A stretch of DNA of 64,000 bases from Herpetosiphon aurantiacus DSM 785 (GTDB lineage Bacteria; Chloroflexota; Chloroflexia; Chloroflexales; Herpetosiphonaceae), in contig CP000875.1 in NCBI GenBank assembly GCA_000018565.1, positions 4,789,199-4,853,198 of the forward strand, in the 5' to 3' direction. The notes under the pieces are model-generated. The model had not been told where the DNA came from and searched no databases. It was given only the letters and a program-made list of their open reading frames with translations. The translations under genes and the position numbers were made by a program. Of this stretch, positions 1-64,000 are shown piece by piece (position 1 is the first letter of the stretch; each line of letters starts with the position of its first letter).

Positions 1-70
1 TTGACATCCTGACCCCTGACAACTGAACCCTAGTCTCTTAAACTTACAACTGCACCTTAGCCCCTCGTGA
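1..70. other. CT-rich intergenic tail, no gene
   Basis: Short pyrimidine-rich stretch with several CTGACCCCTGA/CCCTAG-like words, downstream of trxB. The same kind of wording recurs near 2890, 17510 and 38520, so it looks like degenerate intergenic repeat. No gene is visible. Confidence 0.5.
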
Positions 71-1021
71 TTACCACTGAGCCAAGCTGGTTTGTTCGTG
101 CTCGATTTGGTCTAAGAACCATGAGGCTTCCATAGCTGCCATACAACCACTGCCAGCAGCGGTGATCGCTTGACGATAGACATGATCTTCTACGTCGCCA
201 GCCACGAAAACCCCTGGAACGTTGGTGCGAGCACGGCCTGGGCTAACAATATAGCCGTTTTCATCCAACTCAATTTGATCTTTGAATAACCAGGTGTTGG
301 GAATATGCCCAATGTATGGGAACACCCCATCGGCGGCGAAAGTTGATTCCTCGCCAGTTTTGACATTGTGCAACGCTACGCCTTCAACTTTAACCGTGCC
401 TTCAACCTTGGTTACTACCGTATCCCAAATAAATTTAATTTTTGGGTTATTTTGGGCACGTTCGATCAACACTGGGTCGGCGCGTAATTGGTCGCGGCGA
501 TGGATGATATGCACTTCCTTGGCATAGCGAGTCAAGAACAAACTTTCATCCAAAGCACTATTACCACCGCCAACGACCACCAAGGTTTTATCGCGGAAGA
601 AGAAGCCATCGCATACAGCACAATAGGAAACGCCACGATTAGCCAATTCTAATTCACCAGGCACGCCCAATTTGCGCGGCGAAGCCCCAGTCGCAATAAT
701 CAAGGTTTCGGTTTCGACAATCGTGCCATTATCAATATGCAGCTTGAAAGGCCGTTCGCCCAACTCAACTTTTTCGACAATCCCATCTAAAAAGTGCGTG
801 CCAAAACGGGCTGCTTGTTTTTCCATTTTATCGGCTAAATCAAAGCCATTGATCGCATCGGGGAAGCCAGGGTAATTTTCAACTTCGCTGGTCGTGGCAA
901 TCAAGCCACCAGGCTGAATTCCACGAATTACCAACGGGGTTAAATTGGCGCGTGCCGCATACAGCGCCGCCGTCAAGCCAGCTGGCCCCGAACCAATCAC
1001 GGTTACTTTTTGCTTTTCCAT
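71..1021 (-). CDS. trxB: Thioredoxin-disulfide reductase
   Basis: FAD- and NADPH-dependent cytoplasmic reductase that keeps thioredoxin reduced. The N-terminal FAD-binding motif GSGPAG lies at about residues 10-15, the redox-active CAVC pair at C134/C137, the NADPH-binding GGGNSALDES from about 151, and a C-terminal FAD motif ending in GDVEDH. The length of 316 residues is normal for the low-Mr bacterial family. A longer open frame exists, but the start at 1021 is preferred because AGGAG stands about 10 bases upstream of that ATG and the extra 20 residues do not fit the family. It is transcribed alone; minus-strand TATACT words at 1090-1095 and 1111-1116 may be -10 elements. Identification is secure. 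Confidence 0.96.
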   Translation of the reverse strand: MEKQKVTVIGSGPAGLTAALYAARANLTPLVIRGIQPGGLIATTSEVENYPGFPDAINGFDLADKMEKQAARFGTHFLDGIVEKVELGERPFKLHIDNGTIVETETLIIATGASPRKLGVPGELELANRGVSYCAVCDGFFFRDKTLVVVGGGNSALDESLFLTRYAKEVHIIHRRDQLRADPVLIERAQNNPKIKFIWDTVVTKVEGTVKVEGVALHNVKTGEESTFAADGVFPYIGHIPNTWLFKDQIELDENGYIVSPGRARTNVPGVFVAGDVEDHVYRQAITAAGSGCMAAMEASWFLDQIEHEQTSLAQW

Positions 1022-1181
1022 CTGAATAAGGCTCCTTTGTTGGCAGCATCCCTGCATTTCCAGTTGGCGTGGTCGCTGCATGTCGCATCAGTATAGCACG
1101 ACTTATTGCTAGTATACATCAATTTTGTAATAAACGCTACACTTTATTTTAGAAGCCTCTGTTTGGGTGTTAATCGAATGA

Positions 1182-1739
1182 TCAACGGGCACGCTGGTAG
1201 TGCATGGCGACCGTTCCGTTGCGCAGCGGGATTGCCGAGATCAACGTGAGTCGGCGTGCGTTGGACAGCCCACTTGCGTACAAAGTAGGGCCATGGCCAG
1301 CGATCCTCGGGTGGATGAGGAACTTGTACTCATTGATCAGATCTAGTCGGTCTAGCTCGGTCGCGAGCCTGCCGCTCCCGAGAAGCACACCATTTGGAGT
1401 TGTGTCCTTAAGCTGCTGGACAGCCGTGCGCAGATTGCCCGTGATCAGGTGGCTGTTCGTCCAAGGGAAATCCGTTCGCGTGGAGGACACCACGTACTTA
1501 GGCTTGGCCTCCAGCTTGATCGCCCACTCGCGCAGCGACTGCGCTGCCTCGGTGGTTCCGCGAGCGACCGCTGGCCAGGCGCTTTCCATCATCTCGTAGG
1601 TGATACGACCCCAGAGCATCGCCCCGCTCTCATCCATCAGTTGGGTGAAGAAGGCATGGGTCTCGTCGTCGGCGATGCCTGCCTGGTGATCGATGCACCC
1701 GTCGAGGGTGATGTTGAGACTAAAGGTCAAGTTTCCCAT
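1182..1739 (-). CDS. Dihydrofolate reductase-fold (RibD C-terminal type) protein
   Basis: A 185-residue protein of the DHFR/RibD C-terminal superfamily, presumably an NAD(P)H-dependent cytoplasmic reductase of unknown substrate. The N-terminal strand followed by SLDG-like wording (NITLDGCID), the central GRITYEMM segment, and the LLGSGRLATEL nucleotide-binding loop are typical of the YyaP/YwjB-type small reductases. The ATG at 1739 is preceded by GGAGG at about 5-6 bases, which favours it over an upstream in-frame start. The gene looks more GC-rich than its neighbours, with C/G third positions, suggesting transfer. A perfect inverted repeat lies in its promoter region at 1795-1812. The superfamily is clear; the reaction is not. 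Confidence 0.82.
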   Translation of the reverse strand: MGNLTFSLNITLDGCIDHQAGIADDETHAFFTQLMDESGAMLWGRITYEMMESAWPAVARGTTEAAQSLREWAIKLEAKPKYVVSSTRTDFPWTNSHLITGNLRTAVQQLKDTTPNGVLLGSGRLATELDRLDLINEYKFLIHPRIAGHGPTLYASGLSNARRLTLISAIPLRNGTVAMHYQRAR

Positions 1740-1794
1740 AGCGTCCTCCGTTTGCCCCAAGGCGAGCATACAATATACTCAGCCTCGTTAGTAT

Positions 1795-1812
1795 AACGAA
1801 CATTTGTTCGTT
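1795..1812. promoter_or_regulatory. Palindromic operator in front of the DHFR-like gene
   Basis: Perfect inverted repeat AACGAACA-TT-TGTTCGTT. On the minus strand it is directly followed by TATACT, a possible -10 for the leftward gene, so a bound protein would overlap the promoter. The form resembles operators of TetR-family repressors, but no regulator gene lies next to it. Confidence 0.6.
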
Positions 1813-1924
1813 TTCCTACCCCCTCATAGATTAACCTAGGAGTATAGCAACGATTCGGCAGTCTGTAATGCTCAAAGAGCGGTTGCGCTGGTTGGCAATT
1901 TTCTTGAGCCAATCACGTTGACCA

Positions 1925-2824
1925 TTACGCTTTTTGGGTGTTAACCAGCCAAATTCCGCCAATCACCAAGCTACCGCCAATAATTTGAAAGATATTTAAT
2001 GATTCATTCAAGAGCGGAATTGAGATCAAGGCTGTTAAGACTGGCTGGCCCAACAAACTGACTGAAGCCGTCGCAGCTTTGATATGCCCAAGTGCATAGT
2101 TGATCGCCAGCCAACCGCCGAGGTGTGAAACCAAGCCCAAACCCATCAACGACCACCATGTTTGGGGGCTAAACCCAATGATGCTATAGCCGCCAATCAA
2201 ACACATCAAGCCCAAAATCACCACGCTGACCACGATTCCCAAAGTCATAAAGGTCAAGGTATCCAGTTCAGCGCGGGCGCGTTGGGTCGTGAGCAAATAG
2301 GCCGCATAAAAACCACCTGCCGAGATCGCCAACAAATCGCCTTGGCTCATGGTAAGTTGTTGCAAATTCTCGCCCATGATTACCACCACGCCAATCAGGG
2401 CAATCGCCATGCCCCACCAAAAGCGTTGCGGCAAGCGTTCGCGAAAAATCAACCAAGCACCCAAGCCAACCCAGAGCGGGGCATTATTGGCAAACAGGGT
2501 TGAGTTGGCAGCTGAAGTCAGCAAAATTGCGCTATTCCACAGGGCTAAATCGAAGGCAAAGAAAACGCCGCCAAGCAGCGAAAGCCGCGTAGCTTGCTTG
2601 GGCAGATGCTTAGGCCGTTTGGCAAACCACCATGGCAGCAAAATCGCCGCTGGAATCAGCATGCGATAAAAGGCCGAAACTGGCCCAGGCACAGCCGCCC
2701 ACTTGACCCAAATTGCCGATAATGCGATACACACAATGCCAATTGCCAGCGCCACATAGGCTCGCCATGGTATTTCGACCCGATTCTGATTGGTTGAGAT
2801 TTGCACTGCCTGCATCGAATTCAC
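1925..2824 (-). CDS. EamA/DMT-family transporter
   Basis: Ten-helix inner-membrane permease of the drug/metabolite transporter superfamily, 299 residues, which is the usual length for two tandem EamA domains. The first repeat carries AIWVKWAAVPGP and FYRMLIPA, close to the SxxWxxxK and R-M-x-L-P wording of the family; the second repeat has NYALGHIKAATASVSLLGQP and NESLNIFQIIGG near the end. Substrate cannot be told. The open frame begins with GTG at 2824, but the ATG three codons later (2815) is an equally good start. It appears monocistronic. Confidence 0.88.
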   Translation of the reverse strand: MNSMQAVQISTNQNRVEIPWRAYVALAIGIVCIALSAIWVKWAAVPGPVSAFYRMLIPAAILLPWWFAKRPKHLPKQATRLSLLGGVFFAFDLALWNSAILLTSAANSTLFANNAPLWVGLGAWLIFRERLPQRFWWGMAIALIGVVVIMGENLQQLTMSQGDLLAISAGGFYAAYLLTTQRARAELDTLTFMTLGIVVSVVILGLMCLIGGYSIIGFSPQTWWSLMGLGLVSHLGGWLAINYALGHIKAATASVSLLGQPVLTALISIPLLNESLNIFQIIGGSLVIGGIWLVNTQKA

Positions 2825-3002
2825 CCACTATTTCTGTATTCGTTTATGCCAATATGCGCAGTGTACCATAGCAGGGATCGGTCGTTAGATGGAAGGGTTC
2901 AGGGGTCAGGATGTAGAGGTTAGGCACTCAGATTTAAAGCAGAGAAGCCTAGCTAGTGGCGATTTGTAATGGTTCACCGGGTTAACGACCAATTATCACA
3001 GT

Positions 3003-3056
3003 CTCTCACCCCCAACCTCTCTCCCACTGCGGCGGGCGAGGGGCTAGGGTGAAGGC
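3003..3056. repeat. GC-rich interspersed repeat, single half-element
   Basis: Copy of the common CCCTCACCCCnn..CCCAC-GCGGCGGGCGAGGGG repeat that recurs between genes across the window. The CCC..GGG parts can pair as a hairpin. It sits at the 3' end of the leftward glycan cluster. The rest of 2825-3085 shows no gene. Confidence 0.7.
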
Positions 3057-3085
3057 GCGATGCAACTGGTTGTCAACCTCATAAT

Positions 3086-5014
3086 TTATGGAACAAACGC
3101 CCCCGTGCGATACTCGATAATAAAGCGTGTCCAGAGGGCTAACGAAGCAGCAATGATGAATAAACTCGCGGCAATCGCAGCTACCCGCCCGAAACGGCCA
3201 CGCTGGGCTAAAGTCGCTAAACCTACGCCACCACTCAAAGCTAAGGCGGGCAAGATAAACAGCCACCAACGCACAGTTTGCTCCGACCAAAGCAACGAGC
3301 TAAGCGAAAGCACGAAGGTTGCCAGCCAAGCCCAAATTGGAGTTGCTAGCCGTGATAACCCTTGGCGCAAACTAAACGCACCGCCTAAACCCACCAACCA
3401 AAACCATGCCGGAACCCGCCCATCAAGCGCAATCAGATCGTTCCAAACTACGCCCCACAATTTTTGGTCAAACGGACGTGGCGCTGGGCAAATCACGCCA
3501 TTATTGGCCAGGGTTGGATCGCCCAAGAAATTGCTGTAATACAAGCCAACCGCCAACACAACGGCACTTGTCCCCACCACCACCAAGCGACCCAGCACTT
3601 GCCATTGTTTTTGCCAAACCAAGAATCCCGCCAAGGCCACGCCCCACAACCCGAGCGATAACATTGTGCCACTATGCTGTAAGGCGGCGATCGTCAAGCC
3701 AGCAATCAGGGCTGGTTGCCATGCTCGCGGCTGGTTGCTGGCAAGCCATAATCCCAGCCACGCCAAGATTGGCATGGCAATTGCCTGGCCCAGCACATTG
3801 CTCCATTCACCAATCACCATTGCCCGCAGCATCGCCAAGGGAGCAAGATAGAGGCTGGCAGCCCATAACGCCGCCCGTGCTGGCGTTCGCGCGTCACGGG
3901 TGCGATCAATCAGCCACCACAATAACGGAATCACCAACGCATCGGCAACAGCACCAACTATCTGAATCAAAATGCCGCGATTCATGCTGGCGGGCAGCAA
4001 TAAACTTAACGGTTGCGTGATGAGATACGTGCCTGGAGGATAGGGCGAACGGCCAGCACCTGCGGCACAAGGCAAACCTTCGGTAAATAGTAAATCGCCG
4101 CTCCCCACACTCGCCAGATTATTAACATTCAACAAGAGGTCACTGAAGTTGGTTTGGGGATGACGAATGCCGATCAAGCGCAGCGCCAAACCCAAGGCGG
4201 TCATTCCAGCAACTAAGGCGATTTCGGGGTTTTGGCGGCGCTCAGCCAACCAACGCCCAAGCCAAGCCACCAGCAAACAAGCCAAGCTTATTGTGCGCAA
4301 CTGTCCAGTATCGAGCGTAATCACCGTCCGCACTGTTGCCAACAAAACACTTAATCCGCTGCTGGTCACCAAGATCGCGCCAGCCGCAGTCAACGGAGCC
4401 AAACCCGCCAAAGCAGCACCAAGCCCAACCACAATTACCACGAGCAGCAAATCGATCCAAGCGGCCCATGGCAGAAACCAGTCGTGGCTTAACGGTTGAG
4501 CCTGCATCCGATACAACACCACTCCCAGCAAACGTGGGTCAGGGCTAGCATTGTAGGTTGGGGCTTGTAATTCGAGGGTTAAACTGCCATCGCTACTAGC
4601 AGGAGCGAACAGATGCAACGTGCGTTGGCCTGGTGGCAGGTCGGTACGAACCGCTGCGCCATTGGCTTGCAGCAAAAACGGGGTTTGTGGCACTGATGGC
4701 GGCGCTAAACTCAAGCGAACGATATGAGCACTGCCATTGAGATACGGTACAGTTATCGCTGATTCGGGTTGGGTCCAGCGATAGGTTTCAGTGGTGGTGA
4801 GATCAACCGTGGCCGGTTCGGGGGCATGCACATGCTCAAGATAGGGCTGATCGTACATCAAGGCAAATTGCTCACCCGACTCGCCAATGACTAAATCGCC
4901 GCCAATTGCTAGGTTGAATGGCACTAAACGCTGCCAACCAAGCCATAACAATAGCCCAGCAACCACGCTACTCAGCAGCAATGGCCGAGCATATCGACCC
5001 AACGCCATCTGCAC
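3086..5014 (-). CDS. Polytopic membrane protein, glycosyltransferase-like
   Basis: A 642-residue membrane protein. One N-terminal helix (about residues 10-28) is followed by a roughly 140-residue extracytoplasmic beta-rich region, and then about ten hydrophobic helices. The same plan (helix, beta-domain, many helices) occurs in the larger GT39-like protein at 11564-14413, which suggests a shared family of lipid-linked sugar transferases or polymer-handling proteins. No DD/DE catalytic pair could be placed with confidence, so enzymatic function is inference. The GTG start at 5014 has AAGGGG five bases upstream; an ATG two codons later is possible. It follows the small DMT gene after 9 bases and is clearly in one operon with it. 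Confidence 0.6.
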   Translation of the reverse strand: MQMALGRYARPLLLSSVVAGLLLWLGWQRLVPFNLAIGGDLVIGESGEQFALMYDQPYLEHVHAPEPATVDLTTTETYRWTQPESAITVPYLNGSAHIVRLSLAPPSVPQTPFLLQANGAAVRTDLPPGQRTLHLFAPASSDGSLTLELQAPTYNASPDPRLLGVVLYRMQAQPLSHDWFLPWAAWIDLLLVVIVVGLGAALAGLAPLTAAGAILVTSSGLSVLLATVRTVITLDTGQLRTISLACLLVAWLGRWLAERRQNPEIALVAGMTALGLALRLIGIRHPQTNFSDLLLNVNNLASVGSGDLLFTEGLPCAAGAGRSPYPPGTYLITQPLSLLLPASMNRGILIQIVGAVADALVIPLLWWLIDRTRDARTPARAALWAASLYLAPLAMLRAMVIGEWSNVLGQAIAMPILAWLGLWLASNQPRAWQPALIAGLTIAALQHSGTMLSLGLWGVALAGFLVWQKQWQVLGRLVVVGTSAVVLAVGLYYSNFLGDPTLANNGVICPAPRPFDQKLWGVVWNDLIALDGRVPAWFWLVGLGGAFSLRQGLSRLATPIWAWLATFVLSLSSLLWSEQTVRWWLFILPALALSGGVGLATLAQRGRFGRVAAIAASLFIIAASLALWTRFIIEYRTGAFVP

Positions 5015-5023
5015 AAACGCCCC

Positions 5024-5398
5024 TTAAAATCCACTACCACGAATGATCAACAGCAGGCCAACCACGATAATAATTGCCCCAAACATTTTTTCGAGGGTCA
5101 AGGTTTCGCCCACAAACCACCAAGCAAACACAATCGTCGCAACGTAGCTCAAGCCAAGTAAGGTATAGCCAAGCTCCAAACGCCACCAAACTACGCTGCT
5201 AATCCAGGCTACCACTCCCACAAACAGCAAAAGCAGGCCTAGCCACACTTGCCAACGGCGCATGCCATAACACAGCACTTGCCATGTGCTTAAACGGCTC
5301 GAATGGGCTAGTTGCACCCCAACCATTCCCGCTCGAACGATCAAATTACCCAGCATCATCGCCAGCACTGCGCCAATAATCCACCACGTTTGCATCAT
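5024..5398 (-). CDS. Half-size EamA/DMT protein, ArnE/ArnF-like
   Basis: A 124-residue protein with four predicted membrane helices, equal to one EamA repeat. The C-terminal wording GLSYVATIVFAWWFVGETLTLEK followed by a last helix is typical of small DMT proteins such as the ArnE/ArnF undecaprenyl-aminoarabinose flippase subunits and SMR-type exporters. Half-size DMT proteins work as dimers; a second one lies upstream in the same cluster (5724-6134), so the two may pair. The gene is 9 bases upstream of the glycosyltransferase-like gene, which fits movement of a lipid-linked sugar across the membrane. Function is inferred from family and context. Confidence 0.7.
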   Translation of the reverse strand: MMQTWWIIGAVLAMMLGNLIVRAGMVGVQLAHSSRLSTWQVLCYGMRRWQVWLGLLLLFVGVVAWISSVVWWRLELGYTLLGLSYVATIVFAWWFVGETLTLEKMFGAIIIVVGLLLIIRGSGF

Positions 5399-5528
5399 GC
5401 TTGTTGCTCATTTGTTGGTTGGGGGTCGGGACTCGGGTTTCGGGGATCGGGCTTGGGCTATGAAAGCCTAGGGTTATTTAATCCCTTGATCCTTCATATT
5501 TTATAATTACCGCCCCCCGACCTCCAAC

Positions 5529-5695
5529 CTTACAAGAGGGTAGGTTTTAACGTTCCCTCACCCCCGACCCCTCTCCCACGGCGGCGGGCGAGGGATTCCC
5601 CCTCGCCTCGCGTGCGGGCTAGGGGGCTAGGGGGTGAGGGCATCCAAATCGACTTCAGATCCCACCCAATCATTATTAAAACCTACCCTTGTAAG
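5529..5695. repeat. MITE-like composite repeat with inverted ends
   Basis: Left end CTTACAAGAGGGTAGGTTTTAA (5529-5550) and right end TTAAAACCTACCCTTGTAAG (5676-5695) are inverted copies of each other, differing by a 2-base AG insertion. Between them lie two opposed GC-rich CCCTCACCCC / GGGGTGAGGG blocks. No open frame is coded. Partial copies of the same ends occur near 15807-15992, 20907, 23510 and 40060. It occupies the gap between the two half-size DMT genes. Confidence 0.75.
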
Positions 5696-5723
5696 CGACC
5701 CCCAACAACCGACCCCCAATTAC

Positions 5724-6134
5724 TCAAATACTATGCCCGCCACGAAACAAGAGGCTAACTCCCAGCAAAACCAAGCCAATTCCGGCGAGGGTTTGCCACG
5801 ACATGCCACCGCCAAACCACCACCAATTGATCACCACCAACACAATGGTGGCAATGCTCCAAAGTGGGTAGAAGAAGCTAAGTTGGCGGCGGGCCAACAG
5901 CGCCAACCATGGGAACAGCGAAAGCAGAATTAAGCCAATCCCCAGCATGCCCCAAAAACTTTGGCTCACCTGCCATAAGCTTTCAAGGTTATGTTGCGTT
6001 GCGCCAAGCAAGGCCTTGCGATAACACAATTGACCAGCGATTAGCAAGCCAAGCGCACTGCCAAACAAACGGATCGCCGTGCCATGCTCGCCAAGCCCGC
6101 GTTTAATCGACGCGGCTAAAACGGTAAACTGCAT
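5724..6134 (-). CDS. Half-size EamA/DMT protein
   Basis: About 136 residues from the ATG at 6134, with four hydrophobic helices and the C-terminal pattern WWWFGGGMSWQTLAGIGLVLLGVSLL seen in one-repeat DMT proteins. The family usually ends in an E-x-x-x-x-x-Q/K helix-turn before the last helix; here Glu is replaced by Gly/Met. The 5' end overlaps the 3' end of the methyltransferase gene by about 32 bases, so the two are co-transcribed and probably translationally coupled. A longer in-frame reading exists but would lie wholly inside the methyltransferase gene. It is a plausible partner of the half-size DMT protein at 5024-5398. Confidence 0.62.
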   Translation of the reverse strand: MQFTVLAASIKRGLGEHGTAIRLFGSALGLLIAGQLCYRKALLGATQHNLESLWQVSQSFWGMLGIGLILLSLFPWLALLARRQLSFFYPLWSIATIVLVVINWWWFGGGMSWQTLAGIGLVLLGVSLLFRGGHSI

Positions 6135-6726
6135 AATCACAAATTCCACTGCGAATTGTCCAGCGGCGTTGAATCGTAAAATAAGGCGCGAACAAGCGGC
6201 CATAATCTTCATCTTGGCGAATCGCATCACCACGATCAAGCCAGTGCATCAAACGTCCAGGCAGATTCCACCAATCCTGGGCTGGAATATCTTCGAGCAT
6301 CAAAATTTCGCCGCCTGGCGCTAAAACACGGTGTAATTCGCGAGCAGTGATTTGGGCTAAGGCATCGTCAAGGTGGTGGATCACGCCCACAATTAACGCT
6401 GCATCAAAACTGGCATCGCCAAAAGCCAAGGCGTTGCCGTTCATCACCCCAAAGCGATGATCACTCAGGGTTGCAGCGTAGCGCACATAGCCTTGCGAAA
6501 GATCAACGCCCATATAGCTGTGCTGGGGAAACGATGAGGCAAATTCACCAGTGCCACAGCCAAAATCCAAAAAACGGCGAGGCTTGGTTTGCAGCCATGG
6601 CGTAAGTTCATCGGCAATGGCGGCGCGTTCGCCAACATAATTATTTTCAACAATTCGCCGCAACATGGCCCATAAGGCTGGGCGCTGGGCAATATTGGTT
6701 AAAAAGGCTTGCATATATATTCTCAA
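6103..6726 (-). CDS. Class I SAM-dependent methyltransferase
   Basis: A 207-residue cytoplasmic methyltransferase. Motif I is FLDFGCGTGEF at about residues 52-62, motif II the acidic GVDLS, and motif IV SFDAALIVGVIHHLDD, all of Methyltransf_11 type. The substrate is unknown, but the surrounding half-size DMT and glycosyltransferase-like genes suggest a sugar or lipid carrier. It lies 20 bases downstream of a second methyltransferase and overlaps the next gene, so this is an operon. Confidence 0.85.
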   Translation of the reverse strand: MRIYMQAFLTNIAQRPALWAMLRRIVENNYVGERAAIADELTPWLQTKPRRFLDFGCGTGEFASSFPQHSYMGVDLSQGYVRYAATLSDHRFGVMNGNALAFGDASFDAALIVGVIHHLDDALAQITARELHRVLAPGGEILMLEDIPAQDWWNLPGRLMHWLDRGDAIRQDEDYGRLFAPYFTIQRRWTIRSGICDYAVYRFSRVD

Positions 6727-6746
6727 TAACTAAATGGATTTGGCGA

Positions 6747-7520
6747 TTATACCGAATGATTGGGTTTTTGGGCGAGGGTTAAAATTGATAGCCCAAAAGG
6801 AAAGCTAGAGCCTGATTCAAGCCAACGGGCCTCGAAGCGCATAGCTGTGCCAAACAATTTATTGGCCAAACGCCCAGGTAGTTGCATCGCCGATTCATTG
6901 GTTGGAGCACTTGGCCGAATCCGCTCGATCAAGCGTTGCAGCAAAATCAACGGAAACAACATGCTGTTGATATACGAGCTGCGCTCAATCGTGAAATTGG
7001 CAGCCCGCAACAGTTTTTGCACTTCCTTATTGGTGTAACGGCGACGGGTATGCACCGAGCGATCATGCGCTGAATAGAGCCAATGATAGGCTGGCATGCG
7101 CAATAACACCCAACCACCTGGCTTCAAGACGCGATAAATTTCCTGTAACGCGGCGACTTCATCAGGGACGGCCCGATGATACAACACTTCAAACGAGGTT
7201 ACCAAATCGAAACTTTCATCGCGATAAGGCAAAGTCAAGACTGAACCTTGAGTTAATGGTGCATCGGTTTTTTTGCGCCCCAACTGCACGGCTGCTTGCA
7301 TCAGATCCAAGCCATAGGCTGGGCCATAATCGCCTAATAAATAAGCGACATTGCCCGCCGTACCACAGCCAGCATCAAGCGCTCGCCAAGCACGCTGGGT
7401 CGGCAATTGATCAAGCCACGCTTGGGCAATTTGGCGCATGCCCACATACCACCAATGTTGCTCCTCGACTGCCGCCATCACGCTATATTCGATATCTTCC
7501 ACAATATTGCCTTTTAGCAA
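6747..7520 (-). CDS. Class I SAM-dependent methyltransferase
   Basis: A 257-residue methyltransferase. An N-terminal EEQHWWYVGMRQ segment (the E-x-HWW-x-x-x-R signature common in surface-glycan methyltransferases) is followed by motif I ALDAGCGTAGN, acidic GLDLM, SFDLVTSFEVLYH and the VLKPGGWVLLRMPAY strand. It leads the leftward glycan cluster. The frame opens with TTG at 7520; a GTG at 7502 with AAAGG seven bases upstream is a good alternative start. Confidence 0.86.
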   Translation of the reverse strand: MLKGNIVEDIEYSVMAAVEEQHWWYVGMRQIAQAWLDQLPTQRAWRALDAGCGTAGNVAYLLGDYGPAYGLDLMQAAVQLGRKKTDAPLTQGSVLTLPYRDESFDLVTSFEVLYHRAVPDEVAALQEIYRVLKPGGWVLLRMPAYHWLYSAHDRSVHTRRRYTNKEVQKLLRAANFTIERSSYINSMLFPLILLQRLIERIRPSAPTNESAMQLPGRLANKLFGTAMRFEARWLESGSSFPFGLSILTLAQKPNHSV

Positions 7521-7579
7521 GAACTCCGCAAAGACTATACCATAAAAGCATCACTTGAATGAGTCACGTTAATTCAATT

Positions 7580-7955
7580 GGTGCATGCCCTCACCCCAAC
7601 CCCTCGCCCACGGCGGCGGGCGAGGGGCTATCGTCCAAGCATAGATGTACGAGCCAAACCAATGATCGTTTAGTTTATCGAGCGCTGTCTGCCTACGCTG
7701 ATTGTCCTTGAGAGGGTGCAGGGGGATTAAAGCCCCCTGCGGCTCCCGCCTTTGGGTGCATGCCCTCACCCCGGCCCCTCGCCCGCCGCCGTGGGCGAGG
7801 GGCTATCGTCCAAGCATAGATGTACGAGCCGAACCAATGATCGTTTAGTTTATCGAGCGCTGTCTGCCTGCGCTGATTGTCCTTGAGGGGGTGCAGGGGG
7901 ATTAAAGCCCCCTGCGGCTCCCGCCTGGAGGCGGGACGGAAGGGTGGTGATCAAC
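7580..7955. repeat. 175-bp tandem direct repeat in a 540-bp gene-free gap
   Basis: Two nearly identical copies, about 7580-7750 and 7755-7930, with a period of 175 bases. Each begins with the CCCTCACCCC..GGCGGGCGAGGGG block, passes through a unique middle (ATCGTCCAAGCATAGATGTA onward), and ends in GCAGGGGGATTAAAGCCCCCTGC, which can form a hairpin. The second copy continues into GGAGGCGGGACGGAAGGGTG, a tail also found at 15930-15960. No gene is visible between 7521 and 8059. Confidence 0.85.
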
Positions 7956-8059
7956 CAATGCTTAGTAGAATAGAGCTAGGATGGGATGAGATGAGATACC
8001 TTTGAGCAAATTGCTTGTTACAATAGCCAACAGCATGATTTCAACCAGAAAGTTTGGCA

Positions 8060-8845
8060 ATGTTAACCAGCAAACATAATCCAGCCATTAAGCAAATTCG
8101 GGCGTTGCGCCAACGCCGTGAGCGCGAAGCCACTGGTCTTTTTTTTATTGAAGGTATTCGCAATGTGACCGAGGCGGTGCAAGCCCAAGCGCCGATTGAG
8201 CAATTGATCGTTGCGCCCGACCTGTTGCGTAGCCAATTTGCCCAAGATTTAGTTGAGCAACAGCGTCAACAAGCCATACCTATCCTCGAAGTCAGCGGCG
8301 AGGTTTTTGCCAGCCTTTCGAGCAAAGATGGCCCACAAGGTTTAGCAGCAGTTGTGCGCCAGCAATGGGCCAGTTTAGCCGATGTTAGGCCCGACCAAGG
8401 CCTGTGTTGGATTGCGCTCAACGCGATTAGTGATCCTGGGAATTTGGGCACAATTTTGCGCACTGGCGATGCTGTTGGCGCAGCAGGCGTGATTTTATTG
8501 GGCGATTGCACCGATCCCTATGATCCAGCGACCGGGCGAGCTAGTATGGGAACGTTATTCAGCCAACGCTTGGTTAAGGCAACTTGGGCTGAATTTAGCC
8601 AATGGTTTGGCCAAAGTGGCTTTAATTTGGTTGGGGCGGCGGATTCAGCCAGCAGCCACTATCGCGACTATGCCTATCCCCAGCCGCTGATTTTGCTGAT
8701 GGGCAGTGAGCGCGAAGGCTTGGATGCCGAGCAACAAGCCCAATGCCAAGCCTTGGTCAGCATTCCAATGCGTGGCCAAGCCGATTCGCTGAATTTGGCG
8801 GTGGCCACAGGGGTGCTGTTGTATGAAATTTTGGCACAGCGCTAA
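8060..8845 (+). CDS. TrmH/SpoU-family RNA 2'-O-methyltransferase
   Basis: About 261 residues. The N-terminal substrate-binding part has the KHNPAIKQIRALRQRRER start and the FFIEGIRNVTEA signature of the 23S rRNA/tRNA G-ribose methyltransferases. The C-terminal SPOUT domain has the three knot motifs: ALNAISDPGNLGTILRTGDA, ILLMGSEREGLD and VSIPMRGQADSLNLAVATGVLLYE. It methylates 2'-OH of a guanosine or other base in rRNA or tRNA; the exact target cannot be told. An in-frame TTG at 8054 precedes the preferred ATG at 8060. A strong hairpin terminator follows directly. Confidence 0.92.
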   Translation: MLTSKHNPAIKQIRALRQRREREATGLFFIEGIRNVTEAVQAQAPIEQLIVAPDLLRSQFAQDLVEQQRQQAIPILEVSGEVFASLSSKDGPQGLAAVVRQQWASLADVRPDQGLCWIALNAISDPGNLGTILRTGDAVGAAGVILLGDCTDPYDPATGRASMGTLFSQRLVKATWAEFSQWFGQSGFNLVGAADSASSHYRDYAYPQPLILLMGSEREGLDAEQQAQCQALVSIPMRGQADSLNLAVATGVLLYEILAQR

Positions 8846-8849
8846 TCAA

Positions 8850-8890
8850 AAAAATGGCCTGTAATTCCAATCATTACAGGCCATTTCGAG
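8850..8890. terminator. Bidirectional hairpin terminator
   Basis: 14-bp perfect stem AAATGGCCTGTAAT / ATTACAGGCCATTT with a 7-base loop, between the convergent methyltransferase and propeller genes. A-rich on the left and T-containing on the right, so it can serve both directions. Confidence 0.85.
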
Positions 8891-8891
8891 T

Positions 8892-11145
8892 TTATTTATT
8901 GCTTATCGGGGCAAAAACTTGATACGAGCTGGTTAAGTGATATACGCCTACCCCGAGGGAGTTGGTTGTACCAACTTGGCTGAAGTTTCCTGCAATATAC
9001 AGATAATTTGGCGAGGTGGCAATGACGTAGACTGGCCCATTTGGGGCTTGGCTCAGCGCCTGCCATTGCGTGCCATTCCAGCGGGCGAGGTTCTGGGCGG
9101 CAATCCCATTGACGCTGGAAAAAGCGCCCCCAACATACAAATATTGATCAGTGAAGGTAGCTAAACTATAGCCATCACCATCAAGCAGGGCAATATCTTC
9201 GACCATTTGGGTTGTTAAGTTATAGCGTTGGAGCTTGCGACCATTGATCAAGTAAAAATCGCCACGCCATACGACAACTGGGTAGGATGTCAGCTGGACA
9301 GGATAGCTATTCTCCCAACTATTGAGTGTATCCCAGCTACTGCCATTCCAATGGATAAGCTGAAGTTGCGCTCTAACCACAAGCTGATAAAACTCACCAT
9401 TAACTTCAAATGGCACACAGATATCACACGCGCCAGCCACCTCGAACTCGCTGGTTTCTTCAGACCAAACGTTGCTCCGCAACCGGAGAACTCCATCGAC
9501 TGGCCTACTATACATCACGACGCTACCAGCAGACCCCAAGAGATCCTTGCCACTTGTGTTCCAGCCACCAAACCAACCACCAATGTCAATATTGGGGTTC
9601 CATGTGCGGGTAAGGCGATCCAAGCGCCAGACATTACCCCAAACCTGACGGTCAATACTCCCTTCGAAGCGCGTCGTATAGTAGACGCTATTATCTGCTG
9701 TTTTGAACAGCGTTGGAACGATCGTAGTGGTAAACGATTCTGTATTGGAAGAGCCTTGCCACAATTGACCATTCCAAAACAACACTGTCGGCGCTGCCTG
9801 CCGATCAAGATAGGTAGGCCGACTGGTTGCCCAAACATGATCTACGTCGCCAACCAGCGACACAATGCTTGGTGCTTGCCAAGCTTCACCAATCAGCTGA
9901 AGGGTTGTGCCATTCCAGCGTTCAACGGTAAAGGTACAGACAAGATTTGGGCATTGCTGATTTTCCGCTGGCAGCCCAATAATATATACATCAGAGCCAA
10001 TCGCTACTAATTGGCTAATGCTTGTGTAACTATGCGGCAGATTAACTGTTTGCCATTGATTATCCACTAGTCGAAGCACCACCCCATAGCTATCGTTGGC
10101 ATTTCCATCACCATCAGCTTGCGCCAGATAGAGCGAGCCATTAGCGTTGGTGAGTTTGGTGAATTGACCAGGCAGGCCTGTTCCGAGTTGAACCCAACGT
10201 TCATTTTGCCAGCGAAATACAAACGTTTCATTGAAATAAGATTCATTCGCCAAGAGATAAATGGTCTGATCAATACTTATTAAATTGGCCTTATAGATAA
10301 ATCCACTGGGAATGGCTGGGAGCACGAGAATTTTCCATATACCAGCTTTCCAGCTTGGGATCGTACCATATGGAACTGTTTGATTATTAAATGTTCGAAA
10401 ATCACCATGGATCATTAAGGTATCGGTACTTGCAACCGTCATATTAATCTGACCATTAGCAGAACCAAATGGGATTGCATCGGTTGCATTCCATCCAACC
10501 ACACCGTTTGCTGGTTGACCATGAAATTGAGTAAAATTGCCGCCGATGATCAGCATAGTGTTAAGCACGGTCAGGGCATTAACTGCCGTGGTCTGGGTTG
10601 GGCTATTATTAAAAGACCCTTGAAATCCGCTCCCAAGCTGCATCCAATCTGCCCCATCCCATTGCACAAGCTGGGCAAATGGTTGGCCAGCCCATGTGCG
10701 AAATGCGCCGCCTACGGTCAGCTTGTTATTAAAAAAAGCCATGCTCTGCACCCGATCAACATCAGCGCCCGAGGTTGCCAAACTATGCCATTGGCTACCA
10801 TCCCAACGAGCTAACCCATTAGCAGCGGTATTGTTGATATTGCTAAAGGCTCCGGCAATATACAAATTCTGGTCTGGGCCGACAATAGCATGGCGAATCA
10901 GCGCTGGATTGCGTAGATGGCTCGCAAGGTTGGGGTTCCATGAACCTTCAATTGGGGCACCAGCTTGTGATTTGGGATTATGCTGCAGGATGCTGATTAT
11001 GAAGCTTGTTCCATGAACCTTCAATTGGGGCACCAGCTTGTGATGAACTTGGTGGAGCCTTGGGTATTGCACGAGTTGGGGTAATCATATTCAACATGAT
11101 GATTAAGCCAAAACAGCCGATCATGCTGCGAATCGCACGAGACAT
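8892..11145 (-). pseudogene. Secreted beta-propeller protein, frameshifted by a duplication
   Basis: The body (8892 to about 10970) codes a secreted propeller made of repeats such as LYIAGAFSNINNTAANGLARWDGSQW and FTVERWNGTTLQLIG, ending in VFAPISNK. A separate frame from the ATG at 11145 codes a clear signal peptide (MSRAIRSMIGCFGLIIMLNM..) with AGGAGG six bases upstream. It reaches the same AGAPIEGSWN residues that begin the body. The two frames are separated by a 73-bp insertion created by a 37-bp direct repeat, and 73 is not a multiple of three. Removing one repeat plus the 36-base spacer restores a single protein of about 726 residues, homologous along its length to the protein at 51416-53587. 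As read, the secreted form cannot be made without slippage. Confidence 0.8.
10935..11044. repeat. 37-bp direct repeat with 36-bp spacer
   Basis: Identical 37-base copies at 10935-10971 and 11008-11044 in the 5' part of the broken propeller gene. The offset of 73 bases puts the signal peptide out of frame with the rest. The spacer is not obviously derived from nearby sequence, although it has its own short GCTGCAGGATGCTGATTATG near-repeat. Confidence 0.9.
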
Positions 11146-11537
11146 ATGCTTCCCTCCTGAAAAAAGATTGAAATTAACCATGGGGGAGCGCTTACGAGTA
11201 ATCAGGTTGGTTGTGGGGTATTTTCATGGCGGGTTCCTCATCGACACAGACAATCGACACGACCATACAGGAGCATTCACGGGCCAGTCTCGTGTGGCAC
11301 TGCTGGGCGGAATGGAGGGCACATACGCGCTCCACTACCGCTAGTATCACTGATTTCAGCAGCGATGACCATCAAAAAAGCTCGTGAAATTCGTTGCTTT
11401 TTTGCTAGGCTAGCTCTGGGTTATGACTCGATTCTGAGTGTGAGGATCGATAGCGAAATAGTTATCTCGGTTATCCGATTCGTCCAATCAATCGGTTGAT
11501 CGTAATGCCAAATTGCAAAAAAGCGCCGATGCGATGC
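11146..11537. other. Intergenic region without a recognisable gene
   Basis: About 390 bases between the divergent propeller and glycosyltransferase genes. Apart from the strong RBS of the propeller gene (AGGAGG near 11152-11158) and the promoter next to the rightward gene, nothing is recognised. It presumably holds the leftward promoter. Confidence 0.4.
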
Positions 11538-11548
11538 TCTGGTATAAT
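11538..11548 (+). promoter_or_regulatory. Extended -10 promoter
   Basis: TGGTATAAT with a consensus -10 at 11543-11548 and the TG of an extended -10 just before. No good -35 was found at normal spacing. The start point would fall near 11555, only about 9 bases before the ATG at 11564, giving a very short leader. Confidence 0.65.
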
Positions 11549-11563
11549 GGCACGTTGTTGTCG

Positions 11564-14413
11564 ATGAAACGATTTGAGGCTGGCTTGGTACAAGACTGGT
11601 GGCAACGCCGCGCTGCATGGTCGCTGCGTCAATGGATCATTACAATCGCAAGTGTGTTGCTGATGGCGCTATGCTTATTAACCGCGCTCTATCAGTTGCC
11701 GACTCATGTGCGGATCGCCAGCGACGGCTTGGGTGATCAGCCGTTTTTGGTTTCAAGCGAGGCACTAGGCCAAGCTGCCACCGATCTTGGCACGGTCTTC
11801 CCCGATGAACTCGACGCAACTGGCGGGCGGTTTCGCTGGACACGCGGCAGCACCCAAATTCAGATTCCGGCACTCGGCGCACATAGCAGTTATAGGCTTG
11901 AGCTTGATGTAGTTGGCTGGCCCGACGATGTGCTACGCAGCGATGTACGCCAGCCATTTGTGCATGTGTTGGTCAATCAACAGCTGATCGCCGTATTTGA
12001 GGCCAGCAGCCAACGCACCATCTATCAATTAAATACTCCAGCACTCAATCAAAGCAACCTTGAGCTTGAATTACGCCTGAGCCACGACCCACAGCAGCTT
12101 GCCCCCTTGGATAATACTGCCACCTTCACTGGCACGACGCTCTATCCCAACGACCGCCGCCCCCATGGTTTGCGCTTGTATGGCCTTAGCGCCACGACCA
12201 ACACTGTAGGCTTTAATTTGCCTGCCTGGAGCTTGATTTGGCGTGTAGCAGTGGCCTTGGGCTTGATCCTCCTGGCTGGTTGGCTCTATCCGCGTGAGCG
12301 TTTGCCATTGTTTTTGCTTGGGTTGCTCTTGGTCGTTTTTTGGCTGACCCTGGGCTATCTTGCCCGCCACTGGCTGTTGCCATCGTTTGAGTTGGTGCTG
12401 TTGGGGCTTGGTTTTGTGGTGGTTTGGAATTGGCAACGCCAGATTATTGATACCTGGTTGCATTTCCGCCAGCGCTTGTTGCAAGGCCAAAATCTTGATT
12501 ATGGTTTAGCTGTGGCTGCACTGATTGGCCTGCTGGCTATCAGTTGGCCCAGCCTTAGCCAAGCCGCCAACGAATGGCTACCCAAAGCCAAAAAGCTCGA
12601 TCCTGGGGCGATTATTGTGGTTTCGTTGGCAGTAGCTAGCTTGTTTATTGCAGGCTTCTACTGGGGCGATCTCAATCGGTTGCTCGATCGGCTCAATCGG
12701 CGTTTGCGCACCCGCCAAGGCTTGGGCTGGGCCTTGCTAGGCTTAGTGGTTGGGGTTTGGTTAGTCTATAGCTGGGGCGTAATTCGCCAAATTAACTACC
12801 TTGGCAACGCCGATTACTCCGATAACGGTGTAGTTGCCCGCAACTTGGTGGCGGGGCGTGGCTGGGTCGTTGATTATGTCACCCAATTTTTCAAACTGTA
12901 TCCCGATGGCAGCGTGACCCGCGTGCAAGAAACCTGGCCAATGTTGCAGCCAGTCTGGATTGCGCCATTCTTTGCCTTGTTTGGGCCAGAACCGTGGGCC
13001 GCCAAAATCCCCAACCTGATCTTTTTTAGTTTGCTGTCGATCGTGGTCTATCGTATTGCCCGTCAGTTGTGGGATCAACGGGTTGGTTTGATTGCGGTGC
13101 TGTTGGTGCTGATCAATCGACATATGTTCCGCTTGATGATCTATAGCACCTCGGATTTGGCGTTTGTGCTGTTCTACACAGCGGCGATTTGGTTGCTCTG
13201 GCGTAGTTTGGTAACTCATAGCAAAGAGCGCTTGCTTGGCTCAGGCCTGATCATCGGCCTCATGTGTTGGCAAAAAACCAGCGCCGTAATTGTAGCGATT
13301 GGCATGGGCTTGTGGCTGATTTGGCGTTTGTGGCAGGTCGAAGATCGCTGGAAAGCCTATCGCACTGCTGCTTTGTGGTGGGTACTCCCAGCGGTTTTGG
13401 TGTTCTCACCTTATATTGCCCGCAACCTGCACGAATTTGGCAAACCCGCCTTTTCGACCGAAAGTTATGATGCTTGGATCATCGGCTACACAAATTTCGA
13501 TTCGATCTACAATATCTACACCAACGAGCAAGGCTTGCCCGGGAGCAACGGCTTACCTGAACCAAGCTGGATTCTGCGTTGGGGCTATCAAAAGACCTTT
13601 GATAAAATTGGTAACCAATTTGAAGCGACTCGCAACTATTTGTTGCCAGCTAGCCCAGCTTTGGGCATGTTCAGCGGTCGCGGCAATTTGATGGGCAATA
13701 ACGATCAGGGCGTTAATGGTCAGCCCTATGTGTGGTTGATGTTGGGTGCGTGGCTAAGCTTAATTGGTTTGATTGCTGCTCGCCGCCAACAAGCCAGCTT
13801 GATCGCCTTGGTTGGAGCGAGTTTCACACCATATATTATCTTCTTGGCGCTCTATTGGCACGCTGATGAAGAACGCTATTTTGTGCCATTAGTGCCATTT
13901 TTGGCCTTACTGGCGGCTGGGGCGTTGGTGGCAATTCACGATGCAATTGCTCGTTGCTGGAACCAGCGTGGTCGTCCGTTGGCCTTGTTGGTAGCGGCTC
14001 AATTGCTGGTCTTGGCGCTCACCCCGGGGTGGGTTGAGGCCGCTAACAAAAGTGCTACCGTCGCAGGCAGCGAGTATGCCGAATGGCAACCCGATTTGCA
14101 GGCCTTTGAATGGTTGCGCCAAAACACACCACCAGAGGCGGTGGTTATGACCCGCGTGCCATGGCAACTCAATTTTCATGCTGAACGCGCTGCTGTGATG
14201 AACCCAAATGTGGCCGATTTAGCCGTGATTAAACAGGTTGCTGACTATTACAAGGCCTCGTTTATTCTGGTCAATGCTGTGCAAAACAACAAAGATCAAG
14301 CTCAAATTGGCTTAGGCCGCTTGCTCAAAGGCGAGGAGCTACCTGGGTTTGTGCTACGAGCCAGCTTTGCGGGGCCGAAAAACCGCACAGTCTATATCTA
14401 CGAAATTCAATAA
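11564..14413 (+). CDS. Large polytopic GT39-type glycosyltransferase-like membrane protein
   Basis: About 949 residues. An N-terminal helix is followed by a roughly 170-residue extracytoplasmic beta-rich region, a group of helices, and then a GT-C type core. That core begins with NYLGNADYSDNGVVARNLVAGRGWVVDYV and continues with PVWIAPFFALFGPEPWAAKIPNLIF. It ends in a soluble C-terminal domain containing EWLRQNTPPEAVVMTRVPWQ, as in ArnT/PMT-related enzymes that use polyprenyl-phosphate sugars. Such enzymes transfer sugars on the outer face of the membrane. The ATG at 11564 is chosen because the promoter at 11543-11548 lies inside a longer open frame. It begins a rightward run of surface-glycan genes and shares its plan with the protein at 3086-5014. 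Confidence 0.75.
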   Translation: MKRFEAGLVQDWWQRRAAWSLRQWIITIASVLLMALCLLTALYQLPTHVRIASDGLGDQPFLVSSEALGQAATDLGTVFPDELDATGGRFRWTRGSTQIQIPALGAHSSYRLELDVVGWPDDVLRSDVRQPFVHVLVNQQLIAVFEASSQRTIYQLNTPALNQSNLELELRLSHDPQQLAPLDNTATFTGTTLYPNDRRPHGLRLYGLSATTNTVGFNLPAWSLIWRVAVALGLILLAGWLYPRERLPLFLLGLLLVVFWLTLGYLARHWLLPSFELVLLGLGFVVVWNWQRQIIDTWLHFRQRLLQGQNLDYGLAVAALIGLLAISWPSLSQAANEWLPKAKKLDPGAIIVVSLAVASLFIAGFYWGDLNRLLDRLNRRLRTRQGLGWALLGLVVGVWLVYSWGVIRQINYLGNADYSDNGVVARNLVAGRGWVVDYVTQFFKLYPDGSVTRVQETWPMLQPVWIAPFFALFGPEPWAAKIPNLIFFSLLSIVVYRIARQLWDQRVGLIAVLLVLINRHMFRLMIYSTSDLAFVLFYTAAIWLLWRSLVTHSKERLLGSGLIIGLMCWQKTSAVIVAIGMGLWLIWRLWQVEDRWKAYRTAALWWVLPAVLVFSPYIARNLHEFGKPAFSTESYDAWIIGYTNFDSIYNIYTNEQGLPGSNGLPEPSWILRWGYQKTFDKIGNQFEATRNYLLPASPALGMFSGRGNLMGNNDQGVNGQPYVWLMLGAWLSLIGLIAARRQQASLIALVGASFTPYIIFLALYWHADEERYFVPLVPFLALLAAGALVAIHDAIARCWNQRGRPLALLVAAQLLVLALTPGWVEAANKSATVAGSEYAEWQPDLQAFEWLRQNTPPEAVVMTRVPWQLNFHAERAAVMNPNVADLAVIKQVADYYKASFILVNAVQNNKDQAQIGLGRLLKGEELPGFVLRASFAGPKNRTVYIYEIQ

Positions 14414-14524
14414 ATACAGTTTGCTGGAGCCAAAACTGTAGCTGCAATGTTCCAACGACTCCAAACTGATTGATCATCATACACGGCTATTGCATGTTGA
14501 TAGCCTATGAGCGAATAGCAAGTT

Positions 14525-15754
14525 ATGCGCATACTCATGATTGCGTCGTCGTTTCCCAAATATCCAGGTGAGATGACCGCGCCCTTTATCGAAGAAATTG
14601 CCGCCGCCGTGGTCGAGCGTGGCCACGAGGTGCATATGCTTTTGCCCGATCACCCCGAACTCAAACGTGGCGATCAGGTACGGGGCATGCAGATCCATCG
14701 CTATCGCTATGCGCCGCATCCGAGCTTAAATGTTTGGGGCTATGCTGGTGCGTTGCATAATGATGTACAAATGCGCAACGCCGCGCTTTTGGTTGCACCC
14801 TTGGCAGTTGCTTCAGCATGGCGCACCATGGCCCAGCTTACCGCCCAACAACCCTTCGATTTAATTCATGGTCACTGGTCGATTCCGAATGGCTTTCCGG
14901 CTTGGTTGCTAGCGCGGCAACGAAAATTACCACTGATTATCAGCACGCATGGCTCGGATGTTTCGGTGGCTGAGCGCACTGCCCCAACTGGCTGGATCAA
15001 TACAGCGATCATGCGCTATGCCTCGGCAATCACTGCGCCATCGAGCGATCTGACGACGCGGGCAGCGGCTTTGGGCGCAGAACCTGCTAAATTGCATGTA
15101 CTGCCCTATTGTGTTGATGCCGTTGATTTTCGGCCCGATCCCGCCGTTGGCGCGGCCTTTCGCCAACAACATGGCCTCGATACTGCTACACCATTGTTAT
15201 TTACGGTTGGGCGCATGGTCGAGAAAAAAGGCTTTCGCTATTTGGTGCAGGCCTTTGCTCAGGTGCTAGCCCAGCATCCAACCGCCAAATTGATGATCGG
15301 TGGCTATGGCCCAGGCCTAGAGCAACTTATGGCTCAAGCCGCTGATCTAGGGATTGGCGAGGCCGTGCTATTTCCCGGGGCAATTGGTCACGATCTCATC
15401 AATAGTGCCTTGAATGCTGCTACAATCTTCATCCTGCCTTCGGTGCGCGATCGCAGTGGCAACGTCGATGGCTTGCCCAATACCCTGCTCGAAGCCATGG
15501 GCGCGGGTCGGCCAATTATCGCCAGCAAGATTGCCGGAGTGCCTGGAGTAATTACTTCGGGCGAACATGGCTTGTTGGTAGCACCTGCCCAGCCACAAGC
15601 ACTGAGTGCCGCGATCAACGATCTACTCAATCAACCAGAACGGGCTAGGCTGCTAGGTAAAGCGGCGCGGTTACGGGTTGAAACCGAATTAACTTGGAAC
15701 CGTTATGCCGCGCGGCTTGAACAGCTGTATACTGCGGCGATACAATCGTCATAA
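14525..15754 (+). CDS. GT4-family (GT-B) glycosyltransferase
   Basis: A 409-residue cytoplasmic or peripheral glycosyltransferase. The N-terminal domain has the SSFPKYPGEMTAPFIEEIA opening and ISTHGSDVSVAERT (HGSD/HGxD of family GT4). The C-terminal Rossmann half begins at about 205 with PLLFTVGRMVEKKGFRYLVQAFA, then IGGYGPGLEQL, and the nucleotide-sugar E-x7-E region GLPNTLLEAMGAGRPIIASKIAGVPGVI. It uses a nucleotide-activated sugar to extend a lipid-linked or surface glycan. It stands about 110 bases behind the large GT39-like gene in the same direction; the RBS is weak. Confidence 0.92.
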   Translation: MRILMIASSFPKYPGEMTAPFIEEIAAAVVERGHEVHMLLPDHPELKRGDQVRGMQIHRYRYAPHPSLNVWGYAGALHNDVQMRNAALLVAPLAVASAWRTMAQLTAQQPFDLIHGHWSIPNGFPAWLLARQRKLPLIISTHGSDVSVAERTAPTGWINTAIMRYASAITAPSSDLTTRAAALGAEPAKLHVLPYCVDAVDFRPDPAVGAAFRQQHGLDTATPLLFTVGRMVEKKGFRYLVQAFAQVLAQHPTAKLMIGGYGPGLEQLMAQAADLGIGEAVLFPGAIGHDLINSALNAATIFILPSVRDRSGNVDGLPNTLLEAMGAGRPIIASKIAGVPGVITSGEHGLLVAPAQPQALSAAINDLLNQPERARLLGKAARLRVETELTWNRYAARLEQLYTAAIQSS

Positions 15755-16100
15755 TTCGGGATGGCTATTCCCTCCCCCCTAGCCCGCTCAGCAGGCGAAA
15801 GGGCGCTTACAAAGGTCGGTTTTTGATCGTTTTCATTTGCGAACCACCAATCCCGTGGTTCATCGGTGAATGCCTGTTCACCACCCCATGTCTTTGAGGG
15901 GGTGCAGGGGGATTAAAGCCCACTGCGTCTCCCGCCTGGAGGCGGGACGGAAGGGTGGTGATCAATGAATTGTTAAAAACTTACCCTTGTAAGGCGTGAG
16001 TGAGGGGGCTTAACAACAATCGTTCTCGTGCCAAGCTTATTTGGCACATGGGTTTCAGTTTCGCATAGATGCCAATCTATGAAACAATAAAGGATTTAGT
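15755..16100. repeat. Composite intergenic repeat, partly MITE-like
   Basis: No gene. Degenerate inverted ends CTTACAAAGGTCGGTTTTTGA (near 15809) and GTTAAAAACTTACCCTTGTA (near 15971-15990) match the ends of the element at 5529-5695. Between them is a copy of the GTGCAGGGGGATTAAAGCCC / GGAGGCGGGACGGAAGGGTG block shared with 7885-7955. A leader for the following dehydrogenase occupies the last 60 bases. Confidence 0.65.
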
Positions 16101-17417
16101 GTGAGTACCTTTGCAGATTTACGCAGCGCGATCGAAACACGACGTGCGCAAGTTGGGGTTATTGGCATGGGCTATGTTGGCTTGCCAATGTTGGCTCGGG
16201 CTGGCAACGTTGGATTCAATGTGCTAGGCTTCGATATTAGTGCTGAACGAATTGCCAGCATCAACGAGGGCGTGAGCTATATCGGCGATGTGCCAAGCAG
16301 CGATTTGGCCGCGCTCCGCAATAATAAGTTGATCGAAGCAACCGCCCAATTTGAGCGATTGCGCGATTGCGACATTATTATTATTTGTATGCCGACCCCA
16401 CTCAACGAAGCTCGCGACCCCGATATGAGCTATATCGAATCGGCGACCAACGAGATTGCCGCGCGACTCCGCCCAGGCCAATTGATTATTCTTGAAAGCA
16501 CCACCTACCCCGGCACCACGGTTGAAGTGCTCAAACCAGCCTTTGATGCTTGCAATCTCAGCGTGGGCGCAGATTATTTCTTGGCCTTTTCGCCCGAGCG
16601 GATCGATCCTGGCTCGGTTAATTTCAAGGTGCACAATATTCCCAAGGTGGTTGGTGGAGTTACGCCGCAGTGCAACGAGCTAACCTCGTTGTTCTACGGC
16701 CATATCGTAACTGCGGTAACCGAAGTTTCATCGCCAGCCGCCGCCGAAATGACCAAATTGTTCGAGAATATTTTCCGCAACGTCAATATTGCCTTGGTCA
16801 ACGAATTAACTCTAATCTGCGATCGCATGGGCTTGAATGTTTGGGAAATTATCGATGCTGCCGCAACCAAGCCATTTGGGTTTATGCGCTTTACCCCAGG
16901 CCCAGGTTTGGGCGGCCACTGTATCCCGCTTGATCCCTTCTATTTGGCTTGGAAGGCGCGGCATTACGATATTTCGGCGCGTTTTATCGAGCTAGCAGGC
17001 GAGATCAATTTGACCATGCCGCGCTTTGTGCGCGATCGCATCAGCCATGCGCTGAATGATCAAGAACGTAGCATCAAAGGCTCAACGGTTGTACTGCTCG
17101 GGGTGGCCTACAAAAAAGACATCGACGACTACCGCGAATCGCCAATTTTCAAAGTAATGGATTTGTTGGCGGCTGATGGGGCCAATGTGTACTGTTGCGA
17201 TCCCCATGTAACCGTCTTTTATGATCACCATAATCATGAATACCAAACCGTGCCACTGACTGATGAACTACTACAGCAAGCCCATTGTACGGTAATTGTG
17301 ACCGATCACAGTGCCTTCGATTATGCCAAGATCGTCGAGCAAAGTCGCGTGGTTGTGGATACCCGCAACGCCACCCGCGAGGTCAAAAGCCACCGCGAAA
17401 AAATTCGTTTGTTGTAA
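16101..17417 (+). CDS. Nucleotide-sugar dehydrogenase, UDP-HexNAc 6-dehydrogenase type
   Basis: A 438-residue NAD-dependent enzyme of the UDP-glucose/GDP-mannose dehydrogenase family that oxidises C6 of a UDP-sugar to the uronic acid. The N-terminal VGVIGMGYVGLPMLA Rossmann motif, the central FENIFRNVNIALVNEL helix, the catalytic-Cys segment GPGLGGHCIPLDPFYL, and the C-terminal VVLLGVAYKKDIDDYRESP are all present. GHCIPLDPFYLAWKA wording is the WbpA/TviB (UDP-GlcNAc/GalNAc) version rather than UDP-glucose. GTG start with AAGGA about 8 bases upstream. It supplies uronic-acid sugars for the surface polysaccharide whose transferases lie just before it. Confidence 0.9.
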   Translation: MSTFADLRSAIETRRAQVGVIGMGYVGLPMLARAGNVGFNVLGFDISAERIASINEGVSYIGDVPSSDLAALRNNKLIEATAQFERLRDCDIIIICMPTPLNEARDPDMSYIESATNEIAARLRPGQLIILESTTYPGTTVEVLKPAFDACNLSVGADYFLAFSPERIDPGSVNFKVHNIPKVVGGVTPQCNELTSLFYGHIVTAVTEVSSPAAAEMTKLFENIFRNVNIALVNELTLICDRMGLNVWEIIDAAATKPFGFMRFTPGPGLGGHCIPLDPFYLAWKARHYDISARFIELAGEINLTMPRFVRDRISHALNDQERSIKGSTVVLLGVAYKKDIDDYRESPIFKVMDLLAADGANVYCCDPHVTVFYDHHNHEYQTVPLTDELLQQAHCTVIVTDHSAFDYAKIVEQSRVVVDTRNATREVKSHREKIRLL

Positions 17418-17858
17418 AGCGAGCGTAATCACGAAGCCATAAATCTTTTGAGCCACGAAGGACACGAAGCGCACGAAGGACGAGGGATGAGGGATCAGCA
17501 GTCAGGGATCAGTTAATGCAGCCTGTTTCAAGTTGCTAACCCCTAGCCCCTGATCCCTCACCCCTCACATCCTCTGCGCCTCTGCTTTAAAACCTGATGC
17601 CTGACACCTAGCCCCTAATCCATCTTTTGCCTTTAGCCTTCATCCCTCATAATTCACCCTCATCCTTCCCACAGGTGGTTGCATAGTTCCCCTGAATGGT
17701 GGATAATCAACCAGCAGAATGGTGGCATCGACAAGTGTTGGAATCGTGTTAACATTGTGATGCAATGGAATGGCCCTCTGCCATGCGCGAGGTTTTTCGG
17801 GTAGACTAGAAGCATCGACCGAAGTGCGCCGATGCGCACCGTTGCAAGGAGGCTTGCT
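17418..17858. repeat. Degenerate CT-rich and CGAAGGACACGAAG repeats
   Basis: Gap of 440 bases before clpP without a gene. It starts with CACGAAGGACACGAAGCGCA-type words (17450-17480), whose complement occurs at 38425-38455. Then come runs of CCTGATCCCTCACCCCTCAC and CATCCCTCATAATTCACC, wording also met at 22500. The clpP promoter must lie in the last 180 bases but no confident -35/-10 pair was found. Confidence 0.55.
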
Positions 17859-18515
17859 ATGTCCTGGTTTCAATGGCTCTCACCTGCTCACGACATTGTG
17901 GCAGCGAAATCGCCCTCAATGGTTGTTCCCTACGTTGTAGAAACAAGCAGCCGTGGCGAACGAGTTTATGACATCTACTCACGTTTGCTCAAAGAGCGGA
18001 TCATCATTCTCGGTACGCCGATTGATTCGCAAATTGCGAATGTGTTGGTGGCTCAATTATTGTTCTTGCAACACGATGACCCTGATCGCGATATTTCAAT
18101 CTATATCAACAGCCCAGGCGGCGAAGTGAATGCTGGCCTTGCGATCTACGATACGATGCAGATGGTTTCGCCCGATATTGCGACCTGGTGTGTTGGTTTT
18201 GCTGGCAGTATGGCAACGCCAGTTCTGGCTGGTGGTACCAAAGGCAAGCGCTATTCATTGCCCAATTCAACCATCCACATGCACCCAGCTGGTGGTGGTG
18301 CTCGCGGTTATGCGCCTGATGTCGAAATTCAAATTAAAGAGTTGTTGCGCTTGCAAAACATTGTGCGTGGCTTGCTGGCAAAAGATACTGGTCAGCCGAT
18401 CGAGCGGATTGCCCGCGACTTCGACCGTGATTTGTTTATGACACCAGAACAAGCCAAAGAATATGGTATCATTGACGAAATTACGACCCACATTGAAGCT
18501 GGGCAACAAGATTAA
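17859..18515 (+). CDS. clpP: ATP-dependent Clp protease proteolytic subunit
   Basis: A 218-residue serine peptidase that forms the tetradecameric chamber used by Clp[21 protein letters not shown] is the canonical handle and oxyanion region. The nucleophile Ser lies in [14 protein letters not shown], where most ClpPs read GQAASMGAFLL. The catalytic His lies in [19 protein letters not shown] and the Asp in the [20 protein letters not shown] end. The ATG at 17859 follows AAGGAGG at a good distance, so the nine in-frame residues upstream are not used. clpX begins 64 bases later in the same direction, the common clpP-clpX arrangement. Confidence 0.93.
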
Positions 18516-18579
18516 TTGAGCAACAAGGATGATGACGCGAGCCTCGTTGCTCGCGTCGTCACCAATGGGAGCAATTCCA

Positions 18580-19878
18580 ATGGCGCAATCCGCCTTTATG
18601 CCACCGACCTACTACTGCTCGTTTTGCGGGCGGAACCAAGATGAAGTCGATCGCTTGGTCACAGGTCCGGGGGCATTATTTATTTGCAACGAGTGCATTG
18701 AGCTGTTAAGCGCAATTATTGCCAACGAGGAGCGTAAAGAAGCTCCCCATGCCCCAATTCTCCCACCAACACTGCCGATTCCCCATGCCATTCGTGATCA
18801 TCTCGATGAATATGTAATTGGCCAAGATCGGGCGAAAAAGGTGATGGCGGTGGCGGTGTACAACCACTATAAGCGGTTGCGTGCCCAAGCTCAAGGCGAT
18901 ACCGATGTCGAAATTCAAAAGAGCAATATTTTGTTAGTTGGGCCAACTGGCTCAGGCAAAACGCTGCTTGCCCAAACCCTAGCTCGTATGCTCGATGTGC
19001 CATTTGCCATCGCCGATGCCACCGCATTAACCGAGGCTGGGTATGTTGGCGAAGATGTCGAGACGATTCTGCTGCGCTTGATTCAAGCCGCCGATGGCGA
19101 TGTTGATCGCGCTCAAATGGGCATTTTGTATATCGACGAAATCGATAAAATTGCCCGCAAAGCCGATAATCCATCGATCACGCGTGATGTTTCGGGCGAG
19201 GGTGTGCAACAAGCTTTGCTGAAAATCCTCGAAGGCGGGGTGGTCAATGTGCCGCCAATGCCAGGCCGCAAACATCCGCAGCAAGAATTTATTCCCTTTG
19301 ATACCACCAATGTGCTGTTTATTTGTGGTGGGGCGTTCGAAGGCTTGGAGCATCATATTGCTGAACGGATGGGTAGTGGCGGAACCTTAGGCTTTGGCAA
19401 GACGATCGTCAAAGAAGAACGGCTCGAACGTTCTAAGAAATTGCTATCGTTGGTCAACCCCGACGATTTGCTGCACTTTGGTTTTATTCCTGAGTTTATC
19501 GGACGTATGCCGGTTGTCGCCGCGCTCACGCCGCTCGATAAAGATGCCATGATGCGGATTTTGACCGAGCCACGCAACGCAATCATCAAGCAATATCAAA
19601 AAATGTTGGCGCTTGATCATGTGCAACTCGAAGTCAGCGGCGATGCCATGGAAGCAATCGTTGAGCGAGCGTTGGCTGGCAAAACAGGCGCTCGTGGTTT
19701 GCGCACTGCCGTTGAAGAAATTTTGCTCGATGTGATGTTTGATTTGCCGTCGGAAACCGATGTAGTGCGCTGTGTAATTACCGCTGAAACGGTGCGTGAT
19801 GGTGCAATGCCAACCCTGATTCGGCGAACGAGCAGCCGCAGTCGAGCTGGTAAACAACCAACCACCAAAGCTAGTTAA
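18580..19878 (+). CDS. clpX: ATP-dependent Clp protease ATP-binding subunit ClpX
   Basis: AAA+ unfoldase that feeds substrates into ClpP. The N-terminal C4 zinc domain (CSFCG..CNEC) is followed by the Walker A GPTGSGKT, Walker [13 protein letters not shown], the pore loop GYVGEDVET, sensor-2 [14 protein letters not shown], and a basic, Ser/Thr-rich C-terminal tail. The start is taken at the ATG at 18580, which has GGGAG about 8 bases upstream and gives about 432 residues, normal for ClpX. An earlier ATG pair at 18529-18532 is possible. Co-transcription with clpP is likely. A hairpin terminator closes the unit. Confidence 0.96.
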
Positions 19879-19898
19879 ACGCTATTTTGCAGTCATGA

Positions 19899-19934
19899 TG
19901 CCTCGTTCTCGTTGAGAGCGGGGCATTTTGTTTT
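19899..19934 (+). terminator. Rho-independent terminator of clpP-clpX
   Basis: Stem TGCCTCGTTCTC / GAGAGCGGGGCA, 12 pairs of which two are G.U in RNA, loop GTT, then TTTTGTTTT. Confidence 0.85.
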
Positions 19935-20021
19935 AGCGTTTGTTGCCATGGCTTGACACACTGCGTAAATCGGGGCATCCTGCTAGTAGCACATGTAATT
20001 TGTGGCTTTTATGGAGGCACT

Positions 20022-20879
20022 ATGAAAGGTAAAGTTTGTTTGGTCACCGGGGCTACTGGTGGTATCGGCAAGGTAACAGCCTTAGAACTAGCGCGTCAAG
20101 GCGCGACGGTCGTGATTATTGGGCGGCATCCGTTGCGCACCGAAGGCGTTACCGAGATGATCAAACGCGAAACTGGCAATCCCAATGTTAGCTATATTTT
20201 GGCCGATTTATCCAAGCAAGTTGATGTACGCAGGGCTGCCGCCGAATTTTTGAGCAAACATCATCAATTGCATATTTTGGTCAATAATGCTGGAGCATTT
20301 TATAACTCACGCCAAGAAAGTGCCGATGGCATCGAATTAACCATGGCGCTCAATCATTTAGCCTACTTTCTATTAACCGATTTGCTGTTGGATACAATCA
20401 AAGCTAGCGCTCCTGCCCGAATTATCAATGTTTCTTCTGAGGCTCATCGGATGGGCGCGATGGATTTCAACGATCTTGAAGGCAAGCGCAAATGGGGTGG
20501 CTGGCGCATGTATGGTCGTTCCAAATTGGCCAATATTCTATTTACCAAAGAGCTTGCCCGCCGTTTGGCAGGCACCGATGTCACGGTCAACTGCTTGCAT
20601 CCAGGCGTGGTTTCAACCGGCTTTGCTGCCAACAACGGATTCTTTGGCATTGCCATGCGCAAATTAATGGATCTTGGCTCGATCAGCGCCGAAAAAGGGG
20701 CCGAAACCACCTTGTATCTTGCCACATCGCACGAAGTTGAGCATCTCACGGGCTTGTATTTCGATAAAAAGAAACCACGTGAATCCAGCCCAGCCTCGCA
20801 CGATCAAACTGCCGCCGAAAAGCTCTGGCAGTGGAGCGAAACCAAAGTTAAGCAAATCAACGAGCAACAAGCAGCGTAA
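20022..20879 (+). CDS. Short-chain dehydrogenase/reductase, retinol-dehydrogenase type
   Basis: A 285-residue NAD(P)-dependent oxidoreductase. The N-terminal VTGATGGIGKVTALELA is the TGxxxGIG cofactor motif. NNAG is in LHILVNNAGAF, the catalytic Ser in IINVSSEAHR, and the YGRSKLAN segment carries the Y-x3-K pair. NCLHPGVVSTGF follows. The overall wording matches the RDH/WW-domain oxidoreductase group. Substrate is unknown. The ATG at 20022 has GGAGG six bases upstream; an earlier in-frame ATG lacks this. Confidence 0.9.
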   Translation: MKGKVCLVTGATGGIGKVTALELARQGATVVIIGRHPLRTEGVTEMIKRETGNPNVSYILADLSKQVDVRRAAAEFLSKHHQLHILVNNAGAFYNSRQESADGIELTMALNHLAYFLLTDLLLDTIKASAPARIINVSSEAHRMGAMDFNDLEGKRKWGGWRMYGRSKLANILFTKELARRLAGTDVTVNCLHPGVVSTGFAANNGFFGIAMRKLMDLGSISAEKGAETTLYLATSHEVEHLTGLYFDKKKPRESSPASHDQTAAEKLWQWSETKVKQINEQQAA

Positions 20880-20905
20880 AAAGGGATGCGGGATGAAAGC
20901 TGTGG

Positions 20906-21090
20906 CTATAGGTAGGTTTTAACGATCCCTCACCCCCGACCCCTCTCTTACAAGGGTAGGTTGTTAACAATGCTTGGGTGGGATGGATCGTCAATTGGCA
21001 TGCCCTCACCCCCTAGCCCCCTCTCCCGCCCGCGAGGCGAGGGGGAAACCCTTGATCATGATCATTGGATCGCCCCTCTCCCGCCGCAGT
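20906..21090. repeat. Interspersed repeats next to the IS element
   Basis: Contains two TAGGTTTTAAC / ACAAGGGTAGGTTGTTAAC words and two CCCTCACCCC..CCCC blocks, i.e. pieces of the families described at 5529-5695. The IS element is inserted at its right edge, within CCCCTCTCCCGCCGCAGT, and the matching half continues beyond the element as GGGAGAGGGGTCGGGGGTGA from about 22410. Confidence 0.7.
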
Positions 21091-21131
21091 GTTTAAGGGC
21101 GGACAGGTTGGGGAATGGGTATTCATCAGTG

Positions 21132-22301
21132 TTAGGGGATGGCCGTCCCGAGCCGACCACCCCGCGTCACCGTCGTGGCCCACCGTTCGTGCAGCGCCGT
21201 TCCCGCCAACGATAGTCGCGCTCCCAGCGCTGGCTGCGTTCCCGTCCACAGCCAGCGCAGCACCCCATACCGCCCCAACCGAAACAGACTTTCTCGTGCC
21301 GCCCATGGGCGGCGCGGGCTGGGGCGATCCCCGCGTTCGGCCAGCACCGCCTGCGCCTCCGCCGTCCCGACCAGCAGCACCAGCACCGTCGCGATCGCCA
21401 TGCCCAGCACCAAGGCCTCCTGCGTCGTCTGGCTCCGCGACTGGCTCGCCTCCCATTGCCAGCCCGCCGTTTTCCAATCGCGAAACAGGGCCTCAATCGC
21501 AGAGCGCCGCCCATACGCCTGCCGAATCGCCCCAATGCCCTCCAGATTGCTCACCAGCAGTAACGGCTCGTGACACGTCGCCTCCCATGCGGCCACCACT
21601 GTCACCGTTCGCCAGCCCGCCTTCTTGAAGGCATGACCCCGCCGCACCACGCGATGGCCTCGCGTGACCAGCGTGCGGATCATGGTTTCGGTGTGCCCCC
21701 GCAGTTGGATGCGGGTATGGCCTTGGACGCGCACGACCCAGCCCCAGCCGTAGGCCGCGACCTGATCGGTGAAGGCGGGGCAGCCAAAAGCACGGTCGGC
21801 CACGACGACGACGGACATGGCATTGGGCAGCACCTGCTGCACGCGCTCCAGCAGGGTGGCAACATCGGTCCAGAAGGCGGTGGCGCGGCGGGTATAGCCG
21901 GGATGGAGCACCCAGGCAAGCGGAATGGCGCGACCGTGATACCAGAGGGCGGCGGTGAGCAGGGTCCAGCGGTCGGTGTGGGTGGTTTCATCGATGATAA
22001 CGGTGACGGATTCAGTGGGTGCGATGTGGAGGGTGGTGGCGAGGATGGCGCGATGGAGCGACCACGACAGCTGGGAATCCCGATAGGTGCGGCGCAGTCG
22101 GCGTTCGTGACTGGCGGCGTGGGCAGCGGTGGACAGTCCAAGGGCACAGCCCCAGGCCACGACGCGCGTGGTGATGGACGGCATGAGCAGGATGCTGACG
22201 AGCCAATCGGTGAGCCGACGGGCAGTCCAGGGCGAGAGGGTGGGCACGGCGGTGCGCAGGATGGTGTTGATCCAGTGGGCAAGGGCTGGTATACTCGGCA
22301 T
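21132..22301 (-). CDS. IS4-family DDE transposase
   Basis: About 389 residues. The DDE triad is visible: first Asp in VTVIIDETTH (about residue 104), second in VVVVADRAFG, and the Glu in YGRRSAIEALFRDWK, an exact Y-(2)-R-(3)-E-(6)-K signature of the IS4 family. It cuts and pastes the element. The start at 22301 is favoured by GAGG four bases upstream and by the promoter at 22343-22371, whose predicted start point lies downstream of the longer open frame's ATG. Base composition is strongly GC-biased relative to neighbours. No frameshift or stop was seen. Confidence 0.9.
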   Translation of the reverse strand: MPSIPALAHWINTILRTAVPTLSPWTARRLTDWLVSILLMPSITTRVVAWGCALGLSTAAHAASHERRLRRTYRDSQLSWSLHRAILATTLHIAPTESVTVIIDETTHTDRWTLLTAALWYHGRAIPLAWVLHPGYTRRATAFWTDVATLLERVQQVLPNAMSVVVVADRAFGCPAFTDQVAAYGWGWVVRVQGHTRIQLRGHTETMIRTLVTRGHRVVRRGHAFKKAGWRTVTVVAAWEATCHEPLLLVSNLEGIGAIRQAYGRRSAIEALFRDWKTAGWQWEASQSRSQTTQEALVLGMAIATVLVLLVGTAEAQAVLAERGDRPSPRRPWAARESLFRLGRYGVLRWLWTGTQPALGARLSLAGTALHERWATTVTRGGRLGTAIP

Positions 22302-22363
22302 ACGACCTCGGTTTTGGGATGGGTTTGGTTTCGTCACCACCCAGTATACCAACCCGAGGTCGT
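22302..22363 (-). promoter_or_regulatory. Transposase promoter and start-codon-sequestering hairpin
   Basis: On the minus strand TTCACA (22366-22371), a 17-base spacer and TATACT (22343-22348, with TG before it) form a good promoter. Arms ACGACCTCGG (22302-22311) and CCGAGGTCGT (22354-22363) are perfect complements. The first contains the GAGG ribosome site. The second lies in the promoter spacer, so only transcripts entering from outside would carry both arms and fold the start shut. This is the known anti-readthrough logic of IS10 and IS50. Confidence 0.6.
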
Positions 22364-22537
22364 TGTGTGAACCCATGGTGTGCGTCCCTGTCCGCCCTTA
22401 AACCGCCGTGGGAGAGGGGTCGGGGGTGAGGGAATACTGGCGGTTGCCAACCTCATAAACCATTCCATCTATGTTCTATCTTCTTTGTTACCAATTTCAG
22501 CCCTCATAATTCATCCTTCATACGTTCATTAACGGGG

Positions 22538-22566
22538 TTGACATTTCGGGCCGGCTTAAGCATAAT
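22538..22566 (+). promoter_or_regulatory. Promoter of tRNA-Arg
   Basis: Consensus TTGACA at 22538-22543, a 17-base spacer and CATAAT at 22561-22566. The start would fall near 22573, a few bases before the tRNA. Confidence 0.85.
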
Positions 22567-22578
22567 TGCCGATGGTAT

Positions 22579-22655
22579 GATCCCGTAGCTCAGGTGGATA
22601 GAGCAACAGTTTCCTAAACTGTGTGTCGCGCGTTCGAGTCGCGCCGGGGTCACCA
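22579..22655 (+). tRNA. tRNA-Arg (CCT)
   Basis: 77 nucleotides with encoded CCA. The acceptor stem pairs GATCCCG with CGGGGTC (one T-G), the D arm is GCTC..GAGC, and the anticodon stem CAGT/ACTG (extended ACAGT/ACTGT) holds the 7-base loop TTCCTAA, so the anticodon is CCT. The T arm is GCGCG-TTCGAGT-CGCGC. It decodes AGG. It has its own promoter and terminator. Confidence 0.96.
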
Positions 22656-22664
22656 ATATTAAAC

Positions 22665-22697
22665 AACCACGAAGCCTTGACGCTTCGTGGTTTTTGT
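22665..22697 (+). terminator. Rho-independent terminator of tRNA-Arg
   Basis: 11-bp perfect stem AACCACGAAGC / GCTTCGTGGTT, 6-base loop, followed by TTTTTGTTT. Confidence 0.92.
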
Positions 22698-22712
22698 TTA
22701 GGAGTACGTAGG

Positions 22713-23486
22713 ATGGATCTGAGTCTGTGGGCGAAACTCAATGGAACGTTGATCAATGTGGCGACGGTGGCACTTGGCACAGGCTTAGGCTTAGCGTTAC
22801 GTGGGCGTTTACCCGAACGCATGCAAACAGTCATTATGCAGGCACTGGGCTTGGTGACGATCTTTATTGGCTTATCGATGGCTGGCAGCATGAACAAAGC
22901 TGGAGCAACCTTGCAAAGCACAGCCCTAGCAGCTCAGCCAATTGTAGTCGATGGGGTGGTGATTGGCTTGGTTGGTTTGGTGGTTGGTGGTTTGTTGGGG
23001 GAGTGGTGGCGAGTCGAGCAGCGTTTAGCTGCATTAGGCGATTGGCTCAAAGCTAAATTTAATGGGAGCGGACGCTTTACCGAGGGCTTTGTAGCAGCTT
23101 CATTGCTGTTTTGTATTGGCCCAATGACCTTGATTGGTAGCATTAACAATGGCTTGATCGGCGATTCACAGCTACTGATCATCAAAGCGGCGCTCGATGG
23201 CTTGGCGGCAATTGCTTTGGCTAGCAGCTTTGGGATTGGCGTGGGCTTTTCGATTTTGATCATTTTGATTTATCAAGGTGGGGTGGCGCTGGCGGCTGGT
23301 GCTTTAGCCACGATTTTGCCCAATCCAGCGGTCGATCCACGGGTGTTGATCATTACGGGAGTTGGGGGCTTGATGGTGGTTGGCGTGGGCATCAATCTGC
23401 TTGATCTGACCAAAATTCGCGTGGCTTCGTTGCTACCTGCCTTACTGGTAGCTCCGCTGTTTCATTGGCTAATTAGCTTGCTTTAG
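22713..23486 (+). CDS. DUF554 (YqgA/YdfK) membrane protein
   Basis: A 257-residue membrane protein with six or seven helices. It shows the DUF554 features: N-terminal GTLINVATVALGTGLGL, the GLVVGGLLGEWWRVEQRL segment, FVAASLLFCIGPMTLIGSINNGL, and GVGGLMVVGVGINLLDLTKIRVASLLPAL. The family is widespread; physiological function and substrate are not established. The ATG at 22713 follows AGGAG at about 9 bases; a longer open frame would run through the tRNA and its terminator and is rejected. Confidence 0.92.
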   Translation: MDLSLWAKLNGTLINVATVALGTGLGLALRGRLPERMQTVIMQALGLVTIFIGLSMAGSMNKAGATLQSTALAAQPIVVDGVVIGLVGLVVGGLLGEWWRVEQRLAALGDWLKAKFNGSGRFTEGFVAASLLFCIGPMTLIGSINNGLIGDSQLLIIKAALDGLAAIALASSFGIGVGFSILIILIYQGGVALAAGALATILPNPAVDPRVLIITGVGGLMVVGVGINLLDLTKIRVASLLPALLVAPLFHWLISLL

Positions 23487-23504
23487 ATTCCCTCCCCCTC
23501 TGCC

Positions 23505-23738
23505 CCCTCCTTACAAGGGTAGGTTTTTTACGATTGGTCTGCTGTGGAGCGTTCCCTCACCCCCTCTCCCACGAAAACGCGGGCGAGGGGGAGCACCCGT
23601 TTTCACCACAAATCATGCCAAAACCACGCCATTAAAGCCCCTCTCCCACGAAAACGCGGGCGAGGGGAGTTCCAATAGTTATGATACGGTGGTTCCCCCT
23701 CGCTCGCTCGGCGGGAGAGGGGGCAAGGGGGTGAGGGC
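23505..23738. repeat. Composite GC-rich interspersed repeat
   Basis: Contains CTTACAAGGGTAGGTTTTTTAC, then two successive CCCTCTCCCACGAAAACGCGGGCGAGGGG blocks (near 23565 and 23638), and a closing block GGCGGGAGAGGGGGCAAGGGGGTGAGGG in the opposite sense. It fills the gap between convergent genes. The loop ACGAAAACG differs from the ACTGCGGCG found in other copies. Confidence 0.75.
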
Positions 23739-23743
23739 ACATT

Positions 23744-24556
23744 TTAGGCTTCGTGGAATGGCCAAGCGATTTCCATCAAAGCATCAGGGCCAGGCGGGTT
23801 GATCCAGATTTCGCGCGGTGAATCGGAAACCACATAACCATTAGCTTTGACCCAATCGCTACCAGCATCGTAGCCCGCCAAAATATGCGGAAACTCACAC
23901 TGATCGCCGTGCATTGTCACAACTGCAACTTTACCAGCAGGCAAAATTCGCCCAACTATCTCGCCTTGCGACTCGACAAGCTGATCAACAGGTAAACAAA
24001 CTTCAATCGGGCCATCATCATCGGCGTTAATCGTGCCGTGAAAAATGCCAAACGCAGAGCCACGCACAACTAAATGATGGTCAGCGGCAAAACGTTCCAT
24101 CGTGTGGAAGGCATGCGCAATCACATTATCCAACTCGTTAACAAACGTGCGTTTGGTGATGCTGAGGATGGGCTGATCGGCTTGTTGGCGGACAGTTACT
24201 TCAAGGCTCATACAAACTCCTTCTTGACGAATTAACCCGAGGATGAGGCTTTGGGCACGACGGGCTTGGATTGCCTGCAACTCGACTGAACGAATGTAGC
24301 GGCTAAGCAAAATCTCGGCATCTTTAGCGGAAGCATTAATCAATTGGCGAATCGTGGCAAGTGGCATGTTAATTTGACGCAACATACCAATCAAGCGAGC
24401 AGTGGCCAGTTGCTCAGCCTGATAATAACGATAGCCAGTCTGTGGATCGACATAGTGAGCCGCTAAGATGCCTAATTGATCGTACATCCGCAAGGCTTTG
24501 AGCGATAGGCGAGTTGCTTGGGCAAAGTTACCAATTGAGATACGCTGTTCGTTCAT
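23744..24556 (-). CDS. MerR-family regulator with GyrI-like effector domain
   Basis: A 270-residue regulator. Residues about 1-70 form the MerR winged-helix DNA-binding domain (SIGNFAQATRLSLKALRMYDQLGIL..GYRYY), a coiled-coil follows to about 115, and the C-terminal part is a GyrI-like small-molecule-binding domain (EVTVRQQADQPILSITK.. to the end). This matches the BmrR/TipA-like layout of multidrug-responsive activators. Its own promoter has a 19-base spacer and an apparently leaderless start (see the promoter feature), which fits autoregulation. Confidence 0.9.
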   Translation of the reverse strand: MNEQRISIGNFAQATRLSLKALRMYDQLGILAAHYVDPQTGYRYYQAEQLATARLIGMLRQINMPLATIRQLINASAKDAEILLSRYIRSVELQAIQARRAQSLILGLIRQEGVCMSLEVTVRQQADQPILSITKRTFVNELDNVIAHAFHTMERFAADHHLVVRGSAFGIFHGTINADDDGPIEVCLPVDQLVESQGEIVGRILPAGKVAVVTMHGDQCEFPHILAGYDAGSDWVKANGYVVSDSPREIWINPPGPDALMEIAWPFHEA

Positions 24557-24562
24557 AGCGCT

Positions 24563-24593
24563 AGTATAGGGTCATCCCCAAGGGTAGACACAA
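24563..24593 (-). promoter_or_regulatory. 19-bp-spacer promoter of the merR gene, leaderless
   Basis: Minus strand TTGTGT (24588-24593), 19-base spacer, TATACT (24563-24568). Only 6 bases separate the -10 from the ATG, so the message would begin at or next to the start codon. Over-long 19-base spacers are the typical target of MerR-family activators. Confidence 0.6.
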
Positions 24594-24610
24594 GGGTGAG
24601 TTTTGTTGGG

Positions 24611-24641
24611 CAACAAAAAAGCCGAAGTAAGCAACTTCGGC
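24611..24641 (-). terminator. Rho-independent terminator
   Basis: 8-bp stem GCCGAAGT / ACTTCGGC with 5-base loop, followed on the minus strand by TTTTTTGTTG. It closes the leftward gene ending at 24666. Confidence 0.9.
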
Positions 24642-24665
24642 CTTTGATTTGAATTGAATCCAGAT

Positions 24666-25361
24666 TTAGCGTTGGCGGGTATTATTTTCGACTGGCACAT
24701 ACACCGGAACCCGTTCGCCATAGCGATAGGGGGGTTGATAAATGCGCCGAGCTGGTTTGGTGCGCACGGCAAACTCTGCGCCGCCAGCAGCAAACGACAA
24801 GCCCATAAACAAGGTTGGTGGCACTAACTCAATCGCGCCAATACTCATACCCTTAACATCGAGCGAAGTTGTAAAAAAGCGTTGAAAAAGTGGGCTTAAC
24901 TTGGGGGTAAGTGCGCCAGCAATGGTTAATGCCAAGAAAATACTGGTACTTGACAACATATCGAGGAAAGCAACCATGCCAAGGCCGATCGAAGCAACGG
25001 TCAGGAAACAAAAACTCAAGGCCGTTGCACAACGGCGATAAATCGCCATCGAGCGTTCGCCGCGTTGCAGGCGTAACAAGCCTTCACGGGCAGCATCGAA
25101 CAACAACGCTGGATCAATCGCGGCGCGAATGCGAAAGCCTTCGGTTGTCGCACAGCCATCGACCAATTGCGAACCATAGCGCTCTTCGAGCACATTGACT
25201 GTGGCGTGCTCGATTGCGTGATTACGCCGCACAGCCACACCTTGCCACAATTGATTGAGTTGACGGGGGACATTTAACAATGACCAAATTGGCTGACCGA
25301 AGAACCAGAAGATGACTGCCAACGCACCAAATAATCCCGAAAAAATCATTAATCCATGCAT
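24666..25361 (-). CDS. Membrane protein with HAIEHAT motif, DUF6391-like
   Basis: A 231-residue protein. An N-terminal helix (about 5-25), a soluble part with RRNHAIEHATVNVLEERYG at about 46-64, then two or three helices from about 110 on, and a basic Pro/Tyr-rich tail. The H-x-x-EHAT motif resembles an uncharacterised family of cyanobacterial and Chloroflexota membrane proteins; the pattern of His and Glu might bind metal, but that is inference. Function unknown. It is flanked by the MerR gene downstream and hisZ divergently upstream. Confidence 0.6.
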   Translation of the reverse strand: MHGLMIFSGLFGALAVIFWFFGQPIWSLLNVPRQLNQLWQGVAVRRNHAIEHATVNVLEERYGSQLVDGCATTEGFRIRAAIDPALLFDAAREGLLRLQRGERSMAIYRRCATALSFCFLTVASIGLGMVAFLDMLSSTSIFLALTIAGALTPKLSPLFQRFFTTSLDVKGMSIGAIELVPPTLFMGLSFAAGGAEFAVRTKPARRIYQPPYRYGERVPVYVPVENNTRQR

Positions 25362-25484
25362 AGGCTTTCCTTCCCGTGGCAGTTAACAAGCTGTAAAGTA
25401 CCAATAAAAGCAGCGTATCACGCCACTGAGTAGCCGTCAAGGCAGACATAAGTACTTTACGCTATACGACCCTATTTGGTTCCG

Positions 25485-25513
25485 TTCACCCTTGCGAAAT
25501 TTTCGCGTACAAT
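25485..25513 (+). promoter_or_regulatory. Promoter of hisZ
   Basis: TTCACC at 25485-25490, 17-base spacer, TACAAT at 25508-25513. The start would fall near 25520, about 20 bases before the GTG at 25540. Confidence 0.6.
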
Positions 25514-25539
25514 GGTTGCGATTGTGCTCGGAGGAACCT

Positions 25540-26940
25540 GTGGGCTATCAATTAACTCCTGAAGTGGTTCGCGGAACCCGTGACCTTTTTGCCGCTGCCG
25601 TTCACCAACGTCAGGCGCTGATTCAGACATTAACCGCTACTTTTGATCAAGCTGGCTATGACCCGATTGAGTTGCCATTGCTTGAGCATCGTGAGTTGTA
25701 TTTAAAAAAATCTGGTGATGATCTCATCGCCAAATTGTACCATTGGAATCAAGGTGGCCGTGATTTGGCCTTACGCCCTGAATGGACAGCCTCGGTCTTA
25801 CGAGCAGTCATCAGTGGCATGGGCGATGCGCCAATTCCCTTACGCTTGCGCTACGCTGGGCCAGTGTTTCGCTATGAACGCCCACGTCGCGCGACCTATC
25901 GGCAATTTACCCAAGTTGGCATCGAATTAATCGGTGCACCTGGCCCGTTGGCCGATGCTGAAGCCCTTGGTTTGGCTGTCACTGGCCTGCGCGAATTGGG
26001 CATTCAGCAATGGACGTTAACCATTGGCCATATTGGTGTAATTAAGACGTTGCTCAATAGCCTCGGCTTACCCGAACGGATCACGTCGGCGCTCACCTGG
26101 AGCCTCGAACGGATTCGTTCTAAAGGGCTTGATGCGGTTAAACAACAATGGCGCGACGACGACGACGATCTGCCAGTTGATTTAGCCAGCCTAGCCCATC
26201 TCGCCGACCAAGATCTTGAGACGCTGTTGTTGCGCGTATTACCCAGTCTTGGGGTGCGCCTCGATAGCGGCGGGCGTGAGCCACAAGCAATCATTCAACG
26301 CTTGGTGCGCAAGCTGCGCCGTGGCGACGATGCGCTTAATCTTGATCGCGCATGGCAGTTGCTTTCAGCTTTAACCGCTGCCCGTGGCTCGGCACCAGAT
26401 GTGATGCAACAGATGCGCGAGCTATGCCAAGAATATACGGTTGCACCCGACGCTTTGGATGAGTTGCAAACCACCCTGACCTTACTTGAGGCATATGGCG
26501 TGCCAGCAGATCAGATTGTGCTGGATTTTGGCATGGGTCGTGGCTTGCACTACTACACTGGCCTGATTTTCGAGATCGATGGCGCTGATGGCTTGCAACT
26601 CTGTGGCGGTGGCCGCTATGATGATTTAGTTGCGGCGCTTGGTGGGCGAGCAATGCCAGCCGTTGGCTTTGCCTATGGACTCGAACGAATCGTCGCAGCA
26701 GTTGCGCCAGCCGAAATTGCCCCAGTTAAAAGTGTGTTGGTTGTTGGCGATGATCATGGCTTGGTAATTCAGGCAGCAGCAGCACTCCGCCAACAAGGCT
26801 ATCGCACGGCAGTTGATTTGCGCCAGCGTTCGTATGCGGCCAATTTAAATGATGCCCGTCGGCGTGAAATGAGCCATCTGGCCTTGGTTAGTGTTGATGG
26901 TATTCAACTGCGCGATTTAAATGAACAGAAACCCCAATGA
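25540..26940 (+). CDS. hisZ: HisS-family protein, probably ATP phosphoribosyltransferase regulatory subunit
   Basis: A 466-residue class II synthetase-like protein. Motif 2 reads FRYERPRRATYRQFTQVGIELIG, the HisA-like loop GLHYYTGLIFEIDG, and motif 3 AVGFAYGLERI. GLHYYTG is the HisZ version; true histidyl-tRNA synthetases have GLDYYTR. LRPEWT replaces the LRPEGT of HisRS. HisZ binds the short HisG and makes it active and feedback-sensitive in histidine synthesis. A C-terminal anticodon-domain-like stretch (VLVVGDDHGLVIQAAAALRQQG onward) is retained, making it longer than many HisZ proteins. The GTG start has GGAGG five bases upstream. No hisG is next to it, so a divergent HisRS paralog is the alternative. 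pheS follows after 37 bases. Confidence 0.75.
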   Translation: MGYQLTPEVVRGTRDLFAAAVHQRQALIQTLTATFDQAGYDPIELPLLEHRELYLKKSGDDLIAKLYHWNQGGRDLALRPEWTASVLRAVISGMGDAPIPLRLRYAGPVFRYERPRRATYRQFTQVGIELIGAPGPLADAEALGLAVTGLRELGIQQWTLTIGHIGVIKTLLNSLGLPERITSALTWSLERIRSKGLDAVKQQWRDDDDDLPVDLASLAHLADQDLETLLLRVLPSLGVRLDSGGREPQAIIQRLVRKLRRGDDALNLDRAWQLLSALTAARGSAPDVMQQMRELCQEYTVAPDALDELQTTLTLLEAYGVPADQIVLDFGMGRGLHYYTGLIFEIDGADGLQLCGGGRYDDLVAALGGRAMPAVGFAYGLERIVAAVAPAEIAPVKSVLVVGDDHGLVIQAAAALRQQGYRTAVDLRQRSYAANLNDARRREMSHLALVSVDGIQLRDLNEQKPQ

Positions 26941-26977
26941 GTGTGCTACACTACGCGGAGCATATTAAAAGGTAGGA

Positions 26978-28024
26978 ATGGCAATGTTTGAGCAATTAGA
27001 TCAAATTGAAAAAGAGGCCGCTGCGGCCTTAGCCAGCGTCCAATCACTCGATGATTTGGCTGCATGGCGCACCCAATGGACTGGCAAAAAGGGCGCGTTG
27101 GCCCAAGCCAGTCAATCAATCGGTAAGCTCGACCCCAAAGATCGGCCAGCCTTTGGCCAACGCTTTGGCGCGATCAAGCAAGCCTTGAGCGAACAAGAAA
27201 CCACTTTAGAAGCGCGTTTGCAAAGCGCGGCCTTGCATCAAGAGCTTGAAGAAGACGCGGTTGACATTAGTTTGCCTGGGCGAGCTGCCAATATTGGCCG
27301 TTTGCACCCCAGCACTCAATCGCTGCGCCGAATTCAGCATATTTTTGCTGAAATGGGCTTTCAAGTCTGGGAAAGCCGCGAAGTCGAATCCGATGAGTAT
27401 AATTTTGAATTGCTCAATATGCCGGCGCATCACCCAGCCCGCGATATGTGGGATACGTTCTATGTGCAATCCGACGATCCTCATCAAAAGGTCGTGTTGC
27501 GCACCCACACCTCGCCTGGCCAAATTCATGTGATGCGAACATTGAATCCTGAGCCAATTCGGGTGATTTTGCCTGGTAAGTGCTATCGCTACGAGCCAGT
27601 CAGCGCTCGATCCGAGATGATGTTCCATCAAGTTGAAGGCTTGGTGATCGGCAAAAACATTACCATGGCCGACCTCAAAGGTACCTTGGCCAACTTTGCG
27701 CGGCGCATGTTTAAGGATGATGTGAAAGTGCGTTATCGCCCTTCATACTTCCCCTTCACCGAGCCAAGCGTCGAAGTCGATATCGAATGTTTCATTTGTG
27801 GTGGCGAAGGCTGTCGGATTTGCAAAAAGAGCGGCTGGCTGGAAATTCTGGGCGCAGGGATGGTGCACCCAACCGTCTTGCGCAACGGCGGCTATGATCC
27901 CGCTGAGTGGAGCGGCTTTGCCTTTGGGATGGGGCCAGAACGCCAAACCATGCTGCGCTACGACATCGACGACATTCGCTGGTTCTTCTCCAACGATGGT
28001 CGGTTCTTGGAACAATTCGGTTAA
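26978..28024 (+). CDS. pheS: Phenylalanyl-tRNA synthetase alpha subunit
   Basis: A 348-residue catalytic subunit of the alpha2-beta2 enzyme that charges tRNA-Phe. The N-terminal coiled-coil (about 1-90), motif 1 region, motif 2 FHQVEGLVIGKNITMADLKG, the SYFPFTEPSVEVDI strand and motif 3 GFAFGMGPERQTMLRYDIDDIRWF are all present. Before motif 3 a Cys-rich insertion (CFICGGEGCRICKKSG) carries four Cys and may bind zinc. AAAGG/AGGA stands just upstream of the start; an ATG two codons later is possible. pheT, normally next to pheS, is not adjacent: a membrane gene follows after a hairpin. Confidence 0.95.
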   Translation: MAMFEQLDQIEKEAAAALASVQSLDDLAAWRTQWTGKKGALAQASQSIGKLDPKDRPAFGQRFGAIKQALSEQETTLEARLQSAALHQELEEDAVDISLPGRAANIGRLHPSTQSLRRIQHIFAEMGFQVWESREVESDEYNFELLNMPAHHPARDMWDTFYVQSDDPHQKVVLRTHTSPGQIHVMRTLNPEPIRVILPGKCYRYEPVSARSEMMFHQVEGLVIGKNITMADLKGTLANFARRMFKDDVKVRYRPSYFPFTEPSVEVDIECFICGGEGCRICKKSGWLEILGAGMVHPTVLRNGGYDPAEWSGFAFGMGPERQTMLRYDIDDIRWFFSNDGRFLEQFG

Positions 28025-28034
28025 TTCTCCGATC

Positions 28035-28066
28035 GGCGCTGAATGAGACCATTCAGCGCCTTGCTT
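28035..28066 (+). terminator. Hairpin terminator of hisZ-pheS
   Basis: 11-bp perfect stem GGCGCTGAATG / CATTCAGCGCC with 4-base loop, followed by TTGCTTC. The T tract is imperfect. Confidence 0.65.
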
Positions 28067-28068
28067 CA

Positions 28069-29790
28069 ATGCCTGCATTACAACGCTTCCGCTATCATTG
28101 GCCTTTGCTGCTCCTCCTGCTGGTGTATTGCACGCTTGCGGTCTGGTGGAGTACCCGCATTCCCTTGGGCGAAGGCCCAGATGAGCCAGGCCATGCCGAA
28201 TATGCCCTATTTGTGGCCCGCAATAATCGCCTGCCCGATCAGCGTTTAGGCGATGTGCCAGGCGAAGGCCATCAGCCACCACTGGCCTATTGGTTGATGC
28301 AACCATTAGCTCGCTCGGTTGCCGTCGAAGATCGGGTAGTGATTCTAGCGAATAATCATCGCTGGATTTGGGCTGGGGGCAAGGAGCCAGCCGCCTTTGC
28401 TTGGCGCTCAATCGATCGACCACCCTACCAAGCCGATGTGCTGGTATGGCATCGTTTGCGTTGGTTTTCAATTGGCTGTGCCGCCCTGACGATTGTTGTG
28501 GGTTATGCAATCGGTTTACGTTTGGGCTTGAGTAAGACCTTAGCAACCTTCGCCGCCAGTTTGTTGGCATTTTGGCCGCAATTGCTATTTCACTCAGTTT
28601 TAGTCTCGAATGATCCATTGCTATGGCTGTTGTGTGCTGGCTTGTTATGGCTGTTGCTTGAGCCAAATCCGCAAGCCTGGTGGCCATGGGCGGTTGGGGC
28701 AACCCTAGGGGCAGCCTTACTAACCAAACAAAGTGCGGTGCTGCTAATCCCTTTGATTGGGCTACGGCTTTGGCAATTGCGCCGCTCGATCAACCTCTGG
28801 CCTGCGCTTGGTTGGCTGAGCCTAAGTAGTACAGCAATAGCAGGTTGGTGGTATGTGCGCAATTTGCTGCTGTATGGCGACCCATTTGGTTTGGGCTTGT
28901 ACAAAGGCGAATTTAGCAGCCCAACCTTTTCACCGTGGAGCTTGCACGATTGGGGCGAGGCCATGCATGCCTTGGGCAGTTCGCTGATTGCCCGCTTTGG
29001 CTGGATGAGCGTGGCCGCGCCGCAATGGCTGTATTGGTTGTTAGCGATTTGGCTTGGCCTGGCAATTTTAGGCATTCGACGCTTGCGCATCGATCAACGC
29101 TGGCAAATCGCTTGGGCCTTGGTTGGCTTGGCCTTTGCTTGGACTTTCGCTTTTGCAGTATTGAGTGGCCAAGTTGGCTGGCAAGCTCGTTTCTTATTTC
29201 CGGCGGCTCCGGTGGCGGCGTGTGCCTTGGCGATTGGGCTTGAGCGCAGCATCAAAACGGCGGCTTGGCTCTTACCAGCGTTATTAGTAACAATGGCGGT
29301 GGGCTTGCCAAATACCGTGATCAGCGCGGCCTACCCCTATTTGGTGGTTGAGCCACAGCCGGAGCGGCCAGTTTTGGCCTTGTGGCGACCCGATACTGCT
29401 AATCCAATTGAATTACGCGGCATTTTGCTGCCCCCAACCGCCAAAGCAGGCCAACCATGGCTGGTCAACACGTTGTGGCGAGCGGTTGGCAAACAAGATC
29501 GCCAATGGTCGTTATTTGTGCATTTGGCCGAGGTTGGCAGCAAAGATGAGAGTTTTGCCTTCGATGTGCAGCCGCAAGATGGGGTTTGGCATTCGCTACG
29601 CTGGACACCCGACGATTGGTGGGAAGATCTACTGACAATCAATATTCCCAGCGATTTGGCTGCTGGCGAGTATGAAGTGCGAATCGGCTGGTTTGATGAA
29701 TTTGGCGATTGGAGCCGCGCCGGAGTTTGGAGCCAAGACGGCATCCTGCTTGGTGATTATGCAGTCGTTGGCAAAGTGGTGGTGGAGTAA
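28069..29790 (+). CDS. Polytopic glycosyltransferase-like membrane protein
   Basis: About 573 residues. After the first helix (about 9-28) comes the loop PLGEGPDEPGHAEYALFVARNNRLP, with an acidic D/E pair at the position of the catalytic acid residues of GT-C (PMT/GT39, DUF2142-type) enzymes. Then about nine helices, and a roughly 150-residue C-terminal beta domain containing RPDTANPIELRGILLPP and SLFVHLAEVG. A lipid-linked sugar donor is likely. The ATG at 28069 is preferred because the longer open frame overlaps pheS and its terminator. It begins almost directly behind the terminator, so how it is transcribed is unclear. Confidence 0.72.
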   Translation: MPALQRFRYHWPLLLLLLVYCTLAVWWSTRIPLGEGPDEPGHAEYALFVARNNRLPDQRLGDVPGEGHQPPLAYWLMQPLARSVAVEDRVVILANNHRWIWAGGKEPAAFAWRSIDRPPYQADVLVWHRLRWFSIGCAALTIVVGYAIGLRLGLSKTLATFAASLLAFWPQLLFHSVLVSNDPLLWLLCAGLLWLLLEPNPQAWWPWAVGATLGAALLTKQSAVLLIPLIGLRLWQLRRSINLWPALGWLSLSSTAIAGWWYVRNLLLYGDPFGLGLYKGEFSSPTFSPWSLHDWGEAMHALGSSLIARFGWMSVAAPQWLYWLLAIWLGLAILGIRRLRIDQRWQIAWALVGLAFAWTFAFAVLSGQVGWQARFLFPAAPVAACALAIGLERSIKTAAWLLPALLVTMAVGLPNTVISAAYPYLVVEPQPERPVLALWRPDTANPIELRGILLPPTAKAGQPWLVNTLWRAVGKQDRQWSLFVHLAEVGSKDESFAFDVQPQDGVWHSLRWTPDDWWEDLLTINIPSDLAAGEYEVRIGWFDEFGDWSRAGVWSQDGILLGDYAVVGKVVVE

Positions 29791-29877
29791 GTAGAGCGAG
29801 GCTATCGGCTATTGACGTTAGGCTATCGGAGATTGGTTGGTGTAATGGATGATGAGGTTAACAATCGGTTCCGCCGT

Positions 29878-29993
29878 TCCCTCACCCCCAGCCCCTCGCC
29901 CACTGCGGCGGGCGAGGGATGTTCCACCGTTCTGATACAGTGGTTCCCCCTCGCCTCGCTCGGCGGGAGCGGGGGCTAGGAGGTGAGGGTATG
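29878..29993. repeat. Paired GC-rich interspersed repeat
   Basis: Left half TTCCCTCACCCCCAGCCCCT..GCGGCGGGCGAGGG and right half CGGCGGGAGCGGGGGCTAGG..GTGAGGG face each other around TTCCACCGTTCTGATACAGT. The same arrangement is at 40090-40197, including the TTCCACC word. No gene. Confidence 0.8.
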
Positions 29994-30017
29994 TCAATCG
30001 ATGATCGCTGTACTATA

Positions 30018-30545
30018 TTAGTCTCCGATATTCTTGGCTGCGGCTAAAATCACCATCACCGGAATTAATGCCGTGATTTCCAAGGTGTAATCGCTGCGCC
30101 CACGTTGGGTAATAATCCCAGCGTTGCGTAATTCCTTGAGATGATGATATAACTGGCCCGCCGATTGCATATTCAAGCGTTCCAACAGGCTTTGGCTGCT
30201 GGCAGGGCTTTCCAGCAAGGTCTGGATAATTTGTAAACGCACGGGACTAGCCAAGGCACTTAATACACTAATAAGTTGTTCGGCAGGGTAGCGCAGCAAT
30301 TCGCCTAAGCCATATTCGCCCTGCCAAACATAATTGCCAAGCGCCGAATTAATTGAGCCAGCAAAGAGAAATGCTCCATGGCCAAGCTCATGCTCATAAT
30401 CGCTGCCTGTGCGTTGTTGTAATAGCCGTACCAAGCCTAAGTCTTGATTTATAATTGGCGGTATTACCGGAGTTTGGCTTTCTAAGGCACTGACCCGGGC
30501 TTCCAACGCGGCAATTCGGTCGAGCAAGGCTTGGGCTGCATCCAT
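30018..30545 (-). CDS. ArsR-type winged-helix transcriptional regulator
   Basis: A 175-residue protein. Residues 1-25 form a leucine-heptad coiled coil, followed by a short region with HELGHGAFLFAGS, and the C-terminal half is an ArsR-like winged helix: LASPVRLQIIQTLLESPASSQSLLERLNMQSAGQLYHHLKEL with the recognition helix, then the wing GIITQRGRSDYTLE. The QLYHHLKEL wording is typical of ArsR/HTH_20 proteins. No metal-binding Cys pair is seen. AGAGGA precedes the ATG at about 9 bases. The beta-lactamase-fold gene lies 28 bases upstream, in the same direction, suggesting an operon. Confidence 0.85.
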   Translation of the reverse strand: MDAAQALLDRIAALEARVSALESQTPVIPPIINQDLGLVRLLQQRTGSDYEHELGHGAFLFAGSINSALGNYVWQGEYGLGELLRYPAEQLISVLSALASPVRLQIIQTLLESPASSQSLLERLNMQSAGQLYHHLKELRNAGIITQRGRSDYTLEITALIPVMVILAAAKNIGD

Positions 30546-30573
30546 GAAGTTGGTTCCTCTGGCTGAAATCGCC

Positions 30574-31782
30574 CTATTTTAGCTGGCTTGCGACCGATTG
30601 AGCAAATGCGGGTTCTAGCGCGACTTGCACGGCAAATTGCTGCTGCATAAACGTTTGGAGCAAGCCAAGCCATGTGGCATCGGGTAATTGATTGAAAAAG
30701 AGCACGACCACCCGCGTGCGATCAGCCCATTCGCCTTGCGCAGGCTGCACAAACATGGCTTCGGTCAGCATTGCGGGCAGGCTACCACCCTTGGTGCCAA
30801 AATGCTTGAACATCGCTTCATTGCCAGCAATAGTCATCGGCCATTCTAGATATTCGCGCATAGTTTGCGAAACTTCAGGGCTGATCAATTGATTATTGCC
30901 AACCAATGCCATCACTTTAGCATAATCGCTGGCGCTACCTCTGGGTATAATGTGCGAGAAAACCTGACCTTGTTCAGCCAAGCTTAGGGTTATTTGGCCT
31001 TGATTGCGCACAGTTTCGCGCCATGCTGGTTCTGTTTTGTAGCGCTCAGCTAGTGCTAAGGCTTGTTGCTCGATGCTGGCTTGATCCAACTTCAATAAGG
31101 TTGGTAGGGTGCTTGAATCGATTGGCGCATCGGGGTTCATTACCAACAGAAACAGCCCCATAATTGGCAGAATTTTGGTTTGCTGCTGCATCCCTAGCGT
31201 TTTGATCGTTTGATCAAGCGCCGCCATGCCCAAGCGATCGATCAAATAATCGGTGGCGGCGTTATCGCTCTCGAAAATCATGGCTTGAGCAAGGGTTTTG
31301 AGCGGCACGGTTTTTTGCGGGTCATTGGCAAAGCCGCGTTGATCGGCAGGAATTTCAAGCCGTTTTAATGCCGCCGGATGTGCGCCACCATCAGTATTCG
31401 GCCAATACCACAGCTCCCAATCGGCCAAAGCAATCGGTTCTTCGGGATCAAGCGTGCCCGCCTCGACTGCTTGGGCATAGCTTGCCAAGACCACAATCTT
31501 CATGGTCGAGGCAAGTGGCAATGGCATTTCAGCATTGAATTGAATCACCGGATCAGCTTGGTTGATGCTGCCATCGCTGTTGGTGCTATAGCTGACCATC
31601 GACGTATTGGCGGCATGTTGGCGTATAAACTCCAGCATTTGCGCGGAAGTTTGAGGATTGCTAATTGTTGTAGTGGTCGCAGTCGCCACCGCTGCACTTG
31701 GCACAGCCGTTGGTTGAACACTCGCACTGCCACATCCAACCAACATGATCATTAACATGAACACCCAAAACCAGTTAGCCAT
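30574..31782 (-). CDS. Class A beta-lactamase-fold serine hydrolase, lipoprotein
   Basis: About 402 residues. A lipoprotein signal (LVGC, Cys17) and an Ala/Thr-rich linker are followed by the serine hydrolase domain: S-x-x-K is STMK at about 92-95, S-D-N at about 172-174 (ESDNAATDYL), and the third motif is TKGG (in FGTKGGSL) instead of the usual KTG/KSG. It is anchored outside the cytoplasmic membrane. A peptidoglycan or beta-lactam substrate is possible; the altered third box argues against assuming resistance. The ATG at 31782 has GAGGTAGG immediately upstream; a TTG six codons earlier opens the frame. Confidence 0.82.
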   Translation of the reverse strand: MANWFWVFMLMIMLVGCGSASVQPTAVPSAAVATATTTTISNPQTSAQMLEFIRQHAANTSMVSYSTNSDGSINQADPVIQFNAEMPLPLASTMKIVVLASYAQAVEAGTLDPEEPIALADWELWYWPNTDGGAHPAALKRLEIPADQRGFANDPQKTVPLKTLAQAMIFESDNAATDYLIDRLGMAALDQTIKTLGMQQQTKILPIMGLFLLVMNPDAPIDSSTLPTLLKLDQASIEQQALALAERYKTEPAWRETVRNQGQITLSLAEQGQVFSHIIPRGSASDYAKVMALVGNNQLISPEVSQTMREYLEWPMTIAGNEAMFKHFGTKGGSLPAMLTEAMFVQPAQGEWADRTRVVVLFFNQLPDATWLGLLQTFMQQQFAVQVALEPAFAQSVASQLK

Positions 31783-31868
31783 GTATCCTACCTCTTGCAA
31801 TATTCTACTATTCTAGATTATATGCATTTATATCAATAAAATTAGAATATTGCAAGATACAGTTTGTT

Positions 31869-32195
31869 TTAGCTCAGCCTGCTTGGCACAACCCGCCAAT
31901 GGCTCCAGGCGACTTTGCGATCGCCTAGTTTGATTTCGCTGATTTCAAAAGCTTGATCAACAAGGCTAACCATATAAATTTCTGGCTGAATAATATCCCA
32001 ATGCTGAATCTGGACTTTGACCAAATAGATTGGATTTTCGGCTGTGCTCTCAGGATCGAAGCCCCAACGATATTCCAAATCGGTGGCTGCGGTGATAATG
32101 TGTCTGCCTCGTGTTGTGCGCTCAGCATTGCTTGAACTAAATTGATAAAGCGCGAGATCGCGGACGGCTTCGGGGAGTGGTGGACGCTTTGGCAT
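31869..32195 (-). CDS. Hypothetical protein
   Basis: A 108-residue soluble protein from an ATG with AAGGAG six bases upstream. No family is recognised. It begins with a basic, Pro-rich stretch and has an alternating strand-like pattern in the middle (PIYLVKVQIQHWDIIQPEIYMVSLVDQAFEI), ending in an Arg/Trp-rich tail. It stands between the beta-lactamase-fold gene and the large propeller gene. Confidence 0.7.
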   Translation of the reverse strand: MPKRPPLPEAVRDLALYQFSSSNAERTTRGRHIITAATDLEYRWGFDPESTAENPIYLVKVQIQHWDIIQPEIYMVSLVDQAFEISEIKLGDRKVAWSHWRVVPSRLS

Positions 32196-32244
32196 GCTTA
32201 GCTCCTTGGTTGGCAAGATGCTTTGAGTATAGCAAGCGTGATCA

Positions 32245-32287
32245 TTAAAAACATTAGCCTCGGTCGCGAAACATGGCAACCGAGGCT
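32245..32287 (-). terminator. Rho-independent terminator of the large propeller gene
   Basis: 9-bp stem AGCCTCGGT / ACCGAGGCT (32256-32264 and 32279-32287), followed on the minus strand by AATGTTTTTAATG. Confidence 0.75.
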
Positions 32288-32309
32288 AGACGCTTAATCA
32301 AACAAACGT

Positions 32310-35300
32310 TTATTTAATTGTCATTGGCAGGAAGATTTGGTGAATGCCAACATCGAAGGTGCCCAGCACATCTGGCCCTTGCAACTCGCCATGATCATCG
32401 CTGGCGTAGAGTTCGATATTATAGCGACCACGCGCCGCCTCGTTGAAGGTCACGTTGAAGGTTACATTCATGCTAAAGCCAGTTGGGCCGCTGCCGGCAA
32501 AACTGCTGGCTTCAACATCAAGCTCGGCAGTGTCGCTGCTGAGGATGTTTGGAGTTTCGGCAATCGCTGTGCCGATGATATCACCCTCGCTGTTGAGCAA
32601 ACTAAATGTGCCCGAAACGCCCTCAGTAAAGCGTGCCCACAACCCAATTCCATCGGCATTGACCAAGCGTAAATCAAGGCTATCGATAATCCGCCATGGA
32701 TCGGTGGTGTGAGTCCAGCTAATCGTGAAGGTGGTTTGCAAACCTACATCTACACCGCCTGTATCGGGAGTGATGCTGCTAAATCCGACGTTATTGCGCA
32801 AAACTGCCAAATTAACGCTATTCGAATCGCCGCCGCCAGGTGTGGGATTGCGCACAATCACGCTATGATTACCCAGTGCTGTATTGACTGGCATTGAGAA
32901 ATTAATTTGAACATTATTTAAGAAGGTAGTTGGGCGTTCAATTCCATCAACAAACACCTTGGAGCTAGCAACAAAACCCGTGCCGCTGACGCTGATTTGC
33001 ACTGGCAAGCCAATTGCTTGTTGCACAAAACTATTGGGCGTAATGCTGCTGATAGTTGGCACTGGGTTGCCTGGAGCAATAATTTGGGTGCTAATTTGTT
33101 GTTGATTGTTGGCTGTAATAGGCTCATCAGCCGGCGAACTAAGCGTGCCACGGCTTGTGATCGTTCTAACTTGAGTTGGCGTAGCATTGACTACCACAGT
33201 AGCGCGGGCATTGGGCGTGAGCGTGCCAAGCGTACAACGCAAGGTCGTGGCATTGCTGAAACTACATGTGCCTTGGCTAGCACTAATATTGCCAAAACTA
33301 ACCGAGCTATCAAATGTTTGCTCGTAAATCACGCTGGTTGCGGTAATGATGCCTTGGTTGATTAAGCTCACATTGTATTGGAATGGGGTGTTGACCTGTA
33401 CCGGATCAGCCGAATCGCGCAGACTGACCGCCAAATCAACTTCGGGCTGAGTCCATTGGGCAAAGCGCTTCGATGATTTGCTGCCAGCAGCATCAAAAAT
33501 TCCACCAACAAATAGATCATCGCCGCGCACGCTCATTGCGAATCCTTTGACCGAATCGGCATTGCCAGTGCCGCCACTAATTCCGCTACCCAATGCTTGC
33601 CAAGCAGTACCATCCCAACGGGCGATATTGGTTGGGCGAGTGGGGTTAGGCTGCGAGTAGAAAAACGTACCAGCTGCATACAAATCAGTGCCACGCACTG
33701 CCAGCGTTTGAACAGTGTTGCCAATGCCAAAGCCTTGAGCCAACGGCGACCAAACCCCAGTTGTCGGGTGAACAAGGGCGATTGCGCTGGTTCCAGCCAC
33801 GCCATCAGCTAAATTGAACGAGCCACCAACCGCAATCTGGGTGCCAAATGCCGCTAACGAAAATACAATATCGTCAGTGCCACCGCGCAATGCTTGCCAG
33901 GCTGTACCATTCCAACGGGCAATATTATTGGCGCTCACGCCGCTAGCAGTGCTAAAATCACCGCCTGCAAATAACGTTCCGCTGCGGAACACCAAGGCAT
34001 GAACTGGCCCGCCAATGCCTGAGCCAAGCGCCGACCATGAATTTCCGCCGTTGGTACTGCGGGCAATATGATTGACAGTCGTACCATCGATTTGGGTAAA
34101 ATCGCCGCCAATCACAATTTCACTACCGTTGATGGCAATTGCCCGCACCGAACCATTGATACTATTGGAAATCTCAAACCATTGCTGATCACCAATATCC
34201 CACTTGGCCACGCCTGCGGTGTTGATTCCGCCAGCCTCGCTAAAATCGCCAGCAACGATCAATTGATCACTGCCAAATGGCGCAATTGCCCGCACGGTAT
34301 CATTGGTGCCATTTTCAGTTTTGCCAAATAATGGCGACCATGTGCGGGTCGTTGGGTTGAACAGCGCAATATTGTTGATCGCCTGATCGCTGGCGCGGTT
34401 GAATTCGCCACCGACAAACACGCCTGAAGCGCTGGCATGCACCGCAAATACTGCATTATCCGGCCCGCTGATTGTGCCACCCAAGGGCAAGAATTGATGC
34501 GGCTGATTGCTGCCAGTTGGCGTGGGAATAAACAAACTAACAAAACCACTCGGATTAAGTATATTGGTACTTTCACCAGTAACGAAAAATTGTTCAGTTG
34601 TGCCAATCCGTTCGATTTGGCTAATTTTGAAGGGTGAATTTGGTATAAACTGCCAGGTTGTGCCGTTCCATAGCCCCATTAAATTCCCCGTGGTTACCTG
34701 ACCGCTGGAGTTCACCAGACCAAAATAATTGCCCCCAACAAAGATTCGCCCAGGTAATTCGGCAATTGCGCGAATTTCAGAATTTGACGCAATTGGATTA
34801 AAGCCGCGGCCAGTGAAGGCTTCCCACGTATTGCCGCCGCGCCAAGCTGCCGAGCCGCCCACTGGCAAGACAACGCCTGCACTGGTGAAACTACCACCAA
34901 CCACCACAAAATTGCTGCTGCGAAAATCGACAAAGCGCACTCGACCATTTACCCCATTGTTCGTGCCAGTACCAAGGCTTTGCCAAGCATTGCCATCCCA
35001 TAAGGCGATATTGTTGGCAACCAAACCATTGGCGCTGGTAAATACCCCGCCTGCCAAAATTTGGGCCGTGTTGCTGGGATTGAAGGCTACAGCAAAAACT
35101 TGGGCATTTGTGCCTGCTAGGCCATCAGCCAAGGCGCTCCATGTGCCATTCGTCCAGCGGGCAATTCGATTGGCGCTGACCCCATCGATGCTCGTAAAGC
35201 TGCCGCCAACATACACAATATCGCCATTCGCATCGGGCACAACCACCACAGCATCGACCGAGCCATTAACATTGGTTGCTAGCGCCGACCATTGTTGGGT

Positions 35301-35732
35301 GGCAATATTCCAGCGGGCGATACTATCAGCGGCGACCCCGCCAGCACTAGCGAACTCGCCCACAGCGTAGACATTGCCGCTGGTTGAGGCATCGATCGCC
35401 TCGATTTTGGCATTTGCGCCGCTGATACCACTGCCTAGCGCAAACCAACGTTCGCCATTCCAACGGGCTACTCGTGCAGCATCGATGCCGCCGACTCGGC
35501 TAAACAACCCACCAACAAACAGATCGTTATTCAATGTTGTAATCGCATTAATCTTATTATTGGCATCGGCCACCAAATTATCGTTATTCCAAAATTGGTC
35601 GTCGGCCACCGCATTGAGTGCCGTGGGAGCCTGCAAATTTGGCTCTGATTGAGCTGCGTTGGCCTGAAATTGCGGCCAAGTGCCACCGATCACCAGCATC
35701 ACGATTGCCAAAAACTGTAGCATCCGTCGCAT
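32310..35732 (-). CDS. Secreted beta-propeller/DUF11/IPT protein, 1140 residues
   Basis: A signal peptide (about 1-27) is followed by roughly 15 repeats to about residue 800. Each reads like FVGGLFSRVGGIDAARVARW / NG.W..LGSGI, a propeller-like repeat with a conserved GG-x-F and ARWNGTAWQAL. Then comes a DUF11/CARDB-like domain (VDLAVSLRDSADPVQVNTPF), an IPT/TIG domain (ISSITPNSFVQQAIGLPVQI), and a final beta domain ending IHQIFLPMTIK. This is a large extracellular, likely surface-attached, protein; ligand or adhesion function is inferred from the plan only. It is the third propeller of this family in the window. Its message ends at the hairpin at 32245-32287. Confidence 0.85.
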   Translation of the reverse strand: MRRMLQFLAIVMLVIGGTWPQFQANAAQSEPNLQAPTALNAVADDQFWNNDNLVADANNKINAITTLNNDLFVGGLFSRVGGIDAARVARWNGERWFALGSGISGANAKIEAIDASTSGNVYAVGEFASAGGVAADSIARWNIATQQWSALATNVNGSVDAVVVVPDANGDIVYVGGSFTSIDGVSANRIARWTNGTWSALADGLAGTNAQVFAVAFNPSNTAQILAGGVFTSANGLVANNIALWDGNAWQSLGTGTNNGVNGRVRFVDFRSSNFVVVGGSFTSAGVVLPVGGSAAWRGGNTWEAFTGRGFNPIASNSEIRAIAELPGRIFVGGNYFGLVNSSGQVTTGNLMGLWNGTTWQFIPNSPFKISQIERIGTTEQFFVTGESTNILNPSGFVSLFIPTPTGSNQPHQFLPLGGTISGPDNAVFAVHASASGVFVGGEFNRASDQAINNIALFNPTTRTWSPLFGKTENGTNDTVRAIAPFGSDQLIVAGDFSEAGGINTAGVAKWDIGDQQWFEISNSINGSVRAIAINGSEIVIGGDFTQIDGTTVNHIARSTNGGNSWSALGSGIGGPVHALVFRSGTLFAGGDFSTASGVSANNIARWNGTAWQALRGGTDDIVFSLAAFGTQIAVGGSFNLADGVAGTSAIALVHPTTGVWSPLAQGFGIGNTVQTLAVRGTDLYAAGTFFYSQPNPTRPTNIARWDGTAWQALGSGISGGTGNADSVKGFAMSVRGDDLFVGGIFDAAGSKSSKRFAQWTQPEVDLAVSLRDSADPVQVNTPFQYNVSLINQGIITATSVIYEQTFDSSVSFGNISASQGTCSFSNATTLRCTLGTLTPNARATVVVNATPTQVRTITSRGTLSSPADEPITANNQQQISTQIIAPGNPVPTISSITPNSFVQQAIGLPVQISVSGTGFVASSKVFVDGIERPTTFLNNVQINFSMPVNTALGNHSVIVRNPTPGGGDSNSVNLAVLRNNVGFSSITPDTGGVDVGLQTTFTISWTHTTDPWRIIDSLDLRLVNADGIGLWARFTEGVSGTFSLLNSEGDIIGTAIAETPNILSSDTAELDVEASSFAGSGPTGFSMNVTFNVTFNEAARGRYNIELYASDDHGELQGPDVLGTFDVGIHQIFLPMTIK

Positions 35733-35885
35733 ACATTCCTCCTAATCAATAGCTGAAAACTCATCGCCAGGGCAGGATAGCCATCTGCTATCACGCAACT
35801 ATCACGCTACCTAGAGAGTTTGTATGAACTAATGTGACATCGGGCAATTTATGCTGCGCTTAGCTGACCATAAGCCAAACGCTTA

Positions 35886-35894
35886 TGGTATACT
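35886..35894 (+). promoter_or_regulatory. Extended -10 promoter
   Basis: TGGTATACT with TG one base before TATACT (35889-35894), about 40 bases before the yggT start. CTGACC at 35864 is a poor -35 at 19 bases. Confidence 0.5.
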
Positions 35895-35933
35895 TCACGC
35901 AGAAATGCGGCAAACCACCTGTTGGGGGCGCTC

Positions 35934-36188
35934 ATGGGCAATTTCATTAGCCAGTTTTTTCTCCTATTAATCCCAATTCTCGAAATCGCGATTTTTGTGC
36001 GAATCATCATGTCGTGGTTTGATCCGACGGGTCAATCACGCTTTGCCTTGATTCTGCGCGAAATCACCGACCCAATCTTGCTACCAATTCGGCGAGTTAT
36101 TCCATCTATCGGCATGTTTGATCTCTCGCCATTAATTGCGCTGCTGATTCTGCAAGTTTTGCAAACGGTTTTCCAATCGGTTAGCTAA
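35934..36188 (+). CDS. yggT: YggT-family membrane protein
   Basis: An 84-residue protein with two hydrophobic segments around a short loop. IMSWFDPTGQSRFALILREITDPILLPIRRVIPSIGMFDLSPLIALLILQ is the canonical YggT pattern (W-x-x-P.. TDPIL.P.R..IP..G..DLSP). The family is linked to osmotic and cell-division roles but has no settled biochemical function. The ATG at 35934 is preferred to the TTG at 35922. Confidence 0.93.
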   Translation: MGNFISQFFLLLIPILEIAIFVRIIMSWFDPTGQSRFALILREITDPILLPIRRVIPSIGMFDLSPLIALLILQVLQTVFQSVS

Positions 36189-36217
36189 AGCGCTAATTGA
36201 TTTTTTAGTCATGCCGT

Positions 36218-36259
36218 GCCGTGGATGCAACGCCCAGTGGGTGGCTTCCACGGCTTTTT
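36218..36259 (+). terminator. Rho-independent terminator of yggT
   Basis: 7-bp stem GCCGTGG / CCACGGC with a 23-base loop, then TTTTTG. It lies inside a longer open frame of the next gene and so argues for the later TTG start there. Confidence 0.7.
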
Positions 36260-36277
36260 GTTGAAAGGATTCAAGCA

Positions 36278-37930
36278 TTGGCACGTCGTTACCTTATGTT
36301 GTTAGTCTTTGGTGCGGGGATCTGTACGCTCGGCATCGAAATGACTGCTTCGCGGCTTTTGGCTCCTTACTTCGGTACATCGCAGTTGATTTGGGCCAAC
36401 GTCATTGGTTTAACTTTGCTCTATTTGACGATTGGCTATACCCTCGGCGGGCGTTGGGCCGACCGTCGGCCTGAATTGGGCTTGCTTTGTACGATCATTT
36501 TGGTCGGGGCAATCACTGCTGCTGTGATCCCTTGGATCTCACGGCCAATTTTGAAGTGGTCGCTTGAGGCCTTTGCCACTCGTTCAGCGGGCTCGTTTAT
36601 TGGCTCGTTGCTGGGGGTTTTGGCCTTGTTCTCAGTGCCAATCACCTTGTTGGGCATGGTTAGCCCCTTCGCAGTACGCCTCGCGATTCGCGATGCTGCC
36701 GATGCGGGCAAGGCGGCGGGCAACCTCTCGGCAATTTCGACGCTTGGCTCGATTCTCGGTACGTTCTTGCCGGTGCTCTTCCTCATTCCCACGGTTGGCA
36801 CAAATATGACAATTTATATTTTTGCCATGGGCTTGTTGGTGTTAATTTTGCCTGGCTTCTGGTTGGAGCGGCGCAAGTTGCTGCCAGTCGCTTTGGTGGC
36901 CTTGATCGTAGTGGTGGCATTGGCATTTTGGCCGCAAAGCGAGCCAATCAAGGTCGCCGATTGCCGTGGTTGTAGCCTGATTACTGAAGATGATTCGGCT
37001 TACAACTATATTCAGATTGTCGAACGGGGCAGCGATGCCAACAAAATGATCGGCTTGGTGCTCAACGAAGGCCAAGCCATCCACTCAATTTACTACCCAA
37101 AATTCGAGCAAACTAATAATGCTAGCGATTTGCTGACCAACGGGCCATGGGATTTTTATAATATTGCGCCTTACTTCTACCCCAACCGTAGCATGGAAAG
37201 CGTCAACAGTATGGCCATGGTTGGCTCGGCGGCTGGCTCAGTGCCCAAACAATTTTTAGCCATTTATGGCAAAGATTCAGTGATCGATGGAATTGAAATC
37301 GACCCACGAATTGTTGAACTAGGCCGTGAATACTTCGCGATGCACGACGTGCAATATTATCAAGCACGCGGCGAAACTCCCCAGTTTCCTAATTTCAATA
37401 CTTATGTTGCTGATGGCCGAATTTTCTTCGCTGGCAACGACAATAAATATGATATTATCGGCATGGATGCCTACAAACAGCCCTATATTCCGTTTCACCT
37501 CACCACCCGTGAGTTTTTTGAAACGGTACGCGACCATTTAGCTCCCAACGGAGTTGCTGTGGTTAATGCAGGCAAGCCCAACACCGCTGCTGGCGGCGAT
37601 TATCGCTTGGTCAATGTGTTGGCCAGCACCATGAGCAGCGTGTTTGCCCATGTCTATATGATCGATGTGCCGAATAATTTTAATACAATGTTGATTGGCA
37701 TTCCTGGCGATGTTGGCGATGGCGTTGCTAACTTTGAAGCCAATCTCGCAACCATTCAAGACCCGACTCTGCGCTATGTGATGGAGCAAGCACTAGCCAG
37801 CAATAGCAGCAAAAAACCAATTCGCCGTTGGGATGGCGTAGGCGAAAATCGGGTCTTTACCGACGACCTCGCCCCAGTTGAATCGGTGATCGACCGAATT
37901 ATTTTGGGGCAGGTTGATGAAGGCCAATAG
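36278..37930 (+). CDS. Membrane-embedded spermidine-synthase-like protein
   Basis: About 550 residues. Helices occupy about 5-225 and begin with LMLLVFGAGICTLGIEMTASRLLAPYFGTS, the signature of the fused MFS/spermidine synthase group. The C-terminal soluble domain has a SAM/Rossmann fold of spermidine-synthase type: VIDGIEIDPRIVELGREYF and YVADGRIFF (the binding Asp residues), then IIGMDAYKQPYIPFHLTTREFF. Polyamine synthesis is not proven for this membrane class. The TTG at 36278 is chosen because AAAGGA stands 8 bases before it and the GTG at 36221 lies inside the terminator. The next gene starts one base after the stop. Confidence 0.85.
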   Translation: MARRYLMLLVFGAGICTLGIEMTASRLLAPYFGTSQLIWANVIGLTLLYLTIGYTLGGRWADRRPELGLLCTIILVGAITAAVIPWISRPILKWSLEAFATRSAGSFIGSLLGVLALFSVPITLLGMVSPFAVRLAIRDAADAGKAAGNLSAISTLGSILGTFLPVLFLIPTVGTNMTIYIFAMGLLVLILPGFWLERRKLLPVALVALIVVVALAFWPQSEPIKVADCRGCSLITEDDSAYNYIQIVERGSDANKMIGLVLNEGQAIHSIYYPKFEQTNNASDLLTNGPWDFYNIAPYFYPNRSMESVNSMAMVGSAAGSVPKQFLAIYGKDSVIDGIEIDPRIVELGREYFAMHDVQYYQARGETPQFPNFNTYVADGRIFFAGNDNKYDIIGMDAYKQPYIPFHLTTREFFETVRDHLAPNGVAVVNAGKPNTAAGGDYRLVNVLASTMSSVFAHVYMIDVPNNFNTMLIGIPGDVGDGVANFEANLATIQDPTLRYVMEQALASNSSKKPIRRWDGVGENRVFTDDLAPVESVIDRIILGQVDEGQ

Positions 37931-37931
37931 T

Positions 37932-38357
37932 ATGTCAACCAGCGATTCAGATTCACAAGAGATTAAATTGCGCCGCGCCAAGCGCCCCAAGGGCATTGTG
38001 CTGATGGTACTAGCCTTTTATGGAGCCGCCGCGTTGGTGGTGATTTCCGCCTTGGCAACGGGCGGAACTGATGTCATGCCTAGCGATGTGGCCAGTGTCG
38101 TCACGATTTACCTGATTGCATTGGCGTTTGGCTTATGGCGCTTGTGGCGGTGGGCGTGGTTTGCCACCGTGATTATGTTTATTCTGAGCACCTTTTATGT
38201 GTTCAGCAATGCCCTGCTGCTGAGCAACTCGATCATCAGCGTCGAGGTACTATCGCCGTTACTGTTGATTGTGCTGGCTTTGGGCTATTTGCTCTCCAAA
38301 GATATTCGCACAATCTATTTGCGCAATGGTTGGGAGATTGTAAAGGATGAGGGATGA
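37932..38357 (+). CDS. Small membrane protein, four helices
   Basis: A 141-residue membrane protein with a Ser/Asp-rich, then basic, N-terminus (SDSDSQEIKLRRAKRPKG) and four hydrophobic segments. WRLWRWAWFATVIMFILSTFYVF and a short basic tail follow. It resembles anonymous DUF2127-like or PepSY-less small membrane proteins, but no family is certain. Start at 37932 (AAGG about 8 bases upstream) is one base past the spermidine-synthase-like gene, so the two are co-transcribed. Confidence 0.7.
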   Translation: MSTSDSDSQEIKLRRAKRPKGIVLMVLAFYGAAALVVISALATGGTDVMPSDVASVVTIYLIALAFGLWRLWRWAWFATVIMFILSTFYVFSNALLLSNSIISVEVLSPLLLIVLALGYLLSKDIRTIYLRNGWEIVKDEG

Positions 38358-38558
38358 GGGATGAAAGATGTGAGAATTAGCGGATTATTCGTGCAATTCG
38401 TGTAATTCGTGGCAAAAAACTAAACCTTCATGTCCTTCGTGCCCTTCGTGGATCAATTTTTAACCTATAAACACAAGTTAAGGTATCAGGTTTGGTAAGG
38501 TCAATGGGATAATTAGGGGTCACTGGCCCCTAACCCCCGACCCCCGACCCCTAAAGTT
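38358..38558. repeat. Degenerate TTCGTG repeats
   Basis: No gene. ATTCGTGTAATTCGTGGC and CATGTCCTTCGTGCCCTTCG words (38395-38455), complementary in wording to those at 17450-17480, then CCCCTAACCCCCGACCCCCG before the next start. Confidence 0.6.
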
Positions 38559-39434
38559 ATGAAAACACTTTCACTACTAACATCCGATAATTGGCACGAT
38601 TACGCCTTGCTCGATAGTGGCAATGGCCGCAAACTTGAGCGTTTTGGCCCAGTCACCGTGATTCGCCCCGAAAGTGAAGCCTTGTGGCAACCCAAACTCG
38701 ATGCCAAGGCATGGGAAGCGGCTCATGCAATTTATGAATATCAAGGTAAGGGCGAAAATTGGCGTAAACTCAAGCCACACCCTGAAACATGGATGATGAG
38801 CTACCAAGGCTTACGCTTCAAAGCCCAACTGACCCCGTTTCGCCATGTTGGGGTTTTCCCTGAACATGGTGCGCAATGGGATTGGATTGCCGAGCAAATT
38901 AAGCGAAGCACCGAGCAACCACGAGTACTCAATTTGTTTGCATATACTGGCGTGGCCTCGTTGGTTGCTGCGAAAGCTGGAGCCAAAGTAACCCACTTGG
39001 ATGCTTCTAAAGCTTCGGTCGATTGGGCCAAGGAAAATCAAACAGCTTCGCAACTTGCGCCCGATTCAATTCGCTGGATTATTGATGATGCCTTAAAATT
39101 TGTACGGCGTGAAGCACGGCGCGGCGCTCACTACGAAGGCATCATTATGGACCCCCCAGCTTTTGGGCGGGGCAGCCAAGGCCAAGTTTGGCAATTTGCT
39201 GAATCATTTCCAGTGCTTTTGCAAGAATGTCGCACGATTCTGGCTCCCAAACCATTGTTCTTCTTGGTAACGACCTACGATACCCGCTCCTCGGCTTTGA
39301 TGTTGGCCAACACGCTGGGCGATAGCTTGGCGGGTTTGCCAGGCGAGCTTGAGGCTGGCGAACAAACCTTGCGCGAACAATCGGCAGGCCGTTTATTATC
39401 GACCTCGATTTATGCCCGCTGGAGCGCCAAATGA
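38559..39434 (+). CDS. Class I SAM-dependent rRNA methyltransferase, RlmI/RlmK-like
   Basis: A 291-residue methyltransferase of the PF10672 (Methyltrans_SAM) group. FGPVTVIRPE near the N-terminus is PUA-linker-like, then VLNLFAYTGVASLVAAKAGAKVTHLDAS (motifs I and II). YEGIIMDPPAFGRG carries the DPPAFGRG box of 23S rRNA m5C1962-type enzymes, although RlmI itself has a Cys elsewhere. The target base is not known. It ends in ATGA with the phosphatase gene, so the two are coupled. Confidence 0.85.
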   Translation: MKTLSLLTSDNWHDYALLDSGNGRKLERFGPVTVIRPESEALWQPKLDAKAWEAAHAIYEYQGKGENWRKLKPHPETWMMSYQGLRFKAQLTPFRHVGVFPEHGAQWDWIAEQIKRSTEQPRVLNLFAYTGVASLVAAKAGAKVTHLDASKASVDWAKENQTASQLAPDSIRWIIDDALKFVRREARRGAHYEGIIMDPPAFGRGSQGQVWQFAESFPVLLQECRTILAPKPLFFLVTTYDTRSSALMLANTLGDSLAGLPGELEAGEQTLREQSAGRLLSTSIYARWSAK

Positions 39435-40015
39435 GCCATGAATGCTGGCTGATTCGCCATGGCGAGAGCGTTGCCAATGCTGGCGAACGCACGCCCGATC
39501 CAGCTAGCATCCCCTTGACGGCATTGGGTTGGCAACAAGCGTATGGCTTGATCGAACGCTTGCCCAAGCCCCATCGAGTGATCGTTTCGCCATATCTGCG
39601 TACCCAACAAACCGCTGAACCCTTGCTAAACCACTATCCTGAGCTCCAAGCTGAGGTTTGGCCAATCCACGAATTCACCTATCTTTCGCCAGCGCTTTGC
39701 CGCGATACCAACCAAGCTGATCGCCAGCCAATGGTTGATGAGTATTGGCAACGCTGCGACCCTGATTATCGGCATGGCCCCGATGCCGAGAGTTTTCGTA
39801 TGTTGATCGAACGGGTGCAAGCCGCCATGCAACAACTCCAAGCCTTGGATGGCATTAGCTGTGTTTTTGCCCATAGCCAGATTATCCGCACCATGCTTTG
39901 GCTGCAAACCCAAACCATCACCACGCTTGATCAAGCAGTGATGCGGCGTTGGCATACTGATGGTGGCAGTCGCGTGGTTGATAATGCTGAATGTATTCGT
40001 TTGCTGTGGGAATAA
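39431..40015 (+). CDS. Histidine phosphatase family protein
   Basis: A 194-residue member of the phosphoglycerate-mutase-like family. The catalytic RHGES is at about 9-13 (LIRHGESVANAGERTPD), SPYLRTQQTAEPLL carries the second Arg, and a late FAHSQIIRTML has the second catalytic His. The length suggests a broad phosphatase rather than glycolytic mutase. The start overlaps the stop of the methyltransferase by 4 bases (ATGA), a sign of translational coupling. Confidence 0.9.
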   Translation: MSHECWLIRHGESVANAGERTPDPASIPLTALGWQQAYGLIERLPKPHRVIVSPYLRTQQTAEPLLNHYPELQAEVWPIHEFTYLSPALCRDTNQADRQPMVDEYWQRCDPDYRHGPDAESFRMLIERVQAAMQQLQALDGISCVFAHSQIIRTMLWLQTQTITTLDQAVMRRWHTDGGSRVVDNAECIRLLWE

Positions 40016-40052
40016 TCTAAAGCAACCCCGCGCTCACGTAGTTTGGGCGAGC

Positions 40053-40197
40053 TAGACATTCAAGGGTAGGTTGTTACCTCGTTCCCTCACCCCAACCCCT
40101 CTCCCACTGCGGCGGGCGAGGGGCATTCCACCCGTCATGCTGGGCTGCTTCCCCCTCGCTCGCTGAGCGGGAGAGGGGGCTAGGGGGTGAGGGCATG
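40053..40197. repeat. Paired GC-rich interspersed repeat
   Basis: Begins with CAAGGGTAGGTTGTTACCTC, then CCCTCACCCCAACCCCTCTC..GCGGCGGGCGAGGGG, TTCCACCCGTCATGCTGGG and the reverse block GCGGGAGAGGGGGCTAGGGG. The same plan as at 29878-29993. Confidence 0.8.
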
Positions 40198-40205
40198 TTG
40201 TGGTT

Positions 40206-40949
40206 TTATAACGGCAATTGAGGCTTGGGTAAGCCTTCTAACTCGGCATATTCATAGACGATTGAGCGCAAGTGATCGAGGCTATTGAGGATGAAGTAGT
40301 GCTCGTGGTAGCCATAGGGTGCTGAAGCGGTGTCGGCAACCCGTTCAATATCAAACTCATAGCGCGGGGTTTCGGGATTGAGCGCGTGCAATAACTCGCC
40401 TGGAGATGAGAGCAACCCAGCCCCCAAAACCTTCAACTCGCCGTTTTCACGCAACAAACCAAACTCGGTGCTAAACCACCAAATCCGTGCAATGCCTAAT
40501 TGCTGGCGTTCATCTTTGGCCGAGAGATACAGCGGCCCGAACAATTGGGCAATATCGGCAAATTCGCGGTTGGTAAAGGCTGGCAAGTGGCCAAAATACT
40601 CGTGAAACAAATCGGGCAGCGGCGTAAATTCGAGTTCATGCGGGCGGCGAATATAGTTGGTGACCGGAAAACGGCGCTCAGCGATATGCTCAAACCACTC
40701 GGTTGGCCCAAGATAGGCATTTTGGGCATCGCCCAAAGCCCAGCCAGTCAGCGTGTTCAGGTAATCGCTAACTGCTAATGGGTCGGGCAAGTGGGTGCGA
40801 TCGAGATTCAAAATATCGATGCCTTCGAGAAATAGCTTGCAAGCATGTTGTTGCGCGAGGGGCATTTGACGCTGCCACAGCGCTGCCCATGTATCGTGAT
40901 CTTCTTGTGGATATTCCAAGCGGCTGAGCGTTGGCGATGCGGTGGCCAT
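40206..40949 (-). CDS. phhA: Phenylalanine 4-monooxygenase
   Basis: A 247-residue tetrahydropterin-dependent, non-haem iron hydroxylase that converts phenylalanine to tyrosine. The iron ligands stand in PDLFHEYFGHLPAFTN (two His) and in WWFSTEFGLL (Glu); GAGLLSSPGELLHAL, and the HEHYFILNSLDHL end are also typical. The length fits the single-domain bacterial enzyme without the ACT regulatory domain. It needs a pterin supply; no pterin carbinolamine dehydratase gene lies nearby. Transcribed alone. Confidence 0.93.
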   Translation of the reverse strand: MATASPTLSRLEYPQEDHDTWAALWQRQMPLAQQHACKLFLEGIDILNLDRTHLPDPLAVSDYLNTLTGWALGDAQNAYLGPTEWFEHIAERRFPVTNYIRRPHELEFTPLPDLFHEYFGHLPAFTNREFADIAQLFGPLYLSAKDERQQLGIARIWWFSTEFGLLRENGELKVLGAGLLSSPGELLHALNPETPRYEFDIERVADTASAPYGYHEHYFILNSLDHLRSIVYEYAELEGLPKPQLPL

Positions 40950-41116
40950 TGATCACTCCTTTGTGTAAGCCATAGGCTGCCAACCAAGCCCAAGCATGGG
41001 AGTGGGAGTGGCAGCAGTGCCAAAATAGTTGCCTCGCTATTGTACCAAATCTCAGCCGATTCCCCAACAGCCTATTGCTAGAATTGCATAGAACCTATGT
41101 GATTTTCGGCATATTG

Positions 41117-43552
41117 CTATTCTTTGAGCATCGATACCAACAGGCTATCATCAAAGGGTTGGCGATTGCGCAAATTGCTCAGTTGTAGTTCATGATCTTG
41201 CACCCGATCAATCCCCAATGGGCGTTCTTGTTCAAGCACTGCTTGCATTTGGGCTTCAGCTGCTAACACATCACTAAGCTTCCAATACAGGAGGCCGATT
41301 TTCCATTGAATGTTTAACGCAATAGTCCGATTATAATGCTGCATGAGTGCATATGCTTGATTGAATCTTTGGATTGCTTGGTGATAGTTTTTTTGCAACA
41401 TCGCTACATTTGCTTGGCCTTGCAACATGTAAGCGCGGCCTTCATCAAAATTCATGCGCTCAACAATAGTAAGTGCTTGATCAAAAGCTATTTGGGCTTG
41501 GTCAAGTTGGTTCAATTTGAGATACGTTTCACCGAGATTATAGAGTGCACGACACTCATCAGCTTGGTTCTCAGATTTTTGAGCGATAGTAACAGCTTCA
41601 ATAAAATATTCAGCAGCTTCTTCATGGTATCCAAGCAATGCAAGGTTTGTTGCGAGATTATTCACTCTGAGGCTTTCACCTGAACCCTCATACCCGCTTA
41701 ACCTAAACAATCGTAGTGCCTCGCGCTCTAAGTCCAGGGCTTTATCCAGATGTTTATCACCACCCATTTGGCTATAACATGTGGCCATATCACCTAAAAA
41801 TAACGATTGTAAATAAAGATCGTTGATCTCAAGAGCAAGCGCATAAGCTCGTTCATGCCACCCGAGTGATATTTTATACTCTGCACGAGCGAGATATCTA
41901 TTAGCAAGTGCTCCAGCAAATATTGCTGCTTTATAAAGCTCTTGAATACGCAGAGCTGCCTCAAACCCAAACTCATGTTCGGCTAAAGTGCTATAGCGAC
42001 GACCAACTCGTATCCGACTAACTCCACCACTGGAAAATCCTAATTCAACCACGATTTTATCTATTACTGGCGAGATCGGTTGTTGTTGCGCCCATTGCCA
42101 AATTGCTACAATATGAGCATATTCGCGATCAAAATTATCAATGCTTTTAGTTTGAGTAGCTCCGCCTGCTCGAAAATCCTGATAAATAATTTTGAGAGTT
42201 TCAACACTGGCTTGGGCATAATTCAATAGAGTTTGAGTTTGTTCTGCTTCGTCCAAATAACGGCGTAGCACGCTGCGAACGAGGTCGTGCATGCGCCAGC
42301 GCTCTTGGCGATGCTCAAATTGAATCAAGTTGTGCAAGGCCAATTTATACAGCAAATTTTCGTTGGCCATGTTGAAATCCAGCCCTGCTGTTGCTAAACC
42401 CATGGCACTACTAAAGTCGGCCACAATCAGGCTGAGTTGACGCGCCAAGGCTTGCAATTCGCTGGGCAAACGGGCGTAACTCAAGGCCAACGATGCTGCC
42501 ACGCTGGCCTGCGGATCATCGGGGTATTCCAAGGCGGCGAGTTGTTGCTGTTGATCGCGCAGTTGGATCAGATATTCGGCAACCGCTAACTCAGGGTTTT
42601 GGGCCAAAATACTGGCACTGATGCGCAAAGCTAAGGGTAGATAACCACAGGCAACGGCCAATTGCTGGGCAGTTTCAGCCTCAAGTCGTGGGCAAATTTG
42701 CTGGAGCAAAGCGATGGCCTCAGGCTCCTGAAACTCGGTCAGATGCAGTTGCGCCATCAGCGGCATCGCAAACCGCAAGCGGCTAGTGACCAACAAACAA
42801 CTACCAACTGGCGGGGTTAAATCTTGGACATGGGCCAAATCTCGCGCATCGTCGGCCAAAATCAATACCCGCTTATCAGCCAACACCTCATGATAGATTT
42901 CAAGCAGTTTTTCGCGTTGTTCAGGCAATTTGGCATTCGGCTTAAACAGGGCAATCACCGTGCCCAGTGCTTGCTCAATCGTCAGCGGTTGCTCGCGCGA
43001 GCCATACAAATTGAGCACAATTTGGGCATCAGGAAAATGCGGAATCAACTGATGCGCCAAATAGATTGCTAGCTCAGTTTTTCCAACCCCGCCCATGCCT
43101 TGAATTCCGTTAATTACCGCACCCTGTGCGGCATTGTGGGCGATATCGATCGCATAGTGAGCTTGTTTGAGTTCGGCTGTACGGCCCACAAAATCGGCCA
43201 AAATCGGGCGCAGTTGGTGCAACGACGGCGCTTGGGTTGGCGTGTGTGCTTGCGGTTGCTCGTTATTGAGCAAGCTGGTTAGTTGTTGAATCAAGGCTTT
43301 TTGATAGCGATGATAGGTCGCTTTGTGCACATTCAGCAATGAACAATAGGTTTCAACTGGCGCACCTGGATAGGTCGTCAAAACGTTCAGCACCGCTTGT
43401 TGATTGGCTTCAAGTGGCAGTTGTTGCAATTGTTGGTAAAACGCAGTTAATCCACCCTGTTGCTGAATTATGTGCCGCCAATCAGTTTGGCTAAGCAAGC
43501 GTTCTGGGCGTTGTAACACATCTTGCACGGTGCGTTCATTCCACATTGTCAT
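41117..43552 (-). CDS. NB-ARC/TPR STAND-type NTPase
   Basis: An 811-residue protein. Residues 1-95 are a helical domain with an HTH-like CSLLNVHKATYHRYQKALI. FVGRTAEL at about 121-128 begins the NB-ARC domain: Walker A GMGGVGKTELA (about 152-162), Walker B RVLILADDAR, and the GxP-like GYLPLALRI region near 310. A helical link with the wHTH MHDLVRSVLRRYL follows, then TPR repeats from about 560 (QADECRALYNLGETYLKLNQ, AYMLQGQANVAMLQKNYHQA). Such proteins are signal-triggered ATPases acting in regulation or defence. The input is unknown. The start overlaps the stop of the YfhO-like gene (TAATG), which is an unusual pairing. Confidence 0.85.
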   Translation of the reverse strand: MTMWNERTVQDVLQRPERLLSQTDWRHIIQQQGGLTAFYQQLQQLPLEANQQAVLNVLTTYPGAPVETYCSLLNVHKATYHRYQKALIQQLTSLLNNEQPQAHTPTQAPSLHQLRPILADFVGRTAELKQAHYAIDIAHNAAQGAVINGIQGMGGVGKTELAIYLAHQLIPHFPDAQIVLNLYGSREQPLTIEQALGTVIALFKPNAKLPEQREKLLEIYHEVLADKRVLILADDARDLAHVQDLTPPVGSCLLVTSRLRFAMPLMAQLHLTEFQEPEAIALLQQICPRLEAETAQQLAVACGYLPLALRISASILAQNPELAVAEYLIQLRDQQQQLAALEYPDDPQASVAASLALSYARLPSELQALARQLSLIVADFSSAMGLATAGLDFNMANENLLYKLALHNLIQFEHRQERWRMHDLVRSVLRRYLDEAEQTQTLLNYAQASVETLKIIYQDFRAGGATQTKSIDNFDREYAHIVAIWQWAQQQPISPVIDKIVVELGFSSGGVSRIRVGRRYSTLAEHEFGFEAALRIQELYKAAIFAGALANRYLARAEYKISLGWHERAYALALEINDLYLQSLFLGDMATCYSQMGGDKHLDKALDLEREALRLFRLSGYEGSGESLRVNNLATNLALLGYHEEAAEYFIEAVTIAQKSENQADECRALYNLGETYLKLNQLDQAQIAFDQALTIVERMNFDEGRAYMLQGQANVAMLQKNYHQAIQRFNQAYALMQHYNRTIALNIQWKIGLLYWKLSDVLAAEAQMQAVLEQERPLGIDRVQDHELQLSNLRNRQPFDDSLLVSMLKE

Positions 43553-45999
43553 TATGCAGCCTTTCTCGTTTTATACCAGCTCAAAGCTAGGCCAAGCAAA
43601 ATCAGGGCTAAACTTAGGCCACTAACCCAACCACCAACGATTAAGCTCTTGGGTCGATAGCTGAATTCGACTGTGTGTTGGCCTGCATCAACCCATACGC
43701 CGCGCAAAGCATAATTGGTGCGATAGAGTTGAGCTGTTTGGCCGTCAACGCTTACTTGCCAATCGTTGGTGTAGGCATCAGCCAAAACCAACAAACCTGC
43801 CGCTGAAGTTTCGACCTGCACCAGCGCCCGATTTGGCTCATAGCTCACCGTAGGAGTCAGCGTTTGGCTCGGTGCTTGGCCAAGCGCCGGAATTGGCTCG
43901 GCCACAATTGCTTGCTTGGCTGGGTCAAAATCGTTAGCTGCCAGCCGATCAAGTTGGGCTAATTCGTCGCTAATTACCTCGGTTTGATAGACCATCCAGG
44001 CGCGTGGCAACACCTCAGGATTGCGATAAATCGTGCCTTCATCGTTACGTTGCACCAATTCTAAGGGTTGATACAACTCAGGGTTGGGGCTATTAGGCGT
44101 AAAAATCAGATATTCCACATTCAGCATATTCAGCAAACGCCGCTGGTTGTAGGCCATGGTGAAATACGCGTGTAGGCTGTTGCCACCCTCGCCAAGTTTA
44201 TGATAATCCTTGCCATCCATTAGGCGCGTTAGCCGATTGTATTGGGCTAAATAGAGCGATTGATAGCCGCGAATATCCTCAAGTCCAAAAGCACTAAACA
44301 CATTCGTCGGCATGGCTTGATAATCGGCTCCAAACACGCGAAACACCCCGGGTTGGCTCAGCAGAAAATTGATCTGGCGAGTTGGCGGATACAGAATCGC
44401 CGGATCTTGCAAGGCTGGCTCGGCAGCCAAACTGGCTTGCTGATCAGCGGTTGGCTGGAAGATTGCAGGATCAATGCTGGTGTTGTAGCTGCCACCATAC
44501 CAAAGCAAATCGCCCAGCAGAATCAACAAAACAGCAAGATTGCTCCAACGCCGTGGAATGCGTTTGATCAACAACCCTACCAATGCCAAACCACTCAAGC
44601 CCAGAATAGCAAGGCTGGTTGGGTTGAGTGCCAAACGCAGCATGGTGCTATATTGGGCATAACGCGAATCGACAGTGAATAAGGCGATATGTTGCAAAGC
44701 CCAGCCAGCCACACCAATTAATCCAAGCAGCAAGAGGCCGCGTTGCACCCAGAGCGCCCGATTTGGCTTGTTGCTCGGTTGCTGCAAACGTTGTAAGCCA
44801 AAGCCTGCCAACAGGGCTATCGCAAAACCCCACAGGCTAAACCACCGCTGATGATCAGCAAATTGGCGATAGGGCGGAACCAACCAAAGCAGCAATTGGA
44901 GCAACGGTGTGCCAATCGCCACCGCAAACGAGCCAAGCGCCAAGCAGGCAAACAGCCTCACGCCAGGCTGTTTGCTGCGCCAAATCGCCAAGCCTGCCAA
45001 GGCCAAACTTACGATGCCTGCATAGGGTTGAATGCCCTGCAACAAATGTGGTTGCCATGCGCTAGCAGTTTCGCGGGCGGCTCCATCAACAATCGGCAAC
45101 GCCAAGCGCAGCAGCCACACCATGATTGAACTGGCCGAGCCAAGCCCTGAGCCAATATCAAGGCGTTGGCCCTGAGCCGAAAGGGCAATTTGTGGCAACA
45201 ACTGCACCGCACTCAATCCGAGCGCCAAGCCAATTGCACTGCTAAATTGGCCGATTTGTTGGAAGCGTAAGCGCCAAGTTGGCAACGCCAACAGTTGAGC
45301 CAGCAGCAAACAGCCAACCCCGACATACACATAGAAGGCTAGTTGAATTTGGCTGACCAACGGCAAGGCCAGCACCAAACTGGCGAGCAGCCAATCGTGC
45401 CAACGTTGGCTTTGGCAGGCCCGCAGCACCGCCCAAAAACACCACGGCAGCATGGCACAAGCCGCACTAAACTCGGGAAAATGCAGCCAATTGAGTAAAA
45501 AGCCACTGAGCATATAGCCCACGGCAGCGAGCGTTGCTGGCATTGGCTCAAGTTGCATGCGTTGAGCAAATTTAAACGTGCCAATCCCCGCCAACCACAC
45601 ATTCAACAGCGTATAAATCCCAAAGGCATAGCCAACTGGCAGCAGCACAAACAGCCAACTCAAAGGGTAGAAAAAGGCCAACTGACCATCGGCCAACAAC
45701 GGCGTGCCAGTTAAAATCGTCGGGTTCCATAGGGGCAACGCGCCTTGCTCAAGAATCTGGTTGGTTACCAAGCGGCGCGGGTAAATTTGGGTAACCAGAT
45801 CGCTATTGATTGGATTATTGACCGCCACCCGTTCGTAGGAAAAGCGCCAAGGATGCAGGTGGGCCACGATATCCAGCGGCAAGAAAATGTTGCCCAGCAC
45901 CACCCGCCACAGCAAAAGCAGGGCGACAAAGGTAATGCTGAGATACGGCCACCAGCGTTGCCACTGGCGCAAAAATAGGCTTGGTTGCATGGCGCTCAT
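43552..45999 (-). CDS. YfhO-family polytopic membrane protein
   Basis: About 815 residues with a dozen helices. The N-terminal loop NIFLPLDIVAHLHPWRFSYERV and the SDLVTQIYPRRLVTNQILEQGALPLWNP segment, with NPTILTGTPLLADGQLAFFYP, match the YfhO group, which helps glycosylate lipoteichoic acids or other surface polymers in some bacteria. A C-terminal beta domain (VLADAYTNDWQVSVDGQTAQLYRTNYALRGVWVDAGQHTVEFSYRP) and a last helix close it. The ATG at 45999 lies just behind a strong terminator; an earlier in-frame ATG at 46029 is inside that hairpin and is unlikely. The stop overlaps the start of the NB-ARC gene. Confidence 0.85.
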   Translation of the reverse strand: MSAMQPSLFLRQWQRWWPYLSITFVALLLLWRVVLGNIFLPLDIVAHLHPWRFSYERVAVNNPINSDLVTQIYPRRLVTNQILEQGALPLWNPTILTGTPLLADGQLAFFYPLSWLFVLLPVGYAFGIYTLLNVWLAGIGTFKFAQRMQLEPMPATLAAVGYMLSGFLLNWLHFPEFSAACAMLPWCFWAVLRACQSQRWHDWLLASLVLALPLVSQIQLAFYVYVGVGCLLLAQLLALPTWRLRFQQIGQFSSAIGLALGLSAVQLLPQIALSAQGQRLDIGSGLGSASSIMVWLLRLALPIVDGAARETASAWQPHLLQGIQPYAGIVSLALAGLAIWRSKQPGVRLFACLALGSFAVAIGTPLLQLLLWLVPPYRQFADHQRWFSLWGFAIALLAGFGLQRLQQPSNKPNRALWVQRGLLLLGLIGVAGWALQHIALFTVDSRYAQYSTMLRLALNPTSLAILGLSGLALVGLLIKRIPRRWSNLAVLLILLGDLLWYGGSYNTSIDPAIFQPTADQQASLAAEPALQDPAILYPPTRQINFLLSQPGVFRVFGADYQAMPTNVFSAFGLEDIRGYQSLYLAQYNRLTRLMDGKDYHKLGEGGNSLHAYFTMAYNQRRLLNMLNVEYLIFTPNSPNPELYQPLELVQRNDEGTIYRNPEVLPRAWMVYQTEVISDELAQLDRLAANDFDPAKQAIVAEPIPALGQAPSQTLTPTVSYEPNRALVQVETSAAGLLVLADAYTNDWQVSVDGQTAQLYRTNYALRGVWVDAGQHTVEFSYRPKSLIVGGWVSGLSLALILLGLALSWYKTRKAA

Positions 46000-46005
46000 T
46001 CCATT

Positions 46006-46037
46006 AAAAACCCATGGGCTGAGGCTCAACCCATGGG
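46006..46037 (-). terminator. Rho-independent terminator of the toxin operon
   Basis: 13-pair stem CCCATGGGCTGAG / CTCAACCCATGGG with one G.U, followed on the minus strand by TTTTTAATG. It closes the leftward genes 47482-46066, and the YfhO start codon lies about 7 bases past it. Confidence 0.85.
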
Positions 46038-46065
46038 CAACGATCTGATGCTCAATTATACGCGA

Positions 46066-46458
46066 TTAGCTGGCTAGGCGCGGTGTTCGACGTTTGAACA
46101 ACCATGTCAAGCCAAGCAGCACGATCAGGGGAATGATAATCCACAAGCCAAATTGCCAGCGTTGTTCTTGCAATAAAGCTTGTTCAAATTGGTCGATTGC
46201 CTGACCGTTACTGGCACAAAAACCCGTGCCATCAGGCCGACAACGATCGATCAGATCAAAGCGTGAAAAGCTGCTAAAGCACCAATAACAACCAGCAAGG
46301 CTGGCAAGACCAAGGCTGGCAGCAATCACAATCGGCAATAGCTTGATCGTTGCATATGGGCTGGCCAACTGACCGATACTATAGCCCAAGCTCAAGCTAC
46401 TCAATAGAAAAAAGACCAATATACCGCTGATCATCAAGAGATCACTAAACCCTGCCAT
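46066..46458 (-). CDS. Small membrane protein, candidate immunity protein
   Basis: A 130-residue protein with three hydrophobic helices (about 5-28, 38-60, 105-122) and a soluble loop FDLIDRCRPDGTGFCASNGQAIDQFEQALLQEQR. No family is recognised. It lies 22 bases behind the WXG100 toxin gene in the same direction, has GGAG seven bases before its ATG, and ends at the shared terminator. Polymorphic toxins are normally followed by their immunity gene, so that is the best guess. It is inference from position only. Confidence 0.6.
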   Translation of the reverse strand: MAGFSDLLMISGILVFFLLSSLSLGYSIGQLASPYATIKLLPIVIAASLGLASLAGCYWCFSSFSRFDLIDRCRPDGTGFCASNGQAIDQFEQALLQEQRWQFGLWIIIPLIVLLGLTWLFKRRTPRLAS

Positions 46459-46480
46459 GTGCTAACTCCAGCCGGATCAA

Positions 46481-47482
46481 CTAGCGTTGATTTTTGCCTG
46501 ATGTCGTTTTATCGAGATTAACCAACTCGTCGCGATGTGCCAAAATTTCGGCATGCAATTGTTCAGGAGTCATCGAACTACCATATTTGTTCCAGAGATC
46601 AATCCCAATCTGCACAGTTAGCACATCGCCTGGGTCGTTCGTGCCGGTGAAGGCATCGCCAAGGTTGGCTCCATCTTGCAGGGTGCTGGTATCAAAGCCA
46701 GCGGCTGCCCCAACATAGCCATAGTGAATATTTGACCAAATATCGTAGTAGTATTCGTTGGTTTGGTCGCCACGAATCGGAAAGTAGAAATCGTTATCAG
46801 CATTGGTAGAGGGATCGCCATCAAGATCAAGCAGATCGTTTAATTTTGGCTTGTGATCCCAATCGCCGCCGCTATGGACTTTGGCTGCCCACATTGCTAA
46901 GGCCGCAATTAATTTATCACCGGGATTGCCGCCACCAAGATAGTCGTACCATTGGGGATTTCTAAATGAGTCGAGCAACGATTTGATCATGCCTACAGTT
47001 TCGCTTTGGGCATTGGTGATCATCTCTTGATGCATGTATTGCAAGGTTTGATCAAAGCGATCGTAGTTGTTAGGGTCGGCAGGTGGGGTTGGCGTTGGTG
47101 TTTCTTCGGCTGTAAATTGGGTAGTATTGCTATTAGGCTGTCCTCCAGCAGGTTTTGCTGCGGCATCGCCTTCGGTCAGCGGCCCTTGAAACAAGCGGGC
47201 GGCTTCTTCTTCGGCCTGGCGCATCAGGTTTTTGATTTGTAAGGTAACTGCTTGACTCTCGCGGAGGGCAGCGGTTAGGCGCCTAAAGGCCGGAAAAACA
47301 TTGCTTTGCATTTCATTGGCAAAGGCTTTGGCGGCATCGCCTTGCCATTGGCCGCCAACTAAAGCATCGTGCACTTGACGAATACTTTGGGTGATCGATT
47401 CACTTTGTTCGGCTTGGCGGTTGAAACGGCTGGCGATTTGCTCAAGCTGCTCAAATTGAGCTTGAACGATTTCGGCGGTCAT
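46481..47482 (-). CDS. WXG100 polymorphic toxin with toxin-44-like C-terminal domain
   Basis: A 333-residue protein. Residues 1-100 are a helical WXG100/ESX-like domain with W-x-G in GGQWQGDAAKAF (W46, G48), the export signal of type VII-like secretion. A Pro/Thr-rich link (about 101-140) follows. The C-terminal domain (about 165-320) has SGGDWDHK and NIHYGYVGAAAGFDTSTLQDGANLGD, close to the W-D-x-K and N-F-x-Y-G-A-x-G-x-A-x-G pattern of polymorphic toxin type 44, a predicted RNase family. AGGAGG precedes the ATG. The next gene downstream is a candidate immunity protein. Secreted toxin between competing cells is the likely role; a search would be needed to confirm the domain. Confidence 0.78.
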   Translation of the reverse strand: MTAEIVQAQFEQLEQIASRFNRQAEQSESITQSIRQVHDALVGGQWQGDAAKAFANEMQSNVFPAFRRLTAALRESQAVTLQIKNLMRQAEEEAARLFQGPLTEGDAAAKPAGGQPNSNTTQFTAEETPTPTPPADPNNYDRFDQTLQYMHQEMITNAQSETVGMIKSLLDSFRNPQWYDYLGGGNPGDKLIAALAMWAAKVHSGGDWDHKPKLNDLLDLDGDPSTNADNDFYFPIRGDQTNEYYYDIWSNIHYGYVGAAAGFDTSTLQDGANLGDAFTGTNDPGDVLTVQIGIDLWNKYGSSMTPEQLHAEILAHRDELVNLDKTTSGKNQR

Positions 47483-47725
47483 ATGCTCATTCCTCCTAAA
47501 TAATTCTGTTGCGAGGAATACAGTGGTGGCTCGAATAAGGCTGCGATGTGGGGTATTCTCGTCGAGGAAGAGTATAGCATGCTCTGCTATGGAAGCGAAT
47601 CCATAGACGAAAAAGTACAGGGATTAATATCAGAGTGTTATCGATGCTGCTGGACTATCACCTGCTAAAATATCATTACTCGCATTCCCTCTCGATCGAT
47701 GGCTGAAAAGTTCAGCCTACATAAT
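47483..47725. other. Intergenic region, toxin promoter
   Basis: About 240 bases before the toxin gene. A TATACT on the minus strand near 47573-47578 is a possible -10; no good -35 is seen. A 7-bp hairpin GGCTGAA / TTCAGCC at 47701-47717 follows the DUF4419 gene. No gene. Confidence 0.4.
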
Positions 47726-48907
47726 TCATCTTTGACAAACCGCCCAACCAATTTCAGGGCTAAGCTGTTGTTTGGCAGAATCGTAGTGTGTACCAATCAA
47801 GCCAGCCACACAGGCCAATGCTTGGTTTGAGCCATCAGGCAATTCGATTGTGATTGGTACGCGAGCTAAGCCACTAGGGAAGCGATGATTAGCAATGCCC
47901 TCACCAAGGCTTTTGCTTGGAGTTGCATCACTTTCGGCGGGTAGCTCAAATAAGTACTGAATCAGCCTTTCTTGATAGATTGCGGGGTTGTACGGCCAAT
48001 CAAGCTCGTGATCAAGTTCAGCATTTAATAGGCTTGAACGTGGTTGCTCAAACAGCGGATTGCGCAGCGTTGGCTGTTCTTTGGTATCTTTGATATAAGG
48101 AAAGAGGTCGGCAACCCAGCCCGTGACAACTTCGCCACCATACTGATCATAGGGTTTATAGAGTTGTTGCCAAAAACTGTGCGGCGGTCGGCCTTCGCTA
48201 GTCAAAATCAAGCCCTCGCAAATTGGGGCAATTCGCTCCGTCCACCAAGCCAAATCATACTCGGCCAAGCGTTCGACACGTTCGGCGATTGAGCGCCAAT
48301 CGGCAGGCGTGCCTAGCAGGGTGATATTTGGAATGCCACAAACGCAAACCGCCCCGTAATCAAAATAATGCTCAAACCTTTCCATCAACCCAATTTGGCT
48401 GGCGGTGCGGCTAATTGAGGTTGTGGTTGAAAAATCGCATTGCAAGGTTTGGGCAAGTTGGTCGGGTAATGCTTGATTGAGGAATGCTGCCCAAAGTTCG
48501 ATTGCTTGGGTCCATGCTGCTTGACTACTGAGATCATCAACCCGAATGGTGAGCTGCTTTTTAGCTTCATGGGCAACAAAACGCTGGCGCAAATGCTCAG
48601 CATGTCGGTTGACATGATTCGCAAAGCCCTGAGCGATCGTTAGCCAAAGACAATCGGGTGTGAGTACCAAGGGATAGTGCTGGCTAAAAGCAAGGTGGAT
48701 TGTTTGAATTAATGGATTATCAGTATTCGTTTTGACCAACAACTGAGCCGGATCATGGCTGGTTTGGATGAGCTGGCGTTTGATCCGAGTCGCAAATTGC
48801 GCCTGAGCAGCAACCAACTCAAACGAACTTTGATAAGGCTCAACTGCATCGACCACGAACTGAATTGAGCCATGGCTTTGGGCTAAAATTGGGGCAATTT
48901 CAGGCAT
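47726..48907 (-). CDS. DUF4419 protein
   Basis: A 393-residue soluble protein of the DUF4419 family. It has the family wording HYPLVLTPDCLWLTIAQGFANHVN and the CGIPNITLLGTPADWRSIAERVERLAEYDLAWW..RIAPICEGLI block, then WQQLYKPYDQYGGEVVTGWVADLFPYI. The function of this family, which is also found in fungi, is unknown. The ATG at 48907 has GGAGAAG upstream. A second copy with the same start (MPxIAPILAQSH) lies directly upstream, so this is a tandem duplication. Confidence 0.88.
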   Translation of the reverse strand: MPEIAPILAQSHGSIQFVVDAVEPYQSSFELVAAQAQFATRIKRQLIQTSHDPAQLLVKTNTDNPLIQTIHLAFSQHYPLVLTPDCLWLTIAQGFANHVNRHAEHLRQRFVAHEAKKQLTIRVDDLSSQAAWTQAIELWAAFLNQALPDQLAQTLQCDFSTTTSISRTASQIGLMERFEHYFDYGAVCVCGIPNITLLGTPADWRSIAERVERLAEYDLAWWTERIAPICEGLILTSEGRPPHSFWQQLYKPYDQYGGEVVTGWVADLFPYIKDTKEQPTLRNPLFEQPRSSLLNAELDHELDWPYNPAIYQERLIQYLFELPAESDATPSKSLGEGIANHRFPSGLARVPITIELPDGSNQALACVAGLIGTHYDSAKQQLSPEIGWAVCQR

Positions 48908-48971
48908 CTCAATACTTCTCCATTCAGTCAAATCGCACTTAACGATAAGCACCTAGCACAGCTAAATTTCA

Positions 48972-50116
48972 TTAATACACCGCCCAACCAATTTCAGGGC
49001 TAAGTTGATTGGTATCACGATTGTAGCCTGTGCCAATCAAGCCTGCGACTAGCCTAACCTTCGTTGCAGGTCCATCTATATGCTCGCGATAGGTTGTCGT
49101 CACTTTGGCTAAACCACTCGGAAAAATCCAAGGCGCAAGACCGCTTTCTCTGGACTCAGTTTCAAACTCCAACACCTCAGGATCAAATGGCTCTATTTCC
49201 GCCAAATTTACCAATGGTTCAGGTTGAGTTAGTTGGATTGATGGTGAGGCAAGCGGATCATCCAAAAGCTGGCGTTGGTGGGCAAGCATTGGGTTACGAC
49301 ATAACTGGCCAGGTTTACCAACTTTCTTGATATATGGAAACAAATCGATAATCCAGCCATCAATTTTGTCATCACAAAAACCACTGGTTTGATGATAGAT
49401 TTGTTGCCAGAACCTATGCGGCGGTTGACCTTCGATGGTTAAAATCAAGCCCTCGCAAATTGAAGCTAGCCGCTCCGTCCACCAGCCAAGATCAAAAGTT
49501 GCTAGCCATTTTACCCGTTCAGCGATTGAGTGCCAATCGGCAGGTGTGCCCAGCAACGTAATATTTGGAATGCCACAGATTGGCATAAAATCATAGTCAA
49601 AAAAGGCTTGAAAGCCCTCCATCAACACAATCTGGCTGGCGGTATGGGTGATTGAAGTTGTGGTTGAAAAGTCATTTTAACTAGGTTTTTAGGTAGAGCT
49701 TGCGCTAGTTGGTCGGCCCAAAACCCAATCGTATCAGCCCATGTGATCCCTTCATCAACCCGCAAGTTTTTTTTGCCTGTATGTTCAACTAAGCGTTGGC
49801 GTAATTGTTGATAGTGTTGATTTACGTGCGAACTAAAACCTTGGGCGATTGTCAGCCAAATGCAATCGGGGGTGAGCACCAGCGGATAATGTTGCCCATA
49901 GGCTAGCTCCAAACAACTCAATAATTGATGATCACTGCCCGTTCGGGCAAATAATTGAGTTTGGGTTTGCAGGGTTTTCAGTGGTGGCAGCCCTTGCCAA
50001 AGCGGCAATTCTTGGGGTTGCAAGCACACTGGCGAGCTTTGGCATGGCTCAACTGCATCGACTACAAACCGAATTGAGTCATGGCTTTGAGCTAAAATTG
50101 GGGCAATTGTAGGCAT
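48972..50116 (-). pseudogene. DUF4419 gene, second copy, frameshifted
   Basis: Paralog of the gene at 47726-48907. The 5' part (50116 to about 49680) reads MPTIAPILAQSHDSIRFVVDAVEP through YPLVLTPDCIWLTIAQGF. Near 49680 the frame is lost: the codons after V-K should continue D-F-S-T-T-T-S-I as in the intact copy, but a single missing base changes this to T-F-Q-P-Q and a stop follows. The 3' part (from about 49680 to 48972) is open and reads MEGFQAFFDYDFMPICGIPNITLLGTPADW. It is probably a pseudogene or a sequencing error; the rest is well conserved. Confidence 0.8.
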
Positions 50117-50131
50117 CTCAATCCTTCTCCA

Positions 50132-51136
50132 TTAACTTGTGCGATCAGCTTGATAGGCCGATTCGATGATATTGCCAGTCGAAAAGCGCGAACGCAACGA
50201 TTGTAAGGCGGCTTGTTTGAATGCTGGCGGGGCATCACGGCGTAACAATACCCGCTGGGCATAATCGCCAAGGTCTTGAATCACCCGCTCATAACGATAG
50301 TAGGCCAAGGCTTTGTAGTCAATCGTTGGTTGGCCGTAGCCCTCAAAAAACCATTGTTCTTCATGCTGCTGCACTGGCACACCGATGACAGAACCAACCA
50401 CAAAACGCAAATCACGCTCTTTGGGAGCAAACATCGGGTAATCCCAATCGACGATATTAATCTGTTGAATCTGATCGAGCACAATGTTGGCGGTGTGAAT
50501 ATCGCCATGGCTCAGGCCAAAATCACCAGCATTGGCCCTTAGCTCATGGCCTAATGCGCTAATTCGCTTGATCAAATAACTGATTTCGACCGATTTGACT
50601 CGCCAAAAATCAATTAACTCGGCGCTATAGCTATCGCCAATTGGCCAAGTATTGATGCTGTTGTGAATTGCTTGAACCGTTGGCAACCAGAGCGGGCGAA
50701 ATTGCTCCCATTGCAGCATCTGGCGTAGCGGCGCACGCACTTGCATCGTATGAATTCGGCGCAATTGTTGGCCAAAACTCCGCCATTGCAGCGCCGACAT
50801 GCCTTGGTCCATGCCTGTTGCGCCTTCGATATAGGGGTAGAGCACGCTATGAAATTGTTGGCAATGGCTCCAAAGCTGCTGGGTGCGGGTATCGACTGGC
50901 GCAACCGCCGCCACTCCCCGATCCTTGAGATAGCGCGATAATAACACCCCTGCCTGATAGATTGAGCCAGCCTTGAGCTTGAGAAAGTAGGGTTGTTCGT
51001 TGGTTTGCACATGGTAAATCGCCGCGCGTGGGTCATTGCCACGATTGATTTGCTCGATGCGGTTGGGCTGAATCGCATAGGTTTGGGTAAGATGTTGACG
51101 AATCGTGGCAGGGTCGGGGGCAAGGGCTTGCTGCAT
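50132..51136 (-). CDS. APH-family phosphotransferase, APH(9)-like
   Basis: A 334-residue protein with the aminoglycoside-phosphotransferase kinase fold. The catalytic loop HGDIHTANIVLDQ (about residue 210) and metal-binding IVDWDYPMFAPKERDLRFVVG resemble spectinomycin phosphotransferase APH(9), as does an N-terminal YFLKLK lysine strand. Homoserine- or choline-kinase-like substrates are equally possible, so no resistance claim is made. It lies 15 bases upstream of the frameshifted DUF4419 gene, in the same direction. Confidence 0.85.
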   Translation of the reverse strand: MQQALAPDPATIRQHLTQTYAIQPNRIEQINRGNDPRAAIYHVQTNEQPYFLKLKAGSIYQAGVLLSRYLKDRGVAAVAPVDTRTQQLWSHCQQFHSVLYPYIEGATGMDQGMSALQWRSFGQQLRRIHTMQVRAPLRQMLQWEQFRPLWLPTVQAIHNSINTWPIGDSYSAELIDFWRVKSVEISYLIKRISALGHELRANAGDFGLSHGDIHTANIVLDQIQQINIVDWDYPMFAPKERDLRFVVGSVIGVPVQQHEEQWFFEGYGQPTIDYKALAYYRYERVIQDLGDYAQRVLLRRDAPPAFKQAALQSLRSRFSTGNIIESAYQADRTS

Positions 51137-51339
51137 AACAGTCTTCCTTCAGCGAAATAACTGGCTTGCCTTACGCCCTTGGAAAGCAAGCTCAAGCATA
51201 AAAATAGGTGAGGGGAGTGTGGAGCTAATGTGTTGGTTAAGTATCAACCTAGCAGTTTTGGATGTCAAGTATTGTCAAGGATTGGCTGGCTACGAATGGG
51301 GATACACCTACTGGGCAGCGATTGATTCGATTTACGGTG

Positions 51340-51368
51340 TTTACAAATTATTAAAAATCTGCTATATC
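51340..51368 (+). promoter_or_regulatory. Promoter of the third propeller gene
   Basis: TTTACA at 51340-51345, a 17-base spacer and TATATC at 51363-51368, about 48 bases before the start codon. AT-rich surroundings. The rest of 51137-51415 has no gene. Confidence 0.5.
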
Positions 51369-51415
51369 ACTAGATAGTTAGTTAATTTACTCAACAATTA
51401 TTAAGGAGTTTGTCA

Positions 51416-53587
51416 ATGCTGCCAACTCGCTCAGCACTCAGGCGGATGCTATTGTTATTGGTTATAGGGCATTTGGCAATTTTGGGTATTATCAACCGAG
51501 CGCCAATAGTTGCTGCGCATGATTCTGCTGCGCTTGTTGATTCAACTCAATTTGTGACTCTTAGCCAACCCGCGTTAAATCACCTCCAAACCACCCAAAC
51601 GATCACTGGAACGTGGAATTCACGTTTAGCTAATAACCTCAATATTCCAGGCACGATTACTAATTTGGTGTTTGCTGACGATGGCAGATTAACGGTTTTG
51701 GGCGATTTCAACTATCTGAATGGCCAATTAGTTAACGGGCTTGCCACCATGAGCCAGCAAGGCACGTGGCAAGGCTATGGGCTGCATGCTGATGATAGTG
51801 GCACGCTGGCTACGGCGGCCTACTATCACGATCAACTCTATCTTGGTGGACGGTTTAAGCGCTTAGCTGGAACGCCACTGAACGGAATTGCCCTTTGGAA
51901 TGGCACGAATTTTGCGGCTGTTGGTAGTGGGGTTAGCCGTAGCGATGCTACCACTGCTCGGGTTGGGCAATTAGGCGTGATGAGCGATACACTCTATCTA
52001 GCAGGCAATTTCAATCGCTTCAATGGTCAGCCAACGAGCGGGATTATTGGTTGGCGCAATCAACAGCTTGTGAGCATACCCAGCTATCCAATTGACGAAG
52101 TACATGGAATGAAGATCGTTGATGATCGCATGATGATAACCCATACCCATCCTGGTGAAGAGCCATATGTGGTAAGTTATGCCTTGTGGCAAAACGATGA
52201 ATGGATCGAGATGCCTTGGCCGGATTTTTCCCAACGCTATAATTTCCAATGGTTATTTGCAGGAAACGACGGTTTCTATCGTCCGATCTATAGCGATTCC
52301 AACCGCACCCATACCCAAGTACAAGTTTGGCAAACCGATCAATGGACGAATAGTATTTCAACGTCGCTCAAATTTACCTATATGAGCTTTACCCAACTTG
52401 CCAACCAGCAAATTTATGTGAGTGATAGTAAACAACTGTATCAACTTACGCCCGCTGCTTGGCAATTGGTCAACTTGCCAATGCAAATTCGCCGAATTGA
52501 CACGCTTGCTAATCGTAATAATCTGCTCTATCTAGCGGGCGATTTCACCCTCAATGGTCAACCAAGCAGCCTCGTCCGTTGGGATGGAACGCAACTTGAA
52601 TCGCTTGCCACAACCATGCGCTATGCCAATGTTGCTAGCCTTGGTGGGCAGCAAGGCAGACCAATTGCCCATACGAAAGATTTCAACCCATTCGCTAGCT
52701 ACGATCAAAAGCTTTTCACTTGGAATACGATTAGTTGGCAGCCTTTAGTGCATAAAATTACTTCGCAACCGTTCCAAGTGCTCTCGGTTGATGATCAAAC
52801 CAGCTATTTTGGCTCCGAGCACGCTATTACCACGACCAACAACATTGCGCGAAATCTGTGGCAGATTCAGTCCAATGGCACGCTGAGCGATGTCTTTGGC
52901 GCGAGCACTGCGATTAGTACTTGGACTATTTCAGGCTCGCAACTTTTAGGCAATTTGTATGGAGATTTCTTAAAAGGCGTAGTTTTGATCAATCAAGGCC
53001 AAATTAGCAATCTTGCTCCTTATACCTATCCTTTAGCTATTCGCGATCAGGTATTGATGACTGGCGATCAATTGTATGCGGTTGAGCCAAGTGGCGAACG
53101 CGGCTACTGGCACACCCACTTTAAACAGTGGGATGGGACAAGTTGGCAAGAAATTGCAATTTTGGGGATTACCGATAGTCAAAGTCGTTTGCAAATTGTT
53201 GGCTGGCGCGGCTCGCTTTACTTCCTTGAGCACAATCAGCTACGGCGTTTCAATAGAACGAGCAGTGATTTGGTTGCGACGTTTGATCAAGTGCCAAATG
53301 TCTTGGTGGCTGATGACGATGACTTTTTGTATGTTGGTGGGCCATTCGCAAGCGTTGATACTGTTGCAACTGGCACGCTAGCGCGGTGGGATGGCACAAG
53401 TTGGCAAGGCCTAGCTCAGCCAGCCAATGGCGAGGTTACCCAAATTAGTGTCAACGATCGGCATTTGTATCTTGCAGGCAAATTTACTCATGTTGGGGAA
53501 ACGCCCTCGTTGGGTGTGGCTGCACTCAGCTTTGGGCCGCCCGAAAATACAACATATCTGTGCTATTTGCCGCAGATCGTGCGTTAA
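51416..53587 (+). CDS. Secreted beta-propeller protein
   Basis: A 723-residue paralog of the broken gene at 8892-11145. A signal peptide (about 1-35) is followed by repeats such as LYLAGNFNRFNGQPTSGIIGW and FLYVGGPFASVDTVATGTLARWDGTSWQGLAQP, and the C-terminus reads CYLPQIVR. The opening TGTWNSRLANNLNIPG lines up with EGSWNPNLASHLRNPA of the broken copy, showing what that copy should look like. AAGGAG stands 7 bases before the ATG. A long hairpin terminator follows. Role at the cell surface is inferred. Confidence 0.85.
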   Translation: MLPTRSALRRMLLLLVIGHLAILGIINRAPIVAAHDSAALVDSTQFVTLSQPALNHLQTTQTITGTWNSRLANNLNIPGTITNLVFADDGRLTVLGDFNYLNGQLVNGLATMSQQGTWQGYGLHADDSGTLATAAYYHDQLYLGGRFKRLAGTPLNGIALWNGTNFAAVGSGVSRSDATTARVGQLGVMSDTLYLAGNFNRFNGQPTSGIIGWRNQQLVSIPSYPIDEVHGMKIVDDRMMITHTHPGEEPYVVSYALWQNDEWIEMPWPDFSQRYNFQWLFAGNDGFYRPIYSDSNRTHTQVQVWQTDQWTNSISTSLKFTYMSFTQLANQQIYVSDSKQLYQLTPAAWQLVNLPMQIRRIDTLANRNNLLYLAGDFTLNGQPSSLVRWDGTQLESLATTMRYANVASLGGQQGRPIAHTKDFNPFASYDQKLFTWNTISWQPLVHKITSQPFQVLSVDDQTSYFGSEHAITTTNNIARNLWQIQSNGTLSDVFGASTAISTWTISGSQLLGNLYGDFLKGVVLINQGQISNLAPYTYPLAIRDQVLMTGDQLYAVEPSGERGYWHTHFKQWDGTSWQEIAILGITDSQSRLQIVGWRGSLYFLEHNQLRRFNRTSSDLVATFDQVPNVLVADDDDFLYVGGPFASVDTVATGTLARWDGTSWQGLAQPANGEVTQISVNDRHLYLAGKFTHVGETPSLGVAALSFGPPENTTYLCYLPQIVR

Positions 53588-53618
53588 GTAAGGCAGCGAT
53601 TAATCGCTGTTGATGCTG

Positions 53619-53668
53619 CCCAAGTGGGTTTGATTGATGGTACTTGATCAAACCCACTTGGGGTTTAA
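53619..53668 (+). terminator. Long hairpin terminator
   Basis: 16-bp perfect stem CCCAAGTGGGTTTGAT / ATCAAACCCACTTGGG with a 12-base loop, tail GTTTAACC. Just before it is a 16-bp palindrome CAGCGATTAATCGCTG at 53594-53609. Confidence 0.75.
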
Positions 53669-53717
53669 CCTACTAGCGGCGATTATGTAGAAACCTCGAC
53701 ATAATGTTTTACACCTT

Positions 53718-53749
53718 TAATCCACAGCTTATTCACGTAGTTATCCACA
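53718..53749 (+). promoter_or_regulatory. Cluster of three DnaA-box-like sites upstream of dnaE
   Basis: TAATCCACA (53718-53726), TTATTCACG (53729-53737) and TTATCCACA (53741-53749, exact consensus), in the same orientation and 11-12 bases apart. They cover the place of the -35 of the dnaE promoter, so DnaA binding could repress or activate it. Confidence 0.6.
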
Positions 53750-53757
53750 AGCAGCTA

Positions 53758-53766
53758 TGGTATAAT
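53758..53766 (+). promoter_or_regulatory. dnaE promoter, extended -10
   Basis: TGGTATAAT with consensus -10 at 53761-53766. The start would be near 53773, leaving an untranslated leader of about 220 bases with two possible hairpins (53783-53804, followed by TTTTTT; 53935-53957, GCCGCC/GGCGGC). Confidence 0.65.
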
Positions 53767-53993
53767 ACAAAGACCAAGCGGGAGCCAGCAAAACGGGCTT
53801 TTTTACCTCAAATTCTGAGTAAACTACACGCTCCCTTGACACACCAAGCTGAGAATAAGCGTTTTCTCTACCATAGCGATGGCCTAAAAACCACCTTTTG
53901 CACTCAATTTGTGTAAAGCATTTTTTGCTATTTTGCCGCCAATTTGTGGGCGGCTTTCGCTATGGGCAACTCTAGCCATAGAAGAGGTTTGTT

Positions 53994-56900
53994 ATGAAAG
54001 ATTTTGTCCATCTTCACGTTCACTCGGAGTATAGCTTGCTTGATGGCTATGCCACAACTAAGGCCATCGCCGAACGTGCGGCTGAACTTCAGATGGACAG
54101 CATCGCCATAACCGACCATGGTGTGATGTATGGCGCAATGGAGTTTTATGCCAACGCCAAAAAAGCCAATGTCAAGCCAATTATTGGCATGGAAGCCTAT
54201 ATCGCTCCCAACTCCAACAAAGATCCTATGGTTAAGGGTGGCAAAAATTATTATCACCTGCTGTTGATTGCCCAAAACGAGGTTGGTTATCGCAATTTGG
54301 TGAAATTGACCTCGCGCTCGCATCTCGATGGGATGGGCAAGGGCATTTTCGCCCGACCACGGATCGATCGCCAGTTGCTTGAGCAGTATCACGAAGGCTT
54401 GATCGTTACCTCGTCGTGTATTGCGGGCGAAGTGATTCAGCAAGTTCAAGCTAAGCAACGCCAAAAAGCGATCGAAACGGTGGCATGGTTCCGCGATTTA
54501 TTCGGGCCTGAGAATTATTTCATCGAATTGCAACTGCACAACAATACTCCAGAACTGGTCGAAATTAACGAAGAGTTGGTGCGGATCGCCAATGAGATGC
54601 ACGTGCCTTTGGTGGCGACCAACGATACCCACTTTGTGCGCCGCGAAGACCTCGATACCCATTCGCGGGTGATGGCAATGGGCTTTAACCTGACACTCCA
54701 AGAGTTGTGCTCGAAAAATTATCAAATGGACGAAACCTACCACATTATGTCAGGTGACGAAATGTGGGATCGTTACAAAATCTATGGCACGGCTCCGATG
54801 GAAAATACCCGCCGAATTGCCGATATGTGTAACTTGAAACTGGATTTTGGGCGGGTCGAATTGCCCGAATTTGATATTCCCGAAGGTCACGATGCTGCTT
54901 CCTATTTGCGCCTGATTTGTGAAGAAGGCTTGATCAAGCGCTGCAATGGCAATCCCACTGAGGAATATGTGCAGCGCCTCAGCTATGAACTTGATGTGAT
55001 CAACCAAACTGGCTTCCCTGATTATATGTTGATCGTTTGGGATTATGTCAAATTCGCTCGCTCGAATGGGATTCCCTGTCTGCCACGGGGTTCAGCGGGC
55101 GCTTCGTTGGTTCTCTATTGCTTAGGCATCACTGATGTTGATCCGGTGCAGAATAAACTGCTGTTCGAGCGTTTTCTCTCGCCCGAACGCTTGGAAATGC
55201 CCGATATCGACACCGATTTTGCCGATGCGCGACGCGGCGAAATTCTCGATTATATTGCGACCAAATATGGCCGTGAAAATGTGGCCCAAATTATCACCTA
55301 TGGCACGCTAGGAGCCAAAGCAGCGTTACGCGATATGGGTCGGGTGCTTGATATTCCGCTGAGTGAAGTTGATCGGGTTGCCAAATTAATTCCAACCTTG
55401 CCTGTGGGCATGACCATCGCTAAATCGCTGGATAAAGTACCCGAACTGAAGCAAATTTACGATACCGACCCCAAATTGCGCGAATTGATGGATTGGGCGC
55501 AAAAGGTCGAGGGACGGATGAAGAGCGTCGGCACCCATGCCTGTGGGGTCGTCGTTAGTCGCCATCCGCTCGAAAACATGGTGCCATTGCAACGCACCAC
55601 CAAAGATGAACATGGGGTAATGGCCGCTTTTGAAGGCCCAACGCTAGCAAAAATGGGTCTGCTCAAAATGGATATTTTGGGCTTGACCAACCTTTCGGTG
55701 GCCGCCGAAGCCTTGCAGCTGATCGAGCAAACCACTGGCAAAACCATGTGGCTCTCGGATATTCCGCTTGATGATAAGAAAACCTTTGAAGCCCTAGGCC
55801 GTGGCGAAACTGTCGATGTTTTCCAGCTTGAATCGGCAGGCATGACCCGTTATCTTGTACAGCTCAAGCCGACCCGTGTGGATGATTTGTACGGTATGGT
55901 GGCACTGTATCGGCCAGGCCCGCTAGAACAAATTCCAGTCTATATTCACAACAAAAATAATCCCCACGCGATTAAATATATTCACCCGATTCTCAAGCCA
56001 ATTCTTGAAGATACCTACGGGGTTATCGTTTATCAAGAACAAATTATGCAATTGCTCCAAGCAGTTGCTGAATATACGCTTGGTGAAGCCTATATCGTGA
56101 TTAAGGCCATCAGCAAGAAAAACAAAGAGCTGATGGCTGAAAACTCGGTGCGGTTTAAAGAAGGGTGTTTACGCAAAGGCCTAACCCAAGCTCAAGCCGA
56201 CGAACTATGGGAACTGATTCTGCCATTTGCTGGCTATTCATTCAACCGTCCGCACTCGACGCTGTATGGTTTGCTCTCGTATCAAACGGCTTGGCTCAAA
56301 AACAATTATCCAACCGAATATATGACCGCTACGCTCTCAGCAGCTTCGGGCGAGATCGATGAAGTGGCCAAGAGCGTTGCCGAAGCCTCGCGTTTGGGCG
56401 TAGCCGTCTCGCCGCCCGATGTCAATGGGAGCAAAGAAGGCTTTACGATTGTTGATATTGCTGGCGAATTGCCCGAAGGCATCAAATACAATCGCGGGAT
56501 TCGCTTTGGACTGAGTGCAATTCGCAACGTAGGGGTTGGTCCGATTCAGGCAATTTTGAAAGTTCGCGACGAAAGCGGCCCATTCAGCAGCATCGAAGAT
56601 TTTTGTGCGCGGGTTGATCGCGGTGTGCTTAACAAGCGCGTAATGGAAAGTTTGGTCAAATGTGGCGCGATGGATTCGTTGCCTGGCACGCGTCACCAAA
56701 AATTAGCAATCCTTGATCGGGCGATTAGCGCCGGCCATGAAACCCAAAAAGCCCGTGAAGCAGGCCAAAATAGCCTGTTTGATATGCTGGGTGGTGGCGA
56801 GCAAACCAGCACTCCGACGATCTCACCAATTCCCTTTCCGCCAGCCGCAACTGGCCTCGAAATGCAGCGCGAATTGTTGAACTGGGAAAAAGAGCTGTTG

Positions 56901-57884
56901 GGGATGTATATCTCTGAGCATCCCATGGCTCAAGCCTTAGCCAATGCTCCACACGATCCAGGTCGGATCAGCCTTGGAATGATCGATAAAAAGCACATTG
57001 GCACAACCATCCGCTTGATTGGCATGATTAACAACACCAAGCGCATCCAAACCAAAAAAGGCGATTCGATGCTGGTGGGCAAGGTCGAGGATCTTGAGGG
57101 CGAAATTGAATTTGTGGCCTTTCCACGTACTTTGGAGCAATATGCCGAGCTGCTGGTTGATGATGCAATTGTGCAAATTACGGCCAAAGTTGACAATCGC
57201 CGCGACGAAATGCAGTTGATGCTTGAATCCGTCACGGCCTTTAAGGTTGAACAAACAACCAACAAAGCTGCACCTGCGGCAACCGTGGCGGTGCGGCGTT
57301 CGGTTGGCGCGGTCGAGGCCATGCCCGAGTATCTTGATGATGGCGCACCAATGCCTGAGGAACCATTCCATGACGATGTGTATGTTGAGGTACGTCCAGC
57401 TATGAGCACACCCAGCGTTAATTCAGCCCCCGCTAATAGCAATGGCAATGGCTATGCTGCAAGTAATGGCAATGGCAACGGGCATTATCCCAATGGCAAC
57501 GGCAATCATAGCAATGGCAATGGTCATGCCGAAGCAGCTCCAGCCGCCGTTACAATTGTGCCACGGCCACGGCGTAAAGTCAGTGTTGCGCCAACCGCAG
57601 CGCCTGAAGATAGCAGCAACGTAGCGATTGCTAGCGGGCCGCGTTATCATCTCCACATTTATTTGCCCCGCTCAGGCAACACCGAAACTGATATTCGGCG
57701 CATGCAAGAGATTGATCGGGTGTTGCGCGGCTATGAAGGTGACCAGCCAATCACGATCTATTTGCCGAATCCAATGGGCCAAGTGATGTTAGAACCAAGT
57801 TATCGCATCAATCCCCAAGAGGGCTTATTGAGCAACCTCTACTCAATGCTTGGTCAAGAGAGCGCAGTGCTCGAACAACTCTAG
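53994..57884 (+). CDS. dnaE: DNA polymerase III alpha subunit
   Basis: A 1296-residue replicative polymerase. The N-terminal PHP domain begins HLHVHSEYSLLDG, with its metal-binding residues. The PolIII catalytic Asp pair is in PDIDTDF (near residue 402), the third Asp near 560 in LKMDILGLTNL. A helix-hairpin-helix tail and an OB-fold (TTIRLIGMINNTKRIQTKKGDSM) follow. Between OB-fold and the last domain is an unusual Asn/Gly repeat linker (residues about 1146-1185, NGNGNGH-like), then the C-terminal domain YHLHIYLPRSGNTETDIRRM. AGAGG precedes the ATG. It is longer than E. coli DnaE through the linker. Confidence 0.97.
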   Translation: MKDFVHLHVHSEYSLLDGYATTKAIAERAAELQMDSIAITDHGVMYGAMEFYANAKKANVKPIIGMEAYIAPNSNKDPMVKGGKNYYHLLLIAQNEVGYRNLVKLTSRSHLDGMGKGIFARPRIDRQLLEQYHEGLIVTSSCIAGEVIQQVQAKQRQKAIETVAWFRDLFGPENYFIELQLHNNTPELVEINEELVRIANEMHVPLVATNDTHFVRREDLDTHSRVMAMGFNLTLQELCSKNYQMDETYHIMSGDEMWDRYKIYGTAPMENTRRIADMCNLKLDFGRVELPEFDIPEGHDAASYLRLICEEGLIKRCNGNPTEEYVQRLSYELDVINQTGFPDYMLIVWDYVKFARSNGIPCLPRGSAGASLVLYCLGITDVDPVQNKLLFERFLSPERLEMPDIDTDFADARRGEILDYIATKYGRENVAQIITYGTLGAKAALRDMGRVLDIPLSEVDRVAKLIPTLPVGMTIAKSLDKVPELKQIYDTDPKLRELMDWAQKVEGRMKSVGTHACGVVVSRHPLENMVPLQRTTKDEHGVMAAFEGPTLAKMGLLKMDILGLTNLSVAAEALQLIEQTTGKTMWLSDIPLDDKKTFEALGRGETVDVFQLESAGMTRYLVQLKPTRVDDLYGMVALYRPGPLEQIPVYIHNKNNPHAIKYIHPILKPILEDTYGVIVYQEQIMQLLQAVAEYTLGEAYIVIKAISKKNKELMAENSVRFKEGCLRKGLTQAQADELWELILPFAGYSFNRPHSTLYGLLSYQTAWLKNNYPTEYMTATLSAASGEIDEVAKSVAEASRLGVAVSPPDVNGSKEGFTIVDIAGELPEGIKYNRGIRFGLSAIRNVGVGPIQAILKVRDESGPFSSIEDFCARVDRGVLNKRVMESLVKCGAMDSLPGTRHQKLAILDRAISAGHETQKAREAGQNSLFDMLGGGEQTSTPTISPIPFPPAATGLEMQRELLNWEKELLGMYISEHPMAQALANAPHDPGRISLGMIDKKHIGTTIRLIGMINNTKRIQTKKGDSMLVGKVEDLEGEIEFVAFPRTLEQYAELLVDDAIVQITAKVDNRRDEMQLMLESVTAFKVEQTTNKAAPAATVAVRRSVGAVEAMPEYLDDGAPMPEEPFHDDVYVEVRPAMSTPSVNSAPANSNGNGYAASNGNGNGHYPNGNGNHSNGNGHAEAAPAAVTIVPRPRRKVSVAPTAAPEDSSNVAIASGPRYHLHIYLPRSGNTETDIRRMQEIDRVLRGYEGDQPITIYLPNPMGQVMLEPSYRINPQEGLLSNLYSMLGQESAVLEQL

Positions 57885-57894
57885 ATTGCACGTA

Positions 57895-57945
57895 TCAAAA
57901 AGAGAAGCAGAGGCGATCGAATTCGATCGCCTCTGCTTCATTTTA
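57895..57945. terminator. Bidirectional terminator of dnaE and the Pro/Thr-rich gene
   Basis: 36-bp perfect palindrome 57904-57939 (18-bp arms, starting GAAGCAGAGGCGATCGAA) with AAAAAG to the left and ATTTTAG to the right, so T tracts follow in both directions. Confidence 0.92.
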
Positions 57946-57947
57946 GC

Positions 57948-58724
57948 TTATGGATAGGGATGTTGGGTTGGTTCGGGTCGGGGCGTGCGCGTTGGCTGTG
58001 GCTGTGGATACGGATTGGCCGTCGGTTCGGGCCGAGGCGTGCGCGTTGGCTGTGGCTGTGGATACGGATTGGCCGTCGGTTCGGGTCGGGGTGTGCGCGT
58101 TGGTTGAGGCTGTGGATACGGATTGGCCGTCGGTTCGGGCCGAGGCGTGCGCGTTGGTTGGGGCTGCGGATACGGATTGGCCGTTGGTTCTGATCGTGGG
58201 GTCTGAGTTGGTTCTGGTTGCGTTCCAGTTGTAGGCTGAACGCCAGCCGTTGGTTGAATGACAAGCGTTGGTTGGCTGCCAGTGGTTGGCTGCGGATAGG
58301 GATTGACTGGTGGAATGTTGGTTGCGGTTGGCGCTGGGCGTGGCGTTAATGTTGGTTCAGGTCGGGGCGTGCGGGTCGCAACCAAGGTTTGGCTTGGAGT
58401 TGCTGGCACGGGTGAGGCGATGTTGGTTGGTTCAGGCCGTGGGGTACGGGTCGCAACTGCTACCAGCGTTTTAGTCGGCTGAGGATAGGTGGCTGGACGC
58501 GTAGGCGTGGCTACCGCAGTGGCAGTTTTAGTTTTGGTTGGTTCTGGGCGCGGCGTGCGGGTAGTTGAAGCGATCAAAGCAGTTGCCGTAGCTTGTGGTC
58601 CTGGATAGTTGCTGGAATTCTGCGTTTGTTGGGTTGTTTGGCTACAACCTGCGATTAACAATAATCCTAGACTGCTTGCGAATAGCGTTAATCGCTTGCT
58701 TGAAATCGATCGGAATTTAAACAT
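57948..58724 (-). CDS. Pro/Thr-rich repeat lipoprotein
   Basis: A 258-residue lipoprotein (LLLIAGC lipobox, Cys about 25) whose mature part is almost wholly P/T/R/A/Q residues. The C-terminal third is four copies of an 18-residue unit (PEPTANPYPQPQPTRTPR). It has no recognisable domain and looks like an extended, possibly glycosylated stalk. AAGGAG stands six bases before the ATG. A similar but non-homologous Pro/Thr protein lies next to it. Confidence 0.8.
   Translation of the reverse strand: MFKFRSISSKRLTLFASSLGLLLIAGCSQTTQQTQNSSNYPGPQATATALIASTTRTPRPEPTKTKTATAVATPTRPATYPQPTKTLVAVATRTPRPEPTNIASPVPATPSQTLVATRTPRPEPTLTPRPAPTATNIPPVNPYPQPTTGSQPTLVIQPTAGVQPTTGTQPEPTQTPRSEPTANPYPQPQPTRTPRPEPTANPYPQPQPTRTPRPEPTANPYPQPQPTRTPRPEPTANPYPQPQPTRTPRPEPTQHPYP
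57965..58190. repeat. 54-bp tandem repeat, four copies
   Basis: Copies at about 57983, 58037, 58091 and 58145 (counted from GCGTGCGC) with exact 54-base spacing inside the lipoprotein gene. Differences between copies are mostly synonymous. Confidence 0.9.
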
Positions 58725-58937
58725 TGAATACTCCTTCACCAAAATAGTATTGCTATTGAGAGAAACGAAGTATTCAATCAATCGATATGTGAATTTTACA
58801 GTTCTTTAGTCCTATATTCTTGGCATTTAATTATTACTACTCGTATAAAATATTAAAAGTACTTATTTAATCTTTAGTCCTATTTTTGTAGCTAGAGCAG
58901 CGAGATCAATATGTAATCTGGCTGCTCTATAATTTAA
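58725..58937. other. AT-rich intergenic region
   Basis: About 210 bases between the two Pro/Thr-rich genes, unusually AT-rich, with no gene. It may hold the leftward promoter for the lipoprotein. Confidence 0.4.
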
Positions 58938-59486
58938 CTAAAGTGTAGGAGTTGGCGTTTTTGTTGCTTCAGGGGTGCGGGTTGGCCAAGGTGTACGCGT
59001 TGCCTCGGGCGTGCGGGTGATCGGCAAGCGGGTAGCTTCGGGCGTGCGCGTTGCCAATGGAGTGCGAGTAGCAAGTGGGGTTGGCCAAGGTGTACGAGTA
59101 GCTTCGGGCGTGCGGGTGATCGGCAAGCGGGTAGCTTCAGGGGTGCGGGTTGGCCAAGGTGTACGAGTGGCCTCGGGCGTGCGCGTTGCCAATGGAGTGC
59201 GAGTAGCAAGTGGGGTTGGCCAAGGTGTACGAGTGGCCTCGGGCGTGCGAGTGATTGGCACACGAGTTGGGCGGGGTGTGCGGGTGATTGGCACATGAGT
59301 TGGGCGGGGTGTACGAGTGACAAACGGCACGCGAGTCCGGGTTGGCATTGGGTATGGATTATCGACACCATGGTCTAAGGGGCTGGTTTTGCCGCTGGCT
59401 TGGCTCAACCCTGCAAACATAAAAATGATTACAAGGCTGGCAAGCAAGATTTTGAAACGCCATTCGTTGGTTGGTTTTGCTGACAT
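58938..59486 (-). CDS. Secreted Pro/Thr-rich repeat protein
   Basis: A 182-residue protein with an N-terminal signal (about 8-32, ILLASLVIIFMFAGLSQASG) and no lipobox. The remainder is built of TRTPEAT, TRTPWPT, TPLATRTP and RLPITRTP units. AAGGAG stands six bases before the ATG at 59486. Together with the neighbouring lipoprotein and the sigma factor upstream it may form an envelope gene group. Function unknown. Confidence 0.75.
   Translation of the reverse strand: MSAKPTNEWRFKILLASLVIIFMFAGLSQASGKTSPLDHGVDNPYPMPTRTRVPFVTRTPRPTHVPITRTPRPTRVPITRTPEATRTPWPTPLATRTPLATRTPEATRTPWPTRTPEATRLPITRTPEATRTPWPTPLATRTPLATRTPEATRLPITRTPEATRTPWPTRTPEATKTPTPTL
58975..59255. repeat. 135-bp tandem repeat in the Pro/Thr-rich gene
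   Basis: The segment starting GCCAATGGAGTGCGAG occurs at 59053 and 59188, exactly 135 bases (45 codons) apart, with shorter degenerate GCGGGTAGCTTCGGGCGTGC-type units throughout. Confidence 0.85.
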
Positions 59487-59593
59487 GGGTGGCTCCTTCT
59501 GTTGCGATTCTGCTAGGTAAAACGTGAGGAGTGCTTTTTCGCTATGGCTTGCTGATAGACCATTAGTCCTATTCTCTCTTGGAAAGGTTTTCA

Positions 59594-60211
59594 TCACATG
59601 CTAAATTTAAACAGCGGCTCTTTTTCACCAAGATACCATTGCCGAAGCTCGGTTGAGCGAGCAAGGGTATGCAGGGCACGATATTGCAACGATTTGACCG
59701 CATATTCCGTTCGACCAGTATAGGCAGCGACTTGGGCACTGGTGTAGTGGGCAAAAAAGCGTAGGTACACTACCTCACGTTGATCGGGCGTGAGCGCGGC
59801 TAAAGCATGGACTAACGATGCTTGAATTGCGTGTAATTCGCTAATTGCGGTTGGATCAGAGTTGGCCAGCGCGGTTGCCTCGTTGAGTGGTTCATAGGCT
59901 TGACGCTGGCGTTGGCGATAACCATCGGTGAGCAGATGCCGCGCAATTTGAAAAAGCCAGCCAGTAAAGGCCAAATCAGCATGCTCGAGCGGCAAATTGA
60001 AGTGTGGCAGATGCTCCACCACCCGCAACCATAGTTCGCTACTCAACTCCTCAGCCAGATCAGCACTGCTGCAATGAGCATAGAAAAAGCGCAGCAAGGC
60101 ATTGCGATAATGCTCATAGATTTGGACGAACGCGCCTCGGTCGGCCTGTTTGGCAGCGATCAGCAGGGGAATCAGCGCAGCATTAGCCAATGTGTTCATA
60201 CATGTGCCCAT
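59594..60211 (-). CDS. ECF-type sigma-70 family RNA polymerase sigma factor
   Basis: A 205-residue alternative sigma factor. Region 2 is FVQIYEHYRNALLRFFYAHC..AEELSSELWLRVVEHLPHF..AFTGWLFQIARHLLTDGYR. Region 4 is LAALTPDQREVVYLRFFAHYTSAQVAAYTGRTEYAVKSLQYRALHTLAR, with the helix-turn-helix. Length fits an ECF factor. No anti-sigma gene lies beside it; the downstream neighbour is the secreted Pro/Thr-rich protein. A second ATG four codons later (60199) is possible; the RBS is weak for both. Confidence 0.9.
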   Translation of the reverse strand: MGTCMNTLANAALIPLLIAAKQADRGAFVQIYEHYRNALLRFFYAHCSSADLAEELSSELWLRVVEHLPHFNLPLEHADLAFTGWLFQIARHLLTDGYRQRQRQAYEPLNEATALANSDPTAISELHAIQASLVHALAALTPDQREVVYLRFFAHYTSAQVAAYTGRTEYAVKSLQYRALHTLARSTELRQWYLGEKEPLFKFSM

Positions 60212-60365
60212 TCAACATAATTCAATCAATCAGGCTTTTAGGCTACGGCTTATTGCGCAAACTGCCTATAGCCCTAAAGGCATATCTCGCCTGCACTACA
60301 AGGCACTTATCAGCACTGTACTACTACTAGTTCTAACAAGGACTGGCATGGGTAGTCCGGCCCGT

Positions 60366-61415
60366 TCAATTGCTGGCAATCGGCAGATAGATCCGCCAAT
60401 ATTGGCTTTGTTGGCTCAAAAATAGGCTATTGGCGCTATTCCAATTGCTGGCAAGGTAATTATCGGCGGCTGGGTTGGTATGAAAATAATCATCATTGCC
60501 ACAATCGAAAATATCACGAATGCTATGCTCAGGGCAGGCGATTTCTAAATCTGGATACGACGGTGCATCGGAGTAGCACATAATGTCCCATTCATCGGTG
60601 CAATGCCAACTCTTGGTGGTATGCGGCGCACTTGGCTGAACTCCACCAATCATATGCATATGTTCGTGAGCGACTACGCGAGCATTCCAACAGCCAGCAT
60701 CAATCCGGGCATAGGCTACGCTATGGTTATTTAAATTGGCACTGCTTGGTTGCGTATCGTGCTGCACCGTGGCAATCCCACAGTAATAGCGGGCTTCAAC
60801 AAACATCACATATTTACGATCATCACGATTGAAGCCTTGGGCCACCACGGCATTGATCGTTGCGCCAAAATCATCATCGGCTGCTGGCGGAATAACCACA
60901 TGCTGCACGTCAATTTGGCAGGCTTGGTTAAGTTGCCAACGAATATGGCGCTGACCACCAGTTAATTGGGCACTTTGGTTATAGATTTCGTTTACACCCA
61001 ATAAATGCTTGCGTAAAACGGGCGCGATGATCGAGCTATTATCTTGGGCATCGCTAGCCCGCACATATAAAACTTGAGTTCGATAGTCGTTGGTACTATC
61101 GTCAAGGCAAGGTTGGGATGATTGCTCTATTGACAAATGCATTTGATTGTTAGGATAAAATAATTCTTCAGCCCAACTTTTAGCCATTTGAGGTTCAGGC
61201 GAATCAGGGCCATGGGTGCATAAATCCGTAGTTTTCACGCGGAACATCGCCCGACATTTACCCGTATCTTCCCATACCAAATTTGTATAATAAAGATTCA
61301 GCCAAGGCTGATCGATAAAGCGGCGAGTTGAGGTACTCGTGGTTGCTTGTGATGATGTTGGAATCAATAAGATTGCCACGATTAATAATGTGAATAGTGA
61401 GCTTGAACGATTCAT
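60366..61415 (-). CDS. Secreted metzincin-like metalloprotease
   Basis: A 349-residue secreted protein. Signal peptide about 1-25, then a domain with several Cys pairs. The zinc motif is HEHMHMIGG (H250, E251, H254), followed by SAPHTTKSWHCTDEWDIMCYSD, which contains the Met-turn (Met about 279). In classical metzincins the third ligand is His or Asp at the position HExxHxxGxxH, but here it is Gln, so a His further on may serve. The C-terminus ends IYLPIASN, like the propeller proteins. GGAGG stands five bases before the ATG. Protease activity is inferred. Confidence 0.8.
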   Translation of the reverse strand: MNRSSSLFTLLIVAILLIPTSSQATTSTSTRRFIDQPWLNLYYTNLVWEDTGKCRAMFRVKTTDLCTHGPDSPEPQMAKSWAEELFYPNNQMHLSIEQSSQPCLDDSTNDYRTQVLYVRASDAQDNSSIIAPVLRKHLLGVNEIYNQSAQLTGGQRHIRWQLNQACQIDVQHVVIPPAADDDFGATINAVVAQGFNRDDRKYVMFVEARYYCGIATVQHDTQPSSANLNNHSVAYARIDAGCWNARVVAHEHMHMIGGVQPSAPHTTKSWHCTDEWDIMCYSDAPSYPDLEIACPEHSIRDIFDCGNDDYFHTNPAADNYLASNWNSANSLFLSQQSQYWRIYLPIASN

Positions 61416-61496
61416 AAACGCCTCCATTTGTTTTACTCTACCTGAGATAGAGCCACAATGGAGGCATTTTGGGCGGGTACTACGGCAAAAATCACC

Positions 61497-61534
61497 ATAA
61501 AAGCCTAACGCCACCGATTCATGGTGGCGTTAGG
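61497..61534 (-). terminator. Rho-independent terminator of the csbD gene
   Basis: 12-bp perfect stem CCTAACGCCACC / GGTGGCGTTAGG with 7-base loop, then CTTTTATGG on the minus strand. Confidence 0.85.
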
Positions 61535-61562
61535 TGAGCTATTGCGAGGGAACTGTTGATAG

Positions 61563-61862
61563 CTATTGGTTGGCTTTGCGACGGGCTTCGCCTTTGAGTT
61601 CTTCAGCGATACCCTCAGCTTGCATTTGTTCGTTGTTCAACAAATCGCCAGCTACTTGTTTGAGGTTACCTTTGGCTTCATCGGCCATGCCACCCAGCCG
61701 TTCGGCGGCTTTGGCGGCCTCTTGGCGGGCTTCGCCTTTGAGTTCGGTGGCGCGGCCTTCAGCTTGCATTTGTTCGTTATCTAAGGCATCGCCAAGGCGT
61801 TCTTTGGCATCGCCATATATTTCTTCAGCCTTACCTTTGATTCGTTCGCCTAAATTACTCAT
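61563..61862 (-). CDS. CsbD-like stress protein, two repeats
   Basis: A 99-residue hydrophilic protein. Two CsbD-like segments are visible: IKGKAEEIYGDAKERLGDALDNEQMQAEGRATELKGEARQE and ADEAKGNLKQVAGDLLNNEQMQAEGIAEELKGEARRK. Most CsbD proteins have one such unit of about 60 residues. The family is induced by general stress in several bacteria but its action is unknown. AAAGGAG stands six bases before the ATG at 61862. Confidence 0.9.
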   Translation of the reverse strand: MSNLGERIKGKAEEIYGDAKERLGDALDNEQMQAEGRATELKGEARQEAAKAAERLGGMADEAKGNLKQVAGDLLNNEQMQAEGIAEELKGEARRKANQ

Positions 61863-61935
61863 TGCTAACTCCTTTGTTATCGCTACAACTATCTGTCTTT
61901 TACACAATTGTATAAAAGCAAATGCTGTGCCACGA

Positions 61936-62700
61936 CTAGTGTTCAGGAGTGTTATACATCAGCTTAAATACGCGATAGGATGCGGTTAGCGTAATAAAGA
62001 TGCCAACTAAAAGCAGGCGAACCGGCCATCTAAGGCTATTCGTTCGGTCTGGATCGAAAATCAAAAAGGTCGCAATCAGCGTCAAAATCACACCTAAAAG
62101 AACGCTAGCCACTTCCACCGAGATTCTATAGAGGTTGCGCTTAACTGGGCTCTTAAACTGCTCAGGGTAGTGGTAAGCAACCCCTTGCAAGAGCGTATCA
62201 GCATGCTCAGCAGAGCAATGAAACATGCCCATAACCGACTGAATTTGCTGATCTCGTGATACAGGGCTTTTCAGAATACTAACAATTTGGCGCAGATCGG
62301 CTGGTTTAAGCGTTGGGTACGGTGGTGCGGTTGGTAATTGATGGGCAGCACTTGGCGCGGGCTGGCGCGGATTGGCAGCCACAGCACTGCTCGGCGGTGG
62401 TGGCGCAAACGATGGTGAGGGATTGGTCATTGGCATAGGGCTATTCCAAGCATCGGCTTGTTCCCATGGCAAAATAATTTCAGGTTCAGCTATCGCTACT
62501 GGCGGTGAGTAGCCATGACGTTGCGCACGATCAAGGCAATCTTGGCGTTTTTGAGGGTCATCAAAGGTTTGGGCTAAATGCCACCATGCTTCACCATTAC
62601 TAGGATTAGCCCGCACAAGCGGAATTAAGTGTTGTTGTGCTAAGGGATAATTGTGTTCTTGCAATGCCTGGCGGGCAGCCTGCAACAGATCCGTTGTCAT
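61936..62700 (-). CDS. TPR-containing membrane protein
   Basis: A 254-residue protein. Residues about 3-60 hold one or two TPR-like units (ALQEHNYPLAQQHLIPLVRANPSNGEAWWHLAQ). A Pro/Ala/Ser-rich linker follows (about 85-135), then a small helical region and two hydrophobic helices near the end (VEVASVLLGVILTLIATFLIF and LLLVGIFITLTASYRVF). The role is unknown. It lies 29 bases downstream of the next gene upstream in the same direction. Confidence 0.75.
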   Translation of the reverse strand: MTTDLLQAARQALQEHNYPLAQQHLIPLVRANPSNGEAWWHLAQTFDDPQKRQDCLDRAQRHGYSPPVAIAEPEIILPWEQADAWNSPMPMTNPSPSFAPPPPSSAVAANPRQPAPSAAHQLPTAPPYPTLKPADLRQIVSILKSPVSRDQQIQSVMGMFHCSAEHADTLLQGVAYHYPEQFKSPVKRNLYRISVEVASVLLGVILTLIATFLIFDPDRTNSLRWPVRLLLVGIFITLTASYRVFKLMYNTPEH

Positions 62701-62729
62701 AGGACACTCTCTCAATCATAAAATAACAG

Positions 62730-63137
62730 CTAGCTATTGCGATATTGGCCAAAGCGCGATTGCCATTCAGCCTGATCAAAGCTGATCGAATCGTGGATGG
62801 TGATCATCGGGATGGTATCGACCAAGGAAGGCGTGAAGGCGGCAACGCTTAAAAATGGTTGTAAGTCGTGGCTAAGTAATAAAGCCAACAACCGTTCTTG
62901 TTGCGCTTGGTGGAGCGTTTGCAAACCATCAAGCGGAAAGAAGCGCTGTCCATATTTGGTTTGGGCAATCAGCAGCGAATAATCATTCAAGGTCAAGGCA
63001 TAGCAGGTCTGCAATTGGGGATCGGTCTCGACCTGCACATACTCATTTAAATCAAACTGCACCCATTCCTCGCCAGAGGCCAAACGCAACAACAGGCTAT
63101 CGCTGTCGGGGTCATATGTGGTTTGCGGCTGAGTCAT
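62730..63137 (-). CDS. Hypothetical protein, DUF2283-like N-terminus
   Basis: A 135-residue soluble protein. The opening YDPDSDSLLLRLASGEE resembles the YD-x-x-x-D-x-L-x-I pattern of DUF2283, but the rest is not recognised. It is probably co-transcribed with the TPR membrane gene 29 bases downstream. Confidence 0.6.
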   Translation of the reverse strand: MTQPQTTYDPDSDSLLLRLASGEEWVQFDLNEYVQVETDPQLQTCYALTLNDYSLLIAQTKYGQRFFPLDGLQTLHQAQQERLLALLLSHDLQPFLSVAAFTPSLVDTIPMITIHDSISFDQAEWQSRFGQYRNS

Positions 63138-63220
63138 AACACACCTTCACCTACGCAAAAGCGCAATCAACAAAATGGGGCTGGAATAAACGCCATTGTA
63201 GCATAGCAACGCTCGTTAAT

Positions 63221-63256
63221 GACACAAGCCCATGGTTTTAGCCATGGGCTTGTGTC
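63221..63256. terminator. Strong hairpin downstream of the NHL gene
   Basis: 15-bp perfect stem GACACAAGCCCATGG / CCATGGGCTTGTGTC with a 6-base loop, between the NHL gene stop and the 62730-63137 gene. T tracts are poor; transcription direction is minus. Confidence 0.65.
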
Positions 63257-63269
63257 AAGCTAGCTTGAT

Positions 63270-64000
63270 TTAGCGAACTTTGGGCAGAACCCAGCGTTGA
63301 ATCCGACGATTGGCTTTTTCGCTGACATAGACGCTGCCATCAGGGGCGAAGGCCATACCGCTGGGTTGGCCAGTTGAGGCATCGTCGTTGCCTTGGCCAC
63401 CCCAAACCAGCAGCAATTGGCCAGTTGCTCCATACAACGCAACTTGGTTTTTGCTCGGAATAGCCGCCGCCACCCGACCTTGGCTATCAACCGCAATAAA
63501 TGGGTCGAGGTAGGTATCGGTTTGCCAGCCAGCAACTGGCCATTGCACGCTTGGTACGCCTTGTGGCACGCCATTGGCATCAAGTGGGAACACCTGAATT
63601 CGGCCATTCCAAGTATCGCCAACATATAAATTGTTGTTGGCAATGCCCAAGCCAATTGGCTCGTTGAATTGACCGATGCCTGCGCCAGCAGTGCCAACTT
63701 GGCCTAGATAATTGCCATCAGTATCGGTGACAACCACCCGTTTGTTGCCAGTGTCGGCGATATAGACGCGGCCAGCACTGACTACCAAGTTGCGCGGGCC
63801 AAAGAAGCCCAGTGGATTGGCGCTATTGCCCTCAGTTGTGCCGCCAGTGCGGGTCAAACGCTTGCCTGAACCAGGTTGTAATTCTTCGCTGCCGCTACCC
63901 CAACTGGTGACGAAATTGCCTTGAGGGTTGAACTTGGCAATGCGGGCATTCCAGGTATCAGCAACATAGACGAAGCCCTGTTCATCGACCGCAACGCCCG
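63270..64000 (-). CDS. NHL-repeat beta-propeller protein, partial
   Basis: The C-terminal part of a larger protein; its start lies beyond the right edge, and the frame is open to the last base. Repeats such as GVAVDEQGFVYVADTWNARI, RNLVVSAGRVYIADTGNKRVVV, GLGIANNNLYVGDTWNGRIQVF and GMAFAPDGSVYVSEKANRRIQRW are typical NHL repeats. The repeats build a blade of a six-bladed propeller. It differs in type from the GG-x-F propellers elsewhere in the window. Localisation cannot be judged without the N-terminus. Confidence 0.88.
   Translation of the reverse strand, partial: GVAVDEQGFVYVADTWNARIAKFNPQGNFVTSWGSGSEELQPGSGKRLTRTGGTTEGNSANPLGFFGPRNLVVSAGRVYIADTGNKRVVVTDTDGNYLGQVGTAGAGIGQFNEPIGLGIANNNLYVGDTWNGRIQVFPLDANGVPQGVPSVQWPVAGWQTDTYLDPFIAVDSQGRVAAAIPSKNQVALYGATGQLLLVWGGQGNDDASTGQPSGMAFAPDGSVYVSEKANRRIQRWVLPKVR

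What the first reader, a model, noticed from the sequence alone, without database searches (positions are those of the whole stretch)
46066..47482. WXG100 toxin with type-44-like domain and an unrecognised immunity candidate
The gene pair joins an ESX-like N-terminus (W46-x-G48) to a C-terminal domain with the NIHYGYVGAAAG pattern, followed after 22 bases by an unfamiliar three-helix protein and a shared terminator. If the small protein is the immunity partner, membrane localisation would be unusual for neutralising a cytoplasmic RNase.
Basis: partly seen in the sequence, partly recalled or inferred. Interest (0 to 1): 0.75.

Follow-up and report, generated by a model that had tools for sequence, protein, structure and literature searches.

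The report
Secreted toxin with membrane-bound immunity partner
A predatory soil bacterium carries a secreted antibacterial toxin next to a small membrane protein that very probably protects it, and a survey of relatives shows that this whole toxin family, labelled an RNase, is guarded almost everywhere by proteins facing the outside of the cell, so it may attack the cell envelope rather than RNA.

Summary
Gene 46481-47482 (-) encodes a WXG100 type VII secretion domain joined to a Bacterial toxin 44 domain (PF15607, 60.7 bits, cut-off 24). The 130-residue protein 22 bases downstream matches no curated family. It is predicted to cross the membrane three times, with a cysteine-bearing loop outside. 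The pair is kept together in 5 of 6 sampled Herpetosiphon genomes and is jointly absent from the sixth. The genome encodes a type VII ATPase elsewhere.

The new result is family-wide. In the clearly readable Ntox44 loci, 24 of 27 downstream partners are membrane proteins or lipoproteins, against 15 of 51 control genes (p = 7e-7). None of ten EndoU/AHH nuclease-toxin partners is. Neutralisation therefore most likely happens on the outer face of the membrane. That fits an envelope-acting toxin such as TelC better than a cytoplasmic RNase. The predicted fold gives a weak lead to the Lipocone superfamily (serum amyloid A, Z 4.2), below significance.

Against this, enterobacterial Ntox44 partners match immunity protein TsiR, whose presumed effector TseR is reported as an RNase in a paper I could not read. 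The enzymatic target stays open.

The parts
46481..47482 (-). WXG100-Ntox44 toxin gene, 333 aa
   Evidence: orthologs in five Herpetosiphon genomes
47195..47467 (-). WXG100 domain, residues 6-96 (W46-x-G48): type VII export signal
   Evidence: PF06013 39 bits, TIGR03930 67.8 bits
47069..47194 (-). short Pro/Thr-rich linker, residues 97-138; no large central domain
   Evidence: sequence; no family hit
46484..47068 (-). folded toxin domain, residues 139-333, mainly helical with a beta-hairpin
   Evidence: AlphaFold2 model pLDDT 89.4, pTM 0.88
46589..46891 (-). Pfam Ntox44 core, residues 198-298
   Evidence: PF15607 60.7 bits
46850..46861 (-). invariant WDHK (residues 208-211)
   Evidence: identical in 61 of 61 homologs; not part of the retrieval pattern
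46709..46744 (-). DIWSNIHYGYVG motif (residues 247-258), candidate active-site helix; H253
   Evidence: residues 249-256 were the retrieval pattern, so their invariance is partly by construction
46604..46636 (-). D283-P-G-D286 to G293 motif; D286 and G293 invariant
46459..46480 (-). 22-base gap between toxin and partner
46066..46458 (-). 130-aa three-TM partner, candidate immunity protein
46369..46440 (-). partner TM1 (about residues 7-30)
   Evidence: hydropathy
46273..46341 (-). partner TM2 (about residues 40-62), with C57 and C60
46153..46272 (-). partner loop 63-102, predicted outside, with C73 and C81 invariant in the genus
   Evidence: charge distribution; alignment
46096..46152 (-). partner TM3 (about residues 103-121), followed by cytoplasmic KRRTPR tail
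46010..46038 (-). intrinsic terminator after the two-gene unit
   Evidence: 13-pair stem and TTTT

Best explanation
A two-gene polymorphic toxin unit. The toxin is exported by the cell's type VII system through its WXG100 domain. Its Ntox44 domain is an enzyme that works at the outer face of a neighbour's cytoplasmic membrane, most plausibly on a lipid-linked or wall precursor as TelC does. The 130-residue protein sits in the membrane of the producer and its kin and blocks the toxin there. Shown here: domain identity, gene linkage, co-occurrence, presence of a type VII ATPase, and the family-wide membrane or exported character of Ntox44 partners. Inferred: export, toxicity, immunity, orientation of the loop, and the substrate.
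For: Domain hits. Pair conserved with fixed spacing in five Herpetosiphon genomes and both genes absent from G274. Type VII EssC/EccC-type ATPase and small WXG100 genes in the genome. Partner topology: 24 of 27 Ntox44 partners in loci below 60% GC are membrane or lipoprotein versus 15 of 51 control genes, p = 7e-7. The three exceptions (L072, L077, L084) look alike and carry an N-terminal hydrophobic stretch just under the cut-off, resembling the L095 partner. None of 10 EndoU/AHH toxin partners from Ntox44-bearing genomes has a TM. Partners are N-terminally anchored with a C-side domain of 93-192 aa, or are three-TM proteins. No soluble immunity candidate lies in the operon; the upstream DUF4419 gene is only a remnant in L003, where the toxin is intact. 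In TelC, which acts outside the cytoplasm, the LXG and toxin domains are joined directly, without the central domain of the cytoplasm-acting toxins (PMC5555719); the window toxin also has only a short linker. Coral Ntox44 homologs carry secretion signals (PMC8162421).
Against: The enterobacterial partner family is NCBIfam TsiR, and TseR is cited as a trans-kingdom RNase (PMC13141884; primary paper not held). PMC9635880 lists Ntox44 among characterised nuclease domains. Other WXG toxins of this genome also have lipoprotein-like partners, so an exported partner is not special to Ntox44 here. High-GC loci gave no clean readout. The lipid-target idea rests on a fold match below the noise level, with no profile support.
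Confidence: 0.52

Rival explanations
1. The Ntox44 domain is an RNase acting in the cytoplasm, as annotated. The membrane partner traps the incoming toxin on the outside or at its entry route, before it reaches the cytoplasm, and the producer is safe because the toxin is inactive before export.
For: Zhang 2012 prediction; TseR reported as an RNase and its immunity family TsiR is the neighbour of enterobacterial Ntox44 genes. EsxX shows that separate immunity proteins can act on the two sides of the membrane (PMC12744356).
Against: No soluble immunity protein protects the producer's cytoplasm in these operons. EndoU and AHH nuclease toxins from the same genomes have partners without TM segments. 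Zhang 2012 lists no immunity protein for Ntox44, so the RNase label did not rest on partner evidence.
Confidence: 0.35
2. The domain is a member of the Lipocone superfamily that cleaves lipid head groups such as lipid II, like TelC (a specific form of the best explanation).
For: Model topology: helix, linker with helix and beta-hairpin, then three helices. Serum amyloid A1 aligns at Z 4.2, rmsd 3.9, 90 of 104 residues with the core model, and SAA3 and SAA1 at Z 3.0 and 2.7 with the longer model. An invariant His in the second core helix and Asp with Gly seven residues on in the fourth fall in the order described for Lipocones (PMC12419801). Lipocone toxins are also guarded only by TM proteins or lipoproteins.
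Against: Z is below the noise level; ECF transporter S-components tie with SAA1. Foldseek found nothing significant. hhalign with SAA, VanZ and YfiM gave probability at or below about 1. No conserved acidic residue in the third helix. TelC did not appear.
Confidence: 0.3
3. The 130-residue protein is an unrelated neighbour or a secretion accessory, and immunity lies elsewhere.
For: No homolog outside Herpetosiphon was found in 82 genomes of the order, and no family is known.
Against: Constant spacing, joint presence and absence in the genus, and a membrane partner in the same position in most readable Ntox44 loci.
Confidence: 0.08

Closest known systems
Ntox44 / Bacterial toxin 44 (PF15607), polymorphic toxin type 44
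   Same: Domain score, DxK (WDHK), N-x-x-x-G (NIHYG), WXG delivery; chloroflexi already listed in Zhang 2012
   Different: The source lists no immunity protein and predicts an RNase; here a family-wide set of membrane-facing partners is described
TsiR (NCBIfam NF053805) with TseR of Enterobacterales
   Same: Gene next to Ntox44 T6SS effectors; N-terminal membrane anchor
   Different: The window partner does not match TsiR; it is a three-TM protein of another family
TelC-TipC of Streptococcus intermedius (lipid II phosphatase)
   Same: Type VII toxin joined directly to its export domain, immunity acting outside the cytoplasm (PMC5555719, PMC6193138)
   Different: LXG rather than WXG100; no detectable sequence similarity of the toxin domains shown; TipC is not reported as a three-TM protein
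Lipocone superfamily (PMC12419801)
   Same: Possible four-helix topology with a clasp; immunity proteins that are TM or lipoproteins
   Different: Membership of Ntox44 not established; Ntox44 is not named in that paper's main text
TspA-TsaI and EsxX-ExiCD of Staphylococcus aureus
   Same: Polytopic membrane immunity for type VII toxins acting at the membrane
   Different: Those toxins depolarise membranes; Ntox44 has invariant polar residues of an enzyme

Membership tests
Ntox44 (PF15607) | Score above the curated cut-off | tested here: met
   60.7 bits against 24; all 61 homologs also hit
Ntox44 (PF15607) | Motifs DxK, GNxxxG, DxxxD (Zhang 2012) | tested here: inconclusive
   DHK present; SNIHYG has S in place of the first G; D283 and D286 give DxxD, not DxxxD
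Ntox44 (PF15607) | RNase activity | not testable with these tools
   no assay; literature conflict stated
WXG100 / type VII substrate | WXG100 profile and W-x-G | tested here: met
WXG100 / type VII substrate | A type VII ATPase in the genome | tested here: met
   EssC/EccC-type protein, TIGR03928 1525 bits, TIGR03924 1010, TIGR03925 808
WXG100 / type VII substrate | Actual export | not testable with these tools
   needs secretion assay
Polymorphic toxin immunity gene | Immediately downstream and co-inherited | tested here: met
   five genomes with both, one with neither
Polymorphic toxin immunity gene | Rescue and binding | not testable with these tools
   no assay or complex prediction available
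TsiR (NF053805) | Score above cut-off 130 bits | tested here: not met
   no hit for the window partner at E<=1; met by the partners in L012, L070, L074, L083, L088
Three-TM CDxGxNxxAN partner family (defined here) | Profile similarity and motif between TM1 and TM2 | tested here: not met
   hhalign probability 6, window protein HMM E about 2, motif absent
Lipocone superfamily | Four-helix cone fold | tested here: inconclusive
   SAA1 Z 4.2, rmsd 3.9, 90/104; tied with ECF S-components
Lipocone superfamily | Active-site His (H2), acid (H3), Asp (H4) | tested here: inconclusive
   H253 and D286 invariant in the expected order; no conserved acid in the third helix; residue-level superposition not available
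Lipocone superfamily | Profile similarity to known families | tested here: inconclusive
   hhalign with SAA, YfiM, VanZ not significant, but two of the three profiles were single sequences
TelC (prok-TelC) | Sequence or structural match, lipid II cleavage | not testable with these tools
   no TelC sequence or coordinates at hand; no TelC-like PDB match by sequence

The most novel reading that the evidence does not exclude
The widespread Ntox44 toxin family, annotated as an RNase since 2012, is an envelope-acting enzyme, possibly a new Lipocone family that cleaves lipid-linked cell-wall precursors. It is guarded everywhere by unrecognised outward-facing immunity families, including the Herpetosiphon three-TM protein and a second three-TM family shared by Actinomycetota, Pseudomonadota and Chloroflexota.
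Probability: 0.3. Interest if true: 0.75.

Novelty: new variant of a known kind. Interest (0 to 1): 0.5.

Why it matters
Ntox44 effectors occur in T6SS of enterobacteria including Klebsiella and Yersinia, in T7SS of actinomycetes and Chloroflexota, and even in corals, and are routinely labelled RNases. If their immunity proteins all work outside the cytoplasm, either the label is wrong or the toxin is stopped on its way in. Either answer is directly testable with one compartment-switching experiment.

Tried and rejected
PDB sequence search with toxin and with the Ntox44 profile: nothing relevant. Foldseek against PDB and viral models: no significant match for either model. hhalign of the Ntox44 profile against prok-SAA, VanZ and YfiM: not significant; a 7-residue D-x-x-[SA]-N-x-H resemblance to SAA is noted as chance-level. 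DUF4056 (CapCone) not found in the 28 genomes tried, so no profile could be built. TelC not seen among matches, which excludes nothing. Codon-usage gene calling for small partners was too strict and was dropped for a plain ORF rule with matched controls. DUF4419 upstream as a soluble immunity gene: rejected, since only a remnant is left in L003 beside an intact toxin. Phages hold no relative of the domain. PADLOC: no hit. The primary TseR paper is not in the library. Weak L008 match (below cut-off, inside a shikimate kinase/dehydroquinate synthase frame) set aside.

Full report
What is there. On the minus strand, 46481-47482 encodes a 333-residue protein and 46066-46458 a 130-residue protein, 22 bases apart. 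A 13-pair terminator with TTTT lies at 46038-46010. Residues 6-96 are a WXG100 domain (PF06013 39 bits, TIGR03930 67.8 bits) and residues 198-298 are Ntox44 (PF15607, 60.7 bits against a cut-off of 24). The partner has no hit above cut-off. The window lies in a 6,785,430-base genome of three contigs. From contig sizes and named relatives I take it to be Herpetosiphon aurantiacus (inference). Herpetosiphon is a wolf-pack predator (PMC6210107).

The pair. Among six sampled genomes of the genus, five carry the toxin and the same five carry the partner; G274 has neither. In the loci read, the partner follows immediately at the same spacing. Toxin C-terminal regions are 78-79% identical to the window and partners 72-90%. 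No partner homolog was found in the rest of 82 genomes of the order. The DUF4419 gene upstream is not a likely immunity gene, since only a remnant of it is left in L003.

Export. The genome has an EssC/EccC-type ATPase of 2958 residues (TIGR03928 1525 bits, TIGR03924 1010 bits, TIGR03925 808 bits) with seven Walker A motifs, beside small WXG100 genes, about 1.5 Mb from the window. There are 19 further WXG100 hits, one of them below the family's cut-off. Export of this toxin is therefore plausible but not shown.

Partner topology in the window. The 130-residue protein has three hydrophobic segments (KD peaks 2.28, 1.93, 2.41). The C-terminal tail has four basic residues, and loop 63-102 has two cysteines invariant in the genus and more acidic than basic residues. 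The positive-inside rule then puts that loop outside. This is a prediction.

The family-wide test. I collected 80 Ntox44 loci from bacterial genomes. They were retrieved with the pattern [WY]SN[IV]HYG[YF], so the invariance of that stretch is partly by construction; W208-D209-H210-K211, D247, G258, D286 and G293 are invariant outside the pattern. For each locus I took the longest same-strand ORF of at least 80 residues starting -60 to +200 from the toxin stop, and applied the same rule to other long genes of the same loci. In loci below 60% GC the partner is a membrane protein or lipoprotein in 24 of 27 cases against 15 of 51 control genes (Fisher p = 7e-7). The three exceptions are Pseudomonas proteins (L072, L077, L084) with an N-terminal hydrophobic stretch just under the cut-off, resembling the L095 partner, which passes. 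High-GC loci are noisy because spurious ORFs win. The loci are not fully independent, so the p value is optimistic. As a toxin control, EndoU and AHH nuclease toxins from genomes that carry Ntox44 have a readable partner in 10 loci, none with a TM segment.

Kinds of partner. One kind is a three-TM family with CD[VI]G[VI]NxxAN between TM1 and TM2, in Actinomycetota, Pseudomonadota and Chloroflexota. The other is a set of single-anchor proteins and lipoproteins with a 93-192 residue C-side domain. Five enterobacterial loci (L012, L070, L074, L083, L088) have NCBIfam TsiR; the other partners tested have no curated family. The Herpetosiphon protein belongs to neither the CDxGxN family nor TsiR.

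What the toxin may do. Zhang et al. 2012 place Ntox44 among predicted metal-independent RNases, all-alpha, with no immunity protein listed (PMC3482391). Later papers repeat the RNase label. A toxin that degrades RNA in the cytoplasm should need immunity there before export, as the control toxins suggest; no such gene lies in these operons. TelC, a lipid II phosphatase exported by a type VII system, is harmless in the cytoplasm, and its LXG and toxin domains are joined directly without the large central domain of the cytoplasm-acting toxins (PMC5555719). The window toxin likewise has only a short linker. Coral Ntox44 homologs carry a secretion signal (PMC8162421).

Fold. The AlphaFold2 model of residues 139-333 is confident (pLDDT 89.4, pTM 0.88). 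No solved structure matches significantly. In the second look, serum amyloid A appears with both models: SAA3 Z 3.0 and SAA1 Z 2.7 with the longer model, SAA1 Z 4.2, rmsd 3.9, 90 of 104 residues with the core. ECF S-components tie with it, and the tool warns that Z below 8-13 can be noise for helical folds. SAA belongs to the Lipocone superfamily with TelC, and that paper finds only TM or lipoprotein immunity for Lipocone toxins (PMC12419801). The order of the helices, the beta-hairpin before the second core helix, the invariant His and the Asp with Gly seven residues on agree with that description; the acidic residue of the third helix is missing. Profile comparison gave nothing. I hold this as a lead at about 0.3.

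The conflict. PMC13141884 cites TseR of Yersinia pseudotuberculosis as a trans-kingdom RNase (Wang et al. 2025). A 2018 review lists a Yersinia pseudotuberculosis T6SS2 effector as Ntox44 (PMC6079546). Since TsiR is the neighbour of enterobacterial Ntox44 genes, TseR is presumably an Ntox44 protein, though I could not confirm this. The primary paper is not held. If the RNase activity is real and physiological, membrane partners must intercept the toxin before entry. I therefore keep the RNase rival at 0.35.

Verdict. The pair belongs to a known kind of system, polymorphic toxins, but with an unrecognised immunity family and an unexpected compartment for neutralisation, which is why I call it a new variant. 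The family-wide partner pattern is the part a specialist would want to follow.

Noticed in passing
L126:7357-16233 (genome C1 about 3307356-3316232): EssC/EccC-type ATPase of 2958 residues with seven Walker A motifs in tandem; from memory the usual number is three. Probable core of this genome's type VII system.
   Followed up: partly
window 47726-50116 (-): Tandem DUF4419 genes: an intact copy (47726-48952) and a second copy split into two ORFs in different frames (49622-50116 and 48972-49628). Only a remnant in L003.
   Followed up: partly
L105, L110, L111, L112: Other WXG100 fusion toxins of the genome are followed by lipoprotein-like small proteins, so extracytoplasmic immunity may be common in Herpetosiphon.
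   Followed up: partly
L012, L070, L074, L083, L088: NCBIfam immunity protein TsiR is the downstream neighbour of enterobacterial Ntox44 T6SS effectors.
   Followed up: yes
L006 (G088) and L015: Ntox44 reading frames that look broken (an in-frame TGA in L006; separate frames in L015).
   Followed up: no
L150: An Oscillatoriales genome that carries Ntox44 also has an RHS-type protein ending in a serum amyloid A-like domain (PF00277, 60 bits), as described for Lipocone toxins.
   Followed up: no
L009 and L010: Streptomyces and Kitasatospora Ntox44 toxins on plasmids are preceded by a small gene of about 110 residues, possibly a WXG-like partner.
   Followed up: no

Follow-up and report, generated by a model that had tools for sequence, protein, structure and literature searches.

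A short C-terminal tail on unrelated exported proteins of Herpetosiphon aurantiacus: the YLP box as a putative surface-retention tag

The locus

The window, meaning the whole stretch of 64,000 nucleotides from Herpetosiphon aurantiacus DSM 785 that was analysed, encodes four proteins whose ends were proposed in an earlier note to share a motif. Read from the DNA, these proteins end in YQVFAPISNK (8892), HQIFLPMTIK (32310), YLCYLPQIVR (51416) and WRIYLPIASN (60366), in exact agreement with the four termini VFAPISNK, IFLPMTIK, CYLPQIVR and IYLPIASN given there. The 8892, 32310 and 60366 genes lie on the minus strand and the 51410/51416 gene on the plus strand. The features are the following, with scores from the C-terminal weight matrix described in the next section.

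8892..11072, minus strand: propeller body, homologue of the protein at 51416-53587, without an in-frame signal peptide as sequenced
8895..8918, minus strand: divergent YLP-box tail VFAPISNK (matrix score 9.4)
10935..11044, minus strand: 37-nt direct repeat with a spacing of 73 (copies at 10935-10971 and 11008-11044)
32310..35732, minus strand: secreted propeller protein with DUF11 and choice-of-anchor Z domains
32313..32336, minus strand: YLP-box tail IFLPMTIK (matrix score 21.8)
51416..53587, plus strand: secreted propeller protein
53561..53584, plus strand: divergent YLP-box tail CYLPQIVR (matrix score 8.1)
60366..61427, minus strand (start at 61427 or 61415): putative secreted metalloprotease of the HExxH type, with an N-terminal hydrophobic segment called by a crude predictor
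60369..60392, minus strand: YLP-box tail IYLPIASN, immediately 5' of the stop (matrix score 17.4)

The 60366 protein matched no Pfam family, and an HExxH-type motif, HEHMH, can be recognised in it by eye. The tail of this family is kept in all five of the other Herpetosiphon genomes in which it was found. The last residue of these orthologues can be N, D or H, and a strict rule of a terminal basic residue was dropped on this ground.

The description of the four proteins as otherwise different is right in that both propellers and a protease are present. It fails in that propellers make up three of the four and two of these are homologous, at 27% identity; the four ends are therefore not four independent cases. 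Homologues of the protein at 51416-53587 end in YLPQVVR, FIPQASK, IYLPLLFR and VYLPLIVR, and the structure model of the protein itself was too poor to use (mean pLDDT 54.6, three sequences). Its window homologue had been taken as an intact gene at 8892-11145, but it is not a single open frame and is interrupted at the 5' end. A plausible signal peptide, MSRAIRSMIGCFGLIIMLNMITPTRA, starts with the ATG at 11145 but is in a different frame from the propeller body, a displacement attributed to the 37-nt direct repeat with its spacing of 73. A late membrane helix was looked for in all four window proteins and found in none, in agreement with the earlier note.

Elsewhere in the window, two neighbouring exported proteins on the minus strand (57948-58781 and 58938-59597) consist mostly of Thr/Pro/Arg repeats (TPRPEPT-like) and have no tail; the former looks like a lipoprotein. 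The NHL-repeat protein at 63270-63857 (minus) has no predicted signal peptide and ends in RWVLPKVR, which fits the loose wording of the earlier note and is probably a chance match. The adjacent related frames at 47726-50116 (minus), namely 47726-48952 and 48972-49628 with 49622-50116, look like a duplicated gene with one copy split.

Bias towards the C-termini of exported proteins

The genomic sample, 2.06 Mb in all, comprised the window and a further 2.0 Mb from the genome of H. aurantiacus, with 1727 genes called by script. Gene and signal-peptide callers were crude custom scripts, and a crude sorting of the proteins gave 207 secreted, 415 membrane and 1105 others. With a C-terminal weight matrix, in which a score of at least 9 is called a tail, the tail is present in 29/207 predicted secreted proteins, 1/415 membrane proteins and 3/1105 others, a comparison that is partly circular, since secreted hits had served to train the matrix, and in which the three matches of the last class include 8892. 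The 51554 protein (score 8.1, just below 9) falls into the same class due to a start trimmed by the caller. Shuffled ends reached a score of 9 in 0.3 secreted, 0.3 membrane and 0.8 other cases. Among 79,973 scoring windows in secreted proteins, 31 reached at least 9, and 29 of these lie within 8 residues of the C-terminus.

Given the training on secreted hits, the fair tests are the split-half comparison, which is independent, and the pattern of the earlier note outside the window. With the first megabase used for training and the second for testing, the tail was found in 10/105 secreted, 1/191 membrane and 1/521 other proteins (p=4e-8). The narrow pattern [YF][LA]P...[KRN]$, run over the 2.0 Mb without the window, matched 9/203 secreted, 0/397 membrane and 1/1077 other proteins. 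The motif is commoner in secreted than in other proteins, as anticipated, and a C-terminal motif shared by unrelated exported proteins is real.

The fuller motif can be written as [VIL]-[YFW]-[LM]-P-h-[AVIT]-x-[KR] followed by 0-4 residues. In the 33 tails of this genome it takes the form [VIL]-[YFW]-[LM]-P-x-[AVIT]-x-[K>R], and two positions upstream of the first V/I there is often an aromatic residue. The residues between box and stop number 0 (16 tails), 1 (4), 2 (11), 3 (1) or 4 (1). Tag loci of other genomes (n=37) give the sharper V-[YF]-L-P-[LMI]-[VI]-x-R, directly at the stop in 36/37, a sharpness that is partly selection because the loci were fetched with a similar pattern. One relative from another family carries two consecutive YLP boxes (YAYLPIVVKPAMVYLPIIQR; locus L118). 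In the model of a tagged GH9 protein (mean pLDDT 77), the last helix spans residues 870-889 and the tail has no regular structure (pLDDT 57 over the last ten residues), as would be expected of an exposed tag.

Proteins that carry the tail

Judged by sequence, the tagged bodies are mutually unrelated and comprise proteases, glycosidases and propellers. Pfam matches identify peptidases of the thermolysin (M4), reprolysin, trypsin-like, M23 and C25 types, as well as GH8, GH9, kelch, LVIVD, FG-GAP, sorbosone dehydrogenase, beta-helix, SdrD-type repeat and other bodies. A lipobox is present in 1/34 tagged and 64/178 untagged secreted proteins (p=3e-5), the tagged set omitting one membrane-class protein (1300871, score 8.2). 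The exclusion is not absolute: a protein of another genome (L239_10) is by eye a lipoprotein with a tail, and the tagged GH9 of H. aurantiacus carries a lipobox-like LGC. A Thr/Pro/Ser-rich stretch precedes the end in 7/34 tagged and 0/178 untagged secreted proteins (p=2e-6).

One region of the genome (G000:C1:409107-418110) holds a tandem array of related tagged proteins, three of them intact-looking and one split in two frames, with P-domain and pre-peptidase domains in the single member scanned. An HtrA-like gene at 418341 comes after this array. Such a gene stands near tags in one further place (L228), which was taken as coincidence.

Exchange of the tail for other ends

The ends of GH9 relatives were compared across 36 loci. 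Three named Herpetosiphon species have the catalytic domain followed by QYLPLVTK or QYLPLITK, and the relative from an Ardenticatenaceae metagenome-assembled genome (MAG) ends in FSYVPLVLTTSP. A C-terminal membrane helix is found in the GH9 proteins of two Anaerolineae MAGs, one Ruminococcus and one Eubacterium, and by eye in further Ruminococcus and Lachnospiraceae sequences; in Nocardia and Cellulomonas a CBM2 domain occupies the position of the tail. The Streptomyces and Caulobacter homologues end flush, without any attachment part, and the tail therefore need not stand in for an anchor. In the two Anaerolineae MAGs that encode the helix-anchored enzyme, the strict DNA pattern of the tail matches 0 and 0 times (2 and 1 for the reversed control), and the Ardenticatenaceae MAG has 9 against 1 reversed.

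Similar exchanges occur in the genome of H. aurantiacus itself, where one GH8 protein has the tail and its tandem neighbour a CBM2, and a paralogue of the 60366 family carries ricin-type lectin repeats in place of the tail. The YLP box is C-terminal in exported proteins, modular, nearly exclusive with the lipobox and swapped for attachment parts.

The YLP box in NCBIfam and across genomes

The tail was already catalogued before this analysis. NCBIfam release 20.0 holds two models, NF050076 (sort_motif_YLP) and NF053834 (ultrashort_CTERM), both described as 'YLP-box putative sorting motif'. They share with the present tails the position and the core of Y-L-P, a hydrophobic pair and R/K, and their matches in tagged proteins of this order lie precisely at the C-terminus; the Herpetosiphon tails differ in favouring K and in allowing W/F and 0-4 trailing residues. 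Neither model reported any of the four window proteins at E up to 10, in a search where HMMER filters may hide weak matches. In full-length scans, three of eight proteins were reported at all, with NF050076 scores of 14.3, 12.9 and 13.2, below its cut-off of 15. Among four 60366 orthologues scanned, L166 passes both models (NF053834 16.7, cut-off 10; NF050076 15.8, cut-off 15) and L164 passes NF053834; among six propeller homologues, L193 passes both. Since the window tails go unreported and some homologues of their proteins pass, the finding concerns divergent, unlisted members of a catalogued motif.

Over the whole genome of H. aurantiacus, NF050076 exceeds its cut-off at 7 places and passes in 2/14 control genomes. 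The 14 matches for NF053834 say little, because this model passes in 11/14 controls. No paper on the YLP-box tail was found among the literature matches listed (open-licence PMC papers).

Of 301 Chloroflexota genomes, 62 contain matches to the strict DNA pattern, although single matches may be noise, as the pattern admits TGG as well as a stop. The 29 genomes of the order, H. aurantiacus included, give 210 matches against 3 for the reversed pattern. Elsewhere in the phylum scattered families are positive and most others have none; in 25 genomes of other phyla the pattern stays at background (6 matches against 7 reversed). A 200-kb stretch was taken arbitrarily from G158, a genome in which the pattern matches 14 times, and contains 0/10 tagged secreted proteins; 200 kb of another genome (G168) contains 2/16. 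The supposition that the tag is peculiar to one lineage is too narrow in this respect, as it is spread over several families of the phylum.

Candidate machinery

Candidate enzymes were compared between panels of 29 tag-bearing and 20 tag-poor genomes, hand-picked from genome-wide pattern counts. Five sortases exceed the cut-off in H. aurantiacus, and a sortase is present in 28/29 tag-bearing and 16/20 tag-poor genomes (p=0.08). The tagged genome G168, 97% complete, yielded no sortase (0 candidates). Sortase was rejected as required machinery, since G168 has tails without it and it does not track the tail. No exosortase was found in H. aurantiacus, and one occurs in 2/29 tag-bearing genomes, over its cut-off in 1/29; being nearly absent from these genomes, exosortase was likewise rejected. 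By eye, no enzyme common to tag neighbourhoods was seen among the matches listed for the H. aurantiacus loci and 20 tag loci elsewhere.

The only candidate that tracks the tail in these data, and the best lead, is a putative gingipain/PorU-type peptidase of family C25. It is present in 27/29 tag-bearing and 2/20 tag-poor genomes of the hand-picked panel, the tag-bearing genomes lacking it being G037 and G281. Over the 301 genomes, a C25 match below 1e-20 is found in 29/34 of those with at least 2 pattern matches and 12/267 of the others, and collapsed by family the figures are 9/12 and 3/69. Large secretomes could explain this correlation, C25 being the only secreted-protease family profiled over the phylum. 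All three C25 proteins with readable ends (1905573 of H. aurantiacus, L240_2 and L235_4) are themselves tagged, and the first has by eye a plausible His-Cys pair (H715, C756). The co-occurrence is compatible with C25 as the enzyme or as mere cargo.

In 7/7 Herpetosiphonaceae genomes of the panel, a C25 gene encoding about 1020-1110 aa and a sortase gene are no more than about 1 kb apart. The pair is found at G000:C1:5931505-5933870 in H. aurantiacus and also in G274, G078, G102, G034, G043 and G070.

Probable retention at the surface and alternative explanations

The reading preferred here, held at a probability of about two in three, is that the YLP box is a putative post-Sec surface-retention tag on otherwise unrelated exported proteins. 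It would consist of about eight C-terminal residues, without a membrane helix, on proteins whose export depends on an N-terminal signal peptide. Once the protein has passed Sec, a factor outside the cytoplasm would bind or process the tail, which in some proteins is placed on a linker, and the tagged protein would thereby be kept on the envelope, plausibly in outer or S-layer-like filament layers. The swap of the tail between homologues for a C-terminal membrane helix, a CBM2 or a ricin-type lectin appears to count for retention. Counting against this reading are the exceptions to the lipobox exclusion, the GH9 homologues that end flush, the G158 stretch devoid of tagged proteins, the listed tag neighbourhoods in which no common enzyme was seen by eye, and the two tag-bearing genomes that lack C25. 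In the filamentous Chloroflexota Litorilinea, a common outer layer and an S-layer-like protein layer surround the whole filament, according to passages of a published study (PMC13319060). Such a layer would be a natural target for a retention tag, and the YLP box may be linked to it. The idea of a sorting or anchoring tag, as first put forward, appears supported at the sequence level by the modularity of the tail, its near-exclusion with the lipobox, its interchange with attachment parts and the NCBI label of a putative sorting motif.

An unlikely alternative is that the tail is a signal for release or outward passage, which would bring proteins through the outer layers to the medium instead of holding them on the cell. 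Export, C-terminal position and the lack of a membrane helix fit this equally, the tagged proteins include several degradative enzymes (M4, reprolysin, GH8, GH9), and a published tomogram of a relative, as described in passages of its source, has layers outside the peptidoglycan (PMC13319060). The linkers before some tails and the replacement of the tail by a membrane helix or binding domains fit retention better. A tail without any sorting role, acting as an element of folding, stability or protease resistance in secreted proteins, has rather poor odds. Its alternating aromatic and hydrophobic residues do resemble a short strand, but it ends unrelated folds, sometimes behind Thr/Pro/Ser linkers, it is an unstructured extra beyond the last helix in the GH9 model, and GH9 homologues exist without it.

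That the tail is a sortase substrate, a variant of LPXTG without its helix, is very improbable: the LP core and the five sortases of H. aurantiacus would suit it, but the tails of G168 occur without sortase, the panel counts do not separate, and two separate LPXTG-like ends with a membrane helix were seen by eye among four sequences listed. Resemblance of the four proteins by chance or through shared ancestry, a reading to which the homology of two window propellers would lend itself, is refuted by the class bias with the split-half test, the order-wide excess over the reversed pattern and the unrelated bodies.

The YLP box can be set beside the known tag systems. It resembles the LPXTG/sortase system in its C-terminal position, behind Pro/Thr-rich linkers and on unrelated bodies, but neither a membrane helix nor a basic tail follows the YLP box and sortase is not required. 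The PEP-CTERM/exosortase, MYXO-CTERM and GlyGly-CTERM tags, which contain a membrane helix, are likewise short C-terminal tags on varied exported proteins; for PEP-CTERM, the scarcity of exosortase over its cut-off in tag-bearing genomes marks a difference. Type IX secretion shares with the YLP box a tag without a membrane helix and C25 peptidases among the tagged proteins, and one tagged protein resembles PorU (E 5e-56). PorU itself is said to be tagged. The type IX tag, the C-terminal domain (CTD), is folded and spans about 80 residues, and the system needs an outer membrane. The CTD domain TIGR04183 was found in none of the four window proteins, and in one tagged relative it is internal (838-874 of 1024) and not C-terminal. 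The YLP tail, in contrast, has about 8 residues, and according to passages of the same study (PMC13319060) the Chloroflexota are regarded as monoderm, clear evidence of an outer membrane being absent.

By analogy, filamentous Chloroflexota might possess a PorU-like sorting system that works without an outer membrane, in which a tagged C25 peptidase would recognise the YLP box after Sec export and join proteins to an outer or S-layer-like layer, and to which the C25-sortase pair of the Herpetosiphonaceae may add a branch. This proposal is speculative and, as it stands, improbable.

Significance for the Chloroflexota envelope

To the existing catalogue entry are added the evidence for modular exchange, the near-exclusion with the lipobox, the case against sortase and exosortase, and C25 as a lead. 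On the practical side, the window proteins escape the curated models, and the genome has only 7 places at which NF050076 passes. Roughly one in seven predicted secreted proteins carries the tail in the part of the genome sampled (29/207). The tail would predict surface proteins, can be swapped or deleted, and comes with one candidate enzyme family, C25. For the placement of proteins in the envelope of Chloroflexota, which has several layers and is thought to be without an outer membrane, the tail would offer a direct handle.
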